Shown here in pieces: positions 1 to 64,000 of a stretch of 64,000 nt of DNA (within the stretch, counting starts at the first letter, position 1; the number at the start of each line of letters is the position of its first letter). A program made the position numbers and the translations under genes. The DNA comes from Chloroflexota bacterium (GTDB taxonomy: Bacteria; Chloroflexota; UBA6077; CF-72): positions 1 through 64,000 of the forward strand of contig JAFAZN010000363.1 of the NCBI GenBank assembly GCA_019239775.1. Direction: 5' to 3'. A model generated the notes under the pieces. It saw only the letters and a program-made list of their open reading frames with translations, had not been told where the DNA came from and did not search any database.

Positions 1-2
1 TG

Positions 3-806
3 CGCAACTTCGGCCAGCGGCGGTACTTGCAGGGACACCGTGGCCACGCCGATCACCGCGTCCACGGACGTGACGCCGAGGAGCGCGAGGCTCGCACGCC
101 TCAGGTGACGTTGGGTGCGAAATGCCTCGACCGTGAGCCACAAAACCAAGCCGAAGCCGACGTAGGCCAGCAGTCGGTGGTACAGCTGAACGTCGGCCAA
201 CGGATCGCGGCCGAATGGCAAGATCCCGAGCCCGTTGCAATCGGGGAACACACCGCTGCATGCCCAACCCGCACCGACCGCCTGGACGGCAGCGCCGCTG
301 AGCCCGACCGCAAACAACACGAATGCGGTGACTTCTGCGACTCGCTTGAAGAGGTCGGCCTGAGGCGCATCGACGCGCTGTGCACCGGGCGGGCCGATCA
401 TCCAGGTGCTGGCAGCCCAGGCGCTGCTTCCAAGGACGATTAGGCCGAGGCCGTCCGCGGTCACTTCACCGAGCGTGAGCAGGTCCAGCGTGTTCAGAAC
501 GGCGGCGGCGATGGCGCGGACCGCGTACAGGAGTGGCGCCAACGTGGCCGCGAGCAAGAGGCCTGAATCGAAGCGGCGCGTCAGCCAAGCAGCTGCGCAC
601 ACGGCCGCAACAAGCACGGCAGCCACGACCGTGACGACAGCGTCGACGCTATCGAGCCACGCTATCGCAGGTAGGGCGCGCGCGGCACTGTCGAGCACCA
701 GCGCGAACGCGCACACGAGCGACGCGGCCACCGCCAACGCGCGCAGGGCGACGCGCGGCGTGGCCAGGATGGCGGCGGGCGAACGTGCGGTGACGACGAG
801 CGCCAT
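3..806 (-). CDS. COX15/CtaA-like haem A synthase family membrane protein (3' end cut by window edge)
   Basis: Not in ORF track because it runs off the window. Minus-strand frame from ATG at 806 is open to the edge: MALVVTARSPAAILATPRVALRALAVAASLV...GWACSGVFPDCNGLGILPFGRDPLADVQLYHRLLAYVGFGLVLW. Multi-TM with paired Cys and HR motif; next to cox genes. Confidence 0.7.
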   Translation of the reverse strand, partial: MALVVTARSPAAILATPRVALRALAVAASLVCAFALVLDSAARALPAIAWLDSVDAVVTVVAAVLVAAVCAAAWLTRRFDSGLLLAATLAPLLYAVRAIAAAVLNTLDLLTLGEVTADGLGLIVLGSSAWAASTWMIGPPGAQRVDAPQADLFKRVAEVTAFVLFAVGLSGAAVQAVGAGWACSGVFPDCNGLGILPFGRDPLADVQLYHRLLAYVGFGLVLWLTVEAFRTQRHLRRASLALLGVTSVDAVIGVATVSLQVPPLAEVA

Positions 807-811
807 AGTCG

Positions 812-2569
812 CTAATGTGTTGGCGCAGCCGTAGGCGGCGCGCCACTCTCCAGTGCGGGCCGGGTCTGGGTGGGTGCGAGCACAGCGAGGCGCAGGTCGC
901 GCAGCGGCCGCTCGGAGCGGATCCGCGGCAGGCTGGCGAAGTTGTACTCAGGCGGCGGCGACGTGGTGAGCCACTCCAGGGTGTTCCCCAGCCAGGGATC
1001 GTTGCCCGCGGCAGGCCCGCTGCGCCACGAGCTCAGCATGTTCCACACGAAGATCAGGACCGAAATACCCATCAGGAACGCGCCGATGGTCTCAACCACG
1101 TTCCAGGTAAGGAAACCAGTATCGACCGGGTAAGTCGCGATGCGGCGCTGCATGCCCATCACGCCCAGGATGTGCATCGGAAAGAACGTCAGGTTGAAGC
1201 CGACGATGAGCAACCAGAAATGCCACGCGGCCACACTCTCGCTATACAGGCGACCTGAGATCTTCGGAAACCAGTAGTACGAGGCGGCGAAGACAGCGAA
1301 CACACTACCGCCGAACAACACGTAATGGATATGCGCGACGATGAAGTACGTGTTGTGCAACTGGTAGTCGACCGGGACGACGGCCGAGTAGACCCCACTC
1401 AAGCCACCGATCACGAACATGGTCAAAAAGCCAACCGAGAACAGCAGCGGCGCCTTGAACTGCAGGTGGCCGCCCCACAGCGTGCCCGCCCAGTTGAAGA
1501 TCTTCACGCCTGTCGGAACGGCAATGAGCATGGTCATCAGCATGAAGAAGGTCTGGCTGATGACGGGTAGGCCGACCGTGAACATGTGGTGGGCCCACAC
1601 CAGGAAGCCAAGAAAGCCGATCGCGGCCGTAGAGTAAGCCACGGCTTTGTAGCCGAAGATCGGCTTGCGACTGAACACTGGCAGCACTTCAGAGATCACA
1701 CCAAAGTACGGCAGGATCATGATGTAGACGGCGGGGTGCGAGTAGAACCAGAAGCCGTGCTGATAGCCAATGACGTCGCCGCCGCCGTTGGGGTCGAAGA
1801 AGTGGGTACCCAGGTGGCGGTCCGCCAGCACCATGAGCAGGGCCGCGGCAAGCGCAGGCGTTGCGATCAATTGAATGAACGACGTGGTCAGGATCGCCCA
1901 CACGAACAGCGGCAGGCGATGCATGGTCATGCCTGGCGTACGCATGTTCAGGATGGTGACCAGGAAGTTCATCGAGCCCAGGATCGAGGAGGTGCCAAGG
2001 ATGATCACGCCGATCAGCCAGAGGCTCTCGCCGAAGGGGCTCTGGCCGTTGGTGCCGATAACGCTGAGAGGCGGATACGATGTCCAACCCGCATCGGCGG
2101 CTCCAGTTACGTACTTGCCGGTCGGGTCTGGGAACCAGAACCCTGAAATGATCAGCAGCCCGGCGGGCACGATCATCCAGAACGACAGGGCGTTGATCTT
2201 GGGAAACGCCACGTCGCGGGCGCCGATCATGAGCGGCACCAGGTAGTTGCCGAGACCGCCGACGCCGAAGGGGATGATGAACAGGAACAGCATCACCGAG
2301 GCGTGGATCGTGAAGATCTGGTTGTAAGTCTCGTCCTGGAATGGCGCCGACTCGGGCAACGCAAGCTGCGTACGCACCATCAGCGCCGCGATCCCGCCGA
2401 TCAGGAAGAAGATGAAGGTCGAAATGATGTACATCAGGCCGATCTTCTTGTGGTCGGTGGTGGTGAGCCAGGCGCCGATGCCTCGTCGCCGCGTGTGAGC
2501 CGGACGTCGTGGGCTGGGCGCGAGCGCGCCTGGCCGCGCAGCGACTGGTGGTGCAGCGGTTATCGCCAT
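812..2569 (-). CDS. ctaD: Cytochrome c oxidase subunit I, A2-type (YSHPAVY motif)
   Basis: 585 aa; haem-copper oxidase motifs WLTTTDHKKIGLMYI, YSHPAVYIMILPYFGVISEVLPVFSRKPIFGY, VWAHHMFTVG, HNTYFIVAHIHYVLFGG. Confidence 0.96.
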   Translation of the reverse strand: MAITAAPPVAARPGALAPSPRRPAHTRRRGIGAWLTTTDHKKIGLMYIISTFIFFLIGGIAALMVRTQLALPESAPFQDETYNQIFTIHASVMLFLFIIPFGVGGLGNYLVPLMIGARDVAFPKINALSFWMIVPAGLLIISGFWFPDPTGKYVTGAADAGWTSYPPLSVIGTNGQSPFGESLWLIGVIILGTSSILGSMNFLVTILNMRTPGMTMHRLPLFVWAILTTSFIQLIATPALAAALLMVLADRHLGTHFFDPNGGGDVIGYQHGFWFYSHPAVYIMILPYFGVISEVLPVFSRKPIFGYKAVAYSTAAIGFLGFLVWAHHMFTVGLPVISQTFFMLMTMLIAVPTGVKIFNWAGTLWGGHLQFKAPLLFSVGFLTMFVIGGLSGVYSAVVPVDYQLHNTYFIVAHIHYVLFGGSVFAVFAASYYWFPKISGRLYSESVAAWHFWLLIVGFNLTFFPMHILGVMGMQRRIATYPVDTGFLTWNVVETIGAFLMGISVLIFVWNMLSSWRSGPAAGNDPWLGNTLEWLTTSPPPEYNFASLPRIRSERPLRDLRLAVLAPTQTRPALESGAPPTAAPTH

Positions 2570-2594
2570 GGCGTCAGCTGGCTCCCTCCTGTTG

Positions 2595-3764
2595 TCACTT
2601 CAGCGTCTCGAGGTAGGCGACGATGTTGGTCGCCTCCTGGTCGGTCAGCCCGAGGTTCGGCATGATCGTGCCCGGCTTCAGGCCAGGCGGGTTCATGATC
2701 CACGCCTTGAGGTCGTTCGGGCCGTTGTTCGGCACCGCGCCACCCGCGATGCGATTGCGCGAAGCGACGCCGGCCAGGTTGGGGCCGATGGTGCCGTTGG
2801 CGCCTGGGATGTTCGGAATGGTGTGGCAACCACCGCAGCCCTTCTGCTGAATCAACTGAGCGCCTACCGCGGGATCACCGCCACCCGGGGCCGGTTGCGG
2901 CGGGTTGGCGGGTGCTGGCGCGCCTGGCACGGGCGCGGGCGAGACTGCAGGTAGTACAGACGGCTGGACGCCTGGTGAAGCCGCCGGTGCTGGTACCACA
3001 GGTGCCGCTGACGGGCTGGCTGCCGGGTTGGGCACGGGCGCCGCCGGCGCGGCCGCGCCGGATTGCTGTTGTTGGAGCCAGGTCTGGAAATCGGCGGGCG
3101 CCTGGGTGGTGACGCGGAACAACATGCCGCTGTGGCCTGCGCCGCACAGCATGGCGCAGACGCCGCGGAATTCGCCCACCTGGTTGGCCGTGAAGGTTAT
3201 GTGGTTGATGCGGCCGGGGTTCGCATCGATCTGACCGAACAGGTCGGGTACCCAAAAGCCGTGGATCACGTCGACTGCGGTCACGTCGAAGACGATTTGC
3301 TGGCCGGTGGGCAGGTGCAGGTCGTTGGTGGTTTTGACGCCGGAGTTGCCGTAGCCGAACTCCCACGAGAACTGTCGGCCGGTGACGGAGATGTGCATGA
3401 GGTTGGGATCGGTGGGAATCTGGCTCAGCTCACCGAGGCGCGTGACGGTGATGCCAAACAGGCCAATGAGGATCAGCGCGGGCACGGTGGCCCACATCAC
3501 TTCCAGGCGCGTATTGCCGTGGATCTGCGGCGGCTCCTGGGTTGGTAGCGGTGTTCTTCTTCTGAATCGCAGGCTGGAGTAGATCAGCAGGCCTTCGACC
3601 AGGATGAACACGATCGTCGCCAGGACCAGCGTGAACCAGAACAGCTGGCTGATCTGTTCGGCGCCGTCAGACGAAGGCGCGACCGGCCAGGGCTGGGCGG
3701 CGGCAGGCGAGGGGAGGGAGAGCGCTGCGAAAGCCAGCGGGACGGCGAGCAGCAGTCGACGCAT
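2595..3764 (-). CDS. ctaC: Cytochrome c oxidase subunit II fused to C-terminal cytochrome c domain
   Basis: CuA motif GVCAMLCGAGHSGM and haem c motif GCGGCHTI; signal peptide; ATG at 3764 preferred to the TTG at 3770. Confidence 0.95.
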   Translation of the reverse strand: MRRLLLAVPLAFAALSLPSPAAAQPWPVAPSSDGAEQISQLFWFTLVLATIVFILVEGLLIYSSLRFRRRTPLPTQEPPQIHGNTRLEVMWATVPALILIGLFGITVTRLGELSQIPTDPNLMHISVTGRQFSWEFGYGNSGVKTTNDLHLPTGQQIVFDVTAVDVIHGFWVPDLFGQIDANPGRINHITFTANQVGEFRGVCAMLCGAGHSGMLFRVTTQAPADFQTWLQQQQSGAAAPAAPVPNPAASPSAAPVVPAPAASPGVQPSVLPAVSPAPVPGAPAPANPPQPAPGGGDPAVGAQLIQQKGCGGCHTIPNIPGANGTIGPNLAGVASRNRIAGGAVPNNGPNDLKAWIMNPPGLKPGTIMPNLGLTDQEATNIVAYLETLK

Positions 3765-3937
3765 CAACAAACGCTACTCATCATGATAGCCATAGGCCCG
3801 CATCGTGCGGAGCCCACACCGCGGTGAACGCCGCACAGGGTCCGTGGGATGACTCTCCGCAGGGTGGCACTCCGTGGGCAACACTCCCGTGAGAGTCCAC
3901 CCCTCTGAGGAGTAGACTCGTCCGGTAGGGCGGCGTC

Positions 3938-4246
3938 ATGGAGAACAAGGGCGCGTTACTCACCGTCGCGATTCCGCTGGTTGCCTTCAAGATCTGGTTC
4001 GCAATCTTGCTGCTGATGTACGCGCCGACGCGCGACACGATGGTCTGGATCGCGGCCACGCACTGGACGCTGCTGATCGTGTTCGGCTTCATGATCGCGG
4101 CCGCCATCCCTGCGTACAGACTGCTGAAGGGTCGCCTCAAGCGCGGCCGCCTCCGCCGAGCCGAATTCATGGTCGAACCCGAGCCGAAGGTGGCTCAGTG
4201 CTCGGCCCTGTGGGAAACCGTGTCGCGACTCGAGGGCGGCGACTGA
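3938..4246 (+). CDS. Small two-TM membrane protein, hypothetical
   Basis: 102 aa, ATG start, hydrophobic segments then basic tail; convergent overlap with the gene ending at 4195. Confidence 0.6.
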   Translation: MENKGALLTVAIPLVAFKIWFAILLLMYAPTRDTMVWIAATHWTLLIVFGFMIAAAIPAYRLLKGRLKRGRLRRAEFMVEPEPKVAQCSALWETVSRLEGGD

Positions 4247-5280
4247 TCCGACTCAGGCCGGGTCGCCAACCAGAGCGCCCCAAAGCCGATGATGAAGATG
4301 CCGCAGACCGCTGCCAAGACCGCCTTGGCGATCGTGATCGGTCCGATCTCGAATTCGCTTTTGCCAAGTTGCAGAAGACTTGTTCCTAACGTTGAGATGA
4401 TCGCGGCGATCACCACAATCAACGCAGGCGGAATCAGAAACGGCAGCACTTTGTACTGAAATGGATCCGGCCCCGAAGCCAGCTCAGCGGCATCGGGCGG
4501 GGTCTGCGGCAGACCTGCAAAGGAGCCAACAATGCCACCCACCGCACCGCCAGCGAGGATGCCGCCGACGGCCAAAGCAGCCTGCCAGCCGCCAAAGTCC
4601 ACGTTGGGTAAGACTGGCGGCAACACGATCGCCAAGCCAGCGCCCACCAGCGCCCCAACGATAGCCCCGACCACGATTCCGGCCGCGCCGAAGTCCTCAG
4701 AATGCGCAACCGCCACCGCCTGCAACGGCTCGTCGTGGGTTAGGTCGGAAGCGATGGCCGCGTCGTCGGAAGACGTGTCGTAGAGCTGGCCCAGCGTGAA
4801 ACCGTAGATGAGGTGCAAGACCAGGTTCCCGAGCGGCACCAGCGGCCCAGCCGACAGAGCCCAACCGAGCATGTTGACCATCGCCGCGGGCAAGAGCACC
4901 AGCAACGACACCAACCATGGCAGCAGCGCGAAGCGCACGCCGCGTTCCCAACCCGGCCCGCGTCCGATCCACCAACTGAGGCCTCGGTTCCACTCGATAA
5001 ACCGTGCGTAGAGCAACGCCCAGACAATGCCGAGCACCACGTGAATCGCCAGGGCGTAGGCCGGGCGGCCGCTGCTGAAGCCGACGACTTCGTTATGAGT
5101 GAGCTGCCAGAGCCATTGCCGTAGCACGTCACCCTGCGAGTCTGCGGCGCCGTTCGCGAGCACGTAGGCGATCATCAACGCCGCCGTCGAGGTACCGATT
5201 GCAACGAACCCGGCGATGATGGCATCCGACAACCAGCGCTCACGAACGCGCGTGCGACGCTCGAGCGTTGCTTCAGTCAT
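4195..5280 (-). CDS. Hypothetical polytopic membrane protein in the cox cluster
   Basis: 361 aa with several TM stretches and a Gly-rich segment (GAIVGALVGAGLAIVL); stop abuts ctaG start side of cluster. Confidence 0.75.
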   Translation of the reverse strand: MTEATLERRTRVRERWLSDAIIAGFVAIGTSTAALMIAYVLANGAADSQGDVLRQWLWQLTHNEVVGFSSGRPAYALAIHVVLGIVWALLYARFIEWNRGLSWWIGRGPGWERGVRFALLPWLVSLLVLLPAAMVNMLGWALSAGPLVPLGNLVLHLIYGFTLGQLYDTSSDDAAIASDLTHDEPLQAVAVAHSEDFGAAGIVVGAIVGALVGAGLAIVLPPVLPNVDFGGWQAALAVGGILAGGAVGGIVGSFAGLPQTPPDAAELASGPDPFQYKVLPFLIPPALIVVIAAIISTLGTSLLQLGKSEFEIGPITIAKAVLAAVCGIFIIGFGALWLATRPESDQSPPSSRDTVSHRAEH

Positions 5281-6105
5281 CTATCTACTGGCTACCCCCT
5301 GTGTCACGCCCGGGCGCCGGTTCGCCGCTTCTTCGCGCGCGGCCCAGGCAAAGAACACCACACCCGTGGCGATCAGAAAATACACGCCACCGCCGACCCA
5401 CATGATCAGGCCGCCAAGCTGCTGATCTTCGAGCGCGCCCAATGCCGTCAGGCGTGGCGCCAGCTCATAGGTGATGTACAGCGGTGCGGATGCCATCGCG
5501 AGCAGCGCGCCGACCAACGATGCCGGAATCGTCTGCAGGAACAGATACAGCACCTGGCCCAGAGCCGGATACGGTACCGAGATCTCAGGCACCGGACTCA
5601 GTACGGGCATCCACATCAGCATAGCCGTCAATACGAATACCACGTGTTCGGCGGCATGCAATGGCTCGCTGGCGAGCGTGAGTTCGTAGAAGACCGGGAT
5701 GTGCGCGAAGGCGAAGATCAGGTTGAATCCGAAGAACGCGACGAGCGGGTGACGCGCCCAGCGCACGAAGCCTGCGAGGCGGGTGGCGGCGAGCAATTCG
5801 CGCAGCAACCAGGCTGGCATGCCGCCCAGCAGCAGCGGCGCGACACCGAGGATCAACAGCAGATGCTGCAGCATGTGCGCGGTGAACAGGTACTTGTCGC
5901 CGATCGTGTCGAGAGGACTTGCCAACGCCACGAGGGCGAGCGCCACGCCGCCGTAGAACGCAATCTGCTTCGGTGTCGAGACAGGCGTTGCAGCCACAAA
6001 CTTGTCCCTGTACGTCTGAGTGCACAGCCAGTACAGCGCCGCGACAGCAATTGCACCAGCCACCACACTCGGGGAGGGGCTGAATAACGCGAGGGTGGGT
6101 TCCAC
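5281..6105 (-). CDS. ctaG: Cytochrome c oxidase assembly factor CtaG (caa3_CtaG family)
   Basis: 274 aa; TAHMLQHLLLILGVAPLLLGGMPAWLLR and AEHVVFVLTAMLMWMPVL motifs. Confidence 0.9.
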   Translation of the reverse strand: MEPTLALFSPSPSVVAGAIAVAALYWLCTQTYRDKFVAATPVSTPKQIAFYGGVALALVALASPLDTIGDKYLFTAHMLQHLLLILGVAPLLLGGMPAWLLRELLAATRLAGFVRWARHPLVAFFGFNLIFAFAHIPVFYELTLASEPLHAAEHVVFVLTAMLMWMPVLSPVPEISVPYPALGQVLYLFLQTIPASLVGALLAMASAPLYITYELAPRLTALGALEDQQLGGLIMWVGGGVYFLIATGVVFFAWAAREEAANRRPGVTQGVASR

Positions 6106-6128
6106 GGTGTGGAGGGGCCTGGCGACCC

Positions 6129-6473
6129 CTAGGCGAGGTGGTGGGGTAGTGGGTACTGGCCAAACAGGAACATCAACGCGGTGATGATGGAGCCGCCCAC
6201 CATCAGGCCGAAGCCGAACACGCCGAGGAACAACGGGTGATCGAACTTCAAATGCATATAGAAACCAACCACCATCACGAACTTCGAGGCGGACAGGACG
6301 AGCAGCAGCGGAACGAGAAAGGCGCGCACCGACTCCTGGGTGTAGAAGAAGACCTCGGCGACCGTGATGATCGCCAGGATCACGCCAACAATGGTGTAGG
6401 TCTTTGCGCCTGGATGCGCGTGCTCAACCGCGTGTTCTTCGGCGTGGCCGTGGCCGTGATCAATCGTTGCCAT
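6129..6473 (-). CDS. ctaF: Cytochrome c oxidase subunit IV
   Basis: 114 aa; YTIVGVILAIITVAEVFFYTQES..KFVMVVGFYMHLKFDHPLF, downstream of subunit III. Confidence 0.88.
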   Translation of the reverse strand: MATIDHGHGHAEEHAVEHAHPGAKTYTIVGVILAIITVAEVFFYTQESVRAFLVPLLLVLSASKFVMVVGFYMHLKFDHPLFLGVFGFGLMVGGSIITALMFLFGQYPLPHHLA

Positions 6474-7123
6474 CAGTCAGGTATGAGATACACGAGCGTG
6501 AAGATCAGGATCCACACGATGTCGACGAAGTGCCAGTAGAGGCCGGCGATCTCCACGAGCAACGAGTGTTCCTGATGCAACTTGCCTCTGAACGAGTGCG
6601 TAACCAGCGAACCAAGCCAGAACACGCCGATCGCCACGTGCGTCCCGTGGAAGCCTGTCAGTGTGAAAAAGGTCGACCCGAACAGGTTGCGGCTCAAGGT
6701 CAAACCGTCGTGATAGAAAGTGGTGAACTCGTAGAACTGGCCGCCGAGGAAGACGCAACCGAGTAGGGCGGTGGCTGAGAGCCACACCCGCATGCGGCGC
6801 TCTTCGCCACGCTGAATAGAGGCCAGCGCGAGCACCATCGTCAAACTGCTCAGCAGCAGGACGAACGCGCTAACCGACGTGTACGGCACGTCGAAGGTCT
6901 CGCGCGGTAGCGGTCCGTCGATACTGCGGTTCTTGTAGACCATGTAGGTCGCGATTAGCGTGCCAAAGAACATGCAGTCCGACGCGAGGAACGCCCACAT
7001 CAACAACTTCCGGTTGTCGAGCCCCGTGCTGGTGTGCGGGTGTTCCAGGACCAGCGGCGCGCCAGCCGTTGCTGGCGGCGCGGCGCCTGTATCGACGATG
7101 ACCGGGACAGCGGTATGCGCCAT
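6473..7123 (-). CDS. ctaE: Cytochrome c oxidase subunit III
   Basis: GLDNRKLLMWAFLASDCMFFGTLIATYMVYKNRS..TGFHGTHVAIGVFWL..YWHFVDIVWILIFTLVYL; ATG at 7123 overlaps stop of ctaD2 (TAATG). Confidence 0.95.
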   Translation of the reverse strand: MAHTAVPVIVDTGAAPPATAGAPLVLEHPHTSTGLDNRKLLMWAFLASDCMFFGTLIATYMVYKNRSIDGPLPRETFDVPYTSVSAFVLLLSSLTMVLALASIQRGEERRMRVWLSATALLGCVFLGGQFYEFTTFYHDGLTLSRNLFGSTFFTLTGFHGTHVAIGVFWLGSLVTHSFRGKLHQEHSLLVEIAGLYWHFVDIVWILIFTLVYLIPD

Positions 7124-9063
7124 TACGCTGGCTCGAACGACCAGCCGTAGATGCTGCCGATCAGCAGCATCAGGCCAAGGATTGCGAAGATCGGAATCGT
7201 CACCGGACCAAACGAATCGGCAAACAGCAGGCCGCTGGCCATCGTCGCCAGTCCGACCGCGCACAGCAGCGGCCAGAACGATGGCGACGGCATGTGGATG
7301 ACCGGCGGTGCAGCATCGGGCGCCGCGACCGCGACAACGTCGTGCGCGGTTTCCGTCGCGTGACCAGGCCCGCCAGCCAGCGGCTCAACCTCGATCGGAT
7401 CGAGGTGCATGCGTTCCGGATGTTTCATGGCCCACCACGCGTCGCGCGAGTGCACCGTCGGGATACGCGCAAAGTTGTAAATGGGCGGGGGTGACGGGAT
7501 CGACCACTCGAGGGTGGCGCCATCCCACGGATCGTCGGGCGCGATCTCGCCGAAGCGCAAGCTGGTGAACAGATTGATCACGAACAGCAGAACTGAGAAG
7601 CCCAGACCGATCGCACCAATTGTCGAGAGCTGGTTCAGCTGGGTCACACCCAGGTCGGGACCATAGGTGTAGACGCGGCGCGGCATGCCCAGCAGCCCCG
7701 TCCAGTGCATCGGCATGAACGTGACGTTGAAGAAGATGAGGAATGTCCAGAAGTTCCATTGGCCAAGCGTCTCATTCGGCATGCGACCGCTCATCTTGGG
7801 GAACCAGTAATAGACGCCCGCGAAGAGCGCCATGATGCTGCCGCCAATCAACACGTAGTGGATGTGGGCAACGATGAAGTAGGTGTCGTGCTGGATGAGA
7901 TCAGCCGGTGGCGACGCGTGCATGATGCCGGTCACGCCACCAATGATGAACATGCTGATGAAGCCGACCGCGAACAGCATTGGTGTCTTGAAGCTGACCG
8001 ACCCTTTGAACATCGTGCCGATCCAGTTGAAGATCTTCACGCCGGTGGGCACGGCGATCAGCATCGTGCTGGAGGCAAACACCGCGTCGGCGATCGCGCC
8101 GAGGCCGACCGCGAACATGTGGTGCGCCCATACGCCAAAGGCAAGGAAGGCGATTGCGATACCCGAGTAGACCATTACGGCGTAGCCAAACAGCGGCTTG
8201 CGCGAGAACACCGGGATGATCTCGGAGACGATGCCCATGGCGGGCAAGATCAGGATGTACACCTCAGGATGGCCAAACACCCAGAAGAGGTGCTGCCACA
8301 GGACAGGGTCGCCACCATGGGGCACGCTGTAGAAGTTGGTGTCGAAGAAGCGGTCGAACATCAGCAGGATGAGTCCGACCGTGATCGACGGGAAGGCCAG
8401 CAGCAGGAGCACCATCGTGATGAGCGACATCCAGCAGAAAATGGGCAGCCGCATGAAGCCCAAGCCCGGCGCGCGCATGTTGACGATGGTTACGAAGAAG
8501 TTCAGGGCCGCGGCGATCGACGCGACGCCAAGGACCTGTAGGCCGAGCATCCAGAAGTCGATGCCAGGGCCGGGTGAGTATGTTCGGGTGGTCAGATTGG
8601 CATAGCCGAACCAGCCTGCGTCAGGCGCACCGCCGAGCAGAAAACTGATGTTCAGCATGATGCCGCCCAGGATGAACGCCCAGTAGCTGAAGGCGTTCAG
8701 GCGTGGGAAAGCCACGTCTCGGGCGCCAATCTGCAGCGGAATGATGAAGTTGAAGAACGAGGCACCCAGGGGCATGATCGCCAGGAAGATCATGGTCGTG
8801 GCGTGCATCGTGAATAGCGAGTTGAACATCTGGGCGCTGACCAGGTTGTTCTCGGGCGTCCAGAGCTGCAGGCGGATAACGAGCGCTTCGAGGCCGCCGA
8901 TCACGAAAAACGCGCCAGCTGAGACGCCGTACAGGATGCCGATGCGTTTGTGGTCGACGGTAGTCAGCCAGCTCCACAGGCCCTTGTAGGCGGGGTCTGC
9001 CAGTGTTGGCGGGGCGACGACCATTCCGCCAACGCGCGGCAGCGGTGCGCTAACTACGGCCAT
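7123..9063 (-). CDS. ctaD: Cytochrome c oxidase subunit I, A1-type (GHPEVY motif)
   Basis: 646 aa; WLTTVDHKRIGILY, FGHPEVYILILPAMGIVSEIIPVFSRKPLFGY, VWAHHMFAVG, HDTYFIVAHIHYVLIGG. Confidence 0.97.
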   Translation of the reverse strand: MAVVSAPLPRVGGMVVAPPTLADPAYKGLWSWLTTVDHKRIGILYGVSAGAFFVIGGLEALVIRLQLWTPENNLVSAQMFNSLFTMHATTMIFLAIMPLGASFFNFIIPLQIGARDVAFPRLNAFSYWAFILGGIMLNISFLLGGAPDAGWFGYANLTTRTYSPGPGIDFWMLGLQVLGVASIAAALNFFVTIVNMRAPGLGFMRLPIFCWMSLITMVLLLLAFPSITVGLILLMFDRFFDTNFYSVPHGGDPVLWQHLFWVFGHPEVYILILPAMGIVSEIIPVFSRKPLFGYAVMVYSGIAIAFLAFGVWAHHMFAVGLGAIADAVFASSTMLIAVPTGVKIFNWIGTMFKGSVSFKTPMLFAVGFISMFIIGGVTGIMHASPPADLIQHDTYFIVAHIHYVLIGGSIMALFAGVYYWFPKMSGRMPNETLGQWNFWTFLIFFNVTFMPMHWTGLLGMPRRVYTYGPDLGVTQLNQLSTIGAIGLGFSVLLFVINLFTSLRFGEIAPDDPWDGATLEWSIPSPPPIYNFARIPTVHSRDAWWAMKHPERMHLDPIEVEPLAGGPGHATETAHDVVAVAAPDAAPPVIHMPSPSFWPLLCAVGLATMASGLLFADSFGPVTIPIFAILGLMLLIGSIYGWSFEPA

Positions 9064-9106
9064 ATGCGCTCGAGCTCCTTCCTGGCGGGCGATCGTCCGT
9101 ACATGT

Positions 9107-10117
9107 TCACTTCAAGGATTCCAAATACGCCACGAGCACGTCCAGTTCGTGGTCGTTCAAGCCGAGATTGGGCATGATCGAGCCGGGCTTGACCCCGGGC
9201 GGGTCCTTGAGCCAGGTGCGCAAGCCGTCGGGCGTGTTGTCGAGCACGCTTCCAGCAATGACGCCCCGACTGGCAACGTGCGTCAAATTCGGCCCAACCT
9301 TGCCTTGAGCTGGCGTCCCGTTGATGGTGTGGCATGCCGCGCACCCGCGTGTTTGAAACAGCTGTCCACCCTCGGCCGCCGTGGGATCTGTCGGCGTCAC
9401 GGCTGGCGCCTGCTGGGAGGTCAGCCACGCCTGGAAATCCGTAGGCGTCTGGACGATGGCCTTTTCACGCATGTTGCCATGCGAGTAGCCGCACAACTGA
9501 TAGCACTGTCCTGGGAACTCGCCAACCGCGTCGGGCTTCATCCAGATGTAATTGGTATGGCCCGGAAATGCGTCGCGTTTCCCGCCAAGCGCTGGGACCC
9601 AGAACGAATGGATCACGTCGTCTGAGTGCAGCACCAGGTTGACCGTCTGGCCCACCGGCAGGTGCAGCTCGTTGGCTGTGAGCACGTTGCCGTCGAGATA
9701 GCCAAACTCCCACCAGAACTGGTGCCCAGTCACGTCAATATTGATCGAGCCTGGCGGTGCAGGTGCCTGGGTACTGAAGATCACCGGCAGCGTGAAGAAC
9801 AGGATGGCGCCGACGACCAGGACTGGACCCGTCGTCCACAGCACCTCGATGATGGTGCTGCCATGGATCTGGGGCGGCAACGGATCACCCGCCCGGCGGC
9901 GGTAGCGGATCGCCGTCGCCACCAGCACAATTTCGACGACCCCGCCAATGATGACGCCCAGAACGATGGTCAGGATGAAGAGGTTCAGCCCCTCGTTTGC
10001 GTAATCGGACCGAGGATTGAACGCCGTCTGCGGGTTAAAGCTCGTATCGGTGACGCACGCGCTGCTGAGCAACGCGAGCGCCGCCGCGACGGTCAACAAG
10101 CGGGCACATCGAGCCAT
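9107..10117 (-). CDS. ctaC: Cytochrome c oxidase subunit II fused to cytochrome c domain (lipobox-like N-terminus)
   Basis: CuA motif GQCYQLCGYSHGNM, haem c motif GCAACHTI; start taken at MARCARLLTVAAALALLSSAC. Confidence 0.94.
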   Translation of the reverse strand: MARCARLLTVAAALALLSSACVTDTSFNPQTAFNPRSDYANEGLNLFILTIVLGVIIGGVVEIVLVATAIRYRRRAGDPLPPQIHGSTIIEVLWTTGPVLVVGAILFFTLPVIFSTQAPAPPGSINIDVTGHQFWWEFGYLDGNVLTANELHLPVGQTVNLVLHSDDVIHSFWVPALGGKRDAFPGHTNYIWMKPDAVGEFPGQCYQLCGYSHGNMREKAIVQTPTDFQAWLTSQQAPAVTPTDPTAAEGGQLFQTRGCAACHTINGTPAQGKVGPNLTHVASRGVIAGSVLDNTPDGLRTWLKDPPGVKPGSIMPNLGLNDHELDVLVAYLESLK

Positions 10118-10128
10118 CGAGACCTGAA

Positions 10129-10740
10129 ATGAGCATAGCAGCGGATGCGCTGACGACGCTTGTGGACGACGTGCTGGCCTGTCGCAAGTGTGAGCTGGCG
10201 GGTCTGTTGGCCGCCGCAAACCCGATTCGCCCGGCGGTGCTGGAGGACGCCCGCGTGGTGCTGATCGGACAGGCGCCCGGACCGGTCACCGATCGCAAGG
10301 GGTACCACTTCGCCGGGCCCGCGGGCACCTTCCTGTCACTCTGGCTGGACCGCGCGGGCTTTCCGCCGAACTACTTCCGCGAACATGTCTATCTGACTTC
10401 GCTAACCCGTTGTTTTCCGGGCAAGTCACCGTCGGGCAACGGCGACCGCCCACCCTCACGAAGCGAAGTTGCACTGTGCCGTCCGTACCTCGACCGTGAA
10501 CTCGCCCTGTTGCAACCAAAGTTGGTGATCCTCGTCGGGAAGATGGCAATTGACACCTTCCTTGGAAAGAAACCTCTGACCGAAACAGTGGGCAAGGTCT
10601 ACGAGCACGAAGGCAGAGCCTTGCTGCCATTGCCGCATGCGAGCGGCGTCTCGCGTTGGCTCAACGCGCCCGAGAACCGTGCGCTGCTCGATCAGGCACT
10701 AACGGAACTGAGTCACCTACGAGTCGCCCTGGGCCTTTGA
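10129..10740 (+). CDS. Uracil-DNA glycosylase superfamily protein
   Basis: CRKCELAGLLA, GQAPGPVTDRKGYHFAGPAGTFL, YLTSLTRCFPGKSPSGNGDR; C-terminal PHASGVSRW. Confidence 0.85.
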   Translation: MSIAADALTTLVDDVLACRKCELAGLLAAANPIRPAVLEDARVVLIGQAPGPVTDRKGYHFAGPAGTFLSLWLDRAGFPPNYFREHVYLTSLTRCFPGKSPSGNGDRPPSRSEVALCRPYLDRELALLQPKLVILVGKMAIDTFLGKKPLTETVGKVYEHEGRALLPLPHASGVSRWLNAPENRALLDQALTELSHLRVALGL

Positions 10741-10820
10741 GTCCGCCACCTCAAGTGCGCGGTGGTGGCTCCGGCCACGGCTCTTTCCCAACAGGGCCCC
10801 CTCCGGGGAAGAATGACCTT

Positions 10821-11528
10821 GTGTGGTTGGGCCACCGCGTCTCGGTTGTCTTCCCTGCCTTCAACGAGGAGGCTGGCATCGCCCAGGCCGTGGCCGACTT
10901 CGGAGCCATCGAGGCCGTCGACGAGGTGCTGGTGATCGACAACAACTCGCGCGATGCCACCGCCAGTCGCGCAACCGCGGCGGGCGCCCGCGTTGTCTGC
11001 GAGCAACGTCAAGGCTACGGCCATGCCCTGCGACGTGGCCTCGCTGAGGCGCAGGGTGAATATGTCGTGCTCGCGGAGCCGGACGGCACCTTCATGGGCA
11101 AGGACGTCCTGAAGCTCCTGGCCTATGCCGACGATTTCGACCTGGTGCTCGGCACGCGCACCACGCGCGAGCTCATCTGGCACGGCGCCAACATGGGCTG
11201 GCAGCTGCGCTGGGGCAATTGGGCCGTCGCCAAACTGCTGCAGGTGCTCTTCGGCGGTCCGTCGCTTTCGGACTGCGGCTGCACGCTTCGACTGATCCGC
11301 CGCTCCGCAGCCGAACGCATGCTGCCGCGCTTTACGGTTGGCGGCTCGCACTTTCTGCCCGAAATGGTCTGCCTGGCGCTGCTCTCACGAGCGCGCCTGG
11401 TCGAGGTGCCGGTGAACTACCGCACCCGCGTAGGTCATTCCAAGATCACCGGCTCACTGTCCACGGCGGTCCGCGTTGGCGCCCACATGGTCGGGATCAT
11501 CCTGCGCTACCGCATCTTCGGACGATGA
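10821..11528 (+). CDS. Glycosyltransferase family 2
   Basis: VSVVFPAFNEEAGI..DEVLVIDNNSRDAT..EPDGTFMGKDVLKLL..GTRTTREL; GTG 10821 chosen because the longer ORF overlaps the UDG gene. Confidence 0.88.
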   Translation: MWLGHRVSVVFPAFNEEAGIAQAVADFGAIEAVDEVLVIDNNSRDATASRATAAGARVVCEQRQGYGHALRRGLAEAQGEYVVLAEPDGTFMGKDVLKLLAYADDFDLVLGTRTTRELIWHGANMGWQLRWGNWAVAKLLQVLFGGPSLSDCGCTLRLIRRSAAERMLPRFTVGGSHFLPEMVCLALLSRARLVEVPVNYRTRVGHSKITGSLSTAVRVGAHMVGIILRYRIFGR

Positions 11529-13249
11529 CCGCCGTCCTTCGAACGGAAACCCCACAGACCCGTGCCCTGTCTTCTGGTGCGATGGGCGTCGGGCGTTTGG
11601 GACTTGCGCTGGCCATCGGCGGGGCCGTGATGTACCTCGCGCTGGTCACAGCGCAGCTGAATCGCCCGCTGATGTACGACGATGCGAACTTCGCCCTCGC
11701 TGCGCGAGCCGTCGCCGACACAGGCCTGCCGTTTGGCAACCAGGGCTGGATGAGCGAGCGCGGCGACCTGACCCAGCGCGAGCAGTGGGCGTTGTGGCAT
11801 CCACCGCTGTACATCTACGCGCTCGGTGCCTTCGCCAGGGTCGGCGGTTGGACGCCGCCGGTGCTGCGCGGCCTCGGCATCCTGGGCGGCCTCGCAACGC
11901 TGCTATTGACCTGGCTGCTCGCGCGTGACCTGACGCGTGGCCCACCTCCGACGAGGGACCTCGCAGGCGGTCTCGCGGTCGCGGTCGTCGCGGTGTGCCC
12001 ACTGGTGGTCCAGAGCACCTTGATCCTGGACATCGACTTCAGCGTGCTGCTGCCACTGTCGCTGCTGTTCCTGTGGCTGTATCCCCGTCTGCAGGATCGA
12101 GGCTGGTTCTGGCTCACGCCGCTGTTTGCGCTGCTGCTCTGGGCCAAGATGACCAACCCCATCACACTCATCGCGGTGCTCGGGACGTGGCAGGTGCTGC
12201 GCGGTCGTTTTCTTCGCGCAGTTGTCCACGTGATTGGCATTGGAGGCGTCGGTGCGCTGCTGGCCGCCGCTTTCTGGATTGCGATCGGCACCTGGCTGCG
12301 CTTCCCCCTGGACATGCCCTTTGGCGTGAACCTCATCGAAGCCCAGGATTCGGCCGACGTCGCTCGGCGCGCCTATGTGAGCGCTGGTGCGTTCATCGAA
12401 GGCCTGCAGCCGACAGTGATCTGGCTCGGCCCCGGCCTCGTCACGCTTGGCCTGCTCGGCGCGGGCGCACGCCTGGCTGGCCTCGCTCGCCTGTGGCAGA
12501 TGCGTCGGGTCGACCTGTTGATCGGCGTAACGATTCTCCTGGTTCTGCTGTACGTCAACAAGAGCGCGGGGTGGTTTCCCAAGTACCAGGTCCCGCTAGC
12601 CCCGCTGCTAGCCTGCATGGCCGCTCCTGTCGTGGCCGGGCTCGCCGTTTCACGCCTGCGCGTCGCCGCGATCGCGCTCACCGCATCCGCTCTCCTGAGT
12701 GGCGGCATCAGCTTATGGTTAGTGCGCGATCAGTGGGCGCTCGAGCGCACGTGGGCCATCGCGCCGGCGGCAGCCGCATCACTTCTGGGCGTGCTGGTTG
12801 TCGCGACGCTGGTGGGCATATCGCTGCGCGCGCCGGCTATCACGGGGTGCATGGCCGTTGTGGGTTTGGCCCTCGGTTGGTCGCTGGCGGTTGACGTCGT
12901 ACAGGTCGCCGCGCCCTATCAGACCGATTACTGGTACGGCACCACGGGAACCCTGGAAGCCGCCGCGTGGGTGGACGCACACCTCGCACCGAATGACACC
13001 TATGTGTCCTCCAAGGAGGTAGCAATCCGCTCGAACGCCCAGCGTTATGTCGACCAGGACAACCTGGTGTATCTGCTCAGCATTGGCCGGCCGTTCGAAT
13101 CGACGTGGTTGGGCGAGCCGCTCCACGCGCTCGTTATCTGGGAGCGCGACCCGTACATTGCGGATCTCATGGGGCGAACGATTCCGCACTCACAGTTCGC
13201 AGAGGTGGCGCGGTTCGGCGACTATGCGATCTACGCGGCGTCGTCGTAG
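11525..13249 (+). CDS. ArnT/PMT-like (GT39-type) polytopic glycosyltransferase
   Basis: MTAVLRTETPQTRAL..LMYDDANFALAARAVADTGLPF..WALWHPPLYIYALGAFARVGG; ATGA overlap with upstream GT2. Confidence 0.82.
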   Translation: MTAVLRTETPQTRALSSGAMGVGRLGLALAIGGAVMYLALVTAQLNRPLMYDDANFALAARAVADTGLPFGNQGWMSERGDLTQREQWALWHPPLYIYALGAFARVGGWTPPVLRGLGILGGLATLLLTWLLARDLTRGPPPTRDLAGGLAVAVVAVCPLVVQSTLILDIDFSVLLPLSLLFLWLYPRLQDRGWFWLTPLFALLLWAKMTNPITLIAVLGTWQVLRGRFLRAVVHVIGIGGVGALLAAAFWIAIGTWLRFPLDMPFGVNLIEAQDSADVARRAYVSAGAFIEGLQPTVIWLGPGLVTLGLLGAGARLAGLARLWQMRRVDLLIGVTILLVLLYVNKSAGWFPKYQVPLAPLLACMAAPVVAGLAVSRLRVAAIALTASALLSGGISLWLVRDQWALERTWAIAPAAAASLLGVLVVATLVGISLRAPAITGCMAVVGLALGWSLAVDVVQVAAPYQTDYWYGTTGTLEAAAWVDAHLAPNDTYVSSKEVAIRSNAQRYVDQDNLVYLLSIGRPFESTWLGEPLHALVIWERDPYIADLMGRTIPHSQFAEVARFGDYAIYAASS

Positions 13250-13854
13250 CCGCTCAGGTATGGCACGAGCAACTGTAACCAACTGTCGAGCACCGCTCGG
13301 CGGTCCTCGGCGTTCTGGTACCAGTGCGCGGGATCACGCCCGGGCGTCGCGTCGGAGTAAGCCACCATCTCCAGGCTGATGCCCGCCGGCTGCAGGACCT
13401 CTGAGAGCTGGCGCTGGACGATGCGCGAGCCGATCCCGCCACCGCCAACAACCATCACCGAGTGCGCCCCGTCCGCCTGGATCGCGGGCAGGGCAGCTTG
13501 TGCCTGCTGGCCGCCTTGCGTGGAGGGCGCTCGCACGATGCGCAGGCGATCGGCGGGGGTTGGTGCTGGCGAAGCCAAACCCAATCGCACGAAGTCGGAC
13601 CAGTACGCGACCAACGCGTGCGTCTTGACTGGCGCCTCGACGATCACCACGTCGCGCACGAGGCCCTGTTGGCGCCAGGCTTCGGCCGCGGGCACCGCAC
13701 CCGTGCCTGTGCCTTCGAGCACAAGCGCAACGTCGGCAGGCACCAGGGGATCGCTAACGGCCAGGCTGGTACCGAGCAGCGGCAGCCATACTGCCGCCGC
13801 AAGCACCAGCGCGCCAACGACCACGACCGGTATCACTACAAGTAGCCGAAGCAC
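13231..13854 (-). CDS. YdcF/SanA-like (DUF218-type) membrane-anchored protein
   Basis: 207 aa; single N-terminal TM then Rossmann-like segments (ADVALVLEGTGTGAVPAAEAW..HSVMVVGGGGIGSRI). Confidence 0.5.
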   Translation of the reverse strand: MLRLLVVIPVVVVGALVLAAAVWLPLLGTSLAVSDPLVPADVALVLEGTGTGAVPAAEAWRQQGLVRDVVIVEAPVKTHALVAYWSDFVRLGLASPAPTPADRLRIVRAPSTQGGQQAQAALPAIQADGAHSVMVVGGGGIGSRIVQRQLSEVLQPAGISLEMVAYSDATPGRDPAHWYQNAEDRRAVLDSWLQLLVPYLSGYDDAA

Positions 13855-13954
13855 CAGGTAAAAACCCCCAGACCAAGAATAGGGAGATTCCCCCGGGCGA
13901 TATCGGGGCGATGGCCGTCTTCAGGTGCAGCGACCTTCCCGTACGCTCGCATTA

Positions 13955-14701
13955 ATGACCACCACTGCGCCCAGTGCTACGCCGCAGGCAACCGCATCGG
14001 TGCCGACGGCGCGTCAATTCATCCGCTATCTCTTCTATAAGGTCAGGCCGAGCTGGCGGCAGGATCTGGGGCCTGGGCACCACTCCGAACAGCATGCCGA
14101 GTTGGCGCGGGTGCTACAGCAGTTCAAGGAGCGAATGGCCGTCCTGCGCGCCTACAGCACCCTCGGAACACGCGGCGATGCCGATTTCATGTTGTGGATG
14201 GTCAGCGAGCGTCTCGAGGATTTCCAGGAGCTGCAGTCCGCCATGCTCGCGACGACGATGGGCCGCCACCTGGAGACGCCTTACTCGTTTCTGGCCATGA
14301 CGCGGCGGTCGCAGTACGTCGATAAGCACGTGCACGAAGACGGCGATGGCGAGGGGCGGCGCACTCAGATTCGACCCACCAATCGCAAGTACCTGTTCGT
14401 GTACCCGATGGTCAAAAAGCGGCCGTGGTATCGCCTCAGCCACGAAGAGCGCCAGGCGGCCATGGACGAGCACATTCGCGTTGGCCACGAGTTTCCTCGG
14501 GTCAAGATCAACACGAGCTATTCGTTTGGGCTGGATGACCAGGAGTTCGTGGTTGCTTTCGAGACGGACTACCCGGGCGACTTCCTGGACCTCGTCGAGC
14601 GCCTCCGCGGTGGCGAAGCCAGCGCCTGGACCGAGCGCGAAACGCCGATTTTCACCTGCATCGCCGGCGGCTTCGACGAGGTGCTGGAGCTGGTGCGTTG
14701 A
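13955..14701 (+). CDS. hemQ: HemQ coproheme decarboxylase (chlorite dismutase-like family)
   Basis: YLFYKVRPSWRQ..TLGTRGDADFMLWMVSE..YLFVYPMVKKRPWYRLSHEERQAAMDEHIRVGHEFPRVKINTSYSFGLDDQEFVVAFETDYPGDFLDLVERLR; start of haem operon. Confidence 0.93.
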   Translation: MTTTAPSATPQATASVPTARQFIRYLFYKVRPSWRQDLGPGHHSEQHAELARVLQQFKERMAVLRAYSTLGTRGDADFMLWMVSERLEDFQELQSAMLATTMGRHLETPYSFLAMTRRSQYVDKHVHEDGDGEGRRTQIRPTNRKYLFVYPMVKKRPWYRLSHEERQAAMDEHIRVGHEFPRVKINTSYSFGLDDQEFVVAFETDYPGDFLDLVERLRGGEASAWTERETPIFTCIAGGFDEVLELVR

Positions 14702-15765
14702 CCGCGACCGGGCTTTCGACGATGACCGGCGCCGAGCGCATGCGCGCCGCATGCCGTCTTCAGCCAGTTGATGCCACCCCGGTGTGGTTCATGCGCCAGG
14801 CCGGCCGCACGCTCGCGCGCTACCGCGCGTTACGCGAGCAGTACCCGATCCTGACCCTAGCCAAAACGCCTGAACTGTGCTCGCGCATCACCCTCATGCC
14901 AATTGAGGAGCTTGGCGTAGACGGGGCAGTGCTTTTCGCGGACATCATGTTGCCCCTGGAGCCGATGGGCGTCTCGCTCGAGATCCAACCGGACCTCGGC
15001 CCGGTCATCCACGCGCCGATCCGAGACCTTTCCGCCGTCGAGCGCCTGCGCCCACTCGAGCCGTCTGAGGGAGTGCCTTTCGTCCTTCAAACGATCCGCG
15101 GACTTCGCTCGGAGCTTTCGGACGGCCGCGCGGCAATTATCGGCTTCAGCGGTGCGCCCTTCACGCTGGCGTGCTATCTCATCGAAGGTCGTCCTTCGCG
15201 CGACTACGCCCGCGCAAAAGCGCTCATGTTCGGGCAGCCGACCGTCTGGGCAGCACTCATGGATCGCCTCACCGACGCGATGGCCGCCTACCTGAGCGCG
15301 CAAGCAGCCGCCGGCGCCGACGTCCTGCAAGTCTTCGACAGCTGGATTGGCTCACTTTCGCCTACCGACTACGCACGCTCTGTGTTGCCATGGATGCAAC
15401 GCCTCTTTGCTGCCCTTCGTGGAACGGGCGTGCCAACCATCTACTTTGGTACGGGCAACGCGTCGCTGCTGGAGCTCATGTCGGCCGCGGGAAGTGACCT
15501 CATGAGCGTGGACTGGCGCGTGAAACTCGACGACGCCTGGCAACGCGTCGGACATGACCGTGGCGTCCAGGGCAACCTCGACCCGGTACGGCCGCTCGCG
15601 GGATGGGACGCGACTCAGGACGGCGCGCGTGATGTCCTGGCGCGGGCCGAAGGCCGGCCGGGGCACATTTTCAACCTCGGGCACGGGGTCATGCCCGAGA
15701 CCGACCCGGACGTGCTGAAGCGCCTGGTGGACATGGTCCATACCGAAACCGCAAAGTCAGCGTAG
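14698..15765 (+). CDS. hemE: Uroporphyrinogen decarboxylase
   Basis: TPVWFMRQAGRTLARYRALRE..ILLPLEPMG-type motif..GFSGAPFTLACYLIEGRPSRDY. Confidence 0.97.
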   Translation: MTATGLSTMTGAERMRAACRLQPVDATPVWFMRQAGRTLARYRALREQYPILTLAKTPELCSRITLMPIEELGVDGAVLFADIMLPLEPMGVSLEIQPDLGPVIHAPIRDLSAVERLRPLEPSEGVPFVLQTIRGLRSELSDGRAAIIGFSGAPFTLACYLIEGRPSRDYARAKALMFGQPTVWAALMDRLTDAMAAYLSAQAAAGADVLQVFDSWIGSLSPTDYARSVLPWMQRLFAALRGTGVPTIYFGTGNASLLELMSAAGSDLMSVDWRVKLDDAWQRVGHDRGVQGNLDPVRPLAGWDATQDGARDVLARAEGRPGHIFNLGHGVMPETDPDVLKRLVDMVHTETAKSA

Positions 15766-16709
15766 TGGTGGTCACGGGCGTGGTTCTGATGACCTACGGG
15801 TCGCCACGTAGTCTCGACGACGTGGGCGCGTACATCACGCGCGTCCGTGGCGGCCGCGAGCCAGATGCCGCGCTGCTGGCCGAGTTCCGCCGCCGCTACG
15901 AAGTCATCGGCATGTCGCCGTTGGTCGACGTCACGCAGGCCCAGGCGGCCGCGCTCGGCCAAGTGCTTGGCCGCGACTACCGAGTTGCGGCAGGCATGCG
16001 CTTCAGCGAACCGTCCGTTGCGGACGCCGTCTCAGAACTGCGATCCGAGGGTGCACAACGTCTGCTGGGCGTGATCCTGTCGCCGCAGTATTCCGACACA
16101 CTCATGGGTGGCTACCTGCAGGCTCTCGAAGCCGCTGCCGATGGCGTGGCCGTTCGGACGGTTCGCGCCTGGCACCTCAATCCCGCGTTCGTGGACGTGC
16201 TGGCCAGCCGCATTCGTGGCGCCCTCGCGGCCTTCGACGACGACTCTCGATACTCGACTCCTGTCCTGTTGACGGCGCATTCGCTGCCCAGGCGCGTCGT
16301 GGATCGCGAACCGGAGTATGTCGAGCAGCTGCGTGAGACGGCTGAAGCAATTGCCACGGCCGCGGAGCTGCCAGACGAGCAGTGGTCCTTCGTGTACCAG
16401 AGCGCTGGGCACACGCCAGAAGAGTGGCTCAAACCCGACCTACTCGAAGTCTTGCCGCAGTTGGCCGGCAGGGGCGTTCGCCAGGTCGTCGTGGCGCCCG
16501 TGCAGTTCCTGGCTGACCACCTCGAAACCCTGTACGACGTCGACGTCGCAGGACGCGAGCAAGCCTCGCAGGCCGGCATCGACAGGTTCGTGCGGGTGGA
16601 GGCGCCGAACGCTGCGCCGGACTTCATCGAGGCGCTGGCAAGCGTCGTCCGCGGCGAACTCGCCGCATGGGACAGTAGCCCAGCGCGAGTGGCATGGCTG
16701 CGCGCGTGA
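15765..16709 (+). CDS. hemH: Ferrochelatase (likely coproporphyrin ferrochelatase)
   Basis: GTG start (TAGTG overlap with hemE stop); GVVLMTYGSPRSLDDV..VLLTAHSLPRRV..VYQSAGHTPEEWLKPD..VAPVQFLADHLETLYDVD. Confidence 0.95.
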   Translation: MVVTGVVLMTYGSPRSLDDVGAYITRVRGGREPDAALLAEFRRRYEVIGMSPLVDVTQAQAAALGQVLGRDYRVAAGMRFSEPSVADAVSELRSEGAQRLLGVILSPQYSDTLMGGYLQALEAAADGVAVRTVRAWHLNPAFVDVLASRIRGALAAFDDDSRYSTPVLLTAHSLPRRVVDREPEYVEQLRETAEAIATAAELPDEQWSFVYQSAGHTPEEWLKPDLLEVLPQLAGRGVRQVVVAPVQFLADHLETLYDVDVAGREQASQAGIDRFVRVEAPNAAPDFIEALASVVRGELAAWDSSPARVAWLRA

Positions 16710-17608
16710 TCCGCATGGGAACGCGGCCAAGCCCGCTAGCCCGCGCGCAGGCAGAGCAGGTCGCGGCCCTGTTGCGCGAGCGTGTCGAGGTCGAGATCGT
16801 CCCCATTGCGACCAGCGGTGACCACAGTCAGGGCAAGAACGAGACAGGTCCTGACTGGGGCGCGGGGGTGTTCGTCAAAGAGCTCGAGGCGGCGCTCCTG
16901 CGCGAAGAAGTAGACCTCGCAGTGCACAGTCTGAAGGACGTCCCCCCGTTGATCACACCGGGTCTCGTGCTGGCGGCCATTCCAGTGCGCGGGGACCCCG
17001 CCGACGTGCTCGTCACCTCGGATGGGCGTGGACTGGAGGCGCTGGCCGCTGGCGCACGAGTCGGCACCAGTAGCGCGCGGCGCTCGGCGTTTCTCCGCGC
17101 CGCGCGGCCTGATGTGCACTTCGTGCCGATACGCGGTAACGTCGAGACGCGGCTGCGCAAGTTGGCAGACGGCGACTACGACGCGATCGTTCTCGCTCAG
17201 GCTGGCCTGCAACGTCTCGACCTGGAGGTCGCCTGCGTTGAGCTCGATCCGGAGCTCTTGCCGCCCGCGCCCGGACAGGGCGCGCTCACGCTGGAGTGCC
17301 GCGCCGGCGATCGCGACACGATCGCGCTGGTAGAGCCGCTGCACGATCCAGCGACAGCCGCCGCGGTGCGTGCCGAACGTCACCTCATGGCAAATCTCGA
17401 TGGCGGCTGCCGCCTTCCGGTCGGCGCCCTGGGCCGCCCACGGGCTGACGGCGGGCTGCACCTCCTGGGCGGGCTCGCGCGCGACGACGGCACCCTCAGC
17501 GTCGCCGACGCGCTCGGGCGGCTCGACGCACCTGAAGCCCTGGCAGACCAGCTCACCGAACGTCTGCGCATGCCGGGCGCCCCGCAACGACGAGTGATGT
17601 ACGCATGA
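16694..17608 (+). CDS. hemC: Hydroxymethylbilane synthase
   Basis: IRMGTRPSPLARAQAEQV..VDLAVHSLKDVP..RRSAFLRAARPDVHFVPIRGNVETRLRKL..APGQGALTLECR. Confidence 0.97.
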   Translation: MAARVIRMGTRPSPLARAQAEQVAALLRERVEVEIVPIATSGDHSQGKNETGPDWGAGVFVKELEAALLREEVDLAVHSLKDVPPLITPGLVLAAIPVRGDPADVLVTSDGRGLEALAAGARVGTSSARRSAFLRAARPDVHFVPIRGNVETRLRKLADGDYDAIVLAQAGLQRLDLEVACVELDPELLPPAPGQGALTLECRAGDRDTIALVEPLHDPATAAAVRAERHLMANLDGGCRLPVGALGRPRADGGLHLLGGLARDDGTLSVADALGRLDAPEALADQLTERLRMPGAPQRRVMYA

Positions 17609-18306
17609 CGCCGCTGCGCGTGCTGAACACGCGACCGCGCGAGCAAGCAGCAGAGCTGTCCGCATTGCTGCGCGTTGCTGGATTCGAAGCGGTCGAGGCA
17701 TCCGCGATTGCCATCGAACGCGCCTGGTCAGCACACGATTTCGAAGCCACGTTGAGCGCTCTGGCCTCAGGCAGTTATGCGTGCGTGGTCCTGCAGAGTG
17801 CGAACGCCGCGTGTGGACTCGAGGAGCACCTCCCTAATGCGAGTGTGGTATGCGGCGCCTCGACCGCCCGTGCACTCGACCTGGACGCTGCCGTCACACT
17901 CGAGCGCTTCAGCGCAGCTGCTGCCCTCGAGGCCATGACGCCAGTCCTGCGTGCGGGCGACCGCGTACTGGTCCCGCGCGCAGCCGAAGGCCGTGATGAG
18001 CTCGTCGATGGCCTCCGAGCCCTCGGTGTGGAGGTGGATGCGCCCGTGGCATACCGCACCGTCGCCACTGTGGACGCAGCATCGCAATTGCGCCTTGGCG
18101 GCATCGACGTTGTGACGCTGTGCAGCCCATCTGCCGTTGCGCCGATCGCGGCCGCGGTACCACGCGAAGCGTTGGTGGTGTGTATCGGGGCCACGACCGC
18201 CGACGCCGCGCGAGCGCATGGTGTGCGCGTGGATGCCGTCGCCGACCAAACCAGCATGCGCAGCCTGGTCCATGCGATCGAACGACTGGCGGGCGCGCGC
18301 GTATGA
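17605..18306 (+). CDS. hemD: Uroporphyrinogen-III synthase
   Basis: 233 aa; RVLNTRPREQAAELSALLRVAGFEAVEASAIAIE..VTLCSPSAVAPIAAAV..VCIGATTADAARAHGV; between hemC and hemA. Confidence 0.9.
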   Translation: MTPLRVLNTRPREQAAELSALLRVAGFEAVEASAIAIERAWSAHDFEATLSALASGSYACVVLQSANAACGLEEHLPNASVVCGASTARALDLDAAVTLERFSAAAALEAMTPVLRAGDRVLVPRAAEGRDELVDGLRALGVEVDAPVAYRTVATVDAASQLRLGGIDVVTLCSPSAVAPIAAAVPREALVVCIGATTADAARAHGVRVDAVADQTSMRSLVHAIERLAGARV

Positions 18307-19565
18307 GCGGGCGGCTGCTGGTCTTCGGCGTGAGTCATCACGCTGCGCCGCTGGAAGTGCGCGAGCGGCTCGCCATCGACGAGAGCATGTGGCGGGCTCA
18401 CGCGCCGAGGCAGCCTGCGACCGTTCTCCTTTCCACCTGTAACCGCGTTGAGGTCTATGCCTGGATCGAAGGCCGCACCCAGTCGGCTCGTCGAACCCTG
18501 CTGCGCGCGTTGAGCCGCGCCACCGACGTGGACAGCACCGAACTCGAACAGTACGGTGTGTCGCGCTCGGGTCGTGAGGCGTTGCTGCACCTGGTGCGCG
18601 TGGCTTCGGGTCTTGACTCAATGCTCGTTGGCGAAGAGCAGATCCGTGGCCAGGTCCGCGAAGCGTTGCGGCTGGCCGAGGAGTCGGAGGACCTGCCGAC
18701 CTCGTTACGCGGCGTCTTTCAGCGTGCGATCGAGTCGGCACGCCGCGTGCGCGGCTCGACTCGGCTTGGTAAGGCGCCATCGATCGCCGCGGCTGGCGTT
18801 GGCGTGGCGCGTCGCGCCCTGCCGACTGATGTCAGCGGCCAGTTAGCAGTGGTGCTGGGTGCCGGCGTAATGGCGCGCGCGGCTGCCGAGGCGCTCCTCG
18901 CCGCGGGCGCGCACGTACGCGTGCTGAACCGAACGGCGGAACACGCCATGCGCGTGATGCACCAGTTGCGTGGAGCGATCGAGATCGGCACTCTCGACGC
19001 CCTCCCCGAGGTGCTCGCCTCGGCGGCGCTTGTAGTTGGGGCGACCGCGGCCCGCTCCACCCTGGTGGACTACGCAGCCGTGGCTGCCGTGGTGCGGTCG
19101 CGCTGTGCGCCGCTCGTGCTCCTGGACATTGCCTTGCCGCGTGACGTCGACCCGAGAGTGCGCGAGCTCGGTGGTGTGTCGCTGATCGACCTGGATGATC
19201 TCGAACGCCTGTGTCCGGTTGATGCGCAGACCCGCTCAGTGGAGCGCGAGCGGGCTGAAGAGCTGGCGTGCCAGGAGGCGCAGCGCCTGGCCGATTGGCT
19301 GCGCACACGGGCGCAAGCGCCCGCGATCGCTGAGCTCCGTACGTATGCGGAGGCTGTTCGCCTGAGCGAGCTGCGGCGATCCGCGACGCGCCTGCGCGAC
19401 CTTACGCCGGAGCAGATTGCCGCGGTCGAAGCTCTAACCACCAGCATCGTCAACAAGCTGATGCACGGCCCAACCGTGGCGCTGCGCGATGCCAGCGTCG
19501 AGCGCTCGCGCGCGCACATTCTGCGGGTGTTGCGCCCGCGCACCTCACGTGGAAGGAGCGCTTGA
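18303..19565 (+). CDS. hemA: Glutamyl-tRNA reductase
   Basis: MSGRLLVFGVSHHAAPLEVRERLAI..LLSTCNRVEVYAW..VASGLDSMLVGEEQIRGQVREA; ATG 18303 overlaps hemD stop. Confidence 0.96.
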   Translation: MSGRLLVFGVSHHAAPLEVRERLAIDESMWRAHAPRQPATVLLSTCNRVEVYAWIEGRTQSARRTLLRALSRATDVDSTELEQYGVSRSGREALLHLVRVASGLDSMLVGEEQIRGQVREALRLAEESEDLPTSLRGVFQRAIESARRVRGSTRLGKAPSIAAAGVGVARRALPTDVSGQLAVVLGAGVMARAAAEALLAAGAHVRVLNRTAEHAMRVMHQLRGAIEIGTLDALPEVLASAALVVGATAARSTLVDYAAVAAVVRSRCAPLVLLDIALPRDVDPRVRELGGVSLIDLDDLERLCPVDAQTRSVERERAEELACQEAQRLADWLRTRAQAPAIAELRTYAEAVRLSELRRSATRLRDLTPEQIAAVEALTTSIVNKLMHGPTVALRDASVERSRAHILRVLRPRTSRGRSA

Positions 19566-19571
19566 CGAATC

Positions 19572-20639
19572 GTGGAACACACGACGCGTGCCCAGTTCCC
19601 ACAGGCGCGACCGCGTCGACTGCGCCGTACCGAAAACCTTCGACGCATGGTGCGCGAGACGCATCTCCGCACGGACGGGTTCATCTACCCGGTCTTTGTC
19701 GTGCCTGGCACCGACGTGCACGAAGAGATCACCTCGATGCCTGGCGTGTACCACCAGTCAATCGACCGTGTAGTCGAGGATGCGCGCGAGGTTGCTGACC
19801 TCGGAATACCGGCGATGCTGCTGTTCGGCCTGCCGCCGTTCAAGGACGCCGAGGCTTCCCAGGCGATGGCTGTCGATGGCATCGTGCAGCAGGCTTTACG
19901 CGCCATCAAGCGTGCCGCACCGTCGCTGGTACTGATTGCCGATACCTGTTTGTGCGAGTACACGAGCCATGGTCACTGCGGCGTGCTCGGCGCGGCGGGT
20001 CAAGAGGGCTTCATCGACAACGATCTCTCGCTCGAGCTGATGAGCCGCACGGCGGTGTCGCAGGCCGAAGCTGGCGCCGATATCGTGGCGCCCTCCGACA
20101 TGCTGGATGGTCGAGTTGGCGCCATTCGCGCCGCGCTGGATGCGCGCGGCCTGCACGACACCCTCATCATGTCGTACGCGGCCAAGTACGCCAGCGCGTT
20201 TTACGGTCCGTTCCGCGACGCAGCCGACTCAGCGCCGCAGTTTGGCGATCGCCGCGGCTATCAGATGGATCCGCCCAACGGCCGCGAGGCCGTGCGCGAG
20301 GTTGGCTACGACCTGGCCGAAGGTGCAGACATCGTGATGGTCAAACCAGCACTGCCATACCTCGACGTGGTGCACGCCGTGAAAACGGCGTACCCGGATG
20401 TGCCGCTGGCGGCCTACAACGTTAGCGGCGAGTACTCGATGCTCAAGGCAGCCGTTGCGAATGGCTGGCTGGATGAGCGGCGCGCCGTGATGGAAGCGCT
20501 TACCGGAATTGTGCGCGCTGGCGCGGACATGATCATCACGTATTACGCCAAGGACGTGGCCCGCTGGCTGCGCGACGACGACACGTCACACACCGCCACA
20601 TCGAACGGCGCCTTTCGCGTCGGGCCATCTCACGCGTGA
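19572..20639 (+). CDS. hemB: Porphobilinogen synthase
   Basis: [61 protein letters not shown] start. Confidence 0.97.
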
Positions 20640-21976
20640 GCGTGCCGCGTGAGGGACTCGCCGCACGAACACAGAGGTCCGAGGCGCTCTTCGCCGAGGC
20701 GCAAAAGCACCTGCCGGGTGGCGTCGACTCCCCGGTAAGGGCTTTCCGCGGCGTGGGCGGCACGCCGCGCTTCATCGCCCGCGCCAAAGGCTCAGCGGTC
20801 TGGGATGAAGACGGCAATCATTATGTCGACTACCTGGCTTCGTGGGGCCCGCTGATCGCGGGCCATGCCCACCCGGGCGTGGTGGCCGCCATTCAGGAGG
20901 CCGCCACCCGCGGCACAAGCTATGGCGCGCCCACCCAGGCCGAGGTCGAGCTGGCGCAACTGGTCAAGCAAGCATTTCCGAGCATCGAGCTCGTACGGTT
21001 CGTCAGCTCGGGCACCGAAGCGACGATGACCGCACTGCGCCTGGCGCGCGCGTTTACCGGGCGCGACCTCATCCTCAAGTTTGACGGGGGCTATCACGGC
21101 CATGCCGATGGCCTGCTGGTACAGGCTGGCTCAGGGCCGCTGACATTGGGTGCGCCTGATTCGCCGGGTGTGCCCGCGGTGGCCGCGGCTCAAACGCTGT
21201 CGGTGCCCTACAACGACGTGGTTGCGGCGCGCGATGCATTGGCCGCGCACCCGCGACAAGTCGCGGCGGTGATCGTCGAGCCGGTGGCGGGCAACATGGG
21301 GGTGATCCCGCCTGCGCCCGGGTTCCTCGAACACCTGCGCGAGCTCACGCGGGCGGATGGCGCGCTGTTGATCTTCGACGAGGTCATCACCGGCTTCCGC
21401 GTCGCGCTGGGCGGCGCGCAAGAACGTTTTCGCATCCGGCCCGATCTGACGTGCCTCGGCAAAATCGTTGGTGGCGGCTTGCCCGTAGGTGCCTACGGCG
21501 GACGCGCCGACATCATGCAGCAGATCTCGCCGCTCGGGCCCGTGTACCAGGCAGGCACTCTCTCAGGCAACCCGCTCGCCATGGCAGCAGGCCTTGCCAC
21601 ACTACGACTGCTGACAGAGCCTGGCGTCTACGACCATCTCGAACGGCTCAGCGCTCGCCTGACGGATGGACTCGGCAACGCCGCGCTCAGTGCTGGAGTC
21701 GCATACACCACCAATCGTGTGGGCTCGATGTTCACGGGCTTCTTCTGCCCCGAACCTGTCACTGACTACGCTTCGGCCAAAGCGGCCGATACCCGAAGAT
21801 ATGCGCGCTTCTTCCACGCGATGCTGGAGCACGGCGTCTACCTGGCGCCCTCGCAGTTCGAAGCGGGGTTCGTGTCGCTGGCGCACACCGAGGCCGATAT
21901 CGATGCCACACTCGCCGCTGCCGCTGAGGCCTTTGGCGAAGTTACGAGTCGCGAGTCCCGCGTCGCGGGCGAGTAG
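20636..21976 (+). CDS. hemL: Glutamate-1-semialdehyde 2,1-aminomutase
   Basis: [88 protein letters not shown]. Confidence 0.97.
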
Positions 21977-22047
21977 CTTCCGTCGTGCTGCAAAGAAAAG
22001 TTCGCCACCGTTCGACGGAGTCCGGTTAAACTCGTGACTCGAGAAAC

Positions 22048-22545
22048 GTGACTACAGAAGCCCCTGTAACGGTCTACACGACCCCCACTTGACCCTGGTG
22101 CTCGCGAGCGAAGGAGTTCCTTCGCAAAGAGGGCGTTCCGTTCGAGGTACGCGATGTGTCGGTCGACGCCGATGCGGCGCGCGATATGGTGCAGCGCACT
22201 CGCCAGATGGGCGTGCCGGTCATTGCCGATGAGCAGGAAGCCATCGTTGGCTTCGACATGCCAAGGCTACAGCGCATGGCCGCGCGGCATCGACGCGGCG
22301 GTGGTCTTGGGCTGAAAGTCACCGATTTCAAGGACGGGCCTGGCGCGTATGTTGGCGGCGTGCGCGAGGACTCGCCTGGTGCGCGCGCGGGCGTCGAAGT
22401 TGGCGACGTGATCCTGGAGCTTTCAGGTCGAGCCGTCTCGGGCGTCGCGGATCTGGAGCAGATCGCGGCAAGACGGCCGCCAGGCCAGCCCACGAGCATG
22501 ACCGTCCAGCGCAACGGCGAGACGCGCACGCTGATTCTGCGCTAG
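22048..22545 (+). CDS. Candidate selenocysteine-containing glutaredoxin-PDZ fusion (in-frame TGA at 22090-22092)
   Basis: GTG 22048; frame reads VTTEAPVTVYTTPT[TGA]PWCSRAKEFLRKEGVPFEVRDVSVDADAARDMVQRTRQMGVPVIADEQEAIVGFDMPRLQRM then PDZ GAYVGGVREDSPGARAGVEVGDVILELSGRAV. TGA occupies the first Cys of CPWC. ORF track lists only the 3' part (22156..22545). Confidence 0.72.
22093..22133 (+). promoter_or_regulatory. Putative bacterial SECIS element
   Basis: GCGAAGG-AGTT-CCTTCGC (22108-22125), perfect 7-bp stem with tetraloop; loop starts 22 nt after TGA and has G at loop position 2; optional lower stem CCCT/AGGG (22093-22096 / 22130-22133). Confidence 0.55.
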
Positions 22546-22838
22546 CCCGCCCCGCGCCGCGCACCACGGTTCGTGCTCGACCGTGTAGTGCGCGGTAGCT
22601 TCGCCTGCACCGGCTGCGCTTCGCGCGCCCACGGACCTTCGGAGAGTTTGAGACCGTTGTGGGCCACCACCATGGGGCGTGGACGTGTCGAGGGCTTCGA
22701 CCCTGTCGGTGTTGCCACCAGGGCGCGAATGCTGGTCCCCAACGGTTCACCCGCGGGCGAGCCGCGCCGGCGAGGTGAAGGTAAAGAGCGCGACTCGCAT
22801 GTCGGTACAAATCTCGCCGGGAGGCGAAAAGTTGGCTC

Positions 22839-22867
22839 TTGCACAACCTTTCGTGCAGGTGTATATT
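22839..22867 (+). promoter_or_regulatory. Sigma70-like promoter with overlapping inverted repeat
   Basis: TTGCAC - 17 nt - TATATT; TGCAC-N8-GTGCA inverted repeat at 22840-22857 upstream of the marR-like start at 22905. Confidence 0.6.
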
Positions 22868-22904
22868 TCGCTTCAACCAAACTATTTACGCTGCCCGAAG
22901 GACC

Positions 22905-23378
22905 ATGGACGAAGAACGCATCCAACGCATACATCGCATCCTCTCCTGCTCCGAGGCGCTCGTGCATGGCTTCAATCCCAGTCGCGATCGCGCCTGGCTG
23001 CGGCTGGATCTCACCATGCCGCAGCTCAAAGCACTGATTTACGTCACCAAGAACCAGAACTCGACGAGCGGCCAGATCGCCGCGAGCCTGGGTGTTGGCC
23101 TCTCCACCATTACCGGCATCGTTGATCGGCTGGCCGAACAAAGCCTGGTCACTCGCCGCGAGGATCCGCGCGATCGACGCGTCACGCGCGTGCTGCCGAC
23201 TCCGACTGGCGCCGAGCTGGTCGACGAGCTGATCCAGTACCGCAACGAGGTGGTGACCGCGATCCTGTCGCAGCTCGACCCCGACCAACTGCAAGTGGTG
23301 GAGTCCGCCTTTCAGTATCTCCTCGACGCCGCCGCCAAGCTCGACCGCGAGCGCAATCACGCAGGAGCCGTGGCATGA
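22905..23378 (+). CDS. MarR family transcriptional regulator
   Basis: LTMPQLKALIYVTKNQNSTSGQIAASLGVGLSTITGIVDRLAEQSLVTRREDPRDRRVTRVLPTPTG winged-helix pattern. Confidence 0.93.
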   Translation: MDEERIQRIHRILSCSEALVHGFNPSRDRAWLRLDLTMPQLKALIYVTKNQNSTSGQIAASLGVGLSTITGIVDRLAEQSLVTRREDPRDRRVTRVLPTPTGAELVDELIQYRNEVVTAILSQLDPDQLQVVESAFQYLLDAAAKLDRERNHAGAVA

Positions 23379-25801
23379 CTCATCTCAAACTCATCGGTGC
23401 AACCACAGCTGTGCTCATTTTCGTAGCTGGCTGCGGCCCTATCGCCGTGCCCGGCAGCTCCAGTGGGTCGCAGGCGCAGGCCATCAGCGTGCCGGCCGCG
23501 ACGGCGCAGCATGGGGACATTCAGCAAACCCTGACCTATAGCGGTGACGTCCGCGCCAAGGACCAGATCACCGTGTTGCCGAAGGCATCGGGTCGCGTAC
23601 AACAGGTGCTCGTCGACATCGGCTCTTCCGTGCACGCGGGCGACGTGGTAGCGGAGCTGGAGCAAGACTCGCCCGAAATCGCCGTCCTGCAGGCACGCGC
23701 CAATCTGGCCGCGGCGCAGGCAAAGTTGGCAACCATCCAGGCTGGCGCCAAGCCAGACGACGTGGCCGCCGCACAAGAGGCCGTGGCGCAACAGCAGGCG
23801 CGCCTCGACTCAATGTTGGCCGGTGGGCGCCAGGAAGACGTTGCCGCCGCCCAGGCCGCCGTGGCCGCGCAATCCGCCAAGCTGAACTTAATGCTCAGCG
23901 GTGGTCGCGCCGAAACGGTCGCGCAGGCTCAAGCGGCCGTCGACGCGGCACAGCAGAAGCTCGCGTTGCTTCAAAAAGGTGCGACTGACGATGTGCGCCA
24001 GGCAGCCGCCAGCGCGGTGAGTGCCGACATGGCCCAGGTCACCGCGACGGAAGCCTCGTATGCCGCGTTGGGCGGTACCTCAGCAGCAGACCTGGAGCAA
24101 CTACAAGCCCAGGTTGATGCGCTCCAGGCCCAGGTGAACGCCGGGCAAACGGCGGTGAGCTCAGCCGATGCGGCTCTCCAAAACCAGGTCGGCTCCAGTG
24201 CGGCTGACGTGCAGGCGGCGCAAACAGCGTACGACCAGGCCCAGGCGCAGCTCACGGCTGCTCAGGCGGCGTTGAACCAGGCTCAGAATCCGACGCAACT
24301 CTCAATCGCCCAGGCGCAAGCAGCCCTCACGGCTGCGCAAGCGCAGGAGGCCGGCGCCGAATCGAACCAGACGGCGCTGGAGCAGAAGGCCGCGGGTTTG
24401 TGCGCGCCCTTGATCAGTCCAATCACCGGTCAGGCGTACCAGCAGCCGAACAGTACCGCGTGCGGTGTGGCCAAGAGTGCGGCTGATGAAGCGGTGCAGG
24501 CTGGCAATGCCGCAATCGACGCCGCCCAGGGCCAGCTCGACCAGCTTCGCCGCGGCGGTGCCCCGGCCACGCTGGCGGCAACCCAGGCGCAGGCCACCAG
24601 CGCTCAGGCACTGGTCAAAGCCACCAAGGCGCGGCTCGATGCGCTCACCAACGGTGGTGTGCAGGCACAGCGTGCGCAGCTTCAGGCCGCGCACGATCAG
24701 GCCGTCAGCCAACTCACCCAGGCACAGGACAATTTGAGTGTCGCGCAGGCACGCGTGCAGGCCGCGCAAAACGGCACGCTCGATGCTCAGCGCAAAGCCG
24801 CGCAGGCACAGGTCGACGCCTCCCGTGAGAAGTTGAAGGCGGACCAGGCGCACCTGGACCAGATCTCAGCCGGCCCCCAGGACGAGGACGTGCAGGCGGC
24901 CCAGGACGCGGTCACCCAGGCGCAGCAACAGCTGGCGCTCGCAACACAACCTGCCACGACGCAGGACATCGAGGCGCAGCGCGCTCTCGTCAACCAGGCA
25001 CAGGAGCAGCTGCAGAAGGCGCAGCAGCCCTACACCGACTACGACATCCAGCAGCAACAACACATGGTCGCGCAGGCTGAAGCGCAGCTGCGCGGCCGCC
25101 AGAATCCGTATACCGACCAGGACGTTCAAGCGGCGCAGGCCGGTGTCGATCAGGCGCAGGCTGCGCTCGAGCTTGCACAGCTGGGCGTGCGCGAGACGCA
25201 GGTCGTCGCACCAGTAGACGGCATCGTGTTCGATCGGCAGGTTTCGCCGGGCGCACTCGTTGGACCGACCTCGCCGATCATCACCTTGATCCCACCAGCC
25301 CTCGAAGTCGCAATCAACGTCGACGAGGCGCAGCTGGGCAACGTGACGCAGGGGCAGCAGGTGTCGCTGCAGGTACCGGCCTATCCGGATCAGACCTTCA
25401 ACGGCACCGTCACGGCGGTTGCCCCCGGCATCGATCAGAAAACGCGCACCGCAAGCGTGCGCATCCAACCGCAAGACGATGCGGGTAAGCTGAAGCCGGG
25501 CATGCTGGCCCAGGTCAACATCATCACCGCGACGCGCAGTGATGTGCTGCTGGTGCCGCGTGAAGCAATCGTCGGCACGCCCAGCACCAACGCACCGGCC
25601 ACACTGGTCACGCTGGATGGTGGGCATGCCGCGCGAGTAACAGTTCAGCTCGGGCTGATTGGCGACCGAACGGTCCAGGTCAGCAGCGGTCTGAATGACG
25701 GCCAGGTGGTGGCCGTTGGCAATGCAAACGGGTTGAACACAGGTGACGCGGTCGTCCCGCAGCTGCGGCCGACGCTCGCCTCGACGGTGGGAGTCCAGTA
25801 A
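23375..25801 (+). CDS. HlyD/RND-type efflux adaptor lipoprotein with very long coiled-coil hairpin
   Basis: Lipobox LIFVAGCG; lipoyl halves LPKASGRVQQVLVDIGSSVHAGDVVAELE and VVAPVDGIVFDRQVSPGALVGPTSPIITLI; about 500 aa Ala/Gln-rich heptad region between. Confidence 0.9.
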   Translation: MTHLKLIGATTAVLIFVAGCGPIAVPGSSSGSQAQAISVPAATAQHGDIQQTLTYSGDVRAKDQITVLPKASGRVQQVLVDIGSSVHAGDVVAELEQDSPEIAVLQARANLAAAQAKLATIQAGAKPDDVAAAQEAVAQQQARLDSMLAGGRQEDVAAAQAAVAAQSAKLNLMLSGGRAETVAQAQAAVDAAQQKLALLQKGATDDVRQAAASAVSADMAQVTATEASYAALGGTSAADLEQLQAQVDALQAQVNAGQTAVSSADAALQNQVGSSAADVQAAQTAYDQAQAQLTAAQAALNQAQNPTQLSIAQAQAALTAAQAQEAGAESNQTALEQKAAGLCAPLISPITGQAYQQPNSTACGVAKSAADEAVQAGNAAIDAAQGQLDQLRRGGAPATLAATQAQATSAQALVKATKARLDALTNGGVQAQRAQLQAAHDQAVSQLTQAQDNLSVAQARVQAAQNGTLDAQRKAAQAQVDASREKLKADQAHLDQISAGPQDEDVQAAQDAVTQAQQQLALATQPATTQDIEAQRALVNQAQEQLQKAQQPYTDYDIQQQQHMVAQAEAQLRGRQNPYTDQDVQAAQAGVDQAQAALELAQLGVRETQVVAPVDGIVFDRQVSPGALVGPTSPIITLIPPALEVAINVDEAQLGNVTQGQQVSLQVPAYPDQTFNGTVTAVAPGIDQKTRTASVRIQPQDDAGKLKPGMLAQVNIITATRSDVLLVPREAIVGTPSTNAPATLVTLDGGHAARVTVQLGLIGDRTVQVSSGLNDGQVVAVGNANGLNTGDAVVPQLRPTLASTVGVQ

Positions 25802-26677
25802 ATGAGCGTGCAAGTACAGGGGCCGCAGCAGCGGCCCGTTGCTGAACCAAATCTTGACGGTCATGGCCGTCCGGCCAGCATCGAAACCGATGCGCCAGTC
25901 GCGCCGAGCCGTCCAACTGGACCAGGGCCCGCACCCGCGGCCGCGGCCGTCGAGGTGCCGCCGCCCACGCCGCGGCGACGACCTGCGTTCCTCAGTCGGC
26001 GGGTACTGCTGCCTGTTCTGGCCCTCATCGTAATTGTCGTCGGCCTGTTCGGCTTCAACGCCTGGCGTGACAGCGCGCTCTACGTCTCGACTGACAATGC
26101 TCAACTCAGCGGCCAGCCAGTTCAGGTTGGCGCGATGAACGCTGGGAAGGTTGACGCGATCATGCCTGGCATTGGCGCGGCCGTGCACAAGGGCGATGTG
26201 ATCGCTCAAGTGGCGCTGCCGTCCCAGGTCGGCGTCGGCCAGGGCGGTCAGCCCAAGATGGGCTTCCTTGGCGCAGGCGATACCCACGTCGACGTGACGG
26301 CGCCGGTCGACGGCATCGTCATCGCCGAGCCAGTGGCTGTCGGTGCGACGGTTGCCGCTGGGCAGCCGATCGTGTCGGTCGTCGATCCTTCAGCGCTCTA
26401 TGTGAACGCGAATATCGAAGAGACCAACATCGCCCGCGTTCGGGTCGGCCAACCAGTCACGGTCCATGTCGATGCCCTCGGAGCGGACATTCCCGGCAAA
26501 GTCGAAGCCGTGACCCCTGCGACGGCAGGCACGTTTTCGATCCTACCGAGCTCGAATACCTCGGGCAACTTCACCAAGGTCACCCAGTTGGTCCCCGTAC
26601 GTATCTCTGTGAACCTGGGGAATCAACCCATGCTCGTGGGCGCCAACGTGGAAGTGAAAATCCGTGTTGGTGACTAG
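25802..26677 (+). CDS. EmrA/HlyD-type adaptor lacking the alpha-hairpin
   Basis: N-terminal TM; YVSTDNAQLSGQPVQVGAMNAGKVDAIMPGIGAAVHKGDVIAQV and VTAPVDGIVIAEPVAVGATVAAGQPIVSVVD separated by only a short linker. Confidence 0.87.
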   Translation: MSVQVQGPQQRPVAEPNLDGHGRPASIETDAPVAPSRPTGPGPAPAAAAVEVPPPTPRRRPAFLSRRVLLPVLALIVIVVGLFGFNAWRDSALYVSTDNAQLSGQPVQVGAMNAGKVDAIMPGIGAAVHKGDVIAQVALPSQVGVGQGGQPKMGFLGAGDTHVDVTAPVDGIVIAEPVAVGATVAAGQPIVSVVDPSALYVNANIEETNIARVRVGQPVTVHVDALGADIPGKVEAVTPATAGTFSILPSSNTSGNFTKVTQLVPVRISVNLGNQPMLVGANVEVKIRVGD

Positions 26678-26690
26678 GACCTGAAGCCCG

Positions 26691-28295
26691 ATGGCTGCTG
26701 CCAATCCGCCGATGGGCGCGGTCGCCCTGCCAGCGCTGCCGCGCTTCGGACTGCTTCGCGGCCTCGACTACCAGTGGCAGGTGCTCATCTGCGCCGTGGT
26801 CGGCACCTTCATGGTGATGCTCGACCAGACGGTGGTGAATATCGCGCTGCCCAAGATCACGACCGTCTTTGGCGTCGGTGTGCACGAGACGCAGCTGGTC
26901 GTCACCAGCTACATGCTGGCGCTGGCAGTGATCATGCCTGCGACCGGGTACCTGAGCGACACCTTCGGCACCAAGCGGCTGTACTTGATCACGATGGCCC
27001 TGTTCACAGGCGGAAGCCTGCTGTGCGGGCTGGCCTGGAACAACACCAGTCTGGTCGCGTTTCGCGTGATTCAGGGCCTGGGTGGCGGCATGATGTCGCC
27101 GCTGGGCATGACCATGCTGTTCCAGGTGGTCCCACCGCAGCGGCGGAACACGTTCATGGGCTTCTTTGGCCTACCGCTGATGCTCGCTCCGGTGCTTGGC
27201 CCAACATTGGGTGGCTACCTGGTCGAGTACATCGACTGGCGCGTGATCTTCACCTTGAACGTACCGGTGGGCGTGCTGGGCCTGTTCCTCGGCCTCACGC
27301 TGCTGCGCGAGACTGAGCATGTTCCCGGACTGAAGTTCGACCTTCGCGGGTTCATGCTCTCGGCGGTTGGCTTCAGCGCGCTCCTACTCGGGTTCACCGA
27401 TGCTGCGACTGATGGATGGACCGCTCCTGGCATCCTGGTGCGCTTCGGCATCGGCATCGTGGCGCTGGGCCTATGGGTCTGGGTTGAACTCACCGATGAG
27501 CACCCGCTGCTCGAGCTGCGGCTGTTCAAGATTCCGATCTTCACGTTCTCTGCCCTTGTGACGTTCGTGCTGACGGTGGGCATGTTCGGAGCCATGCTCG
27601 TGCTGCCGCTGTTCCTGCAGAATCTGCGCGGGCTTGGCGCGGCTGAGTCAGGCCTGATCCTGGTAAGTCAGGTGCTGCCGATGACCGTGGCGATGCCGCT
27701 GGTTGGGCGTCTGGTGGACAAGGTTGGCGCGCGCGCCGTGATTTTGACCGGCTTGCCGCTGCTCGCGATCACCACGTGGCAGTTTGGGCTGTTGGACATG
27801 AACACGTCAGACATGACGATTCGTCTGTGGCTCGCCGCGCGTGGCTGCGCGATGGGGCTCGTGATGATGCCGTCGATGACGGCGGGGCTGAATGCGGTGC
27901 CGCTGCCGTTGATGAGTCGAGCATCGTCGATGAGCAACGTGATGCGGCAGGTCTTTGGCGCCTTCGGCACCGCGATCATCGTGACGGTGCTGCAGGTGCG
28001 CCAGACGTTCCACTCGGCGATCCTGGCGCAGACGGTCACCCCAGACAACCTGCCGCTGCAACAACTGATGAACTCAGCGCAGCAGTGGGGCGTGGCTCAG
28101 GGCCTCGATTCGGCCCAGTCCTCGGCAATGGGCGTGATGATGGCAGCGAAACAGGTGGCCCTGAGCGCCGCCGTCATGGGCTTCGACGACGTCTTCCGCC
28201 TGACCGCGGTCATCACCCTGCTGGCCGTGATCCCGGCTGTCTTCATGAAGACGACCCGCACCCCAAGCCGAGGCCCAACCATCATCGCCGACTGA
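26691..28295 (+). CDS. DHA2 family MFS drug transporter (EmrB/QacA-like)
   Basis: 534 aa; FMVMLDQTVVNIALPKITTVFGV..QLVVTSYMLALAVIMPATGYLSDTFGTKRLYL..RVIQGLGGGMMSPLGMTMLFQ. Confidence 0.95.
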   Translation: MAAANPPMGAVALPALPRFGLLRGLDYQWQVLICAVVGTFMVMLDQTVVNIALPKITTVFGVGVHETQLVVTSYMLALAVIMPATGYLSDTFGTKRLYLITMALFTGGSLLCGLAWNNTSLVAFRVIQGLGGGMMSPLGMTMLFQVVPPQRRNTFMGFFGLPLMLAPVLGPTLGGYLVEYIDWRVIFTLNVPVGVLGLFLGLTLLRETEHVPGLKFDLRGFMLSAVGFSALLLGFTDAATDGWTAPGILVRFGIGIVALGLWVWVELTDEHPLLELRLFKIPIFTFSALVTFVLTVGMFGAMLVLPLFLQNLRGLGAAESGLILVSQVLPMTVAMPLVGRLVDKVGARAVILTGLPLLAITTWQFGLLDMNTSDMTIRLWLAARGCAMGLVMMPSMTAGLNAVPLPLMSRASSMSNVMRQVFGAFGTAIIVTVLQVRQTFHSAILAQTVTPDNLPLQQLMNSAQQWGVAQGLDSAQSSAMGVMMAAKQVALSAAVMGFDDVFRLTAVITLLAVIPAVFMKTTRTPSRGPTIIAD

Positions 28296-28298
28296 AGG

Positions 28299-28371
28299 CG
28301 ACCCCCGTGGGATTCGAACCCGCAACCTCTACCTCCGGAGGGTAGCGCTCTGTCCGTTGAGCTAGAGGGTC
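28299..28371 (-). tRNA. tRNA-Arg(CCG)
   Basis: RC: GACCCTC TA GCTC AACGGACA GAGC G CTACC CTCCGGA GGTAG AGGTT GCGGG TTCGAAT CCCAC GGGGGTC; anticodon loop CTCCGGA. Confidence 0.93.
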
Positions 28372-28385
28372 GTGCGGGTGAGATT

Positions 28386-28973
28386 CTAGCGCGTGCTACG
28401 GGCGACGTGGAGCACGCGCTGGAGGACCGTCACCGTCGTGAGCAGGGTCAGCAAGACCAGGGCTAGCTCAAGGGCTAGCGGCGCTGCGGCGGCCAGGAGC
28501 AGGCCGAGGCCAAGAGTGATGATGCGCTCGGGGCGTTGGAACCAGCCTACGTCTTTGGCCTCCAGGCCGACGCCTTCGGCGCGGGCTCGGGAATACGAAA
28601 CCATCAGCGAACCGACCAGGGCCAGGTACGCGAGGATCACGCCTACCTGGTTCGAAGTCCAGAGGTAATACCAGAGCACTCCCAGGAAGACCGCCGCTTC
28701 GGCGTAGCGGTCGCACACAGAGTCCAGGAAGGCACCGAAGTTGCTCACGCGGTTTGTCGCGCGGGCAAGAGCGCCGTCGAGCGTATCGGTAGCGCTGAAC
28801 GCAAACAGGCATAGGCCCGCCGCCAGGAACCAGCCCTGCGCCGCCAGCAGCCCAACGGACGCTGTGAGCAACGAGCCGACGACCGTCAGCGCGTTTGGTG
28901 TGAGACCGAGCCGGCCGAGAAACAGCGCCGGCCCAACAGCCAGCGTCCGAAAACGAACTTTGAGTTGTCGCAA
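28386..28973 (-). CDS. CDP-alcohol phosphatidyltransferase (PIS/PgsA-like)
   Basis: DTLDGALARATNRVSNFGAFLDSVCDR matches the CDP-AP signature DGxxARxxxxxxxxGxxxDxxxD. Confidence 0.92.
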   Translation of the reverse strand: MRQLKVRFRTLAVGPALFLGRLGLTPNALTVVGSLLTASVGLLAAQGWFLAAGLCLFAFSATDTLDGALARATNRVSNFGAFLDSVCDRYAEAAVFLGVLWYYLWTSNQVGVILAYLALVGSLMVSYSRARAEGVGLEAKDVGWFQRPERIITLGLGLLLAAAAPLALELALVLLTLLTTVTVLQRVLHVARSTR

Positions 28974-28986
28974 ACGTTCTTGTCAG

Positions 28987-30186
28987 TTAGACGCGCAGGA
29001 GGCCGGCCATGCGTCTCACGCGCGCGAAACGCACCCGCTGCGGCTCTGGCTCTTCCTCTCGGCGGGCAAGGACCTCCTGGTAATAGGAGAAGACCTGGGC
29101 AGCAACACGCGGCCAGTCGAAGCGCTGCGCCTTCTGCTGGCCTGCGCGCCGCATGCTGGCCCGCAGCTCGGTATTCGCCAGTAGACGTACCAGCGCATCC
29201 GCAATCGCCTCAGGCTTCTGGCGCTCCACCAGGAGGCCTTCAACTCCATTGGTCACCACGTCGCGATACCCCGGAATGTCTGAGGCCACAATCGGCGCGC
29301 CTGCCGCCATCGCCTCCAACAGCACGATGCCAAACGACTCTTGGCCGGTATTTGGAGCACAGAAGACCGAGCACGCCTGGTAGTAGCGAGGCAGGTCCTC
29401 CGTCGCGACGTAGCCAGCAAACACGACGTCCTCGTCCGACCAACCCTGGCGCAGAGCGAAGCGTTTGTAACCCTCCAGCGGACGACCCCGGCCGACCACC
29501 ACGAGGCGCGCATCAGGAACACGCTGCAAGACCGACGGCCAGGCGCGCAGGAGGTAGCGCAGTCCCTTGCGTTTTTCCAAACGACCGACGAACAGGACCG
29601 TCGGGCGCGAATCACCGAGCTCACCAAGAGGACTGAGAGGGGTGTTGAAGCGTGGAAAGTCGATCCCGTTAGGGATGATCTTGTAGTCGGCCGGAAAGTA
29701 CTCGCCGACAAAGTCATGAGCCGCGGTCGAAACCGCGATGTGGCCGTGCAGCTTGCGGAAGAACGGCCTCAGGATCGGTTTGCCGTAGAAGTACGTGAGC
29801 GGCGTGTTGCGATACGCGTGAAACGTGCCGATGTTCGTGGTGTTCGAATGCCGCAGAACCGTGAGCGGCAACGCCGGCATCATCGGCTCGTGCAGATGCA
29901 CCAGGTCGAACTGTTCCTCCGCCAAAAGCCGCTTGGCCTGGAGATACGACCGCAATGAGAGCGTGATGCGCGCAACCGAGCCGTTGGCTGGAATCGACAC
30001 CACGCGGCCGATCCGATGCACGGGCGCATCGACTGAGGCCACTGGCTCAGTTTCGTCGTCTGACGACGGCGCAACGATGTGCACCTCGTTGCCCCGAGCC
30101 AGGAACTGCTCCGCGAGGTGGGAAACGTGCTCAGTGACGCCGCCGGGGTACGCGAAATCGTATGGGGAGACGAGCGCGAGTTTCAT
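28987..30186 (-). CDS. GT4 glycosyltransferase, PimA-like
   Basis: MKLALVSPYDFAYPGGVTEHVSHLAEQFLARGNEVHIVAPSS..FVGRLEKRKGLRYLLRAWP..SFGIVLLEAMAAGAPIVASDIPGYRDVV. Confidence 0.93.
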   Translation of the reverse strand: MKLALVSPYDFAYPGGVTEHVSHLAEQFLARGNEVHIVAPSSDDETEPVASVDAPVHRIGRVVSIPANGSVARITLSLRSYLQAKRLLAEEQFDLVHLHEPMMPALPLTVLRHSNTTNIGTFHAYRNTPLTYFYGKPILRPFFRKLHGHIAVSTAAHDFVGEYFPADYKIIPNGIDFPRFNTPLSPLGELGDSRPTVLFVGRLEKRKGLRYLLRAWPSVLQRVPDARLVVVGRGRPLEGYKRFALRQGWSDEDVVFAGYVATEDLPRYYQACSVFCAPNTGQESFGIVLLEAMAAGAPIVASDIPGYRDVVTNGVEGLLVERQKPEAIADALVRLLANTELRASMRRAGQQKAQRFDWPRVAAQVFSYYQEVLARREEEPEPQRVRFARVRRMAGLLRV

Positions 30187-30201
30187 AGTCGTCTCACCCG
30201 G

Positions 30202-31128
30202 CTACGCTTCGGGCCAGCGCCGCTGGAAGACGGTCCATTGTTCTGGATGCTTGGCGACATAGTACTGCAGGCGTCCGGCCACAGCCTGAGTTAGACGCAG
30301 CACATCCGTCTTGGTGTCGCCGCTGCGTTCGATCTCCGGAAGCGGTTCGAACCACGCGTCGAACCGACCTCCCTCCTTGCGGGCAGCCACCGCCGTGAGG
30401 ATCGGCGCGCCGGTGCGCGACGAGAGCCAGCCAGCACCATCTGGAAAGCGTGTGGGTGCGTCGAAAAACTGAATGATCGGGCCAGTGCCGCTCACTTCCC
30501 GATCGGTTACCAGGCCGACCAGCTCGTTGCGCCGCAGCGCTAACAGCAGCTCGCGTACTGCTGACGAGCCCGCGGGCAGTAAGCGCGTGCCGTGCACCTG
30601 GCGCTGCCGCGAAAAGAAGTCGAACACCTCGATTGGCTCGAACGGCTCGATGACGCCGGTGACCGGATAGCCGAGCGCGGGCAGGACCTGGGCGACCAGG
30701 GCAACACTGCCGATGTGGGCGCCTGCGCAGATCACGCCGCGGCCGCCAGCGAGAGCCCGATCGAGGTGCTCGAGACCGTCAATGTCGACCAGGTCCAGCA
30801 GCTGCTGCCGCGTGAAGTGCGGAAGCGCGAGCGTGTCCCAGTAGTTCAGTGCGCCATGAAAGAACACACGCGCCACCTCACGGGTGGTGGGGTCGCGGCC
30901 CGTGACATGGCAGAGGTTGTCGCGCACAGCGGCACGAGCATCTGGACGGCTTGTATACCAGAGCGCGCCGACCAGCCGGCAGATGGGCTCGGCAAACCGG
31001 TCGCGCCCCAGCACGCTCGTAGCGGCGTCCGCCGCGCGTAGGCCGGCAAGGTACAGGCGAACGACTAGGGGAATGCGTCGGCGTTCAGGCCGCGCTCTTG
31101 CGGCCACATGTGTCGGAACATGAACCAT
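30202..31128 (-). CDS. LpxL/PatA-like lysophospholipid acyltransferase (start uncertain)
   Basis: GVICAGAHIGSVALVAQVL..LLALRRNELVGLVTDREVSGTGPIIQFFDAPTRFPDGAGWLSSRTGAPIL; N-terminus overlaps upstream gene. Confidence 0.87.
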   Translation of the reverse strand: MVHVPTHVAARARPERRRIPLVVRLYLAGLRAADAATSVLGRDRFAEPICRLVGALWYTSRPDARAAVRDNLCHVTGRDPTTREVARVFFHGALNYWDTLALPHFTRQQLLDLVDIDGLEHLDRALAGGRGVICAGAHIGSVALVAQVLPALGYPVTGVIEPFEPIEVFDFFSRQRQVHGTRLLPAGSSAVRELLLALRRNELVGLVTDREVSGTGPIIQFFDAPTRFPDGAGWLSSRTGAPILTAVAARKEGGRFDAWFEPLPEIERSGDTKTDVLRLTQAVAGRLQYYVAKHPEQWTVFQRRWPEA

Positions 31129-31946
31129 TGGTCGGGGTACCGACGAATAATGCCCTCCAACCAGCTCATGATGCCTTGCATCATCACCGACACGTCGTCG
31201 CCGCGCTCGCCAACGATCGGCGGCCCGATGTGCGCGACGTAGCCGTTTCCTCGGGGATCACGCACGAGCGCGGCCGGCACGACGGGGGAACCGGTGCGCA
31301 AAGCCAGCGTGGCGGCGCCGCCGGGGACCCGTGTACCGCGACCGAAAAACGTGACCGGGACGCCGTCTGCCTCCATCGGGCGATCCACCAGGACAGCAAG
31401 GCCCTCCTGCTTGCGCAGTGCGGCGAGCATTTCACGCGGCCCGTTTTCGATGGGTATGGCTTTGACGCCAGCGGCGATGCGCGTGCGCTGGACGCGCTCG
31501 TTCCACCGCTCGGGCTTGAGCGTTTCGACTAGCGCGCTTACCGGCCGACCGCGCGCGGCGAAGGCGGCGCCGGCCATATCCCAGTTGCCGATGTGGCCGG
31601 TCGCGAACACCACGCCTTTGCCAACGCGGTAGGCCGCATCCACGTGCTCCCATCCCTCGACGCGGACGTTGTGCACAAACTCCGAGGTATCGAGATGGGG
31701 CAGTCGCACCAGGTCGATCATGTAGCGCGCGTAATTGGCGAACGCCGCGCGCGTGAGACGCGCAGCCTCACGCGGATCGGCCTGTGGCCCAAGCACCTGA
31801 TGCATGTTGTCGGTGGCGCGACGCAGGTAACCGCGTGCAAACAGCGCCAGCGCGATCGGCGTGCACCAACCGACCAGCCGATAGGCAATACTCACCGGGA
31901 CAAAACGCATCAGGACGGTCCCCATCACGTGGACCCAGTAGATCAT
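31065..31946 (-). CDS. LpxL/PatA-like lysophospholipid acyltransferase
   Basis: GVVFATGHIGNWDMAGAAFAARGRPVSALVE..LAVLVDRPMEADGVPVTFFGRGTRVPGGAATLALRTGSPVVPA. Confidence 0.9.
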   Translation of the reverse strand: MIYWVHVMGTVLMRFVPVSIAYRLVGWCTPIALALFARGYLRRATDNMHQVLGPQADPREAARLTRAAFANYARYMIDLVRLPHLDTSEFVHNVRVEGWEHVDAAYRVGKGVVFATGHIGNWDMAGAAFAARGRPVSALVETLKPERWNERVQRTRIAAGVKAIPIENGPREMLAALRKQEGLAVLVDRPMEADGVPVTFFGRGTRVPGGAATLALRTGSPVVPAALVRDPRGNGYVAHIGPPIVGERGDDVSVMMQGIMSWLEGIIRRYPDQWFMFRHMWPQERGLNADAFP

Positions 31947-32007
31947 TCGTGGCGCACGTTATTCGGTTACACCGCCGTGCGACAAGTCGCTTTGTTACAC
32001 TTGGCGC

Positions 32008-33127
32008 GTGCCTGCGGAAGAACTGATTGCTTCGCTTCAGGGGCTTCACAGTCGTATTTCCACGTTGCTGGTGCGTCTTTGACGCGACTGGCAAACAGGC
32101 ACGTCTGAACGAGCTCGATCAACAGGCTGCATCGCCAGATCTCTGGACGGATCAAACGAGCGCACAACAGGTCATGCGCGAGCTGGCAACGCTGCGTGAG
32201 GAGCTCGATCCGTGGCTCGCGGTGGAACGTCGCACGAAAGACACGTTGGAGTTGGTAGAGCTCGCTGCCCTCGAAGAGGATCAGGGGATTCTCGATGAGG
32301 CACAGCGTGACGCGGACGCGCTCGCCAAAGAAGTCGACGAGCTCGAATTCAAGCTCCGCCTGAATGGGCCCTACGATCGTTCAGACGCGATCATGACGAT
32401 CACTGTCGGACTGGGCGGCGTGGACGCCCAGGATTGGGTGCAGATGCTGATGCGGATGTACCTGCGTTGGGGCGAACGTCGCAAGTTCCAGACTGAAGTT
32501 TTGGACCTGGCGGAAGGTGAAGAGGCCGGCTACAAATCGGTGACGATCACGCTGCGCGGGCAGTACGCCTACGGCTATCTGAAAGGGGAGCGCGGCAACC
32601 ATCGACTGGTGCGGTTGTCGCCATTCGATCAGGCGCATCGGCGCCAGACCTCGTTTGCCCGAGTCGAAGTCATGCCGGACGTCGGCGAGGCCGCGCCCAT
32701 CGAGATCCGCGACGAGGACGTGGAATTCGAGGCGTATCGCTCGGGGGGTCCGGGCGGACAGAACGTCAACAAGGTCAGCACCGCCGTCCGACTCCGCCAC
32801 AAGCCGACGGGCATCGTCGTCACGGCGCAAACGGAACGCTCGCAACTGCAGAACCGCGAGAACGCGATGCGGTTGCTCAAGAGTCGCCTGGTCGAAATGG
32901 AGCTGGAAAAGCGCGAAGGTGAGCTTGCGCAGCTGCGCGGCGAGCATATCGACGCAAGCTTCGGGACCCAGATCCGCAGCTATGTGCTGCACCCCTACAC
33001 CATGGTCAAGGACCTGCGGACCGAGTTCGAGACGAGCGACGTGAACGGCGTGCTCGACGGCGACCTCGACGGGTTTATCGAGGCCTACCTGGCCTGGAGC
33101 GTGGGACGTGCCGCCGAAGCAGCGTGA
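32008..33127 (+). CDS. prfB: Peptide chain release factor 2, +1 programmed frameshift: join(32008..32079,32081..33127)
   Basis: GTG 32008: [24 protein letters not shown] then CTT TGA C; +1 frame continues [54 protein letters not shown] (GGQ motif). Confidence 0.95.
32071..32083 (+). other. RF2 programmed +1 frameshift site (GGTG-CGT-CTT-TGA-C context, GGTG begins at 32070)
   Basis: CTT TGA C heptamer at 32077-32083; upstream GGTG can pair with CACC of the 16S anti-SD. Confidence 0.9.
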
Positions 33128-33767
33128 AATTGTTGTGGTCGATTATGACGCAGGCAATCTGCGTAGCGTTCAGCGGGCGCTGGAAGCTATGGGCCAACAC
33201 GTACGCGTGACGCCGGATCCGCGTGAAGTGCACCGCGCTGAAGCGCTCGTGCTGCCCGGCGTTGGCTCGGCCCAGGACTGCATGCGGAAGCTCGAAGAGC
33301 GCGACCTGATTGCGCCGCTGCGGGAGTATGCCGCGTCGGGAAAGCCGTTCCTCGGCGTCTGCGTAGGCCTTCAACTGCTGTACGACGGATCGGAAGAAGG
33401 CGGTGGCGTCGAGTGCCTGGGCATCCTACACGGCACCGTTCGCCGCTTTCCGGCAGAGGCTGGCCTCAAGGTGCCGCAGATCGGTTGGAACTCGATTACG
33501 CTGCGGCGCGAGCACCCACTGCTCGACGGCGTGCCTGATCGGACGTACTTCTACTTCGTCCACTCTTACTACGCCGACCCCGCTGACGCCGAAACGATAG
33601 TTGCGACGGCCGAGTACGGACTGGACTTTGCAGCCATCGTTGCGCAGGACAACGTCGTCGCGACGCAGTTCCATCCCGAGAAGAGCGCGGATCTCGGCCT
33701 GCGGCTGTATGCCAACTTCGGCCGCATCGCGGCAGGCAACGATGTTTACGCCTATTCCCGCGATTGA
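33108..33767 (+). CDS. hisH: Imidazole glycerol phosphate synthase, glutamine amidotransferase subunit
   Basis: [59 protein letters not shown] start. Confidence 0.96.
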
Positions 33768-34455
33768 CATACGCGGTGGGCGCTGCGTGCGCCTGGTCCA
33801 GGGTGACTTCGGGCGCGAGACGCGCTACGCGGACGACCCCGCGGAGATGGCGCGGCACTGGCAATCCCTCGGCGCGCAGCGCTTGCACGTGGTGGACCTG
33901 GACGGCGCCCGTAACGGCGTGCGTGCTAACGCGGCCGTCATCGCCAAGCTTCTGCGAGGGATGGCCATCCCGGTGCAGGTTGGCGGTGGTGTGCGTTCGC
34001 TGGAGACGGCGCGCGCGCTGCTGGAGGAGGGTGCAGATCGCGTGATCATCGGAACGCGCGCGGCAGAGGATCCCGATGCACTTTCTGAATGGGTTGCTGC
34101 AATCGGCTCCGAACGTGTGGTCGTCGGCGTGGATGCGCGGGATGGTCGCGTGGCGACCCACGGCTGGACGACCGCGACGGACCATCATGTGCTTGACTTC
34201 TGTCAACAGTTGTGCGAACTCGGTGTCAAACGGGTGGTTTATACAGATGTGGGGCGGGATGGTGTCCTTGGCGGACCGGACATACTGACCACGCAGGCGC
34301 TGGCCAAATACGTCGCGGTGATCGGCAGCGGTGGCGTGTCGAGCGTGGAGCACCTGCGCGCGCTGGCTAACGCAGGCGCCGAGGGCGCGATCATCGGCAC
34401 CGCGCTCTACCAGGGGCGACTCAAACTTGAAGATGCGTTGGAAGTGGCATGCTGA
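33742..34455 (+). CDS. hisA: ProFAR isomerase
   Basis: [60 protein letters not shown]-type ending IGSGGVSSVEHL. Confidence 0.96.
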   Translation: MFTPIPAIDIRGGRCVRLVQGDFGRETRYADDPAEMARHWQSLGAQRLHVVDLDGARNGVRANAAVIAKLLRGMAIPVQVGGGVRSLETARALLEEGADRVIIGTRAAEDPDALSEWVAAIGSERVVVGVDARDGRVATHGWTTATDHHVLDFCQQLCELGVKRVVYTDVGRDGVLGGPDILTTQALAKYVAVIGSGGVSSVEHLRALANAGAEGAIIGTALYQGRLKLEDALEVAC

Positions 34456-35213
34456 CCCGGCGCATCATCCCGTGCTTGGACGTCGCCGACGGCAAGGTCA
34501 TCCGCGGAGTCAAGTTTTCCGCCGACCGTGTCGTCGGAGACCCCGTTGAGCTAGCCGCGGAGTACAACCGCCAGGGTGCCGACGAGCTCGTCTTCTACGA
34601 CATCACGGCCTCTGCCGAGAATCGTGGCTTGATCGTGGACGTGCTGCACCGAACGGCTGGCGAGGTGTTCATTCCGTTGACCGTGGGAGGTGGCGTGCGC
34701 ACCAGCGACCAGATGCGCGACCTCTTGCGCGCCGGCGCAGACAAGATCAGCATCAACACCCAGGCAGTGCTGAATCCTGACCTGATCGCCGAGGGCGCCG
34801 ATCGGTTTGGCTCGCAGTGCATCGTGCTTTCGATGGACGTGCTGTGGAACGCGGAACGCGCGTTTTACGAAGTCGTCACCCATGGCGGCCGCAACCGCAC
34901 TGGCATGGATGCTCTGGACTGGGCGCATCGCGGGGTCCAACTCGGGGCCGGCGAGTTGGTAGTCAACAGCATCGACGCCGATGGCACGCACGAGGGTTAC
35001 GAGCTGCGCTTGACACGGTCGATTGCCGACGCAGTCTCCGTCCCGGTCGTTGCCAGCGGTGGCGCCGGCAGTCCCCAGCACATGTACGAGGTGCTGAGCG
35101 AAGGTCACGCCGACGCTGCGCTAGCGGCGGGCATCTTCCACTTTGGTGAGTTCACCGTGGCGGACGCGAAGCGCTACCTTGCCGATCGCGGCGTGGCGGT
35201 CAGACCTGCATGA
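34449..35213 (+). CDS. hisF: Imidazole glycerol phosphate synthase cyclase subunit
   Basis: MLTRRIIPCLDVADGKVIRGVKF..PLTVGGGVRTSDQMRDLLRAGADKISINTQAV..VVASGGAGSPQHM. Confidence 0.97.
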   Translation: MLTRRIIPCLDVADGKVIRGVKFSADRVVGDPVELAAEYNRQGADELVFYDITASAENRGLIVDVLHRTAGEVFIPLTVGGGVRTSDQMRDLLRAGADKISINTQAVLNPDLIAEGADRFGSQCIVLSMDVLWNAERAFYEVVTHGGRNRTGMDALDWAHRGVQLGAGELVVNSIDADGTHEGYELRLTRSIADAVSVPVVASGGAGSPQHMYEVLSEGHADAALAAGIFHFGEFTVADAKRYLADRGVAVRPA

Positions 35214-35830
35214 ATATCGCCGACTTGAACTATTCGATGGGCGGCCTGTTGCCCGTGGTCGTGCAGCACCACGTTTCGGGGCAGGTGCTCATGGTGGGCT
35301 TTGCCAACGCCGAGGCAGTGCGCAAGACTATCGAGACTCGGCACGCCTGGTTCTTCAGCCGCAGCCGCCAACGCCTGTGGGAAAAAGGCGAATCCAGCGG
35401 CAACTTCCTCGATCTCCACGGCGTTCGTGTGGACTGCGACGCGGACGCATTGATCTATCTGTGCGAGCCGCACGGCCCGACGTGCCATACAGGCGCGCCG
35501 AGTTGCTTCTTCAACACGGTAGACGACGTTCCCGTGGCGGAGACCAGCGGTGAGGCGGCAGCGCACCTCTTCACCACGATCCTGGAACGACAGCGCGCGG
35601 GTGACCCAAACACGTCCTACGTGGCCAAACTCCTGCACGATGGGGTGGACCGGGTCGCGCAAAAAGTGGGTGAAGAGGCTGTTGAGACGGTCATCGCGGC
35701 GAAGAACGCCGATCGTGAGGAAGTTGCCCGCGAGGTTGCTGACCTCTGGTTCCACTCGTTCATCCTGCTCGCGCAGCAGGGCATGACGCCCGAGGATGTC
35801 TGGCAGGTGCTGCAGCTAAGAAGGCGGTAG
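35210..35830 (+). CDS. hisI: Bifunctional phosphoribosyl-AMP cyclohydrolase / phosphoribosyl-ATP pyrophosphatase
   Basis: VLMVGFANAEAVRKTIETRHAWFFSRSRQRLWEKGESSGN..VDCDADALIYLCEPHGPTCHTG then SYVAKLLHDGVDRVAQKVGEEAVETVIAAKN. Confidence 0.95.
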   Translation: MNIADLNYSMGGLLPVVVQHHVSGQVLMVGFANAEAVRKTIETRHAWFFSRSRQRLWEKGESSGNFLDLHGVRVDCDADALIYLCEPHGPTCHTGAPSCFFNTVDDVPVAETSGEAAAHLFTTILERQRAGDPNTSYVAKLLHDGVDRVAQKVGEEAVETVIAAKNADREEVAREVADLWFHSFILLAQQGMTPEDVWQVLQLRRR

Positions 35831-36850
35831 CAGCGGAGGTATCGGCGCGGGCAGGTCGTCCAGGGTGACCTCGCTGAAGTCGTCAGTCGACAGCGGCCGC
35901 TGATCGCCTTCTTTTTGAAGGAGCTCGGTCATCGAAGCGATGGCAACTTCCATCTGCGACTCGTCCGGATAGCGCGTGGTGAGAGCCTGCAGCAGCAGCC
36001 CGGGCGCAACGATAATTTTCATGAACGCGCTATCCGGGTACTTGCCGCCAAGGCGCAGCAGCTCGTACGCGATGCCAGCAATAACGGGGATCAGCAGGAT
36101 GCGCGAGAGTACGCGTATCCACCAGTCCGGCGTGCCGAGAATCGCAAACAACACGATCGAGATCGCCACGACTTCGAGCAAGAAAGCCGTGCCGCACCGC
36201 GGATGCGCCGGCGAGTATTTGCCGACGTGCGGTGGATCGAGCGGGTCGTTGTGCTCCCAGGCGTGAATGGTCATGTGCTCGGCGCCGTGATATGCGTAGA
36301 CTCGCTTGACGTCGGGCATGGTGCCAATCAAAGCCACGTAGCCGACGAGCAGGAAAAGACGAATCACGCCTTCGGAGAGGTTGCTCCAGATCGAGCTCGA
36401 ACCGCCCAGCACACGCTCGGCCAGACCTACCACGGCAAGAGGTGTGACAAAGAACACGCCAATGCCAAATGCAAGGGCAACAACGACCGTCGTCCACGCG
36501 AGTGGCTTGCTCAAGCTCGCGCCCTGCGATTGGCCGTCGCTTTCCTCGGGTTCCGCCGCCATTTGCACGTCGGCTGAGAACATCAACGCCTGCATGCCTA
36601 AACCGAGTGCATCCCAGAGCATGGTCATGCCGCGCACGAGCGGGATTTTCTGGATGATGCCGCCGTACAGGTGCTTCGGCAGCGGGCGCGAGGTGACGAT
36701 GATGTTCTTGTCGGGAGCCCGCACCGCGACCGACATATACGTTCGGCCGCGCATCATCACCCCCTCCAGAACGGCCTGACCGCCGTACGAGATCTTCGGC
36801 GTCCGCTTCTGCGTGTTGCCGGATGCCTCGACGGCGGCCTGTGCATTCAT
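35816..36850 (-). CDS. DUF1385 family membrane protein
   Basis: KISYGGQAVLEGVMMRGRTYMSVAVRAPDKNI..VYAYHGAEHMTIHAWEHNDPLD..HPRCGTAFLL; adjacent to rpmE. Confidence 0.9.
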   Translation of the reverse strand: MNAQAAVEASGNTQKRTPKISYGGQAVLEGVMMRGRTYMSVAVRAPDKNIIVTSRPLPKHLYGGIIQKIPLVRGMTMLWDALGLGMQALMFSADVQMAAEPEESDGQSQGASLSKPLAWTTVVVALAFGIGVFFVTPLAVVGLAERVLGGSSSIWSNLSEGVIRLFLLVGYVALIGTMPDVKRVYAYHGAEHMTIHAWEHNDPLDPPHVGKYSPAHPRCGTAFLLEVVAISIVLFAILGTPDWWIRVLSRILLIPVIAGIAYELLRLGGKYPDSAFMKIIVAPGLLLQALTTRYPDESQMEVAIASMTELLQKEGDQRPLSTDDFSEVTLDDLPAPIPPLLPPS

Positions 36851-36872
36851 ATGGGAGTGCGAAAAGGGTCGA

Positions 36873-37082
36873 CTAGCGCTTCTTGGCCTGCTGCAGACGC
36901 CGCTGGAAGCGCTCTACCTGCCCAGCCGTATCAACCAGGCGTTGCTCGCCAGTGAAGAACGGGTGGCAGGCCGAACAAACGTCGACGTGCAGACGCTCCT
37001 TGGTCGATCGGGTCTGCCAGGAATTGCCACAGCCACAGGTGACCGTGGCCTCTTTGTATTCGGGATGGATGCCAGCTTTCAT
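36873..37082 (-). CDS. rpmE: Ribosomal protein bL31 (zinc-type)
   Basis: [62 protein letters not shown]. Confidence 0.97.
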
Positions 37083-37098
37083 GTGATGCTTCGATTTC

Positions 37099-37356
37099 TC
37101 ACGCGACCGCGTAAACGCTGATGCGCTTGCGCTCCTTCGTTGCTTGCTCGAACCGTACTTGTCCGTCGATTAAGGCGAACAGTGTGTGGTCGCGGCCTAT
37201 TCCTACGTTGCGACCCGGCTTTACTACGGTGCCTCGCTGGCGCATCAGCACCGAGCCTGCACGCACAACGTCGCCGTCGCCGCGTTTGACGCCGAGCCGC
37301 TGGCCTGGACTGTCGCGGCCATTGCGCGAGCTACCGACCCCTTTCTTGTGTGCCAT
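37099..37356 (-). CDS. rpmA: Ribosomal protein bL27
   Basis: [65 protein letters not shown]; start moved to ATG 37356. Confidence 0.97.
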
Positions 37357-37363
37357 TGGTGTT

Positions 37364-37708
37364 CTATGCCTCCGATGGGGCGGACTGCCCGTCAAGCACG
37401 ATGTCCGTGATGCGTACTCGGGTCAGCGACTGGCGGTGACCGGTCTTGCGGCGATAACGGACCTTCGACTTGTAGCGAAAGACGATGATCTTCTCGCCGC
37501 GCGCGTGCTCGACCACCTCAGCTCGAACCACGGCGCCATCCACGCCGGGTGCGCCGACCCGCGTTTGACCTTCGCCGTTATCGGCGACCAGGAGCACTCG
37601 CCCAAGGTCGAGTACATCGCCCGGCTCACCATGGAGCCGTTCAACCGCAATGGTGTCGCCAGTTTTGACGCGGTACTGCTTTCCGCCGGTTTCGACAATG
37701 GCGTACAT
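37364..37708 (-). CDS. rplU: Ribosomal protein bL21
   Basis: [60 protein letters not shown]-like C-terminus. Confidence 0.97.
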
Positions 37709-37742
37709 CGTTCAGTTCTCCGACCCCGGGTGATTGTTTCGA

Positions 37743-37762
37743 CGGCGTACAAGAAGACGCCG
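37743..37762 (-). promoter_or_regulatory. Leader hairpin upstream of rplU
   Basis: CGGCGT-N8-ACGCCG perfect 6-bp stem between TATACT (37797-37802, minus) and the rplU start. Confidence 0.4.
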
Positions 37763-37911
37763 CGGGCACTGCTACGCACAGCCACGCGGCTTGGAGAGTA
37801 TACACATTCACTTCGCCACGGGCTCTCGTGCGCGCAGATCAAGGCACTATCGGCTGGGGGCCCTCGAACCTTGGGCGGAGGAGACCTCCCGTATCGGACG
37901 GACCCTGTCTC

Positions 37912-38502
37912 TTACGCGGGCTCCGGCTCGGGCAATGTTGGCAGCTCTTCGATGGAGCGCAAACCCAGGTACTGCAGGCAGTCGGGCGTGATGGCCAGCA
38001 GTGCGGGGCGACCGGCCGTTTCACGTCGGCCAACTTCGGCGACGAGGCTGCGTCCGAGCAACGTAGCCACAGCACTATCGGAGTTGACGCCACGAACGGC
38101 GTCGATCTCACCGCGAGTGGCTGGACCGCGGTACGCGATCACGGCGAGCGCTTCGAGCGCGGCGCGCGACAAACGCACCGGTGGCGGGGCGCCGAGATAG
38201 CGTTCGATGACTGGCGTCGAACTGGGCGCGGTGGTCAGCTGCAAACGGTCCGGGCCGCGCTGTAGCGCCAGGCCCAGCGGCGGCTCCTGGTCGAGTACCT
38301 CGCACACACGCTCGAGGTGCTCGGGTTCGATCTCGAGCAGGCGCGCGGCGTCGTCTGGAGTGAGCGGCCCGGCAGCCGCGAACAGCAGTGCGACGAGGTG
38401 GCCAGCCAGCTCGGCATCGGTGATTTCACCTGGGTGCAGCAACACCAGAGTCGAGCCCTCATCGGACCGCGGGCGGCTGCGCGCACTCTCAATCCTGGAC
38501 AC
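37912..38502 (-). CDS. scpB: Segregation and condensation protein B
   Basis: HLVALLFAAAGPLTPDDAARLLEIEPEHLERVCEVLDQ..LSRAALEALAVIAYRGPATRGEIDAVRGVNSDSAVATLLGRSLVAEVGRRETAGRPALLAITPDCLQYLGLRSIEELP; GTG 38502 proposed. Confidence 0.93.
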   Translation of the reverse strand: MSRIESARSRPRSDEGSTLVLLHPGEITDAELAGHLVALLFAAAGPLTPDDAARLLEIEPEHLERVCEVLDQEPPLGLALQRGPDRLQLTTAPSSTPVIERYLGAPPPVRLSRAALEALAVIAYRGPATRGEIDAVRGVNSDSAVATLLGRSLVAEVGRRETAGRPALLAITPDCLQYLGLRSIEELPTLPEPEPA

Positions 38503-40936
38503 GTGTTCTAAGTATAGGCCGCCACAGCAACAGTGCAATTATGACAACCATGCCGGCGAGGCTCAGTAGCGCACCGCGTTTGAAGCTGGGCGAATCGAAG
38601 TAGATTTCAACGTCGTGCTGGCCAGCGGCCAGTGGCACTCCGCGCAAGAGGCCATCCGCGTGCTGCAGCGGAACGTCCGCGCCATCGACACGTGCGCGCC
38701 AGCCCGGGTACCAGGCTTCGCGCTGCAGCAAAAAGCCCGGTTGCGTCAACGTGATGTGCGCCTTCCAGTGTTCGGGTTCCGCCACGTCGGGTGTCACGGC
38801 AAGCGGTGCAGCACCTGGTGTCGAGGAGGAGGAGGAGGAGGAGGAGCCTTCCACCACGACCTCACGGTTCGGGTCAAAGTCCGGCGAGCCCATCCGCGCA
38901 AGTGCAGCCTGCTCGTCGCCCACGCGAGTCGTGCCGAAGACCACCAGGGACAGAGGCACCGTCTCGGGCCGCACGAGCAGGTGTAGATCGCCGAAGTCAA
39001 CGGTCTGGAGACCTTGGGGTACGGGTGTCGCCGCGTTCGTGACGAGGTATCGCACCCCCAAGAGGTCGAGTAGCCGGTTGGACGGCACCCGGTCCAGACG
39101 CGTCAAGAGCACGCCGTCGGGACGTGGGGATTCGACGACCAGCCCACTGAGATCCAGCCAACGCAGCAGCGGCAAGACGCCGCCGTCGTACCCGTCGGCG
39201 GTGTTCAGTCCGAATTGCAGCGGGACGTTCGGTGTCAGCGTGTCGTGCCACTTCTGGGCCACCAGGACCTGGTCGACCAGGGATGAGGGCAGGCCGGAAA
39301 GTTCATCGCGCACGGCAGGTTCAGCGGCGGGCACATACTCGGGGCGAGCCAGGCTCAATAGGCGCTCCTGGGCGGTCACGTTGTGCGCGCGAAACCAGTC
39401 CACGGTCTGGCCGTCCGTGAATGCAGCCGGTGGTGCCTGCCGCGCCGGGGATGCATTCGCCGCGGCCCACACCTCGCCGCCGGTGAGCACGAGCAGCAGA
39501 CTTACCGCCAGGGTCCGTCTGCCAAGATGCGGCAGCGCGCCGATCAGGACAGTGACGCCCGCAAGCGCGACGAACATCGCAGGCGTTCGCCGTGACGCGA
39601 AGGATTCGCCGCTGAACTCCTGCCAAGTAAGCGCGACCACCAGGAGCAGGACGAGCACGGCGATACGCACCCAGAGCCAGCGCGAGCGCAGAAACACCTG
39701 TGCGCCGCGGCCGACCCAGTCTGCGCCAACCCCCGCCAGGATGGCGGCGCCGAATTCCCAGAGCAGCAGCCAGCGCGCCGGAACACGGAAGGTATCGAAA
39801 CCTGGGACAGCGCTGAATGCGAACGCGTACAGGCCTGTGTTCTCGCCGAGAGCCAGGAACAATCCAAGGAGCGCCAGGACTGCGCCAAACGCAACCGGGC
39901 GAGCCGAACCACGCAGCACAGCAAGGAGGGCGAGCGTGACCGAGCTCGCACCCACGTAACCCAGGTATTCCGTGTACGGGACAGTGATCCAGTACGGCGG
40001 CAGCAGCGCTCGGACGGCCAAGTAGGACGGCAGCGACCCGGCGACGGCGTCAGACCAGTTGATGCCGTCACCGCGGATTGAGAGCGGGGCGAGCTCCAGG
40101 GTTGGCAGCAGCTGCGCAGCGGCGAGAGCTGCCCCAAGGGTGCACATAGCCACGCCACCTGCCGCGCAGGCGATCAGCCAGCGGCTGCGCCAGGGGGCAA
40201 CAACGAGCCCGAAGATGCCCAGCACGATCAGCGTCATGTACGTCTCTTGCGGATGGCCGGCCAGCAGCTGCAGGCCCAGGGCCAGCGCCCCCAGCGCGAG
40301 CCATTTCAGCGCGCGGGTGACGACAAAGCGGTGGTACGCCAGGAGCACGGCAGGCAGCCATGCCGCGGCGCTGATCTGATTGAGGTGACCAACCTGGCCG
40401 ACCGCGAAGCCGCCGAACGCGTACGCGATGCCAGCAATAGCAGCGGCCATTGGCAGCGTGCCGAACGCGTGCCGCACCAGTAAGTACGTGAAGTACGCCG
40501 CCAGAAACGTATGTAGGATCAGCTGGACGGTGTAGACGGTGTGAACTGGCCCGAGCAGGAACAGCCACGACGGCGGGTATAGGACCGCCGTCTGGGGATT
40601 CGCCAGGAACGGCGCGCCCAGGAAGAGTTGCGGGTCCCACAATGGGATACGGCCCGCCAGCAGTGACTGCGCGAGGAACACGCGCTGCGGGTAGAAGTAG
40701 ACGAACGCGTCGTAATCGACCAGGGCGCGGCCGAGGAAGACCAGCGGGTAATAGAACGCCAGTGCCGCGACCGCGAGACCCAGCGCAGCCGACATGTCGG
40801 GCGCGATCGGCCAGGTCAGGCCGGCGAACCGTCGCCAGCGCGCGGGGGCGACGTGAGGTGCTGTCGCCGTAGCGCTCACGCGGGGATGAAGCGGTAACGC
40901 AGAAGCGTCTTCAGCACGACGAATCCGTCGTGCCAC
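38489..40936 (-). CDS. YfhO-like large polytopic membrane protein
   Basis: 815 aa; GRIPLWDPQLFLGAPFLANPQTAVLYPPSWLFLLGP, C-terminal QPGFLLQREAWYPGWRARVDGADVPLQHADGLLRGVPLAAGQHDVEIYF. Confidence 0.85.
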   Translation of the reverse strand: MARRIRRAEDASALPLHPRVSATATAPHVAPARWRRFAGLTWPIAPDMSAALGLAVAALAFYYPLVFLGRALVDYDAFVYFYPQRVFLAQSLLAGRIPLWDPQLFLGAPFLANPQTAVLYPPSWLFLLGPVHTVYTVQLILHTFLAAYFTYLLVRHAFGTLPMAAAIAGIAYAFGGFAVGQVGHLNQISAAAWLPAVLLAYHRFVVTRALKWLALGALALGLQLLAGHPQETYMTLIVLGIFGLVVAPWRSRWLIACAAGGVAMCTLGAALAAAQLLPTLELAPLSIRGDGINWSDAVAGSLPSYLAVRALLPPYWITVPYTEYLGYVGASSVTLALLAVLRGSARPVAFGAVLALLGLFLALGENTGLYAFAFSAVPGFDTFRVPARWLLLWEFGAAILAGVGADWVGRGAQVFLRSRWLWVRIAVLVLLLVVALTWQEFSGESFASRRTPAMFVALAGVTVLIGALPHLGRRTLAVSLLLVLTGGEVWAAANASPARQAPPAAFTDGQTVDWFRAHNVTAQERLLSLARPEYVPAAEPAVRDELSGLPSSLVDQVLVAQKWHDTLTPNVPLQFGLNTADGYDGGVLPLLRWLDLSGLVVESPRPDGVLLTRLDRVPSNRLLDLLGVRYLVTNAATPVPQGLQTVDFGDLHLLVRPETVPLSLVVFGTTRVGDEQAALARMGSPDFDPNREVVVEGSSSSSSSSTPGAAPLAVTPDVAEPEHWKAHITLTQPGFLLQREAWYPGWRARVDGADVPLQHADGLLRGVPLAAGQHDVEIYFDSPSFKRGALLSLAGMVVIIALLLWRPILRTRVQD
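38823..38846. repeat. (GAG)8 trinucleotide repeat encoding poly-Ser in the YfhO-like gene
   Basis: gaggaggaggaggaggaggaggag; protein EGSSSSSSSSTPG. Confidence 0.95.
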
Positions 40937-41613
40937 GAGATTTTCTTACCTTCGGCGAACTCGCGGCCTGCATACGAGATTGGCACTTCGTAGATACGAT
41001 TGCCCATCTTCAAGATGCGGGCAGTGATTTCTGGATCGAAACCCCAGCGCGGCTCGCGAAGCTTCAGCTGCCGCGCAATATCGATGGTGAAGACTTTGTA
41101 ACAGGTCTCCATGTCGGTCAGGGTCGTGTCGAAAAGCACGTTGCACAGCAGAGTGAGGAACTGATTGCCCAGCGAGTGCCAGAAATACATCGCGCGGTGC
41201 TCACCGATGAAGCGGGAGCCATACACCACACGTGCCTTACCGGTTTGAATTGGCCGTAGCAGCACGGGGTAATCCGCGGGATCGTATTCGAGGTCGGCGT
41301 CCTGAATGATGACGACGTCGCCAGAGGCGCACTTCAGGCCGTCCTGCACGGAGGCGCCTTTGCCACCATTACGCGGGCGCAATCGCAGAACGATGTCGCC
41401 ACGCTCAGAAGCGCGCTTTTGCAGGAGCTCGCGGGTGCCGTCGGTCGAACAGTCATCGACCACGATGACCTCTTTCTCGACGGGGACGGCGTGAACGCGG
41501 TCGATCAGCTCATTGATCGTGCCGCGCTCATTGAAGCACGGGACGACGACCGAAGCGCGGAGCGTGATTGGCGTGAGTGCATACAGCGGAAGTGCGCTGG
41601 GCGTCTCGCTCAC
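40876..41613 (-). CDS. Glycosyltransferase family 2, dolichol-phosphate mannosyltransferase-like
   Basis: ASVVVPCFNERGTINELIDRV..EVIVVDDCSTDGTRELL..GKGASVQDGLKCASGDVVIIQDADLEYDPADYPVLL; GTG 41613 overlaps upstream stop. Confidence 0.93.
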   Translation of the reverse strand: MSETPSALPLYALTPITLRASVVVPCFNERGTINELIDRVHAVPVEKEVIVVDDCSTDGTRELLQKRASERGDIVLRLRPRNGGKGASVQDGLKCASGDVVIIQDADLEYDPADYPVLLRPIQTGKARVVYGSRFIGEHRAMYFWHSLGNQFLTLLCNVLFDTTLTDMETCYKVFTIDIARQLKLREPRWGFDPEITARILKMGNRIYEVPISYAGREFAEGKKISWHDGFVVLKTLLRYRFIPA

Positions 41614-43106
41614 TGGGCTCCGGGCAAAAACAATCGGTAAGTGGCGCCGTTGACCTGCACGCTGCGGTCCAGGAAGTAGAACTGGCCGATCGCGGCCAGC
41701 ACAGGCTCCGGGTACAGCTCGGCGTCCAGAATGACAATAGCGTATCGATGGTCGCGCAGGTCGTTCACCATGGGCGTGGGGTCCCAAAGGCCGGATTCGT
41801 ACAGGTTGCGGAGGTGCGTTGCGTTGCCGACCAACGGCTTGCCGGCGACCACCGCGAAGCTCGGATCCTCTGAGAGCGCAGGACCGCGCAAGCCGCGTAC
41901 CTCCGACGCGATCAGCTGGCCGGCCGCGACGTCATCCAAGCTCGGCGCCCGCCCCAGGAAGGCACTCTGCGGACCGCGGTCTGGCAGCCACGGCACGACG
42001 CTGCTGAGCGCTGCATGCGAGAGAAGCAGGGCCTGCATGAGGAGCGCGGCGCCAATGCCAAGTCGCAGCTGCAGCGAGGGCGCACTGTCGAGGAAGCGAC
42101 CGATCCAGATGGCCGCAAGCACGCACATCGCGGCGATCGCGCCAAGGAAATAGGACTCTCCGGCGCCCCACTTCGCCACGCCAAGCGCCGAAACGCCGGC
42201 GGTGATCACGTAGAGTGCCCATGGCGACCATTGGCGCTTGAGCAGCATGGCCGCACACTGCCAGATTGCGAGCGCCAACAGCACACAGTGCAGCACGGAG
42301 AAGTTCGACGCGTATGCGGCAAGCTGGTTGGCGTCGAACGGATTGGCGTTACCCGCCACCACGTTGAGCCAGAAGGCGCCGTGCGTGAAGAGCATGAGCG
42401 CACCCAACCCGACCGCTCCCACAGCGCCAACCGCTGCAAGCAGCGACGCACCACTGCGTGGCTGACGCAACGTCACTGACGCCGCGGCCGCCACGACCAC
42501 GTCGATCGCGGTCGGCTTGGTGAAGAGTGCGGCCGCCAGTACGAGACCTGCAAGCAGAATGCGCCGCCGTGTGAGCTGTGCGTCCAGGAGCGACAACGCC
42601 ACAACCGCGCCGAGCAGTTCGAGACTGTTCACCCGGGCCAGCGGCGTTGTATGGAAAACATAGGGCGATGCGAGGAAGAAACCGCCCGCCAGAAGGCCCG
42701 CCACGTGTCGGTGGGTCGAGCGATATGCGGCGGCTCCGAGAACCGCCGCCGTCGCTAGCGCGCTCAGGGTCGAGACGATTCGCGCCCCGGTAAGTCCCGG
42801 TCCGAGCCACGCCATCGGAATCGAAACGAGGTAGCTCCACAGGGGCGGATAATTGGAGGAGTAATAAGGAAAGCTGGCGTTGCTCGTATACGGCAGCTGA
42901 CCAAGGTTGATCAGCCAGCCGCTCCAGGCGTCATAGCCTTCGCCCTGGTCCAGGTCGAAAGGAAAGGTGACAAGCTGCGCCGCGAACTGCACGAACGCCA
43001 CGGCGTAGACCGCGAGCAGCAGGAGCGCGGGCCAGAGCTCTGGCGTCAGCACCGAGGCGCGTAGGGACGTGAGGCGCCCGGATTGGATGCGGCTAGCGTG
43101 CTGCAA
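41610..43106 (-). CDS. GT39-like polytopic glycosyltransferase
   Basis: FPFDLDQGEGYDAWSGWLINLGQLPYTSNASFPYYSSNYPPLWSYLVSIPMAW; longer ORF to 43280 overlaps next gene, TTG 43106 proposed. Confidence 0.78.
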   Translation of the reverse strand: MQHASRIQSGRLTSLRASVLTPELWPALLLLAVYAVAFVQFAAQLVTFPFDLDQGEGYDAWSGWLINLGQLPYTSNASFPYYSSNYPPLWSYLVSIPMAWLGPGLTGARIVSTLSALATAAVLGAAAYRSTHRHVAGLLAGGFFLASPYVFHTTPLARVNSLELLGAVVALSLLDAQLTRRRILLAGLVLAAALFTKPTAIDVVVAAAASVTLRQPRSGASLLAAVGAVGAVGLGALMLFTHGAFWLNVVAGNANPFDANQLAAYASNFSVLHCVLLALAIWQCAAMLLKRQWSPWALYVITAGVSALGVAKWGAGESYFLGAIAAMCVLAAIWIGRFLDSAPSLQLRLGIGAALLMQALLLSHAALSSVVPWLPDRGPQSAFLGRAPSLDDVAAGQLIASEVRGLRGPALSEDPSFAVVAGKPLVGNATHLRNLYESGLWDPTPMVNDLRDHRYAIVILDAELYPEPVLAAIGQFYFLDRSVQVNGATYRLFLPGAQ

Positions 43107-43560
43107 GCGGTCGCCTCCAGCGACGAACGTCGAAGGCGAGCAGTGCCCCGACGGCAGCGAGGGCGGTGATGAACGCGATGGCCACAGGTGCGCCGAGAAG
43201 ATCGAGCAGGAACCCAGTGAACCACTGGCCAACAAGGCCTGTCGATTGGCCGAGGAGGTGTTCAGCGGGCAGCAGCGCAATTGTGATCAGGCCGAGACCG
43301 GCGAGACGCCGCCGCGGCAACGCAACGCCTGGCCGCGTCCGGCGTGCGTACCCGAGCGCGGCGGCAAGCGCACAGCCCAGGGGAAGCACGAACGTGGCCT
43401 GACCCAGTAACGCGTCCATCACATCGTGCAGCGGAACGAGCACGCGGCCTTCGGCAGGAAAGAACACGATCACCGACAGGACCGCTGCGCCGAGGATCGC
43501 GATGGCGCCAAGCGTTTCAGCTCGGCGGTCCGCCTCAGGCGAAAACGTGTGCGACATCAC
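43093..43560 (-). CDS. Four-TM membrane protein resembling an FtsK/SpoIIIE N-terminal domain without motor
   Basis: 155 aa; LGAIAILGAAVLSVIVFFPAEGR..LLGQATFVLPLGCALAAALGY..GQSTGLVGQWFTGFLLDLLGAPVAIAFITALAAVGALLAF. Confidence 0.5.
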   Translation of the reverse strand: MMSHTFSPEADRRAETLGAIAILGAAVLSVIVFFPAEGRVLVPLHDVMDALLGQATFVLPLGCALAAALGYARRTRPGVALPRRRLAGLGLITIALLPAEHLLGQSTGLVGQWFTGFLLDLLGAPVAIAFITALAAVGALLAFDVRRWRRPLAAR

Positions 43561-43566
43561 TTCGGT

Positions 43567-44208
43567 TCAGAAGAGCGGCAGTTGGTCCAACTGCTTCGGA
43601 GCAGGCTCGGCGGCGACGGCTGCCAGTGCCAGCACTTCGCGTTTGCGGCGTTCCTGCTCCAGCAACACGGGAACCTTCGCGAAATCTTCCTGGTAGATGC
43701 GCCGCATCTCGGGCGTTGGCGTTCGCAAAATTGCAGCTGGGTGGTACATCGCCAAACAGGTGATGCCGTTCCATTCGCGTGTGCGTCCGTGCAGGTCGCG
43801 CATCGGACCCTGGCCGACGAAGCGTGCCATTGAGTAACGACCGAGCGTAACGATGAGTTTCGGCTGCAGCACCGCGATCTGCCGCTGCGTGAACGCGTCG
43901 CACGCCTGGAGCTCGTCGGGCAGCGGATCGCGGTTGCCTGGCGGCCGGCACCGCACCACGTTGGTGATGAACACGTCCTGGCGTCGCATGCCAATAGTTC
44001 GAAGCATCTCGGTCAGTAACTGGCCGGCTGCGCCAACGAACGGTCGACCCTGCTGGTCTTCGTGAAAGCCCGGGCCTTCGCCGATGAACATGACTTCCGC
44101 GGTCGGACTACCTTCGCCAGGTACGCCGACGGTGCGGGTCTGGCACAGCTTGCACATCTGGCAGGCACGCACATCGGCGCCAATCTGCTCGAGTGTCTCG
44201 GCCATCAT
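43567..44208 (-). CDS. Uracil-DNA glycosylase, family 4-like
   Basis: CQMCKLCQTRTVGVPGEGSPTAEVMFIGEGPGFHEDQQGRPFVGAAGQLL..FITNVVRCRPPGNRDPLPDE..MYHPAAILR. Confidence 0.95.
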   Translation of the reverse strand: MMAETLEQIGADVRACQMCKLCQTRTVGVPGEGSPTAEVMFIGEGPGFHEDQQGRPFVGAAGQLLTEMLRTIGMRRQDVFITNVVRCRPPGNRDPLPDELQACDAFTQRQIAVLQPKLIVTLGRYSMARFVGQGPMRDLHGRTREWNGITCLAMYHPAAILRTPTPEMRRIYQEDFAKVPVLLEQERRKREVLALAAVAAEPAPKQLDQLPLF

Positions 44209-44236
44209 TCCCGCCGCAAGGTTACCCTGGTCGCCT

Positions 44237-45427
44237 ATGGCTGGCCCGCTCTCCGGCATCCGCGTTATCGACCTGACCCGCGCCCTGGCGGGTCCGTACT
44301 GCACCCTGCTGCTCGGCGACATGGGAGCCGACGTGATCAAGATCGAGCTGCCGGGCAGCGGCGACGAAACACGCCAGTGGGGCCCACCGTTTGTGGCGGG
44401 CGAAAGTAGCTACTTCATGAGCGTGAACCGCAACAAGCGCAGCGTCACGCTTGACCTCAAGTCAACAGCAGGCGTGGAAGCCCTGAGGCGGTTGACGCAG
44501 TCCTCGGACGTGTTAGTGGAGAACTTCCGTCCGGGGACGATGGACCGTCTCGGTCTGGGGTGGGACAGAGCGCGCGAGTTGAACAGCTCGCTGGTGTATT
44601 GCGCGATCTCGGGCTTTGGGCAGGATGGCCCCCGAGCGAAGCAACCCGCCTACGACGGCATCCTGCAGGGCATGGGCGGCGTGCAGTTCCTCACGGGCGA
44701 ACCGGACGGCGGTCCTACGCGGGTAGGGGTGCCGATTGCCGATATTTCGGCAGGGATGTTCGGTGCGTATGCAGTGGCCAGCGCCCTGACATGGCGCGAA
44801 CGCGATCCGCAACGCCGCGGACAATTCATCGACACGTCAATGCTGGGCGGCCAGGTCGCACTGCTGTCCTACCAGGCGGGCCGTTACTTTGCCACGGGCT
44901 CGGCGCCGACTCGCATTGGCAACCGCCACGCCAGCATCGCGCCCTACGAGATGTTCCGTACCTCGGACGGCTATGTGAACGTGGCGGCGGCGAACGAGCC
45001 GATGTGGCAGCGCTTTTGTAAGGCGCTTGACCTCCAAGGTCTTTTTAGCGATCCACGCTTCGGCACGAATCCGGACCGTGTCACCAACCGTGCGGAGCTG
45101 AGCGCTCTGATCGAGGAGCGCCTGTCCAGCCTGACCCAGTCGGAGGTCATCTCTCGCCTCGAGGCCGCTGAGGTCCCGGTTGGACCCGTGTACGACCTTG
45201 CGCAGGTCTTCAGCGATGCGCAGTCCGAGCACCTGCGCATGACGCAGCCGACGCCGCACCCCAAGGTGCCCGACCTCCGAACAACGGGCTTTCCCTGGCG
45301 GATGTCCGAAACCAACCCCGAGGTGCGCTGCCCGCCTCCACTGCTGGGGCAGCACACGACCGAGGTCTTGCGCGAGATCGGCTACACCGACTCGGAAATC
45401 GCCTCGCTGACTGCTGGCGCCGACTGA
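44237..45427 (+). CDS. CaiB/BaiF family CoA-transferase
   Basis: MAGPLSGIRVIDLTRALAGPYCTLLLGDMGADVIKIELPGSGDETRQWGPPF..LGQHTTEVLREIGYTDSEI. Confidence 0.95.
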   Translation: MAGPLSGIRVIDLTRALAGPYCTLLLGDMGADVIKIELPGSGDETRQWGPPFVAGESSYFMSVNRNKRSVTLDLKSTAGVEALRRLTQSSDVLVENFRPGTMDRLGLGWDRARELNSSLVYCAISGFGQDGPRAKQPAYDGILQGMGGVQFLTGEPDGGPTRVGVPIADISAGMFGAYAVASALTWRERDPQRRGQFIDTSMLGGQVALLSYQAGRYFATGSAPTRIGNRHASIAPYEMFRTSDGYVNVAAANEPMWQRFCKALDLQGLFSDPRFGTNPDRVTNRAELSALIEERLSSLTQSEVISRLEAAEVPVGPVYDLAQVFSDAQSEHLRMTQPTPHPKVPDLRTTGFPWRMSETNPEVRCPPPLLGQHTTEVLREIGYTDSEIASLTAGAD

Positions 45428-46452
45428 GTCGGCATGTTCAGCGGCGTCCCCGCTTCAATCCCAAACGAAACCACGCCCGGGATAAGCCAGTTGGTCCACT
45501 GCTCGTCCACGCGGCGCTGAAACAGGTCGTAGTCCTCATCCTTGAAGTGAGCGAAGCGGCCCTGTTGAGCGAGGTATTCCCGCACCGGCTTGCGTTTGGC
45601 GCGCCCTGAGGCAATCGCGCGAGTGGTCCCGTTGAGCTTGACGACGTGATCCTCCATCTCCCAGAGCGACCAGATCCCGGTCTCGACCGCGAGCTTGCCG
45701 AGCTCGTGCGACAACTGGGGATCGTAGTGCCAGCCCTTGGGACAGGGATCGAGCACGTGGATGAAAGCCGGCCCGCCTGAGGCCAGGCCCTTGCGGACCT
45801 TGTTCATGAAGTCGACGCCATAGGCCGCGTCGGCCGTGGCGATATACGCGGCGTCGGGGTGTCCAGCGACCAGCGCGCCGGGCGTGTTCTTCTTCCAGCG
45901 CGTGTGCATGATGCGGCGTTGCTTGCCGGTCGGTGAAAAGGTCGTGACCGCGCCGTAGGGCGTCGAGCCCGAAAGCTGGATATCCGTGTTGGCATACGAC
46001 TCGTTGTCGTAAAGGATCACCAGGAAGCGGTACTCGGCGTGCGTCAGCGCCGCCGAGATGGCCGAGAGCCCCATGTCCGCGCCGCCACCGTCACCGCAGA
46101 ACGCGATGACGTTGATGGGCTCATCCTTCAGCTTGCCTTTGCGCATGAGCACCTTGAGGCCGGCCGAGGCGCCGAGCGCCGCGGAACCCGCCGCACCAAG
46201 CTGCGTGTGCATCCACGGCACGACCCAGGGCGTTGTGTAGTAGCTAGTGTTGGCGACGTACATGCAGCCGGTCGAGCCCAGCACAATCGTGCGCGGCCCG
46301 GCGGCCTTGGCGATGTAGCGCATCACCAGCGCGCTCTCGCAACCCTGACAAGTACGGTGTCCCGAGACGAAGTACTCGGTGTACGGGACCTGCTTGACGG
46401 TCTTGATCGAGCTCAGATCCACATCTGGTGGACGATCGACAGCGATAGTCAT
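45382..46452 (-). CDS. 2-oxoacid (pyruvate):ferredoxin oxidoreductase beta subunit (TPP-binding)
   Basis: HRTCQGCESALVMRYIAKAAGPRTIVLGSTGCMYVANTSYYTTPWVVPWMHTQLGAAGSAALGASAGL..CGDGGGADMGLSAISAALTH. Confidence 0.93.
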   Translation of the reverse strand: MTIAVDRPPDVDLSSIKTVKQVPYTEYFVSGHRTCQGCESALVMRYIAKAAGPRTIVLGSTGCMYVANTSYYTTPWVVPWMHTQLGAAGSAALGASAGLKVLMRKGKLKDEPINVIAFCGDGGGADMGLSAISAALTHAEYRFLVILYDNESYANTDIQLSGSTPYGAVTTFSPTGKQRRIMHTRWKKNTPGALVAGHPDAAYIATADAAYGVDFMNKVRKGLASGGPAFIHVLDPCPKGWHYDPQLSHELGKLAVETGIWSLWEMEDHVVKLNGTTRAIASGRAKRKPVREYLAQQGRFAHFKDEDYDLFQRRVDEQWTNWLIPGVVSFGIEAGTPLNMPTQSAPAVSEAISESV

Positions 46453-46458
46453 TAGCGA

Positions 46459-47697
46459 TTACTCCCGAACCCCGATCCAATGCACATTGGTCTTCAACTC
46501 GCCTGCATCGGCTTTCTGCAATAGCGTAAACATTTCCTGGCCATCCGCGGCCGTGAACTCGCGGCCGCCGAGGCCGCCGATGATGTTGATCATGGCCGGG
46601 CGCCTGGGACTGTCGTAGAAAGCCGCCCGGAACTCTGTAAAAAGCACACCCCCGTGGTGCGGCGAACCGAAGCTGTAGTCACGATCGATGATGCCGACAG
46701 CCTTGAAGCCGCTCAGTCGCTCAATGACCTCCTCGGCTGGGAACGGCCGGAACCACTTCAGCCGAGCGAAGCCAACCTTGTGGCCTTGCTCGCGCAGGCG
46801 CCGCACGATAACGCGACCTGGCATGGCAATCGTGCCCTGGCCGACGAGCACATAATCGGCGTCGTCGGTCATGTACGTCTCCATGAACGGCTCTTTCTGG
46901 CGGCCAGTCAGCTCGTAGTACTCGCGGTAGGCGTCGCGGATCACTTCAGGTGCGCGGCGCATCGCGGCATCGTTCTGCTTGCGAATCTCGGTCAGCCAGT
47001 CCTGGTCGACCTGCGGCGCGATGGTGATCGGGTTGTCCGGGTGAAACAGACGGTCGCCGAGGTCGTACGCCGGCAGGAATTTGTCCACCATTTCGCGCGG
47101 CGGCACCTTGACCAGGTGCTGCGAGTGCGTCAGGAACGCACCATCGGTGCTCACCGCGCACGGCAACATCACGCGCGGATCTTCGGCCACCTTGTAAGCG
47201 ATCAGCGCCGCATCCAGGGCTTCCTGGCCGGTTTCGACCCAGGTCATGAGCCAACCGAGATCGCGGACGGCGAGGGCGTCGTTGTGCTCGACGCCGAATG
47301 CCCCTGGATCATCCAGCGCACGGTTGCCAACGTTAGCCACGACCGGAAGGCGCAGACCGGCCGTCACAGCGATGGCTTCAAAGGCGTAGAACCAACCCAC
47401 ACCCGAGCTGCCCACGAAGGCACGTGCGCCTACGGCACTGGCGTGCTTGACCAGCTCGAACTGAGAGTGCTCGCCCTCGGCGACGATGTACTCGCAGTCC
47501 ATCTCGCCGTTGGCGATCATCGTCGCGACGGCTTGCATGACCGCGTCGTAGGGCCGAATTGGATACGCGGCAACGATGTCGACGTCCGCGAGCCGTAGTG
47601 CGTGCGCGATGGCTTCCGAGCCTGTGACCAGGAGCTCTTGCTCGCCCTCCAACTTGGGCGCCGATGCCGCCGCTCCAGGTTGTGTCGCAATGGCCAT
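46459..47697 (-). CDS. 2-oxoacid:ferredoxin oxidoreductase alpha subunit
   Basis: LLVTGSEAIAHALRLADVDIVAAYPIRPYDAVMQAVATMIANGEMDCEYIVAEGEHSQFELVKHASAVGARAFVGSSGVGWFYAFEAI. Confidence 0.93.
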   Translation of the reverse strand: MAIATQPGAAASAPKLEGEQELLVTGSEAIAHALRLADVDIVAAYPIRPYDAVMQAVATMIANGEMDCEYIVAEGEHSQFELVKHASAVGARAFVGSSGVGWFYAFEAIAVTAGLRLPVVANVGNRALDDPGAFGVEHNDALAVRDLGWLMTWVETGQEALDAALIAYKVAEDPRVMLPCAVSTDGAFLTHSQHLVKVPPREMVDKFLPAYDLGDRLFHPDNPITIAPQVDQDWLTEIRKQNDAAMRRAPEVIRDAYREYYELTGRQKEPFMETYMTDDADYVLVGQGTIAMPGRVIVRRLREQGHKVGFARLKWFRPFPAEEVIERLSGFKAVGIIDRDYSFGSPHHGGVLFTEFRAAFYDSPRRPAMINIIGGLGGREFTAADGQEMFTLLQKADAGELKTNVHWIGVRE

Positions 47698-47700
47698 GGC

Positions 47701-48966
47701 TTACTCCTCACCTCCGGCCACCGTCACTGGCCACTTTCTCTCCTGGACATCGTGTACAGCGGCAGTTTTCTTGGCCTTTTCCACCAACTCCGGGTGGAGC
47801 GGAACACCATGTTTCTGGAGGAACGCGCGGTAGGCCTCAGGGTCCGCCTTGTAGACCGCGTACAGACTGTCGTTATCGTCGAACGCCAGCTCGTTGACCA
47901 TCACGATGCAGTCCGGTACCGGACAGACTTCTTCGCAGATCGAGCAGCCGATGCACGCCTCGTACACCACCTCGTAGGTACCTTCAGGCGTTACCTCGAA
48001 GCACTCGTCCGGGCATTGCAGCCAGCACTGCGTGCACTTGATGCAGGTGTCGAAATTGACGAGTGGGCGCCGCGTGCGGGTGCTCCACTTTTTGTAGAGC
48101 GGATTGCGCGTGCCAACCTGCTGTGCCTCGACGATGATGCCCTCGCGCATCTGGGTCCAGCCGGGCTTCTGGTACTCCTCGAACGAGGTGCTGCTGCCCT
48201 CGCCAGCATTCACGGGGCGTATCTTGAGCTGGTCGTAGTTGGCCTTGACGGCGTTGACTCGGGCCTCGTCCTTGGTGCGCTCTCGCACCAGAGTCAATAC
48301 CGTGTCCAGCGAGACGACCTGGGGTGCCACGCGTGCCACAGCGGCGAGGCAGTTCCAGTCCGTGTTGTCGTCGTTGTCGACCCACAGCCCGGCGAAGCTC
48401 GCCGAACCCTCCGGTGCGAACACGCCCGCGTGCACCGGGCTCGGCACCACGACCAGGGTGTAGTCGTAGGGTTTGGTCTTTATCGCCTTGAGCAGCTCCT
48501 CGGGTTCCTTGTCCGAGGTGACCAGGAGAAAACCACCTGGCACCACCAGCTTGTTGATGGGCTGCACGCCGTACCAGGCCCAGGACTCAACGCCCTTGCT
48601 CATGGTGTCGTCGACCACGATCGAAATTTCGACGCGCTCGGGTTCGTAGCGAGCCAGGGAAGACTCCAGCTCGACCTCATCGGTGGCTACTACGGCGAAG
48701 TTTTTGGATGGGATACCGTTGCGCTCGGGCGAATCGCCGTAACGCGCAAAGGCTGTGCCGACTTTGCCTTCACGACGCGCGCCCAGGACGACGCCGCGCG
48801 AAATACGATTGGCGAGCCGCTTCTGGAAAATGCCGCGGTACACGACCTCGACAGACCAGGAGGCTGGCGCGGACGCCGAGCCGTTTGGGTGCATAGCCTG
48901 CACCTCCCTCACTTTAAGTGGCTGGATGGTCTGACCAATTTTCGGCATCCGCTCAAGGGCTGTCAA
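47701..48966 (-). CDS. 2-oxoacid:ferredoxin oxidoreductase gamma-delta fusion with 2x[4Fe-4S] domain
   Basis: N-terminal gamma region VEVVYRGIFQKRLANRISRGVVLGARREGKVGTAFARYGDSPERNGIPSKNFAVVATDEVELES; C-terminal CIKCTQCWLQCPDECF and CIGCSICEEVCPVPDCI. Confidence 0.9.
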   Translation of the reverse strand: MTALERMPKIGQTIQPLKVREVQAMHPNGSASAPASWSVEVVYRGIFQKRLANRISRGVVLGARREGKVGTAFARYGDSPERNGIPSKNFAVVATDEVELESSLARYEPERVEISIVVDDTMSKGVESWAWYGVQPINKLVVPGGFLLVTSDKEPEELLKAIKTKPYDYTLVVVPSPVHAGVFAPEGSASFAGLWVDNDDNTDWNCLAAVARVAPQVVSLDTVLTLVRERTKDEARVNAVKANYDQLKIRPVNAGEGSSTSFEEYQKPGWTQMREGIIVEAQQVGTRNPLYKKWSTRTRRPLVNFDTCIKCTQCWLQCPDECFEVTPEGTYEVVYEACIGCSICEEVCPVPDCIVMVNELAFDDNDSLYAVYKADPEAYRAFLQKHGVPLHPELVEKAKKTAAVHDVQERKWPVTVAGGEE

Positions 48967-49000
48967 GCGACGTACCCTTGGAAGCTGGAGTCTGGTTTAG

Positions 49001-49777
49001 ATGGCCGAATACGAGTATGTGCTGTCGAGCATCGATGGTGCCGTCGGCATTGTGACGTTGAACCGACCAAAGCAGCTCAATGCGCTGGCGGGACCGATGA
49101 TGCGCGAGCTGGTGGATGCGCTCGAAGGACTCGATGCCAATCAGGATGTACGTGCGATCGTCATCACCGGCGGGCCAACCGTGTTTGCGGCGGGAGCGGA
49201 CATCAAGGACATGTCCGACGCCACTCCGGTCGACATGTTGCTGCGCAACAACATCGGCCTGTGGGACCGACTAAAGAAGGTGAGCAAGCCGTTGATCGCC
49301 GCCGTCGCGGGCTACGCATTGGGCGGTGGCTGCGAGCTGGCGATGCTTTGCGACATCATCGTCGCGGCCGAAAATGCGCGGTTTGGCCAACCCGAGATCA
49401 ACATCGGCTTGATGCCAGGCGCGGGCGGCACGCAGCGTTTGACGCGCTCGATCGGCAAGTTCCTGGCGGCGGACATGATCCTCACGGGGCGGATGCTGTC
49501 CGCTGAGGAGGCCCTTCAGCATGGACTCGCGGCGCGCGTGGTGCCGCACGAGCTGATCGTGGACGAGGCTGTGCGGCTGGGCAAACAGTTAGCGAAACAG
49601 CCACCGGTGGCGCTGCGGCTCGCCAAGGAAGCGATCACGCGTGCCTTCGAAGGTCGTGTCGACGACGGCATCGAGTTCGAACGCAAGACGTTCTATCTGC
49701 TGTTTGCAACCCAGGATGCGCACGAGGGCATGCAGGCGTTCATCGAGCGGCGCCAGCCGACCTACCAGGGTCGCTGA
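49001..49777 (+). CDS. Enoyl-CoA hydratase/isomerase
   Basis: GIVTLNRPKQLNALAGPMMRELVDALEGL..FAAGADIKDM..GYALGGGCELAMLCDIIVAAENARFGQPEINIGLMPGAGGTQRL. Confidence 0.96.
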   Translation: MAEYEYVLSSIDGAVGIVTLNRPKQLNALAGPMMRELVDALEGLDANQDVRAIVITGGPTVFAAGADIKDMSDATPVDMLLRNNIGLWDRLKKVSKPLIAAVAGYALGGGCELAMLCDIIVAAENARFGQPEINIGLMPGAGGTQRLTRSIGKFLAADMILTGRMLSAEEALQHGLAARVVPHELIVDEAVRLGKQLAKQPPVALRLAKEAITRAFEGRVDDGIEFERKTFYLLFATQDAHEGMQAFIERRQPTYQGR

Positions 49778-50547
49778 TGCCGATAGCGGTGCAGGGCCCT
49801 ATCGAGGGCGTGCAGACCATCACGCTGAATCAGCCAGACAAGCTCAATGCGCTCTCGGCCGAGATGCTGCGCGAGCTCAGCCAGGCCGTTCGCGCGGCTG
49901 AACGCGACGATGCAGTTCGCGCCGTGGTGCTGACTGGGGCTGGAAGCGGCTTCTGCTCGGGCGCGGACATCAGCGAGTTCAGCACGGAACTGGAAGCGGG
50001 TGAGCACCTGCGTTCGACGTTCAATCCGCTGATCACGCGCTTGCACACTCTCGAGAAGCCGGTCCTCGCCGCGATAAACGGCGTTGCGGCTGGTGCTGGA
50101 CTGAGCCTCGCGCTCGCGTGCGACCTGCGCTTTGCGGCTTCGTCGGCGCGTCTGGTCGTGGCGTTTATCCGTATCGGCCTGGTCCCTGACGCGGGTCTGA
50201 CTTACTTCCTTCCGCGTCTCATCGGACCGGCGAAAACCCTGGAGCTCGCCTGGACCGGCGATCCGATTGGCGCGACCGAAGCCTACGAGTTGGGCTTGCT
50301 GAACAAGGTCGTGCCTGACGACCAGGTGGTCTCGCACGCGCAAGAGCTCGCGAGCCGCTTGGCCACTGCACCGCGAAAAGCCGTCGCACTCGTCAAACGC
50401 GCGGTGAACCAGGCTCACGAGCTACCAATCGAGCGCGTGCTGGAGATGGAGGCCGCCTACCAGACCATTGCCTCGCGCGATGCCAACTTCGCCGAAGGCC
50501 TGGCCGCGTTTCGCGAAAAGCGCCCGCCGCGCTTCAACGATAAGTAA
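49777..50547 (+). CDS. Enoyl-CoA hydratase/isomerase (PaaG-like)
   Basis: LNQPDKLNALSAEMLRELSQAV..GFCSGADISEF..INGVAAGAGLSLALACDLRFAASSARLVVAFIRIGLVPDAGLTYFLPRLIG. Confidence 0.94.
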   Translation: MPIAVQGPIEGVQTITLNQPDKLNALSAEMLRELSQAVRAAERDDAVRAVVLTGAGSGFCSGADISEFSTELEAGEHLRSTFNPLITRLHTLEKPVLAAINGVAAGAGLSLALACDLRFAASSARLVVAFIRIGLVPDAGLTYFLPRLIGPAKTLELAWTGDPIGATEAYELGLLNKVVPDDQVVSHAQELASRLATAPRKAVALVKRAVNQAHELPIERVLEMEAAYQTIASRDANFAEGLAAFREKRPPRFNDK

Positions 50548-50586
50548 CTTCAGGGGTCCAGGATCCCTCCTGGTTCTCGTTTACTG

Positions 50587-51381
50587 CTACTTGGCGGCTT
50601 CGGTTTCGAGCGCGCGCAGGATGCCGTCCCGCACGAGTGTGATGTGCTCGAGCGAGGCGTCGTACGCCGCCTGCGGATCGTGCGCCTTGATCGCGCTGAG
50701 GATCGCCTCGTGTCCGCGCAGGCTGAGCTGCGGCCGATCGGGCACATGCAGATAGCTCTGGCGTGACTCGCGCAGCAGGTCCAGGATGAGGTTGTGCAGC
50801 CGTAGCAGGATGTGGTTATCGGCGGCTTGCGCCAGCGTGTAGTGGAACGCGGTGTCCTCGTCCACAAACGGGCGGCCTTCCAGAATGCAGTGGCGCTGGC
50901 GTTCCAACAACGATTCGAGCTGCGCAATGTGCTCCGCACTTGCGCGCTGAGCCGCACCGCGCGCGATCCCTGGCTCGATCAGCTCGCGCACCTCGAGCAC
51001 CTCTGCCAGCTCCTGCCGCCCGCGCAGAATCGCCGCCGCCAAGGGCGGTACCAGCGCCTCGGTATCAGCGGTGCGCACGAATGTGCCACCACCCTGACGG
51101 CTGTCGATGACGCCTTGCATCTCTAGCGCGCGCAGGGCTTCGCGAACCGACGTACGTGATACACGGAAGCGTTCGGCAAGCTCGCGTTCGGGTGGGATCT
51201 GGTCGCCTGGCGCCCAGCGACCTTCGCGAATCAGTGCGCGAATCTGCTCGACGATGCGCTCGTAGATCCGACTTCGCTTGACGGGTTCGATCAGCACGTC
51301 AGCCGAAGTATCTTGCGCTGTCAAAGCCTGGTGTTGCCTCGAGTGCCTGCCCGGAAATCGGCACAAGCATAACGCAGCCAC
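50587..51381 (-). CDS. FadR-type GntR family transcriptional regulator (start uncertain)
   Basis: IYERIVEQIRALIREGRWAPGDQIPPERELAERFRVSRTSVREALRALEMQGVIDSRQGGGTFV + FCD domain. Confidence 0.95.
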   Translation of the reverse strand: MAALCLCRFPGRHSRQHQALTAQDTSADVLIEPVKRSRIYERIVEQIRALIREGRWAPGDQIPPERELAERFRVSRTSVREALRALEMQGVIDSRQGGGTFVRTADTEALVPPLAAAILRGRQELAEVLEVRELIEPGIARGAAQRASAEHIAQLESLLERQRHCILEGRPFVDEDTAFHYTLAQAADNHILLRLHNLILDLLRESRQSYLHVPDRPQLSLRGHEAILSAIKAHDPQAAYDASLEHITLVRDGILRALETEAAK

Positions 51382-51406
51382 GGTAGACTGCCCGAGCTAG
51401 CCGACC

Positions 51407-52018
51407 ATGGGATTCAACTTCTTGCGGCGTCAGTTGAATGAGCGCGAACGCGCCGTCGCGGAGCGTCTTCCGCCAGGTCAGTACCTCACCGAGAAGTGGC
51501 CCGTATTGCACTACGGGAGTGTGCCGAAGGTGGATCTCGCGACCTGGACATTCACGCTGGACGGTCTCGTCGTCGAGCCGCGCACGCTGACCTACGACCA
51601 CGTGAAAGCGCTGCCCCGCAAAACGGTGGCATCGGACGTCCACTGCGTAACGCGGTGGTCCCTCTTAGACAGCACCTGGGAGGGCGTGCCTGTTTCAGAA
51701 GTGATGAAGCTGGTTGAGCTCAAGCCCGAGGCAACCCACGTGATGGTGCACGGTGAACATGGCTACACCACCAACCTGAGCCTCGACGACTTCTTGCGGG
51801 ACGAAAACATGCTCGTCGATACACGCAACGGTGAGCCGATTCCGGCCGAGCACGGTTGGCCGCTGCGGCTATTCGTGCCGCACCTGTACTTCTGGAAAAG
51901 CGCCAAGTGGGTTCGCGGCTTCGAGTTCATGGCGGGCGACCGCCCGGGCTTCTGGGAGCAGTACGGCTACCACATGCGCGGCGACCCCTGGGCCGAGGAG
52001 CGCTACGGCTGGCAATAG
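51407..52018 (+). CDS. Sulfite oxidase-like molybdopterin-dependent oxidoreductase
   Basis: [78 protein letters not shown]. Confidence 0.93.
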
Positions 52019-52093
52019 GCCCAGGGGTATACTGCCCCATTCCTTTCTGCCCCCAGTTCGCGGGGCTACGAAGCCATAGGAAGGGACTTCCAA

Positions 52094-52429
52094 TTGCGCG
52101 ACTATGAGTTAATGGTCGTACTCGACCCGAATCTAGACGACACCGCTATCGAGGCGCTGAACACGCGTATCCAGAACATGGTCACCCAACGCGGGGGCAC
52201 CCTCGAAAAGGTGGACAACTGGGGACGCCGGCGCCTGGCCTACCCCATTGGCCGATTTCGCGATGGCGTGTACATTCTGAGCCGATTTCAACTACCGCCT
52301 AACGCGGCGGCCGAAATTGAGCGCGCTTTGAAATTGACCGAGAGCGTGATTCGACACCTACTCGTGCGCGCCGAAGGGTTGCCGACTGCCGCCACGGCGG
52401 TGGCCACCGCGACGGCCGCTCGCGAATAG
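52094..52429 (+). CDS. rpsF: Ribosomal protein bS6
   Basis: [65 protein letters not shown] start. Confidence 0.97.
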
Positions 52430-52465
52430 CGAATACAAAATCAGTCAGGGAGGCCCGGAAGCGTC

Positions 52466-52915
52466 ATGGCCGGTCTGTGCAAGGTGATCGTCATTGGCAA
52501 TCTGGGTCGCGATCCCGAGAAGCGGTACACGCAGGACGGTCGGCCGGTCACGCGCTTCAGTGTGGCGGCCACAACACGACGTCGCGAGCGCGATGGTGAA
52601 TGGGCGGATCACACCGAATGGTTCAGTGTGACGGTGTTTGGCCGTCAGGCTGAAACACTCGCCGAGCGCGTCACCAAAGGCACACGTATTTATGTTGAGG
52701 GTCGCCTCGAGTCGCGTCAGTACGAGACCCAGACCGGACAAAAGGGGTTTTCACTAGACGTCGTGGCAAACGAAGTGATCCCGCTCGACACACGCCAACG
52801 TGACGGTGACTTCTCCAGTGCGGGCGAGTTCGAAGCGGCTGCTCCAGCACCGACCTTCGCCTCACGTGGCGCGCCGAAGGAGGAAGCGGCCGACCTGGAG
52901 GACCTGCCGTTCTAG
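52466..52915 (+). CDS. ssb: Single-stranded DNA-binding protein
   Basis: CKVIVIGNLGRDPEKRYTQDGRPVTRFSVAATTRRRERDGEWADHTEWFSVTVFGRQAETLAERVTKGTRIYVEGRLESRQYE; C-terminal DLEDLPF. Confidence 0.97.
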   Translation: MAGLCKVIVIGNLGRDPEKRYTQDGRPVTRFSVAATTRRRERDGEWADHTEWFSVTVFGRQAETLAERVTKGTRIYVEGRLESRQYETQTGQKGFSLDVVANEVIPLDTRQRDGDFSSAGEFEAAAPAPTFASRGAPKEEAADLEDLPF

Positions 52916-52997
52916 TTCCAACGGTATACTCTGCCGACCTTTCTGCTCCTGTCTCTGACCTGGAGCTGCAACCCAGAGAAAGGACCTGCTCAACCTT

Positions 52998-53555
52998 ATG
53001 GTGATGACCACTCCAGCGGCGCCTGCGACAACTGGTGCGCCGAGCACATCCGGCCTTCGTTCGGGGTCTGGGCCAGCGCGCCGCCGCCCTGGCGAGTTCA
53101 GCGGCGGTGGCCGCAAGTTCACTCCGCGTCGCAAGGTCTGCCAGTTTTGCGTCGACAAGATCAAAGAGGTGGACTACAAGGACCTTGGCCGCCTGCGCCG
53201 ATTCTTGTCAGAACGCGGCAAGATCGAGCCGCGACGCAAGACAGGCACATGCGCTGCCCACCAACGCTCGCTGAACGTCGCGCTGAAGCGTGCGCGCCAA
53301 CTCGCTCTGCTGCCCTTCACAGCCGAACACATCCGTGTAACAGGCGTGGTGGTCCGCGAGCCTGGCACGCCGCCATTCCGCGGTGCCCGGCCACGGCCGC
53401 CTGAGATCGACGGCGCCGAGCCGACAACGGACGGCACAGCTGAAGCCAGCGACGCCACGGCGCCAGCTAGTGCTGCTATTCCTGCACCGGAGCCAGCGCC
53501 TGAGTCGCCTGAACCCGCCCCCGTCGCCGTAGCCGAGGAAACAGCCACTACCTAG
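52998..53555 (+). CDS. rpsR: Ribosomal protein bS18 with long C-terminal Ala/Pro/Glu extension
   Basis: [62 protein letters not shown] then about 75 aa low-complexity tail. Confidence 0.93.
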
Positions 53556-53557
53556 TC

Positions 53558-54832
53558 GTGTTTCCTGATCCACCGACGGTTCGCAACAGCCCGCCGTCGA
53601 GCACACGGCGGGTGCGCGGCGCCCGTGAGAGCAAGAGCGCCACGGTGCGCGCCGCGGCCGCTGCTCCGAGCCGGCGACAACAATCGCGATGGCGGCGCGA
53701 GCAGCACCAGCAGCGCCTGCTTTACATCGCCGTCGCGGCGCTGGTGGTGGTCGTGGCGCTGATCTTCGCCGGCGGTCTGCTCTACGACAACGTGTACCGC
53801 GCGAACCAGGTTGTGGCGCAGGTGGGGCCCGACTCGATTACTGCCACGCAGTTGCTCGATGAGATTCGGCCACAGTCGCAGGCGCTGGATGCCCAGGCGA
53901 AGCAATTTGGTGGAGCGTCCGATCAGCAGGTCTCCGACTATCTCACTCAGCAGAAGCGCAGCATGCCAGACCAGGTGCTCAACGACCTGATCGACGTGCA
54001 CCTCATTCAGCAGGAGGCCGCTCGCCGCGGAATCAGCGTGACGCCGGCCGAGGTAGACGACAAGGAACGTGAGACCGTCGCGCAGTTTCAGGCTTCCCAA
54101 AATCCCGCGCCCACCGAGGAGCCAACCGCGACGCCTGAGGCAAGCCCCACCAGCGAAGGCGGCGCTGCTTTGACGTCGTTGACCCCGGCCGTCCCCACCG
54201 CGGTGCCGACGGTCGCACCCGCGACGACACCGACGCCTGTGCCGACGCTCGAGGAATCAGCCTACGGTTCCGCGGTCCAGCAATTCCTCGACAAGAACAG
54301 CCTCAGCGAAGCCGATCTGCGCACGCAGCTCGAGCGCAGTTTATTGCAGGACAAGGTGCAGGCCGCGGTGGGTCAGGATCAGGTCCCCGATACGCAGCCG
54401 CAGGTGCACGCGCGGCAGATTGTCGTCGCCACCTCTGACCAGGCCAACGATCTGCTCGGACAGTTGCAGAATGGCGCCGACTTCGCGGCACTAGCTTCGG
54501 CGAACTCGACCGATACGGCCACCAAGGCCAATGGCGGCGACATGGGCTGGTTTGCAAAAGGCATGCAGTCGTCCAAACCGATCGAGGACGCCGCCTTCAG
54601 CTTGCAGCCAGGCCAGTTGAGCAGCGTGATCCAGGACTCGGCCGGCTACCACATTGTCCAGGTGATCGAGACGGACCCCGCCCGCGCGGTGCCAGCCGAC
54701 CAGCTCACGAGCCTGCGCCAGAAAGCATTCAGCGACTGGCTCACCGGCCAACGCAGTAGCCAGAACGTGAAGATCTCGTTGGATCAGTCAGAAAAGGACT
54801 GGATCCTGGGACGACTCGGCGTCCGCCCCTAG
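53558..54832 (+). CDS. SurA/PpiC-type peptidyl-prolyl cis-trans isomerase, membrane-anchored
   Basis: TM near N-terminus; VVAQVGPDSITATQLLDEIR..VHARQIVVATSDQANDLLGQLQNGADFAALASANSTDTATKANGGDMGWFAKGMQ..SSVIQDSAGYHIVQVIE. Confidence 0.92.
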   Translation: MFPDPPTVRNSPPSSTRRVRGARESKSATVRAAAAAPSRRQQSRWRREQHQQRLLYIAVAALVVVVALIFAGGLLYDNVYRANQVVAQVGPDSITATQLLDEIRPQSQALDAQAKQFGGASDQQVSDYLTQQKRSMPDQVLNDLIDVHLIQQEAARRGISVTPAEVDDKERETVAQFQASQNPAPTEEPTATPEASPTSEGGAALTSLTPAVPTAVPTVAPATTPTPVPTLEESAYGSAVQQFLDKNSLSEADLRTQLERSLLQDKVQAAVGQDQVPDTQPQVHARQIVVATSDQANDLLGQLQNGADFAALASANSTDTATKANGGDMGWFAKGMQSSKPIEDAAFSLQPGQLSSVIQDSAGYHIVQVIETDPARAVPADQLTSLRQKAFSDWLTGQRSSQNVKISLDQSEKDWILGRLGVRP

Positions 54833-54955
54833 AAGTTCGGCCGACAAGCCCCTTTGCTTCCCGAGCCGCAGTCGGCTGAACTTCTGTGACAGATTTGCGC
54901 GAGGAACGCGGCAAGCCACACCGGACCTTGTCAGCGGGCGGTCGGCCGCGTTCCT
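54831..54955. repeat. Two inverted repeats between convergent genes (terminator-like)
   Basis: agaagttcggccgac (54831-54845)/gtcggctgaacttct (54871-54885), 15 bp with one G-U; aggaacgcggc (54902-54912)/gccgcgttcct (54945-54955), 11 bp. Confidence 0.8.
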
Positions 54956-55322
54956 AGCGCCAGTGGATGAGCACCATCCCCAGCATCTGGCTGAGGAGGC
55001 ACAGCACGATCAGCACGGCGAGGACCGCGGCGAGTCGGCTCGGGCGCGTGGGAATGGGTTCGTGCGCCAGCGGCCGGCGCTGGCGTGCCACGCGCGGCGC
55101 ATCAACTCCGCCTTCAAGCAGGCGTAACTGCGGAAGCTCCTCGCGATCCAGCGTTCTGTCCCGCGGATCGCTGCAGGATCGCGATAGCACGTAGGGAAGC
55201 AGCTCGTCCCCATCGGCCAGCAGCGCGCTCAGCCGCGCCTGGCGAACCTTGACCGCCAACGGCTGGCGTTGGGCTGCCAGCAGCGTGGCACGAAGTGCTG
55301 CGAGCTCCTCGTTTTCCATCAC
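54954..55322 (-). CDS. Hypothetical protein with C-terminal TM
   Basis: 122 aa; LSALLADGDELLPYVLSRSCSDPRDRTLDREELPQLRLL, C-terminal LAAVLAVLIVLCLLSQMLGMVLIHW. Confidence 0.6.
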   Translation of the reverse strand: MMENEELAALRATLLAAQRQPLAVKVRQARLSALLADGDELLPYVLSRSCSDPRDRTLDREELPQLRLLEGGVDAPRVARQRRPLAHEPIPTRPSRLAAVLAVLIVLCLLSQMLGMVLIHWR

Positions 55323-55403
55323 ACAACCCGCCGCTCTTGAGTGTAGGCAATGACTCAGACTGCTTCAAAGAGGTCACAGGCATTCCGGCTACACTCAGCA
55401 GCC

Positions 55404-55889
55404 ATGACGGCCGAGGAACTCATCGCCCGGGTGGAGCGCACAGTCGAAAAGCTCCTGGACGAGGTGGAAACACTCCCGCGAGACGTGCTGTATCGCGAGC
55501 CGAGCCAGGGGGAATGGCCAGTGATGAGCACGCTCGCGCATCTCGCCGAGCTACTGCCGTTCTGGGCGCATGAGGCAGCCGACCTGGCGGCATCACCAGG
55601 CAAGCAAGTTGGTCGCACCCATGAAGACCCCGACCGCCTGGGTGCTATTGAGCAACACCGGAACGATTCGCTTGGTGCCACGGTGCCACGCATCCGCACC
55701 GCACTGAACCAGTGCGTTGCCACGTTGCGCGCCATTCCCGAGGAAGGATGGCGCGCAGCGGGCCCGCACGTACGTGGCGGCCAGGTCACAGCCGCTGAAC
55801 TGGTCGAGCGTTTCGTGGTGCGTCACGCCGAAGACCACGCGTCGCAGATCCATGCAACGCTCGAGGTGCTCAGGACGGCGAAGACCTAA
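55404..55889 (+). CDS. DinB superfamily protein
   Basis: LIARVERTVEKLLDEVETLPRDVLYREPSQGEWPVMSTLAHLAELLPFWAHEAADL..RHAEDHASQIHATLEVLR. Confidence 0.85.
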   Translation: MTAEELIARVERTVEKLLDEVETLPRDVLYREPSQGEWPVMSTLAHLAELLPFWAHEAADLAASPGKQVGRTHEDPDRLGAIEQHRNDSLGATVPRIRTALNQCVATLRAIPEEGWRAAGPHVRGGQVTAAELVERFVVRHAEDHASQIHATLEVLRTAKT

Positions 55890-56365
55890 TCGTGCCAGGT
55901 CCCGTAGGTACGCCTGAAGTACATCAGCGGGTGGGTTCCAGGGGCGGGTGGCGAACCGTCCGTGACCTCGGCGAGGAAGATCAGGTGATCGCCCGCGTCG
56001 AGCTCCTGTGAGATGTTGCACACGGCATGTGCGATGGTGTCGGTATGCAGCCAGGGCATACCGTTGCTGGCGGGGCGCCAGGATACATTCTGAAACTTGT
56101 CTGGCTCTTTCGACGCGAACATATTTGCGAGGTCGCCCCGACCCGCTGACAGATAGTTGACGACGAACTTCTTTGAGTGACGCAGCGCGGGCAGCGTGTT
56201 GCTGTTCTTGTCGACGCAGACCAGCATCAGCGGCGGTGTGGCCGAGACGCTGCAGAGCGCGTTGGACGTCAGCCCCCGCGGCTCGTTCTGCTCGTCCATG
56301 GCAGTGACAATGCCGACACCCGTCGGAAATGCGCCCATGATGGCAAAGAAGGTCGCACGATCCAT
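55886..56365 (-). CDS. Flavin reductase (FMN-binding) family protein
   Basis: FFAIMGAFPTGVGIVTAMDEQNEPRGLTSNALCSVSATPPLMLVCVDKNSNTLPALRHSKKFVVNYLSAGRGDLANMFASKEPDKF. Confidence 0.95.
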   Translation of the reverse strand: MDRATFFAIMGAFPTGVGIVTAMDEQNEPRGLTSNALCSVSATPPLMLVCVDKNSNTLPALRHSKKFVVNYLSAGRGDLANMFASKEPDKFQNVSWRPASNGMPWLHTDTIAHAVCNISQELDAGDHLIFLAEVTDGSPPAPGTHPLMYFRRTYGTWHD

Positions 56366-56391
56366 CCGGCTTGATCAGCCTCCTGTAGTAC

Positions 56392-57708
56392 TTGGCTGAA
56401 ACGGTAACACGCTCTAACGAGATCCTGGGCGCGCGAGAGCGGCTCGAGTTCGAGACGCTCCTGCAGTGGCTGCGGCTGAGCTTCCTGTTGACACCGCTTC
56501 TGGTGCTTGCGTCGTCGGGACCGTCCGCCGCAGGTTACGCAGCATCGATTGCCGTGGCCGTCGCAGCGTCGTTTGCGTGGGTGGCCCTGCTGCTGCGATT
56601 CAGGCCCCGACTTTTGCTGCGCATCCAGCTGTTTCTGCGCGCACTGGACTGCCTGCTGGTCTACATGATCCTTGTCAGCTACCACGCCTTTCTGCACGAC
56701 GCGTACTACGACTCGGTGTATTTGCTGTTCGTCGTGGCAGCCGCGGCGACGCATGGTCGGCGCGGCGCCTGGACGTTGTCGGCGTTTGCCGGCCTCGCCG
56801 TGCTCGTAAGTCGGCTGCAGCTGATCGCGACCAACGCGATCGTTTATGCGCCGCGCCACCTCACCGACGCGGCCTTTTACACGCTGCTCTTTCTGATCAC
56901 CTCGAGCGCGGTGGCCTTTTTGATGACGCGCACAGCAGAGGTGGTCGCGCAGCGTGAGCGCGCGCTGAGCGCGCAAATCGCCTCTCGCAACGTGGAGCTC
57001 GAACGAACCGCGCAGGAGCTGGCGCGATCCGTCCAGCTGCGCGACGGCATGCTCGCTGGCGTTACGCACGACCTGCGCACGCCGGTGACGGTGATCAAAC
57101 TGCAGGCGCAGATGTTGCGGCGCAGAGTGGACGAGCGACTGGCGGGGAGCGTCGACCAGATCGATCGCGCCGCGACACGTATGGCGCGCTGGATCGATGA
57201 GCTGCTCGAAGTTGCCACCGTCCGGACGCCGGACGACCTCGAGCTGACGGTCAAACACGCGGACCTCGTGGCCGTGCTGCGCGACGTCGTCGACGAGCAG
57301 CAGCAGAGCACCCATCGGCATAGCTTCCAATTCGACGTAGCACCCGAATCGATCACTGGTGTCTTTGACGTGCCGCGGCTGGAGCGGGTACTCCACAACC
57401 TGGTCGGCAACGCGATCAAATACAGCCCGCGCGGCGGCTGCATTTCGGTCTCGGTGCACCAGAATGACGGCTGGGCCTCAATTCAGGTCCGCGATCCCGG
57501 CGTGGGCATTCCCGCCGAGGACCTCCCGCACATTTTCGAGCCATTCCGACGGGGCACGAACGTGGTCGGCCACATCAGTGGCACGGGGATCGGCCTGGCC
57601 AATGCACAGCGGATCGTCCAGCGCCATGGCGGCACCCTCTCGGCCGAGAGCGTGGCCGGCAGGGGCAGCACGTTCACGGTCCGCATCCCGCTAGAACCCC
57701 CCACCTAG
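56392..57708 (+). CDS. Membrane sensor histidine kinase
   Basis: Multi-TM N-terminus; GVTHDLRTPVTVIKLQAQML H-box; HNLVGNAIKYSPRGG N-box; VRDPGVGIPAEDLPHIFEPF; GTGIGLANAQRIVQRHGG. Confidence 0.95.
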   Translation: MAETVTRSNEILGARERLEFETLLQWLRLSFLLTPLLVLASSGPSAAGYAASIAVAVAASFAWVALLLRFRPRLLLRIQLFLRALDCLLVYMILVSYHAFLHDAYYDSVYLLFVVAAAATHGRRGAWTLSAFAGLAVLVSRLQLIATNAIVYAPRHLTDAAFYTLLFLITSSAVAFLMTRTAEVVAQRERALSAQIASRNVELERTAQELARSVQLRDGMLAGVTHDLRTPVTVIKLQAQMLRRRVDERLAGSVDQIDRAATRMARWIDELLEVATVRTPDDLELTVKHADLVAVLRDVVDEQQQSTHRHSFQFDVAPESITGVFDVPRLERVLHNLVGNAIKYSPRGGCISVSVHQNDGWASIQVRDPGVGIPAEDLPHIFEPFRRGTNVVGHISGTGIGLANAQRIVQRHGGTLSAESVAGRGSTFTVRIPLEPPT

Positions 57709-57779
57709 GGGACCCTAAATCGCCCCTAGAAGGCCGGGTCCTTTGAGGGCCGACGTGCGTATTTCCTCAGAGGCAACCC

Positions 57780-57950
57780 ATGCAGGTGGATCGAACGCAT
57801 CATGATCGAGGGCAGGGGCTCGTGGAGTTCGGGCTGTTGCTCGCGCTGGTCGCCGTGGTGGCGATCTTCGGATTGCTGATATTCGGAAACACCGTGAGCT
57901 CCATGATGTCGACGCTGTCACACACGGTTTCAGCCAACATCGCACCCTAG
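57780..57950 (+). CDS. Flp/Fap-type pilin
   Basis: Not in ORF track (56 aa): MQVDRTHHDRGQGLVEFGLLLALVAVVAIFGLLIFGNTVSSMMSTLSHTVSANIAP; GLVEFGLLLALVAVVAI pilin motif. Confidence 0.85.
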   Translation: MQVDRTHHDRGQGLVEFGLLLALVAVVAIFGLLIFGNTVSSMMSTLSHTVSANIAP

Positions 57951-57973
57951 CAGCTCGTCCAGCAAACATTTCG

Positions 57974-58009
57974 GGCCCGCATTGTCTTCGGACGGTGCGG
58001 GCCTTTCTG
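57974..58009 (+). terminator. Rho-independent-like terminator after plus-strand pilin
   Basis: ggcccgc-attgtcttcggacggt-gcgggcc then tttctgt. Confidence 0.75.
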
Positions 58010-58051
58010 TGTCCTGTTGCAACCGGCCGCGGAGAACTGCGGTTTAAATGC

Positions 58052-58088
58052 AAAAGCGCCCGCACCGTCCGAAGACGATACGGGCGCC
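58052..58088 (-). terminator. Rho-independent-like terminator after minus-strand pilin
   Basis: RC: ggcgcccgtatcgtcttcggacggtgcgggcgcttttg; stem gcgcccg/cgggcgc. Confidence 0.78.
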
Positions 58089-58111
58089 TATAGCTCGTTA
58101 GTCGACCGGTC

Positions 58112-58264
58112 TTAGACCGAGCCGCCCAGCTTGCTGAGCAGGCTGCTCACCGCTGGTCCGAAGATGACGAGACCCGCGATAGCCAGGACGGCGACGAGGG
58201 CAATGATCAGGCCGTATTCGACCAGGCCCTGCGCCCGGTCCCGAGTCTGCTGCAACAGCTGCAT
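58112..58264 (-). CDS. Flp/Fap-type pilin
   Basis: Not in ORF track (50 aa): MQLLQQTRDRAQGLVEYGLIIALVAVLAIAGLVIFGPAVSSLLSKLGGSV. Confidence 0.88.
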   Translation of the reverse strand: MQLLQQTRDRAQGLVEYGLIIALVAVLAIAGLVIFGPAVSSLLSKLGGSV

Positions 58265-58405
58265 GTCGAAAGCATCTCCTCAGAAGCTTTATCTCAACTC
58301 TGGCCCCGCAGTGCGCGGGCCTATGTCCAGAATCGACCCGCTTATAAGCGGTCCTTACCCCCCATTTGGGGGACTGACGTCCTGAAAGGGCATGACTTTG
58401 GTCCT

Positions 58406-59794
58406 GTGATGATGCGTTCAAGTGTTTCTGCCTGGTTGACCTTGTTTTCACTCAGCCTCGGCTACGGAGTAGTTCAACTCGACGTCACCATCGTCAACGT
58501 GGCTCTGAACAGCATCGCCGCGAGCTACGGCGGAGCTGTCTCAGGTCTGCAATGGATCGTGAGCGCCTACACGCTGACGTTCGCGGCCGTAATCCTGACG
58601 GCCGGCGCCCTCGGCGACCGCATCGGCGCGCGGCGCATGTTCATGGCTGGTTTCGCTGTGTTTGGCGTTGCGTCTCTGGCATGCGCGCTGGCGCCCTCGT
58701 TAGGCGTGCTCATTGGCGCACGCTCGGTTCAGGGCCTGGCGGCCGCCATCCTGGTGCCGAACTCGTTGGCGCTGGTTAATCACACGTTCCCCGACGCTCG
58801 GGCGCGCGGGCGCGCCGTTGGAATATGGCTTGCTGGCGCGAGCCTGGCTCTCACGGCTGGTCCGGTGGTTGGCGGCGTGCTGATCGCATGGGTGGGCTGG
58901 CGCAGCATCTTTCTGGTCAACGTGCCGCTTTCCGTCATCGCTTTGTTGTTGGCGTGGCGGTATGCGCGCGAAACACCTGCCGATCTGCGACATGGTCTGG
59001 ATCTGATTGGTCAGTTCACGGCAGTGGTTGCCCTGGGTAGTCTGGCAGCGGCACTGATTGGCGGCGGCGCACTTGGCTGGCGTGATCCGCTCGTGCTTGG
59101 CGGGTTCGTGCTCAGTGCGATCGCCGCGGCGCTGTTCGTTGGTATCGAGCAGCGCAGTCGCGACCCGATGCTGCCGCTCCAGCTGTTCCGCCGCCCGATG
59201 TTCAGCGTGACGGCGGCGAATGGCCTGCTCGTCAACATCACGTTTTATGGGCTGATCTTCGTGCTCAGCCTGTACTTCCAGCAGGTTGATCAGTGGTCGC
59301 CACTCTCGACTGGGCTGGCGTTTTTTCCAATGATGGCGATGGTGCTGCCGGCCAACCTGATTGCACCGCGCATCGCCGAGCGACTCGGCGCGGTGCCAAC
59401 CATCGTTCTTGGTCAGGCGATTGCGCTAGTTGGTTTTCTGGCGCTGCTGGACCTACAGCCGGGCACCCCGTACTTGATGATCGGCCCGCAGATGCTAGCG
59501 ATCGGCTTCGGACTGGGCCTCTTGGTCCCGCCGCTCACGTCGTCGCTGCTAGGCAGCGCGGATAAGCAGCACTCGGGCATCGCCTCAGGTGTGCTGAACT
59601 CGATGCGTCAAACCGGCAGCGTGATCGGCGTGGCCCTGTTCGGCTCCCTGATCGCCGCCACCAACGGCTTCGTCCCCGGTGCCCGCACCTCACTAGAAAT
59701 CTCCGCTGGCATCCTGGTGCTCGGCATCCTGACCGTCCTGAGTGCCGGGGAGGGGATTCGAACCCCTATGCCCTTTTGGGGCCGCGGATTTTAA
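58406..59794 (+). CDS. DHA2-like MFS transporter; 3' end runs antisense into tRNA-Leu
   Basis: VQLDVTIVNVALNSIAASYGGAVSGLQWIVSAYTLTFAAVILTAGALGDRIGARRMFMAGF; last ~17 codons overlap tRNA-Leu. Confidence 0.92.
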   Translation: MMMRSSVSAWLTLFSLSLGYGVVQLDVTIVNVALNSIAASYGGAVSGLQWIVSAYTLTFAAVILTAGALGDRIGARRMFMAGFAVFGVASLACALAPSLGVLIGARSVQGLAAAILVPNSLALVNHTFPDARARGRAVGIWLAGASLALTAGPVVGGVLIAWVGWRSIFLVNVPLSVIALLLAWRYARETPADLRHGLDLIGQFTAVVALGSLAAALIGGGALGWRDPLVLGGFVLSAIAAALFVGIEQRSRDPMLPLQLFRRPMFSVTAANGLLVNITFYGLIFVLSLYFQQVDQWSPLSTGLAFFPMMAMVLPANLIAPRIAERLGAVPTIVLGQAIALVGFLALLDLQPGTPYLMIGPQMLAIGFGLGLLVPPLTSSLLGSADKQHSGIASGVLNSMRQTGSVIGVALFGSLIAATNGFVPGARTSLEISAGILVLGILTVLSAGEGIRTPMPFWGRGF

Positions 59795-59828
59795 GTCCGC
59801 CGCGTCTGTCCAGTTTCGCCACCCCGGC
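59743..59828 (-). tRNA. tRNA-Leu(UAA)
   Basis: RC: GCCGGGG TGGCGAAACTGGACAGACGCGGCGGACTTAAAATCCGC...GGGGTTCGAATCCCCTCCCCGGC A; anticodon loop CTTAAAA; long variable arm. Confidence 0.94.
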
Positions 59829-59831
59829 GGG

Positions 59832-61094
59832 TCAGGCAACAGTGGGTGTGAGTATAGGTCTCGGCACGCGCACGAAGCGCAGCAGCAGCACTAGCGCGAG
59901 CACGATAGTGATGGCGAGCATCGCGAAGATGCCGCGGTAGCCGAAGCGCGGGAGAAAAACCTCGGCGGCCACCACCACGGACAATGGAATTGCGACCGAC
60001 TCGGCGGCCGCTTTCAGTCCCGCGAAAACGCCCGTTTTTTCGGGAGGAATCAGCGCGGTCAGCAGCGGCCAGCTGACCGCGGTGGCGGCGCCGTTGCCGA
60101 CGCCGGCCACCAGCACAACCGCCGTGGTCTGCGGCAGGTCTATCACCACCACGCCAGCGATCGCGCTCACGGCCAACAGCGACCAGCCGATGGCCATCAC
60201 GCTGCGCGTGCCGATATGGTCCGCGAGGCGGCCGAACACGATCGCTCCAACCGCGGTGACCACCAGCAGCGCGGCCGAGAGACCGAAGGCGACCTGGTTG
60301 GTCTGGTGGATGTCCTCCACGACGAACAGAACCAGGTACGGCAGGATCGCGTTCAGGCCAAACTGGTAGACGAACAACGTGCCGAGATACCGCACCGCTT
60401 GGCGGTGCTCCAGCACCGCATCGACGTACGCACGCAGCGGTACGTGCTCACGCTCAGACACGGTCACAGGCTCGCGAACGCCGACGACGGTCACGCCGAA
60501 ACTCACTAACAGCACGGCAGCAACGATGACGTACGTCCACAGGGGTACGGCGGCGCCCGAGGCAGTCGCGAGATAGATCACGAGCAAGAACGCCACTGAG
60601 CTCACCAGCTGCACGCCTGTGCTCAGCCCCGACAGCCAACCACGATGCTCGAGCGGCACGATGTCGGCGAGCAACGCCGTGTACGGGTCAACCGCAACAT
60701 TGAAGAAAATAGAAAACAGAAAGATCACGATTGCGAGCGGCAACAAACTCGAGACGAACGCGCCCGCGATGAAAAACACCGCCGAAAGCGGAATGCCAAC
60801 CAACATGAACGGACGTCGGCGCCCCACGGGCGTCCAAACGCGGTCGGATAGCGCCCCAATTGTTGGCTGAATAACGGCGCCTTCAATGCTGCGCGTACTG
60901 GACAGCAAACCGATCAAGAGATCAGGCGCCCCGAACGACTTCAGAATGGGCGGGAGAACAAAGTTGTTGAATGCGTAAAAGGCGCCCGTGCCCACCGACG
61001 CGGACGCATAGAGCAGCGACAACGTCCGCGATGGCCCCGAAGTGCGATCCTTAGAGTCTCCTTCGATCACGTGCTGCTCTTGTGATCGGAGCAC
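59832..61094 (-). CDS. MFS transporter (SLC45/sugar-like)
   Basis: GAFYAFNNFVLPPILKSFGAPDLLIGLLSSTRSIEGAVIQPTIGALSDRVWTPVGRRRPFMLVGIPLSAVFFI. Confidence 0.9.
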   Translation of the reverse strand: MLRSQEQHVIEGDSKDRTSGPSRTLSLLYASASVGTGAFYAFNNFVLPPILKSFGAPDLLIGLLSSTRSIEGAVIQPTIGALSDRVWTPVGRRRPFMLVGIPLSAVFFIAGAFVSSLLPLAIVIFLFSIFFNVAVDPYTALLADIVPLEHRGWLSGLSTGVQLVSSVAFLLVIYLATASGAAVPLWTYVIVAAVLLVSFGVTVVGVREPVTVSEREHVPLRAYVDAVLEHRQAVRYLGTLFVYQFGLNAILPYLVLFVVEDIHQTNQVAFGLSAALLVVTAVGAIVFGRLADHIGTRSVMAIGWSLLAVSAIAGVVVIDLPQTTAVVLVAGVGNGAATAVSWPLLTALIPPEKTGVFAGLKAAAESVAIPLSVVVAAEVFLPRFGYRGIFAMLAITIVLALVLLLRFVRVPRPILTPTVA

Positions 61095-61118
61095 AGGTCA
61101 CAATCACGTTTACGCATT

Positions 61119-62366
61119 GTGCCCCGGCGTCCGTTGATCGTCACGAGCATCTTTGGGCTAGCACTGCTTGCGCGGTTGCTGATCCTGGCATTTCGCTCGG
61201 ATGATCTCCAAACCTGGGAGTACGAGACGCTGGCGGGAAATATTGCCAGCGGCAACGGCTATGTGATCACGCGGTTCGGCCACGATGTGCTGGCCTTTGG
61301 TGACGGCAACTTGTATTCGTTCCTGGCAGGTGCCGTCTACGCCGCGATCGGCCACATTCCATTGGCACTTGCAGTACTTCAGGCGGTAATCGCCTCACTT
61401 GCGGCTCCGGTGCTGTACGTCATTGCCGAGCGGCCATTTGGATGGCAGCGCGCGTCGCTTGGCGCGGTACTGGCTGCACTTCATCCAGGGTTGCTTGCGT
61501 ACACCTTGAAGTTGCATCCGCTCGGGCTCGACGTCTTGCTGCTCTCGTTGCTCACGTATTGGAGCTTGCAGCGGCAGTGGACGAAACGCGGCAGCCTCAT
61601 GGCCGGGCTCACGCTGGGGCTCAATCTCATGAGCCGGCCGACCTACTTCTTCGCAGGCGTCGGTACCTGGTCGCTGCGTTGGATCAACCGGCGGGCAAAT
61701 GGACGGTACCTGGCCGCGGCAGTTGCGATCGCGGTTGTCGTCGGGATGCCGTGGGTTGTTCGGAACTGGGCGCGCCTTGGTGAACCGCTGCTCATTTCGA
61801 CCAGTTTCGAGGACGTGTGGAAGGGCAATAACGCCGCGGCCACAGGTTCGGGATTCGTCGCCCCTGGCATAACGGTGTTCGACGTCGCCTCACCCACGCT
61901 ACGCGCGCGCATCTTCCAGTCCGACGAGCTCCAGGTCAACAACATGTTCGCCGAAGAGACGTTGGAGTTCATCCAGCAGTCGCCCGACCAGTTCGCAAGT
62001 CTTGTCGTGCGCAAGTTCTTCTATTTCTGGTGGCTGCCGCAACAGGCAGGCGTGCTGTACCCCAGCACCTGGCTAGCGGCGTACCAGGTCTACGCGCTGG
62101 TAATCTTCGCATTCGCGGCGATTGGCGCGGCGGGGATTTTGCGCAACGGTACGTCGGATGAACGCAACCTGCTGTCGATGATCGTCTCGGTCGGGCTGCT
62201 GCTGGCGGTGGCGCACGCGCTGGCGTATGTCGAGGGAAGGCACCGCTGGGGCATCGAGCCGCTGGTCCTGCTGATCACGGCTCGCGGGGTCATGACGGTC
62301 CTTAGCTCGCTTCGAGGCGCGAGTTGGCGTCAATGGCGCGAATTACGTCGAGCGAGCGAGACGTAG
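61119..62366 (+). CDS. GT39-like polytopic glycosyltransferase
   Basis: TWEYETLAGNIASGNGYVITRFG..YSFLAGAVYAAIGHIPLALAVLQAVIASLAAPVLYVIAERPFG..GNNAAATGSGF. Confidence 0.72.
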   Translation: MPRRPLIVTSIFGLALLARLLILAFRSDDLQTWEYETLAGNIASGNGYVITRFGHDVLAFGDGNLYSFLAGAVYAAIGHIPLALAVLQAVIASLAAPVLYVIAERPFGWQRASLGAVLAALHPGLLAYTLKLHPLGLDVLLLSLLTYWSLQRQWTKRGSLMAGLTLGLNLMSRPTYFFAGVGTWSLRWINRRANGRYLAAAVAIAVVVGMPWVVRNWARLGEPLLISTSFEDVWKGNNAAATGSGFVAPGITVFDVASPTLRARIFQSDELQVNNMFAEETLEFIQQSPDQFASLVVRKFFYFWWLPQQAGVLYPSTWLAAYQVYALVIFAFAAIGAAGILRNGTSDERNLLSMIVSVGLLLAVAHALAYVEGRHRWGIEPLVLLITARGVMTVLSSLRGASWRQWRELRRASET

Positions 62367-62449
62367 CTGAGCACGATCACCGTGATGAGCAGCGCAGAAT
62401 AGAACAAGCTCAGCCCGAGATCGACGGCCCCCAACGCCGGCACGACGGG

Positions 62450-63808
62450 TCAGCGTAGCACGCGGTCGCAGGCGGTGACGAAGCTCCTGGCTAGAGCGGG
62501 CGTGCCTGCGAAGTTCAAGTGGATGTAGGACGCCAAGGTGGAACCAATGCAAAAGCCTTCCAAGGCATCGCTGTCTGACAGGCGGTACGCGGCGACCTGG
62601 GCAGTCGGCGCGTTGGCTACAGACCAGTGGAATTCGTGGCCGCGCACTCGCATGCCTTTCGGCATGAGTGGCGAAGAACGCAGCGACTCGACCTCCCGAT
62701 AACCGATCGTCAGGGTTCGGCGCTGCATTCGCGAAGCCGCGGGCAGCACCCCAAACATCGGCAGGGTCTCACCTTCAAACGTGGTCAACGTCTGGCCCAG
62801 CGCCATCAGGCCGCCGCATTCGGCATAGAGCGGCATCTCGCGCGCGACATGCCCGCGAATGGCAGTGCGCATGGGCTGGTTGGCGGCCAGCTCGCGGGCG
62901 TAGAGCTCAGGAAATCCGCCACCGATGTAAACGCCTCGCGCATCTGACGGCAGCGCCACATCATCCAGCGGCGAAAACGGAACGACCTCAGCGCCGCAGT
63001 CGCGCAGCAGATCGATGGTGTCCTGGTAGTAGAAGCCGAAAGCGCGATCCTGCGCCACAGCGATGCGCGGCGCGCCATTGGCAACCGGCTGCGATTGCAC
63101 CGCATTGGTGGTCAGGTCTGGCGCCTCATGCGCGATCCGCCACAGCGCCTCGAGATCGAACCGCTCATCGACTAGGGCCGCAAGACGCTCCAGCGCACGC
63201 GTTGACATGGCGTGTTCGGACGCGGGCACGAGGCCAAGGTGGCGTTCTGGAACCGCAACTTCGGGATCCATGGGCAGGCTGCCAAGAACCGGCAGCCCGG
63301 TTGCAGCGCGGATCGCATCAGCGGTCGCCTGCAGATGGCCGGCGCTGCCAACTCGATTCAGAATCACGCCTCGCAGATCCACGCCGGGCTGCATAGCGCA
63401 GCAACCCAGAACCAGCGCCGCCGCCGTGCCGCTCATGGCCGCGACGTCTAACACCAGAATGACCGGGCACTGGAGCGTGCGCGCCAACTCGGCGGTGCTG
63501 CCCTGTTGGGTGGCGCCGATCCCGTCGTAGAGCCCCATGACGCCTTCGATCACCGCCAGGTCGGCTTCACGCATGCCACGCGCGAAGACGCCGCGTAAGG
63601 CGGCGTCGTCAAGCAGCCAGACGTCGAGATTGCGCGAGGGTCGGCCCGCCGCGAGTGCATGCAAACTGGGATCGATGTAGTCCGGGCCCGCTTTGAATGG
63701 CGCAGGACGGCGCCCGCGGGTCCTGAGCGCGGCGAGCAGCCCGAGTGTGACGGTCGTTTTGCCGACGGAACTGTGCGTGCCTGCCAGAAGGAGCCGCGCG
63801 CTCACCAT
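62450..63808 (-). CDS. cobB: Cobyrinate a,c-diamide synthase
   Basis: LLLAGTHSSVGKTTVTLGLLAALRTRGRRPAPFKAGPDYIDPSLH..VIEGVMGLYDGI..YIGGGFPELYARELAANQPM..YAECGGLMALGQTL. Confidence 0.95.
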   Translation of the reverse strand: MVSARLLLAGTHSSVGKTTVTLGLLAALRTRGRRPAPFKAGPDYIDPSLHALAAGRPSRNLDVWLLDDAALRGVFARGMREADLAVIEGVMGLYDGIGATQQGSTAELARTLQCPVILVLDVAAMSGTAAALVLGCCAMQPGVDLRGVILNRVGSAGHLQATADAIRAATGLPVLGSLPMDPEVAVPERHLGLVPASEHAMSTRALERLAALVDERFDLEALWRIAHEAPDLTTNAVQSQPVANGAPRIAVAQDRAFGFYYQDTIDLLRDCGAEVVPFSPLDDVALPSDARGVYIGGGFPELYARELAANQPMRTAIRGHVAREMPLYAECGGLMALGQTLTTFEGETLPMFGVLPAASRMQRRTLTIGYREVESLRSSPLMPKGMRVRGHEFHWSVANAPTAQVAAYRLSDSDALEGFCIGSTLASYIHLNFAGTPALARSFVTACDRVLR

Positions 63809-63823
63809 CTCGAACTTACATGT

Positions 63824-64000
63824 TCACGCGAGGGCTACGAGGTTGCGTTGGCGCAAGATCCGCCACACCCGCGTGGCAGTCCAGCCCTGGTCCATCTGCG
63901 GCGGCTGCTCGAGCCGGCGTGGCTGGCCGTCCGCGAAAGTCTCCACCACGGTCTCGTTGACGCGTATGACCCCATCCAGATCGCCGCGCAGGAACTCGGG
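63824..64000 (-). CDS. C-terminal fragment of an unidentified protein cut by right window edge
   Basis: Minus frame open to edge: ..PEFLRGDLDGVIRVNETVVETFADGQPRRLEQPPQMDQGWTATRVWRILRQRNLVALA*. Confidence 0.5.
   Translation of the reverse strand, partial: PEFLRGDLDGVIRVNETVVETFADGQPRRLEQPPQMDQGWTATRVWRILRQRNLVALA

Follow-up and report, generated by a model that had tools for sequence, protein, structure and literature searches.

A single in-frame TGA in a gene for a glutaredoxin-like protein raises the question of whether the codon ends translation or is read as selenocysteine (Sec), and what a Sec-glutaredoxin joined to a PDZ domain would do in its host. The gene lies in the window, a 64,000-nucleotide stretch of DNA from a soil Chloroflexota bacterium whose genome (7.2 Mb in 507 contigs) is about 91% complete. 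Its coding frame spans 22048..22545 on the forward strand, from a proposed GTG start at 22048, ahead of which no clear ribosome site was noted, to a TAG stop ending at 22545, and comprises 165 residues plus the stop. The first-pass annotation had placed the only TGA of this frame (22090..22092) at the first redox position of a glutaredoxin, and the sequence bears this out: translation across the codon gives VTTEAPVTVYTTPT-U-PWCSRAKEFLRK..., with the UGA as predicted Sec15, position 1 of a U-P-W-C redox motif, and the codon for the putative resolving Cys18 at 22099..22101. As had also been noted, the mechanical ORF list gives 22156-22545 alone for this gene, so ordinary gene calling loses the redox active site; because it cuts the gene at the UGA, annotations of the homologues probably err in showing nothing but a PDZ protein.

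When the UGA was entered as Cys, domain searches recovered glutaredoxin similarity on either side of it and then a PDZ domain, the layout originally proposed. The glutaredoxin domain (residues 7-60; 22066..22227, forward strand) matched Pfam PF00462 at 61.8 bits against a cut-off of 22.9, and the DegP/DegQ-like PDZ domain (residues 85-162; 22300..22533, forward strand) matched PDZ_2 (PF13180) at 49.6 bits against a cut-off of 27, with PF00595 and PF17820 also each above the Pfam cut-off. An AlphaFold2 model of the protein has two confident domains (pLDDT 91), including a confident thioredoxin-type fold in the glutaredoxin half, and leaves their relative orientation unfixed (pTM 0.59). Matches in the PDB come per domain, to glutaredoxins and, by both profile and fold, to PDZ domains of the DegP/DegQ type. 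Cys18 is invariant in an alignment of 27 homologues, as is G88, part of an L-G-L segment at the expected place of the PDZ carboxylate loop. The protein starts only a few residues ahead of the first glutaredoxin strand, too few to accommodate a signal peptide, and is therefore probably cytosolic.

Downstream of the UGA, the mRNA contains a predicted SECIS hairpin at 22108..22125 (forward strand; GCGAAGG-AGUU-CCUUCGC), with a 7-bp stem (22108-22114 paired with 22119-22125) and an apical loop of AGUU (22115-22118). The stem, the loop and the 22-nt distance from UGA to loop stand as first described; the accompanying claim of G in the first two loop positions needs a small correction, since the loop reads A-G-U-U with G second only. 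The published bacterial SECIS model allows a loop of 3-9 nt, a stem of 4-16 bp and a spacing of 16-37 nt, and further asks for a G among the first two loop bases and a minimum free energy of -7.5 kcal/mol or lower (PMC13188914). The hairpin lies within every one of these limits (loop 4, stem 7, G second, spacing 22, -11.9 kcal/mol for the local fold). Folded alone, the 61-nt region of the window is unexceptional relative to dinucleotide shuffles (z -0.33), and the evidence for its hairpin as a bacterial SECIS element is comparative.

That evidence comes from several directions. When the hairpin was scored as present at six or more consecutive pairs a fixed distance from the UGA, 34 of 35 distinct Sec forms had it and all 76 Cys forms lacked it, a comparison in which relatives are counted as independent; the sole Sec form failing the criterion (L019) has one internal mismatch. 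All 25 Sec forms that were recoded synonymously fold better than the mean of their own recodings (mean z -2.5), compared with a mean z of -0.4 for Cys forms (n=5). Covariation among 23 sequences scored 0.263 for the stem against 0.131 for shuffled alignments, a value reached in 0 of 500 shuffles and falling to at most 0.154 when the stem was slid; one covarying pair is C-G in 10 sequences and U-A in 10, and a second is A-U, G-C or C-G. Where the residue was the same, codons beneath the hairpin, and with them the synonymous sites, matched in all 120 comparisons within the window's group, versus 41% elsewhere, and in all 120 within family f21, versus 46% elsewhere in the same genes, whereas codons in this region of the Cys forms were identical in 51% of comparisons versus 42% elsewhere. 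The four well-supported independent Sec/Cys pairs on the tree all agree in direction for the hairpin (p 0.125) and are by themselves too few for significance. In most of the more distant homologues a loop of GUU or GUG closes a longer stem, of up to 8 or 9 pairs, whose register is shifted by one base while G-U stays looped. Sec forms thus conserve the SECIS-like hairpin of the first-pass annotation through compensatory changes, and Cys forms do not have it; the accompanying doubt that its stem might simply encode ordinary glutaredoxin residues is answered by Cys homologues that have the same or similar residues (AKEFL) and lack the stem.

The homologue search covered 201 relatives and, after them, 399 genomes from the phylum, together with a scan of named genomes. 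The exchange of Sec and Cys that had been suggested as a check was found: of 46 distinct full-length glutaredoxin-PDZ proteins, 34 carry UGA at this codon and the remaining 12 carry TGC or TGT, leaving none of the 46 with any other residue there. Sec forms also occur in Thermomicrobiales. We considered whether the TGA might have arisen through faulty sequencing or assembly, or might mark a pseudogene whose Cys codon has turned into a stop, a caveat already attached to the locus because TGC becomes TGA by one base, and one to which the fragmented state of the assembly adds weight. However, UGA occupies the same codon in dozens of independently assembled genomes, single-contig ones included (family f21, genus g49, contains small single-contig genomes), which a sequencing error does not explain. 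The hairpin accompanies the UGA, and the codons 3' of it are under purifying selection, with a dN of 0.10 and a dS of 1.00 (dN/dS of about 0.1) relative to the same-genus homologue L018, which a pseudogene does not explain. On these comparisons, error and pseudogene are effectively excluded, with a probability we regard as negligible. The UGA might otherwise be a true stop, with translation restarting at GTG 22156 to give a separate PDZ protein that has no redox centre, exactly the product that mechanical ORF calling yields. Starting there would lose roughly half of the glutaredoxin domain, although conserved residues flank the UGA on both sides, the stretch from the UGA to the end of the hairpin keeps its reading frame, synonymous sites are frozen there in Sec forms only, and Cys homologues read straight through; we therefore consider it very improbable. 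The gene is instead, with high probability, a genuine selenoprotein gene, in which UGA 22090 would be decoded as Sec by way of the hairpin at 22108-22125.

The host is equipped for this decoding. A search for selA, selB, selD and selC, as the first-pass annotation had advised, recovered all of them in the same genome: SelB (C101:39886-41769), the adjoining SelA (C101:41823-42887), SelD (L049; G000:C231:25653-26582) and a tRNA-Sec above the gathering score, which ARAGORN confirms with anticodon UCA. The set of genes for decoding Sec is therefore complete. The SelD gene has its own in-frame UGA (context GAG-U-ACK) with a downstream hairpin whose loop is GUG, which makes SelD itself a predicted, and expected, second selenoprotein of the host. 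SelB was detected in 19 of 19 tested Sec-form genomes of at least 90% completeness and was not found above the cut-off in four incomplete ones (57-88% complete). Because SelB is common across the phylum (109 of 149 good genomes), its presence in Sec-form genomes is supportive, not decisive.

Glutaredoxins that contain Sec are established in some bacteria, as the first reading of the locus had stated (PMC1794560, PMC1088965, PMC7642778), with examples in Clostridium oremlandii (cGrx1; PMC7642778), Geobacter sulfurreducens and Moorella thermoacetica (PMC1794560). The window's protein resembles these (PF00462, UxxC) in having Sec at the first and Cys at the second redox position and a SECIS directly downstream, but differs in its C-terminal PDZ domain, its Chloroflexota-wide family and a host in which no glutathione synthetase was detected. 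A Trx7/PDZ domain-containing (seleno)protein is also catalogued (NCBIfam NF041199; PMC13188914) and likewise combines a thioredoxin-fold domain and PDZ in one selenoprotein, although it has a Thioredoxin_7 domain and a CxxU motif and is longer (a 390-position model). Membership of NF041199, which requires 300 bits, was rejected, as the protein scored 29.8 bits in a match covering PDZ residues 99-162 only. The top NCBIfam model for the glutaredoxin half, the YruB-family glutaredoxin-like protein TIGR02196, scored 77.5 bits, under its cut-off of 88.55, and is a 74-position, glutaredoxin-only model with no PDZ and no Sec in the family name. The UXX-star (seleno)proteins are glutaredoxin-like and have Sec near the N-terminus, but their motifs are UxxT and GxGU (PMC13188914), whereas the window's protein retains the second Cys; scores also fell short of all three models (NF041212, 57.2 versus 66 bits; NF041114, 34.5 versus 72; NF041211, 31.9 versus 100). 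The DegP/DegQ PDZ domains share the fold, matched by sequence and structure, but here the protein has no protease domain and the PDZ follows a redox domain that is cytosolic. Papers on Dehalogenimonas, whose isolates reportedly have selCDAB (PMC13390414), describe selenoproteins of the SelD and formate dehydrogenase families and make no mention of glutaredoxin or PDZ. The architecture had been flagged as one with no recognised description, and we found no published account of a Sec-glutaredoxin-PDZ fusion in the open literature searched. The family is not listed in the selenoprotein catalogues examined, which count domain families rather than architectures, and both Sec-glutaredoxin and Trx7/PDZ are already known. 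It adds a targeting-domain architecture to the bacterial selenoproteome.

Insertion of Sec is well supported by comparative genomics, and what the protein does can be approached from its genomic surroundings. In the part of the window at 16694-25801, a run of tetrapyrrole genes (hemC, hemD, hemA, hemB and hemL by resemblance) ends just upstream of the gene, and MarR and HlyD genes come after it; the hemL/MarR/HlyD order is common to the window and to the same-genus locus L193. No operon partner is conserved across lineages among the neighbourhoods compared, and because the neighbourhood is not conserved between lineages we infer the donor, clients and pathway. In two distant genomes (L189 and L190; G149 and G038), rubrerythrins adjoin the Sec-glutaredoxin-PDZ gene, and the L190 neighbourhood also has a desulfoferrodoxin and a rubredoxin-reductase-like flavoprotein. 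These neighbours suggest an oxidative-stress role.

The glutaredoxin-PDZ protein is the only Pfam glutaredoxin match in the host genome, where thioredoxin reductase is present and a separate glutathione synthetase was not found, in a search of the 91%-complete genome whose control worked. Because of these observations and the rubrerythrin neighbours, we prefer a reading in which the protein may act as a thioredoxin-reductase-linked selenol/thiol reductase that docks through its PDZ domain on C-terminal tails. SelB with Sec-tRNA(Sec) would recognise the hairpin and decode the UGA, giving the full-length protein with its U-P-W-C active site. Sec15 would then attack a client disulfide or oxidised thiol, Cys18 would resolve the mixed selenenylsulfide to leave a Sec15-Cys18 bond, and thioredoxin reductase or a non-glutathione thiol would reduce that bond. 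The PDZ domain may bind a client or partner by its C-terminal tail, aiming the sole detected glutaredoxin at particular proteins, and the setting is likely to be oxidative-damage repair or peroxide defence. The docking target of the PDZ domain is directly testable.

The protein might instead contain Sec and still depend on glutathione like any conventional glutaredoxin, or serve as an Fe-S carrier, and its PDZ domain would then be incidental. The C. oremlandii Sec-glutaredoxin, which is characterised, shares the U(C)PxC motif and is discussed, along with MsrA as its partner, as part of a cycle reduced by glutathione (PMC7642778), and the V-P-V and G-F segments of the glutaredoxin half, invariant across the 27 aligned sequences, are glutaredoxin-like. 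Against this stand the result for glutathione synthetase, the presence of thioredoxin reductase and the retention of the PDZ domain throughout the family. Nor does the partner of the clostridial enzyme carry over: Sec-MsrA was considered as a client and rejected, since the host's only MsrA contains no UGA and is a Cys form. We regard the conventional reading as unlikely.

Taken with the thioredoxin-reductase-linked reading, the distribution of the gene tentatively outlines a phylum-wide, uncatalogued Chloroflexota family of possibly glutathione-independent Sec-glutaredoxins, which the PDZ domain may aim at C-terminal tails of oxidative-stress clients, and which has switched repeatedly between Sec and Cys and carries a dead motif in a lineage that lacks SelB. 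On the best tree topology parsimony needs 8 Sec/Cys changes, in either direction, of which at least 4 are on well-supported branches. With at least four and probably about eight independent switches, in forms with and without a SECIS, this one family offers a natural test bed for Sec gain and loss. In three relatives from family f19 (L172, L173 and L174; G141, G077 and G069), the U-P-x-C motif has become D-P-x-C or D-P-T-S, and no f19 genome searched ranks among those with SelB above the cut-off. These dead-motif relatives may amount to a natural experiment in how Sec is lost. Elsewhere in the phylum, one genome that encodes the PDZ form (G025) also has a second Sec-glutaredoxin (L181; G025:C126) that lacks the PDZ domain and carries a similar hairpin.
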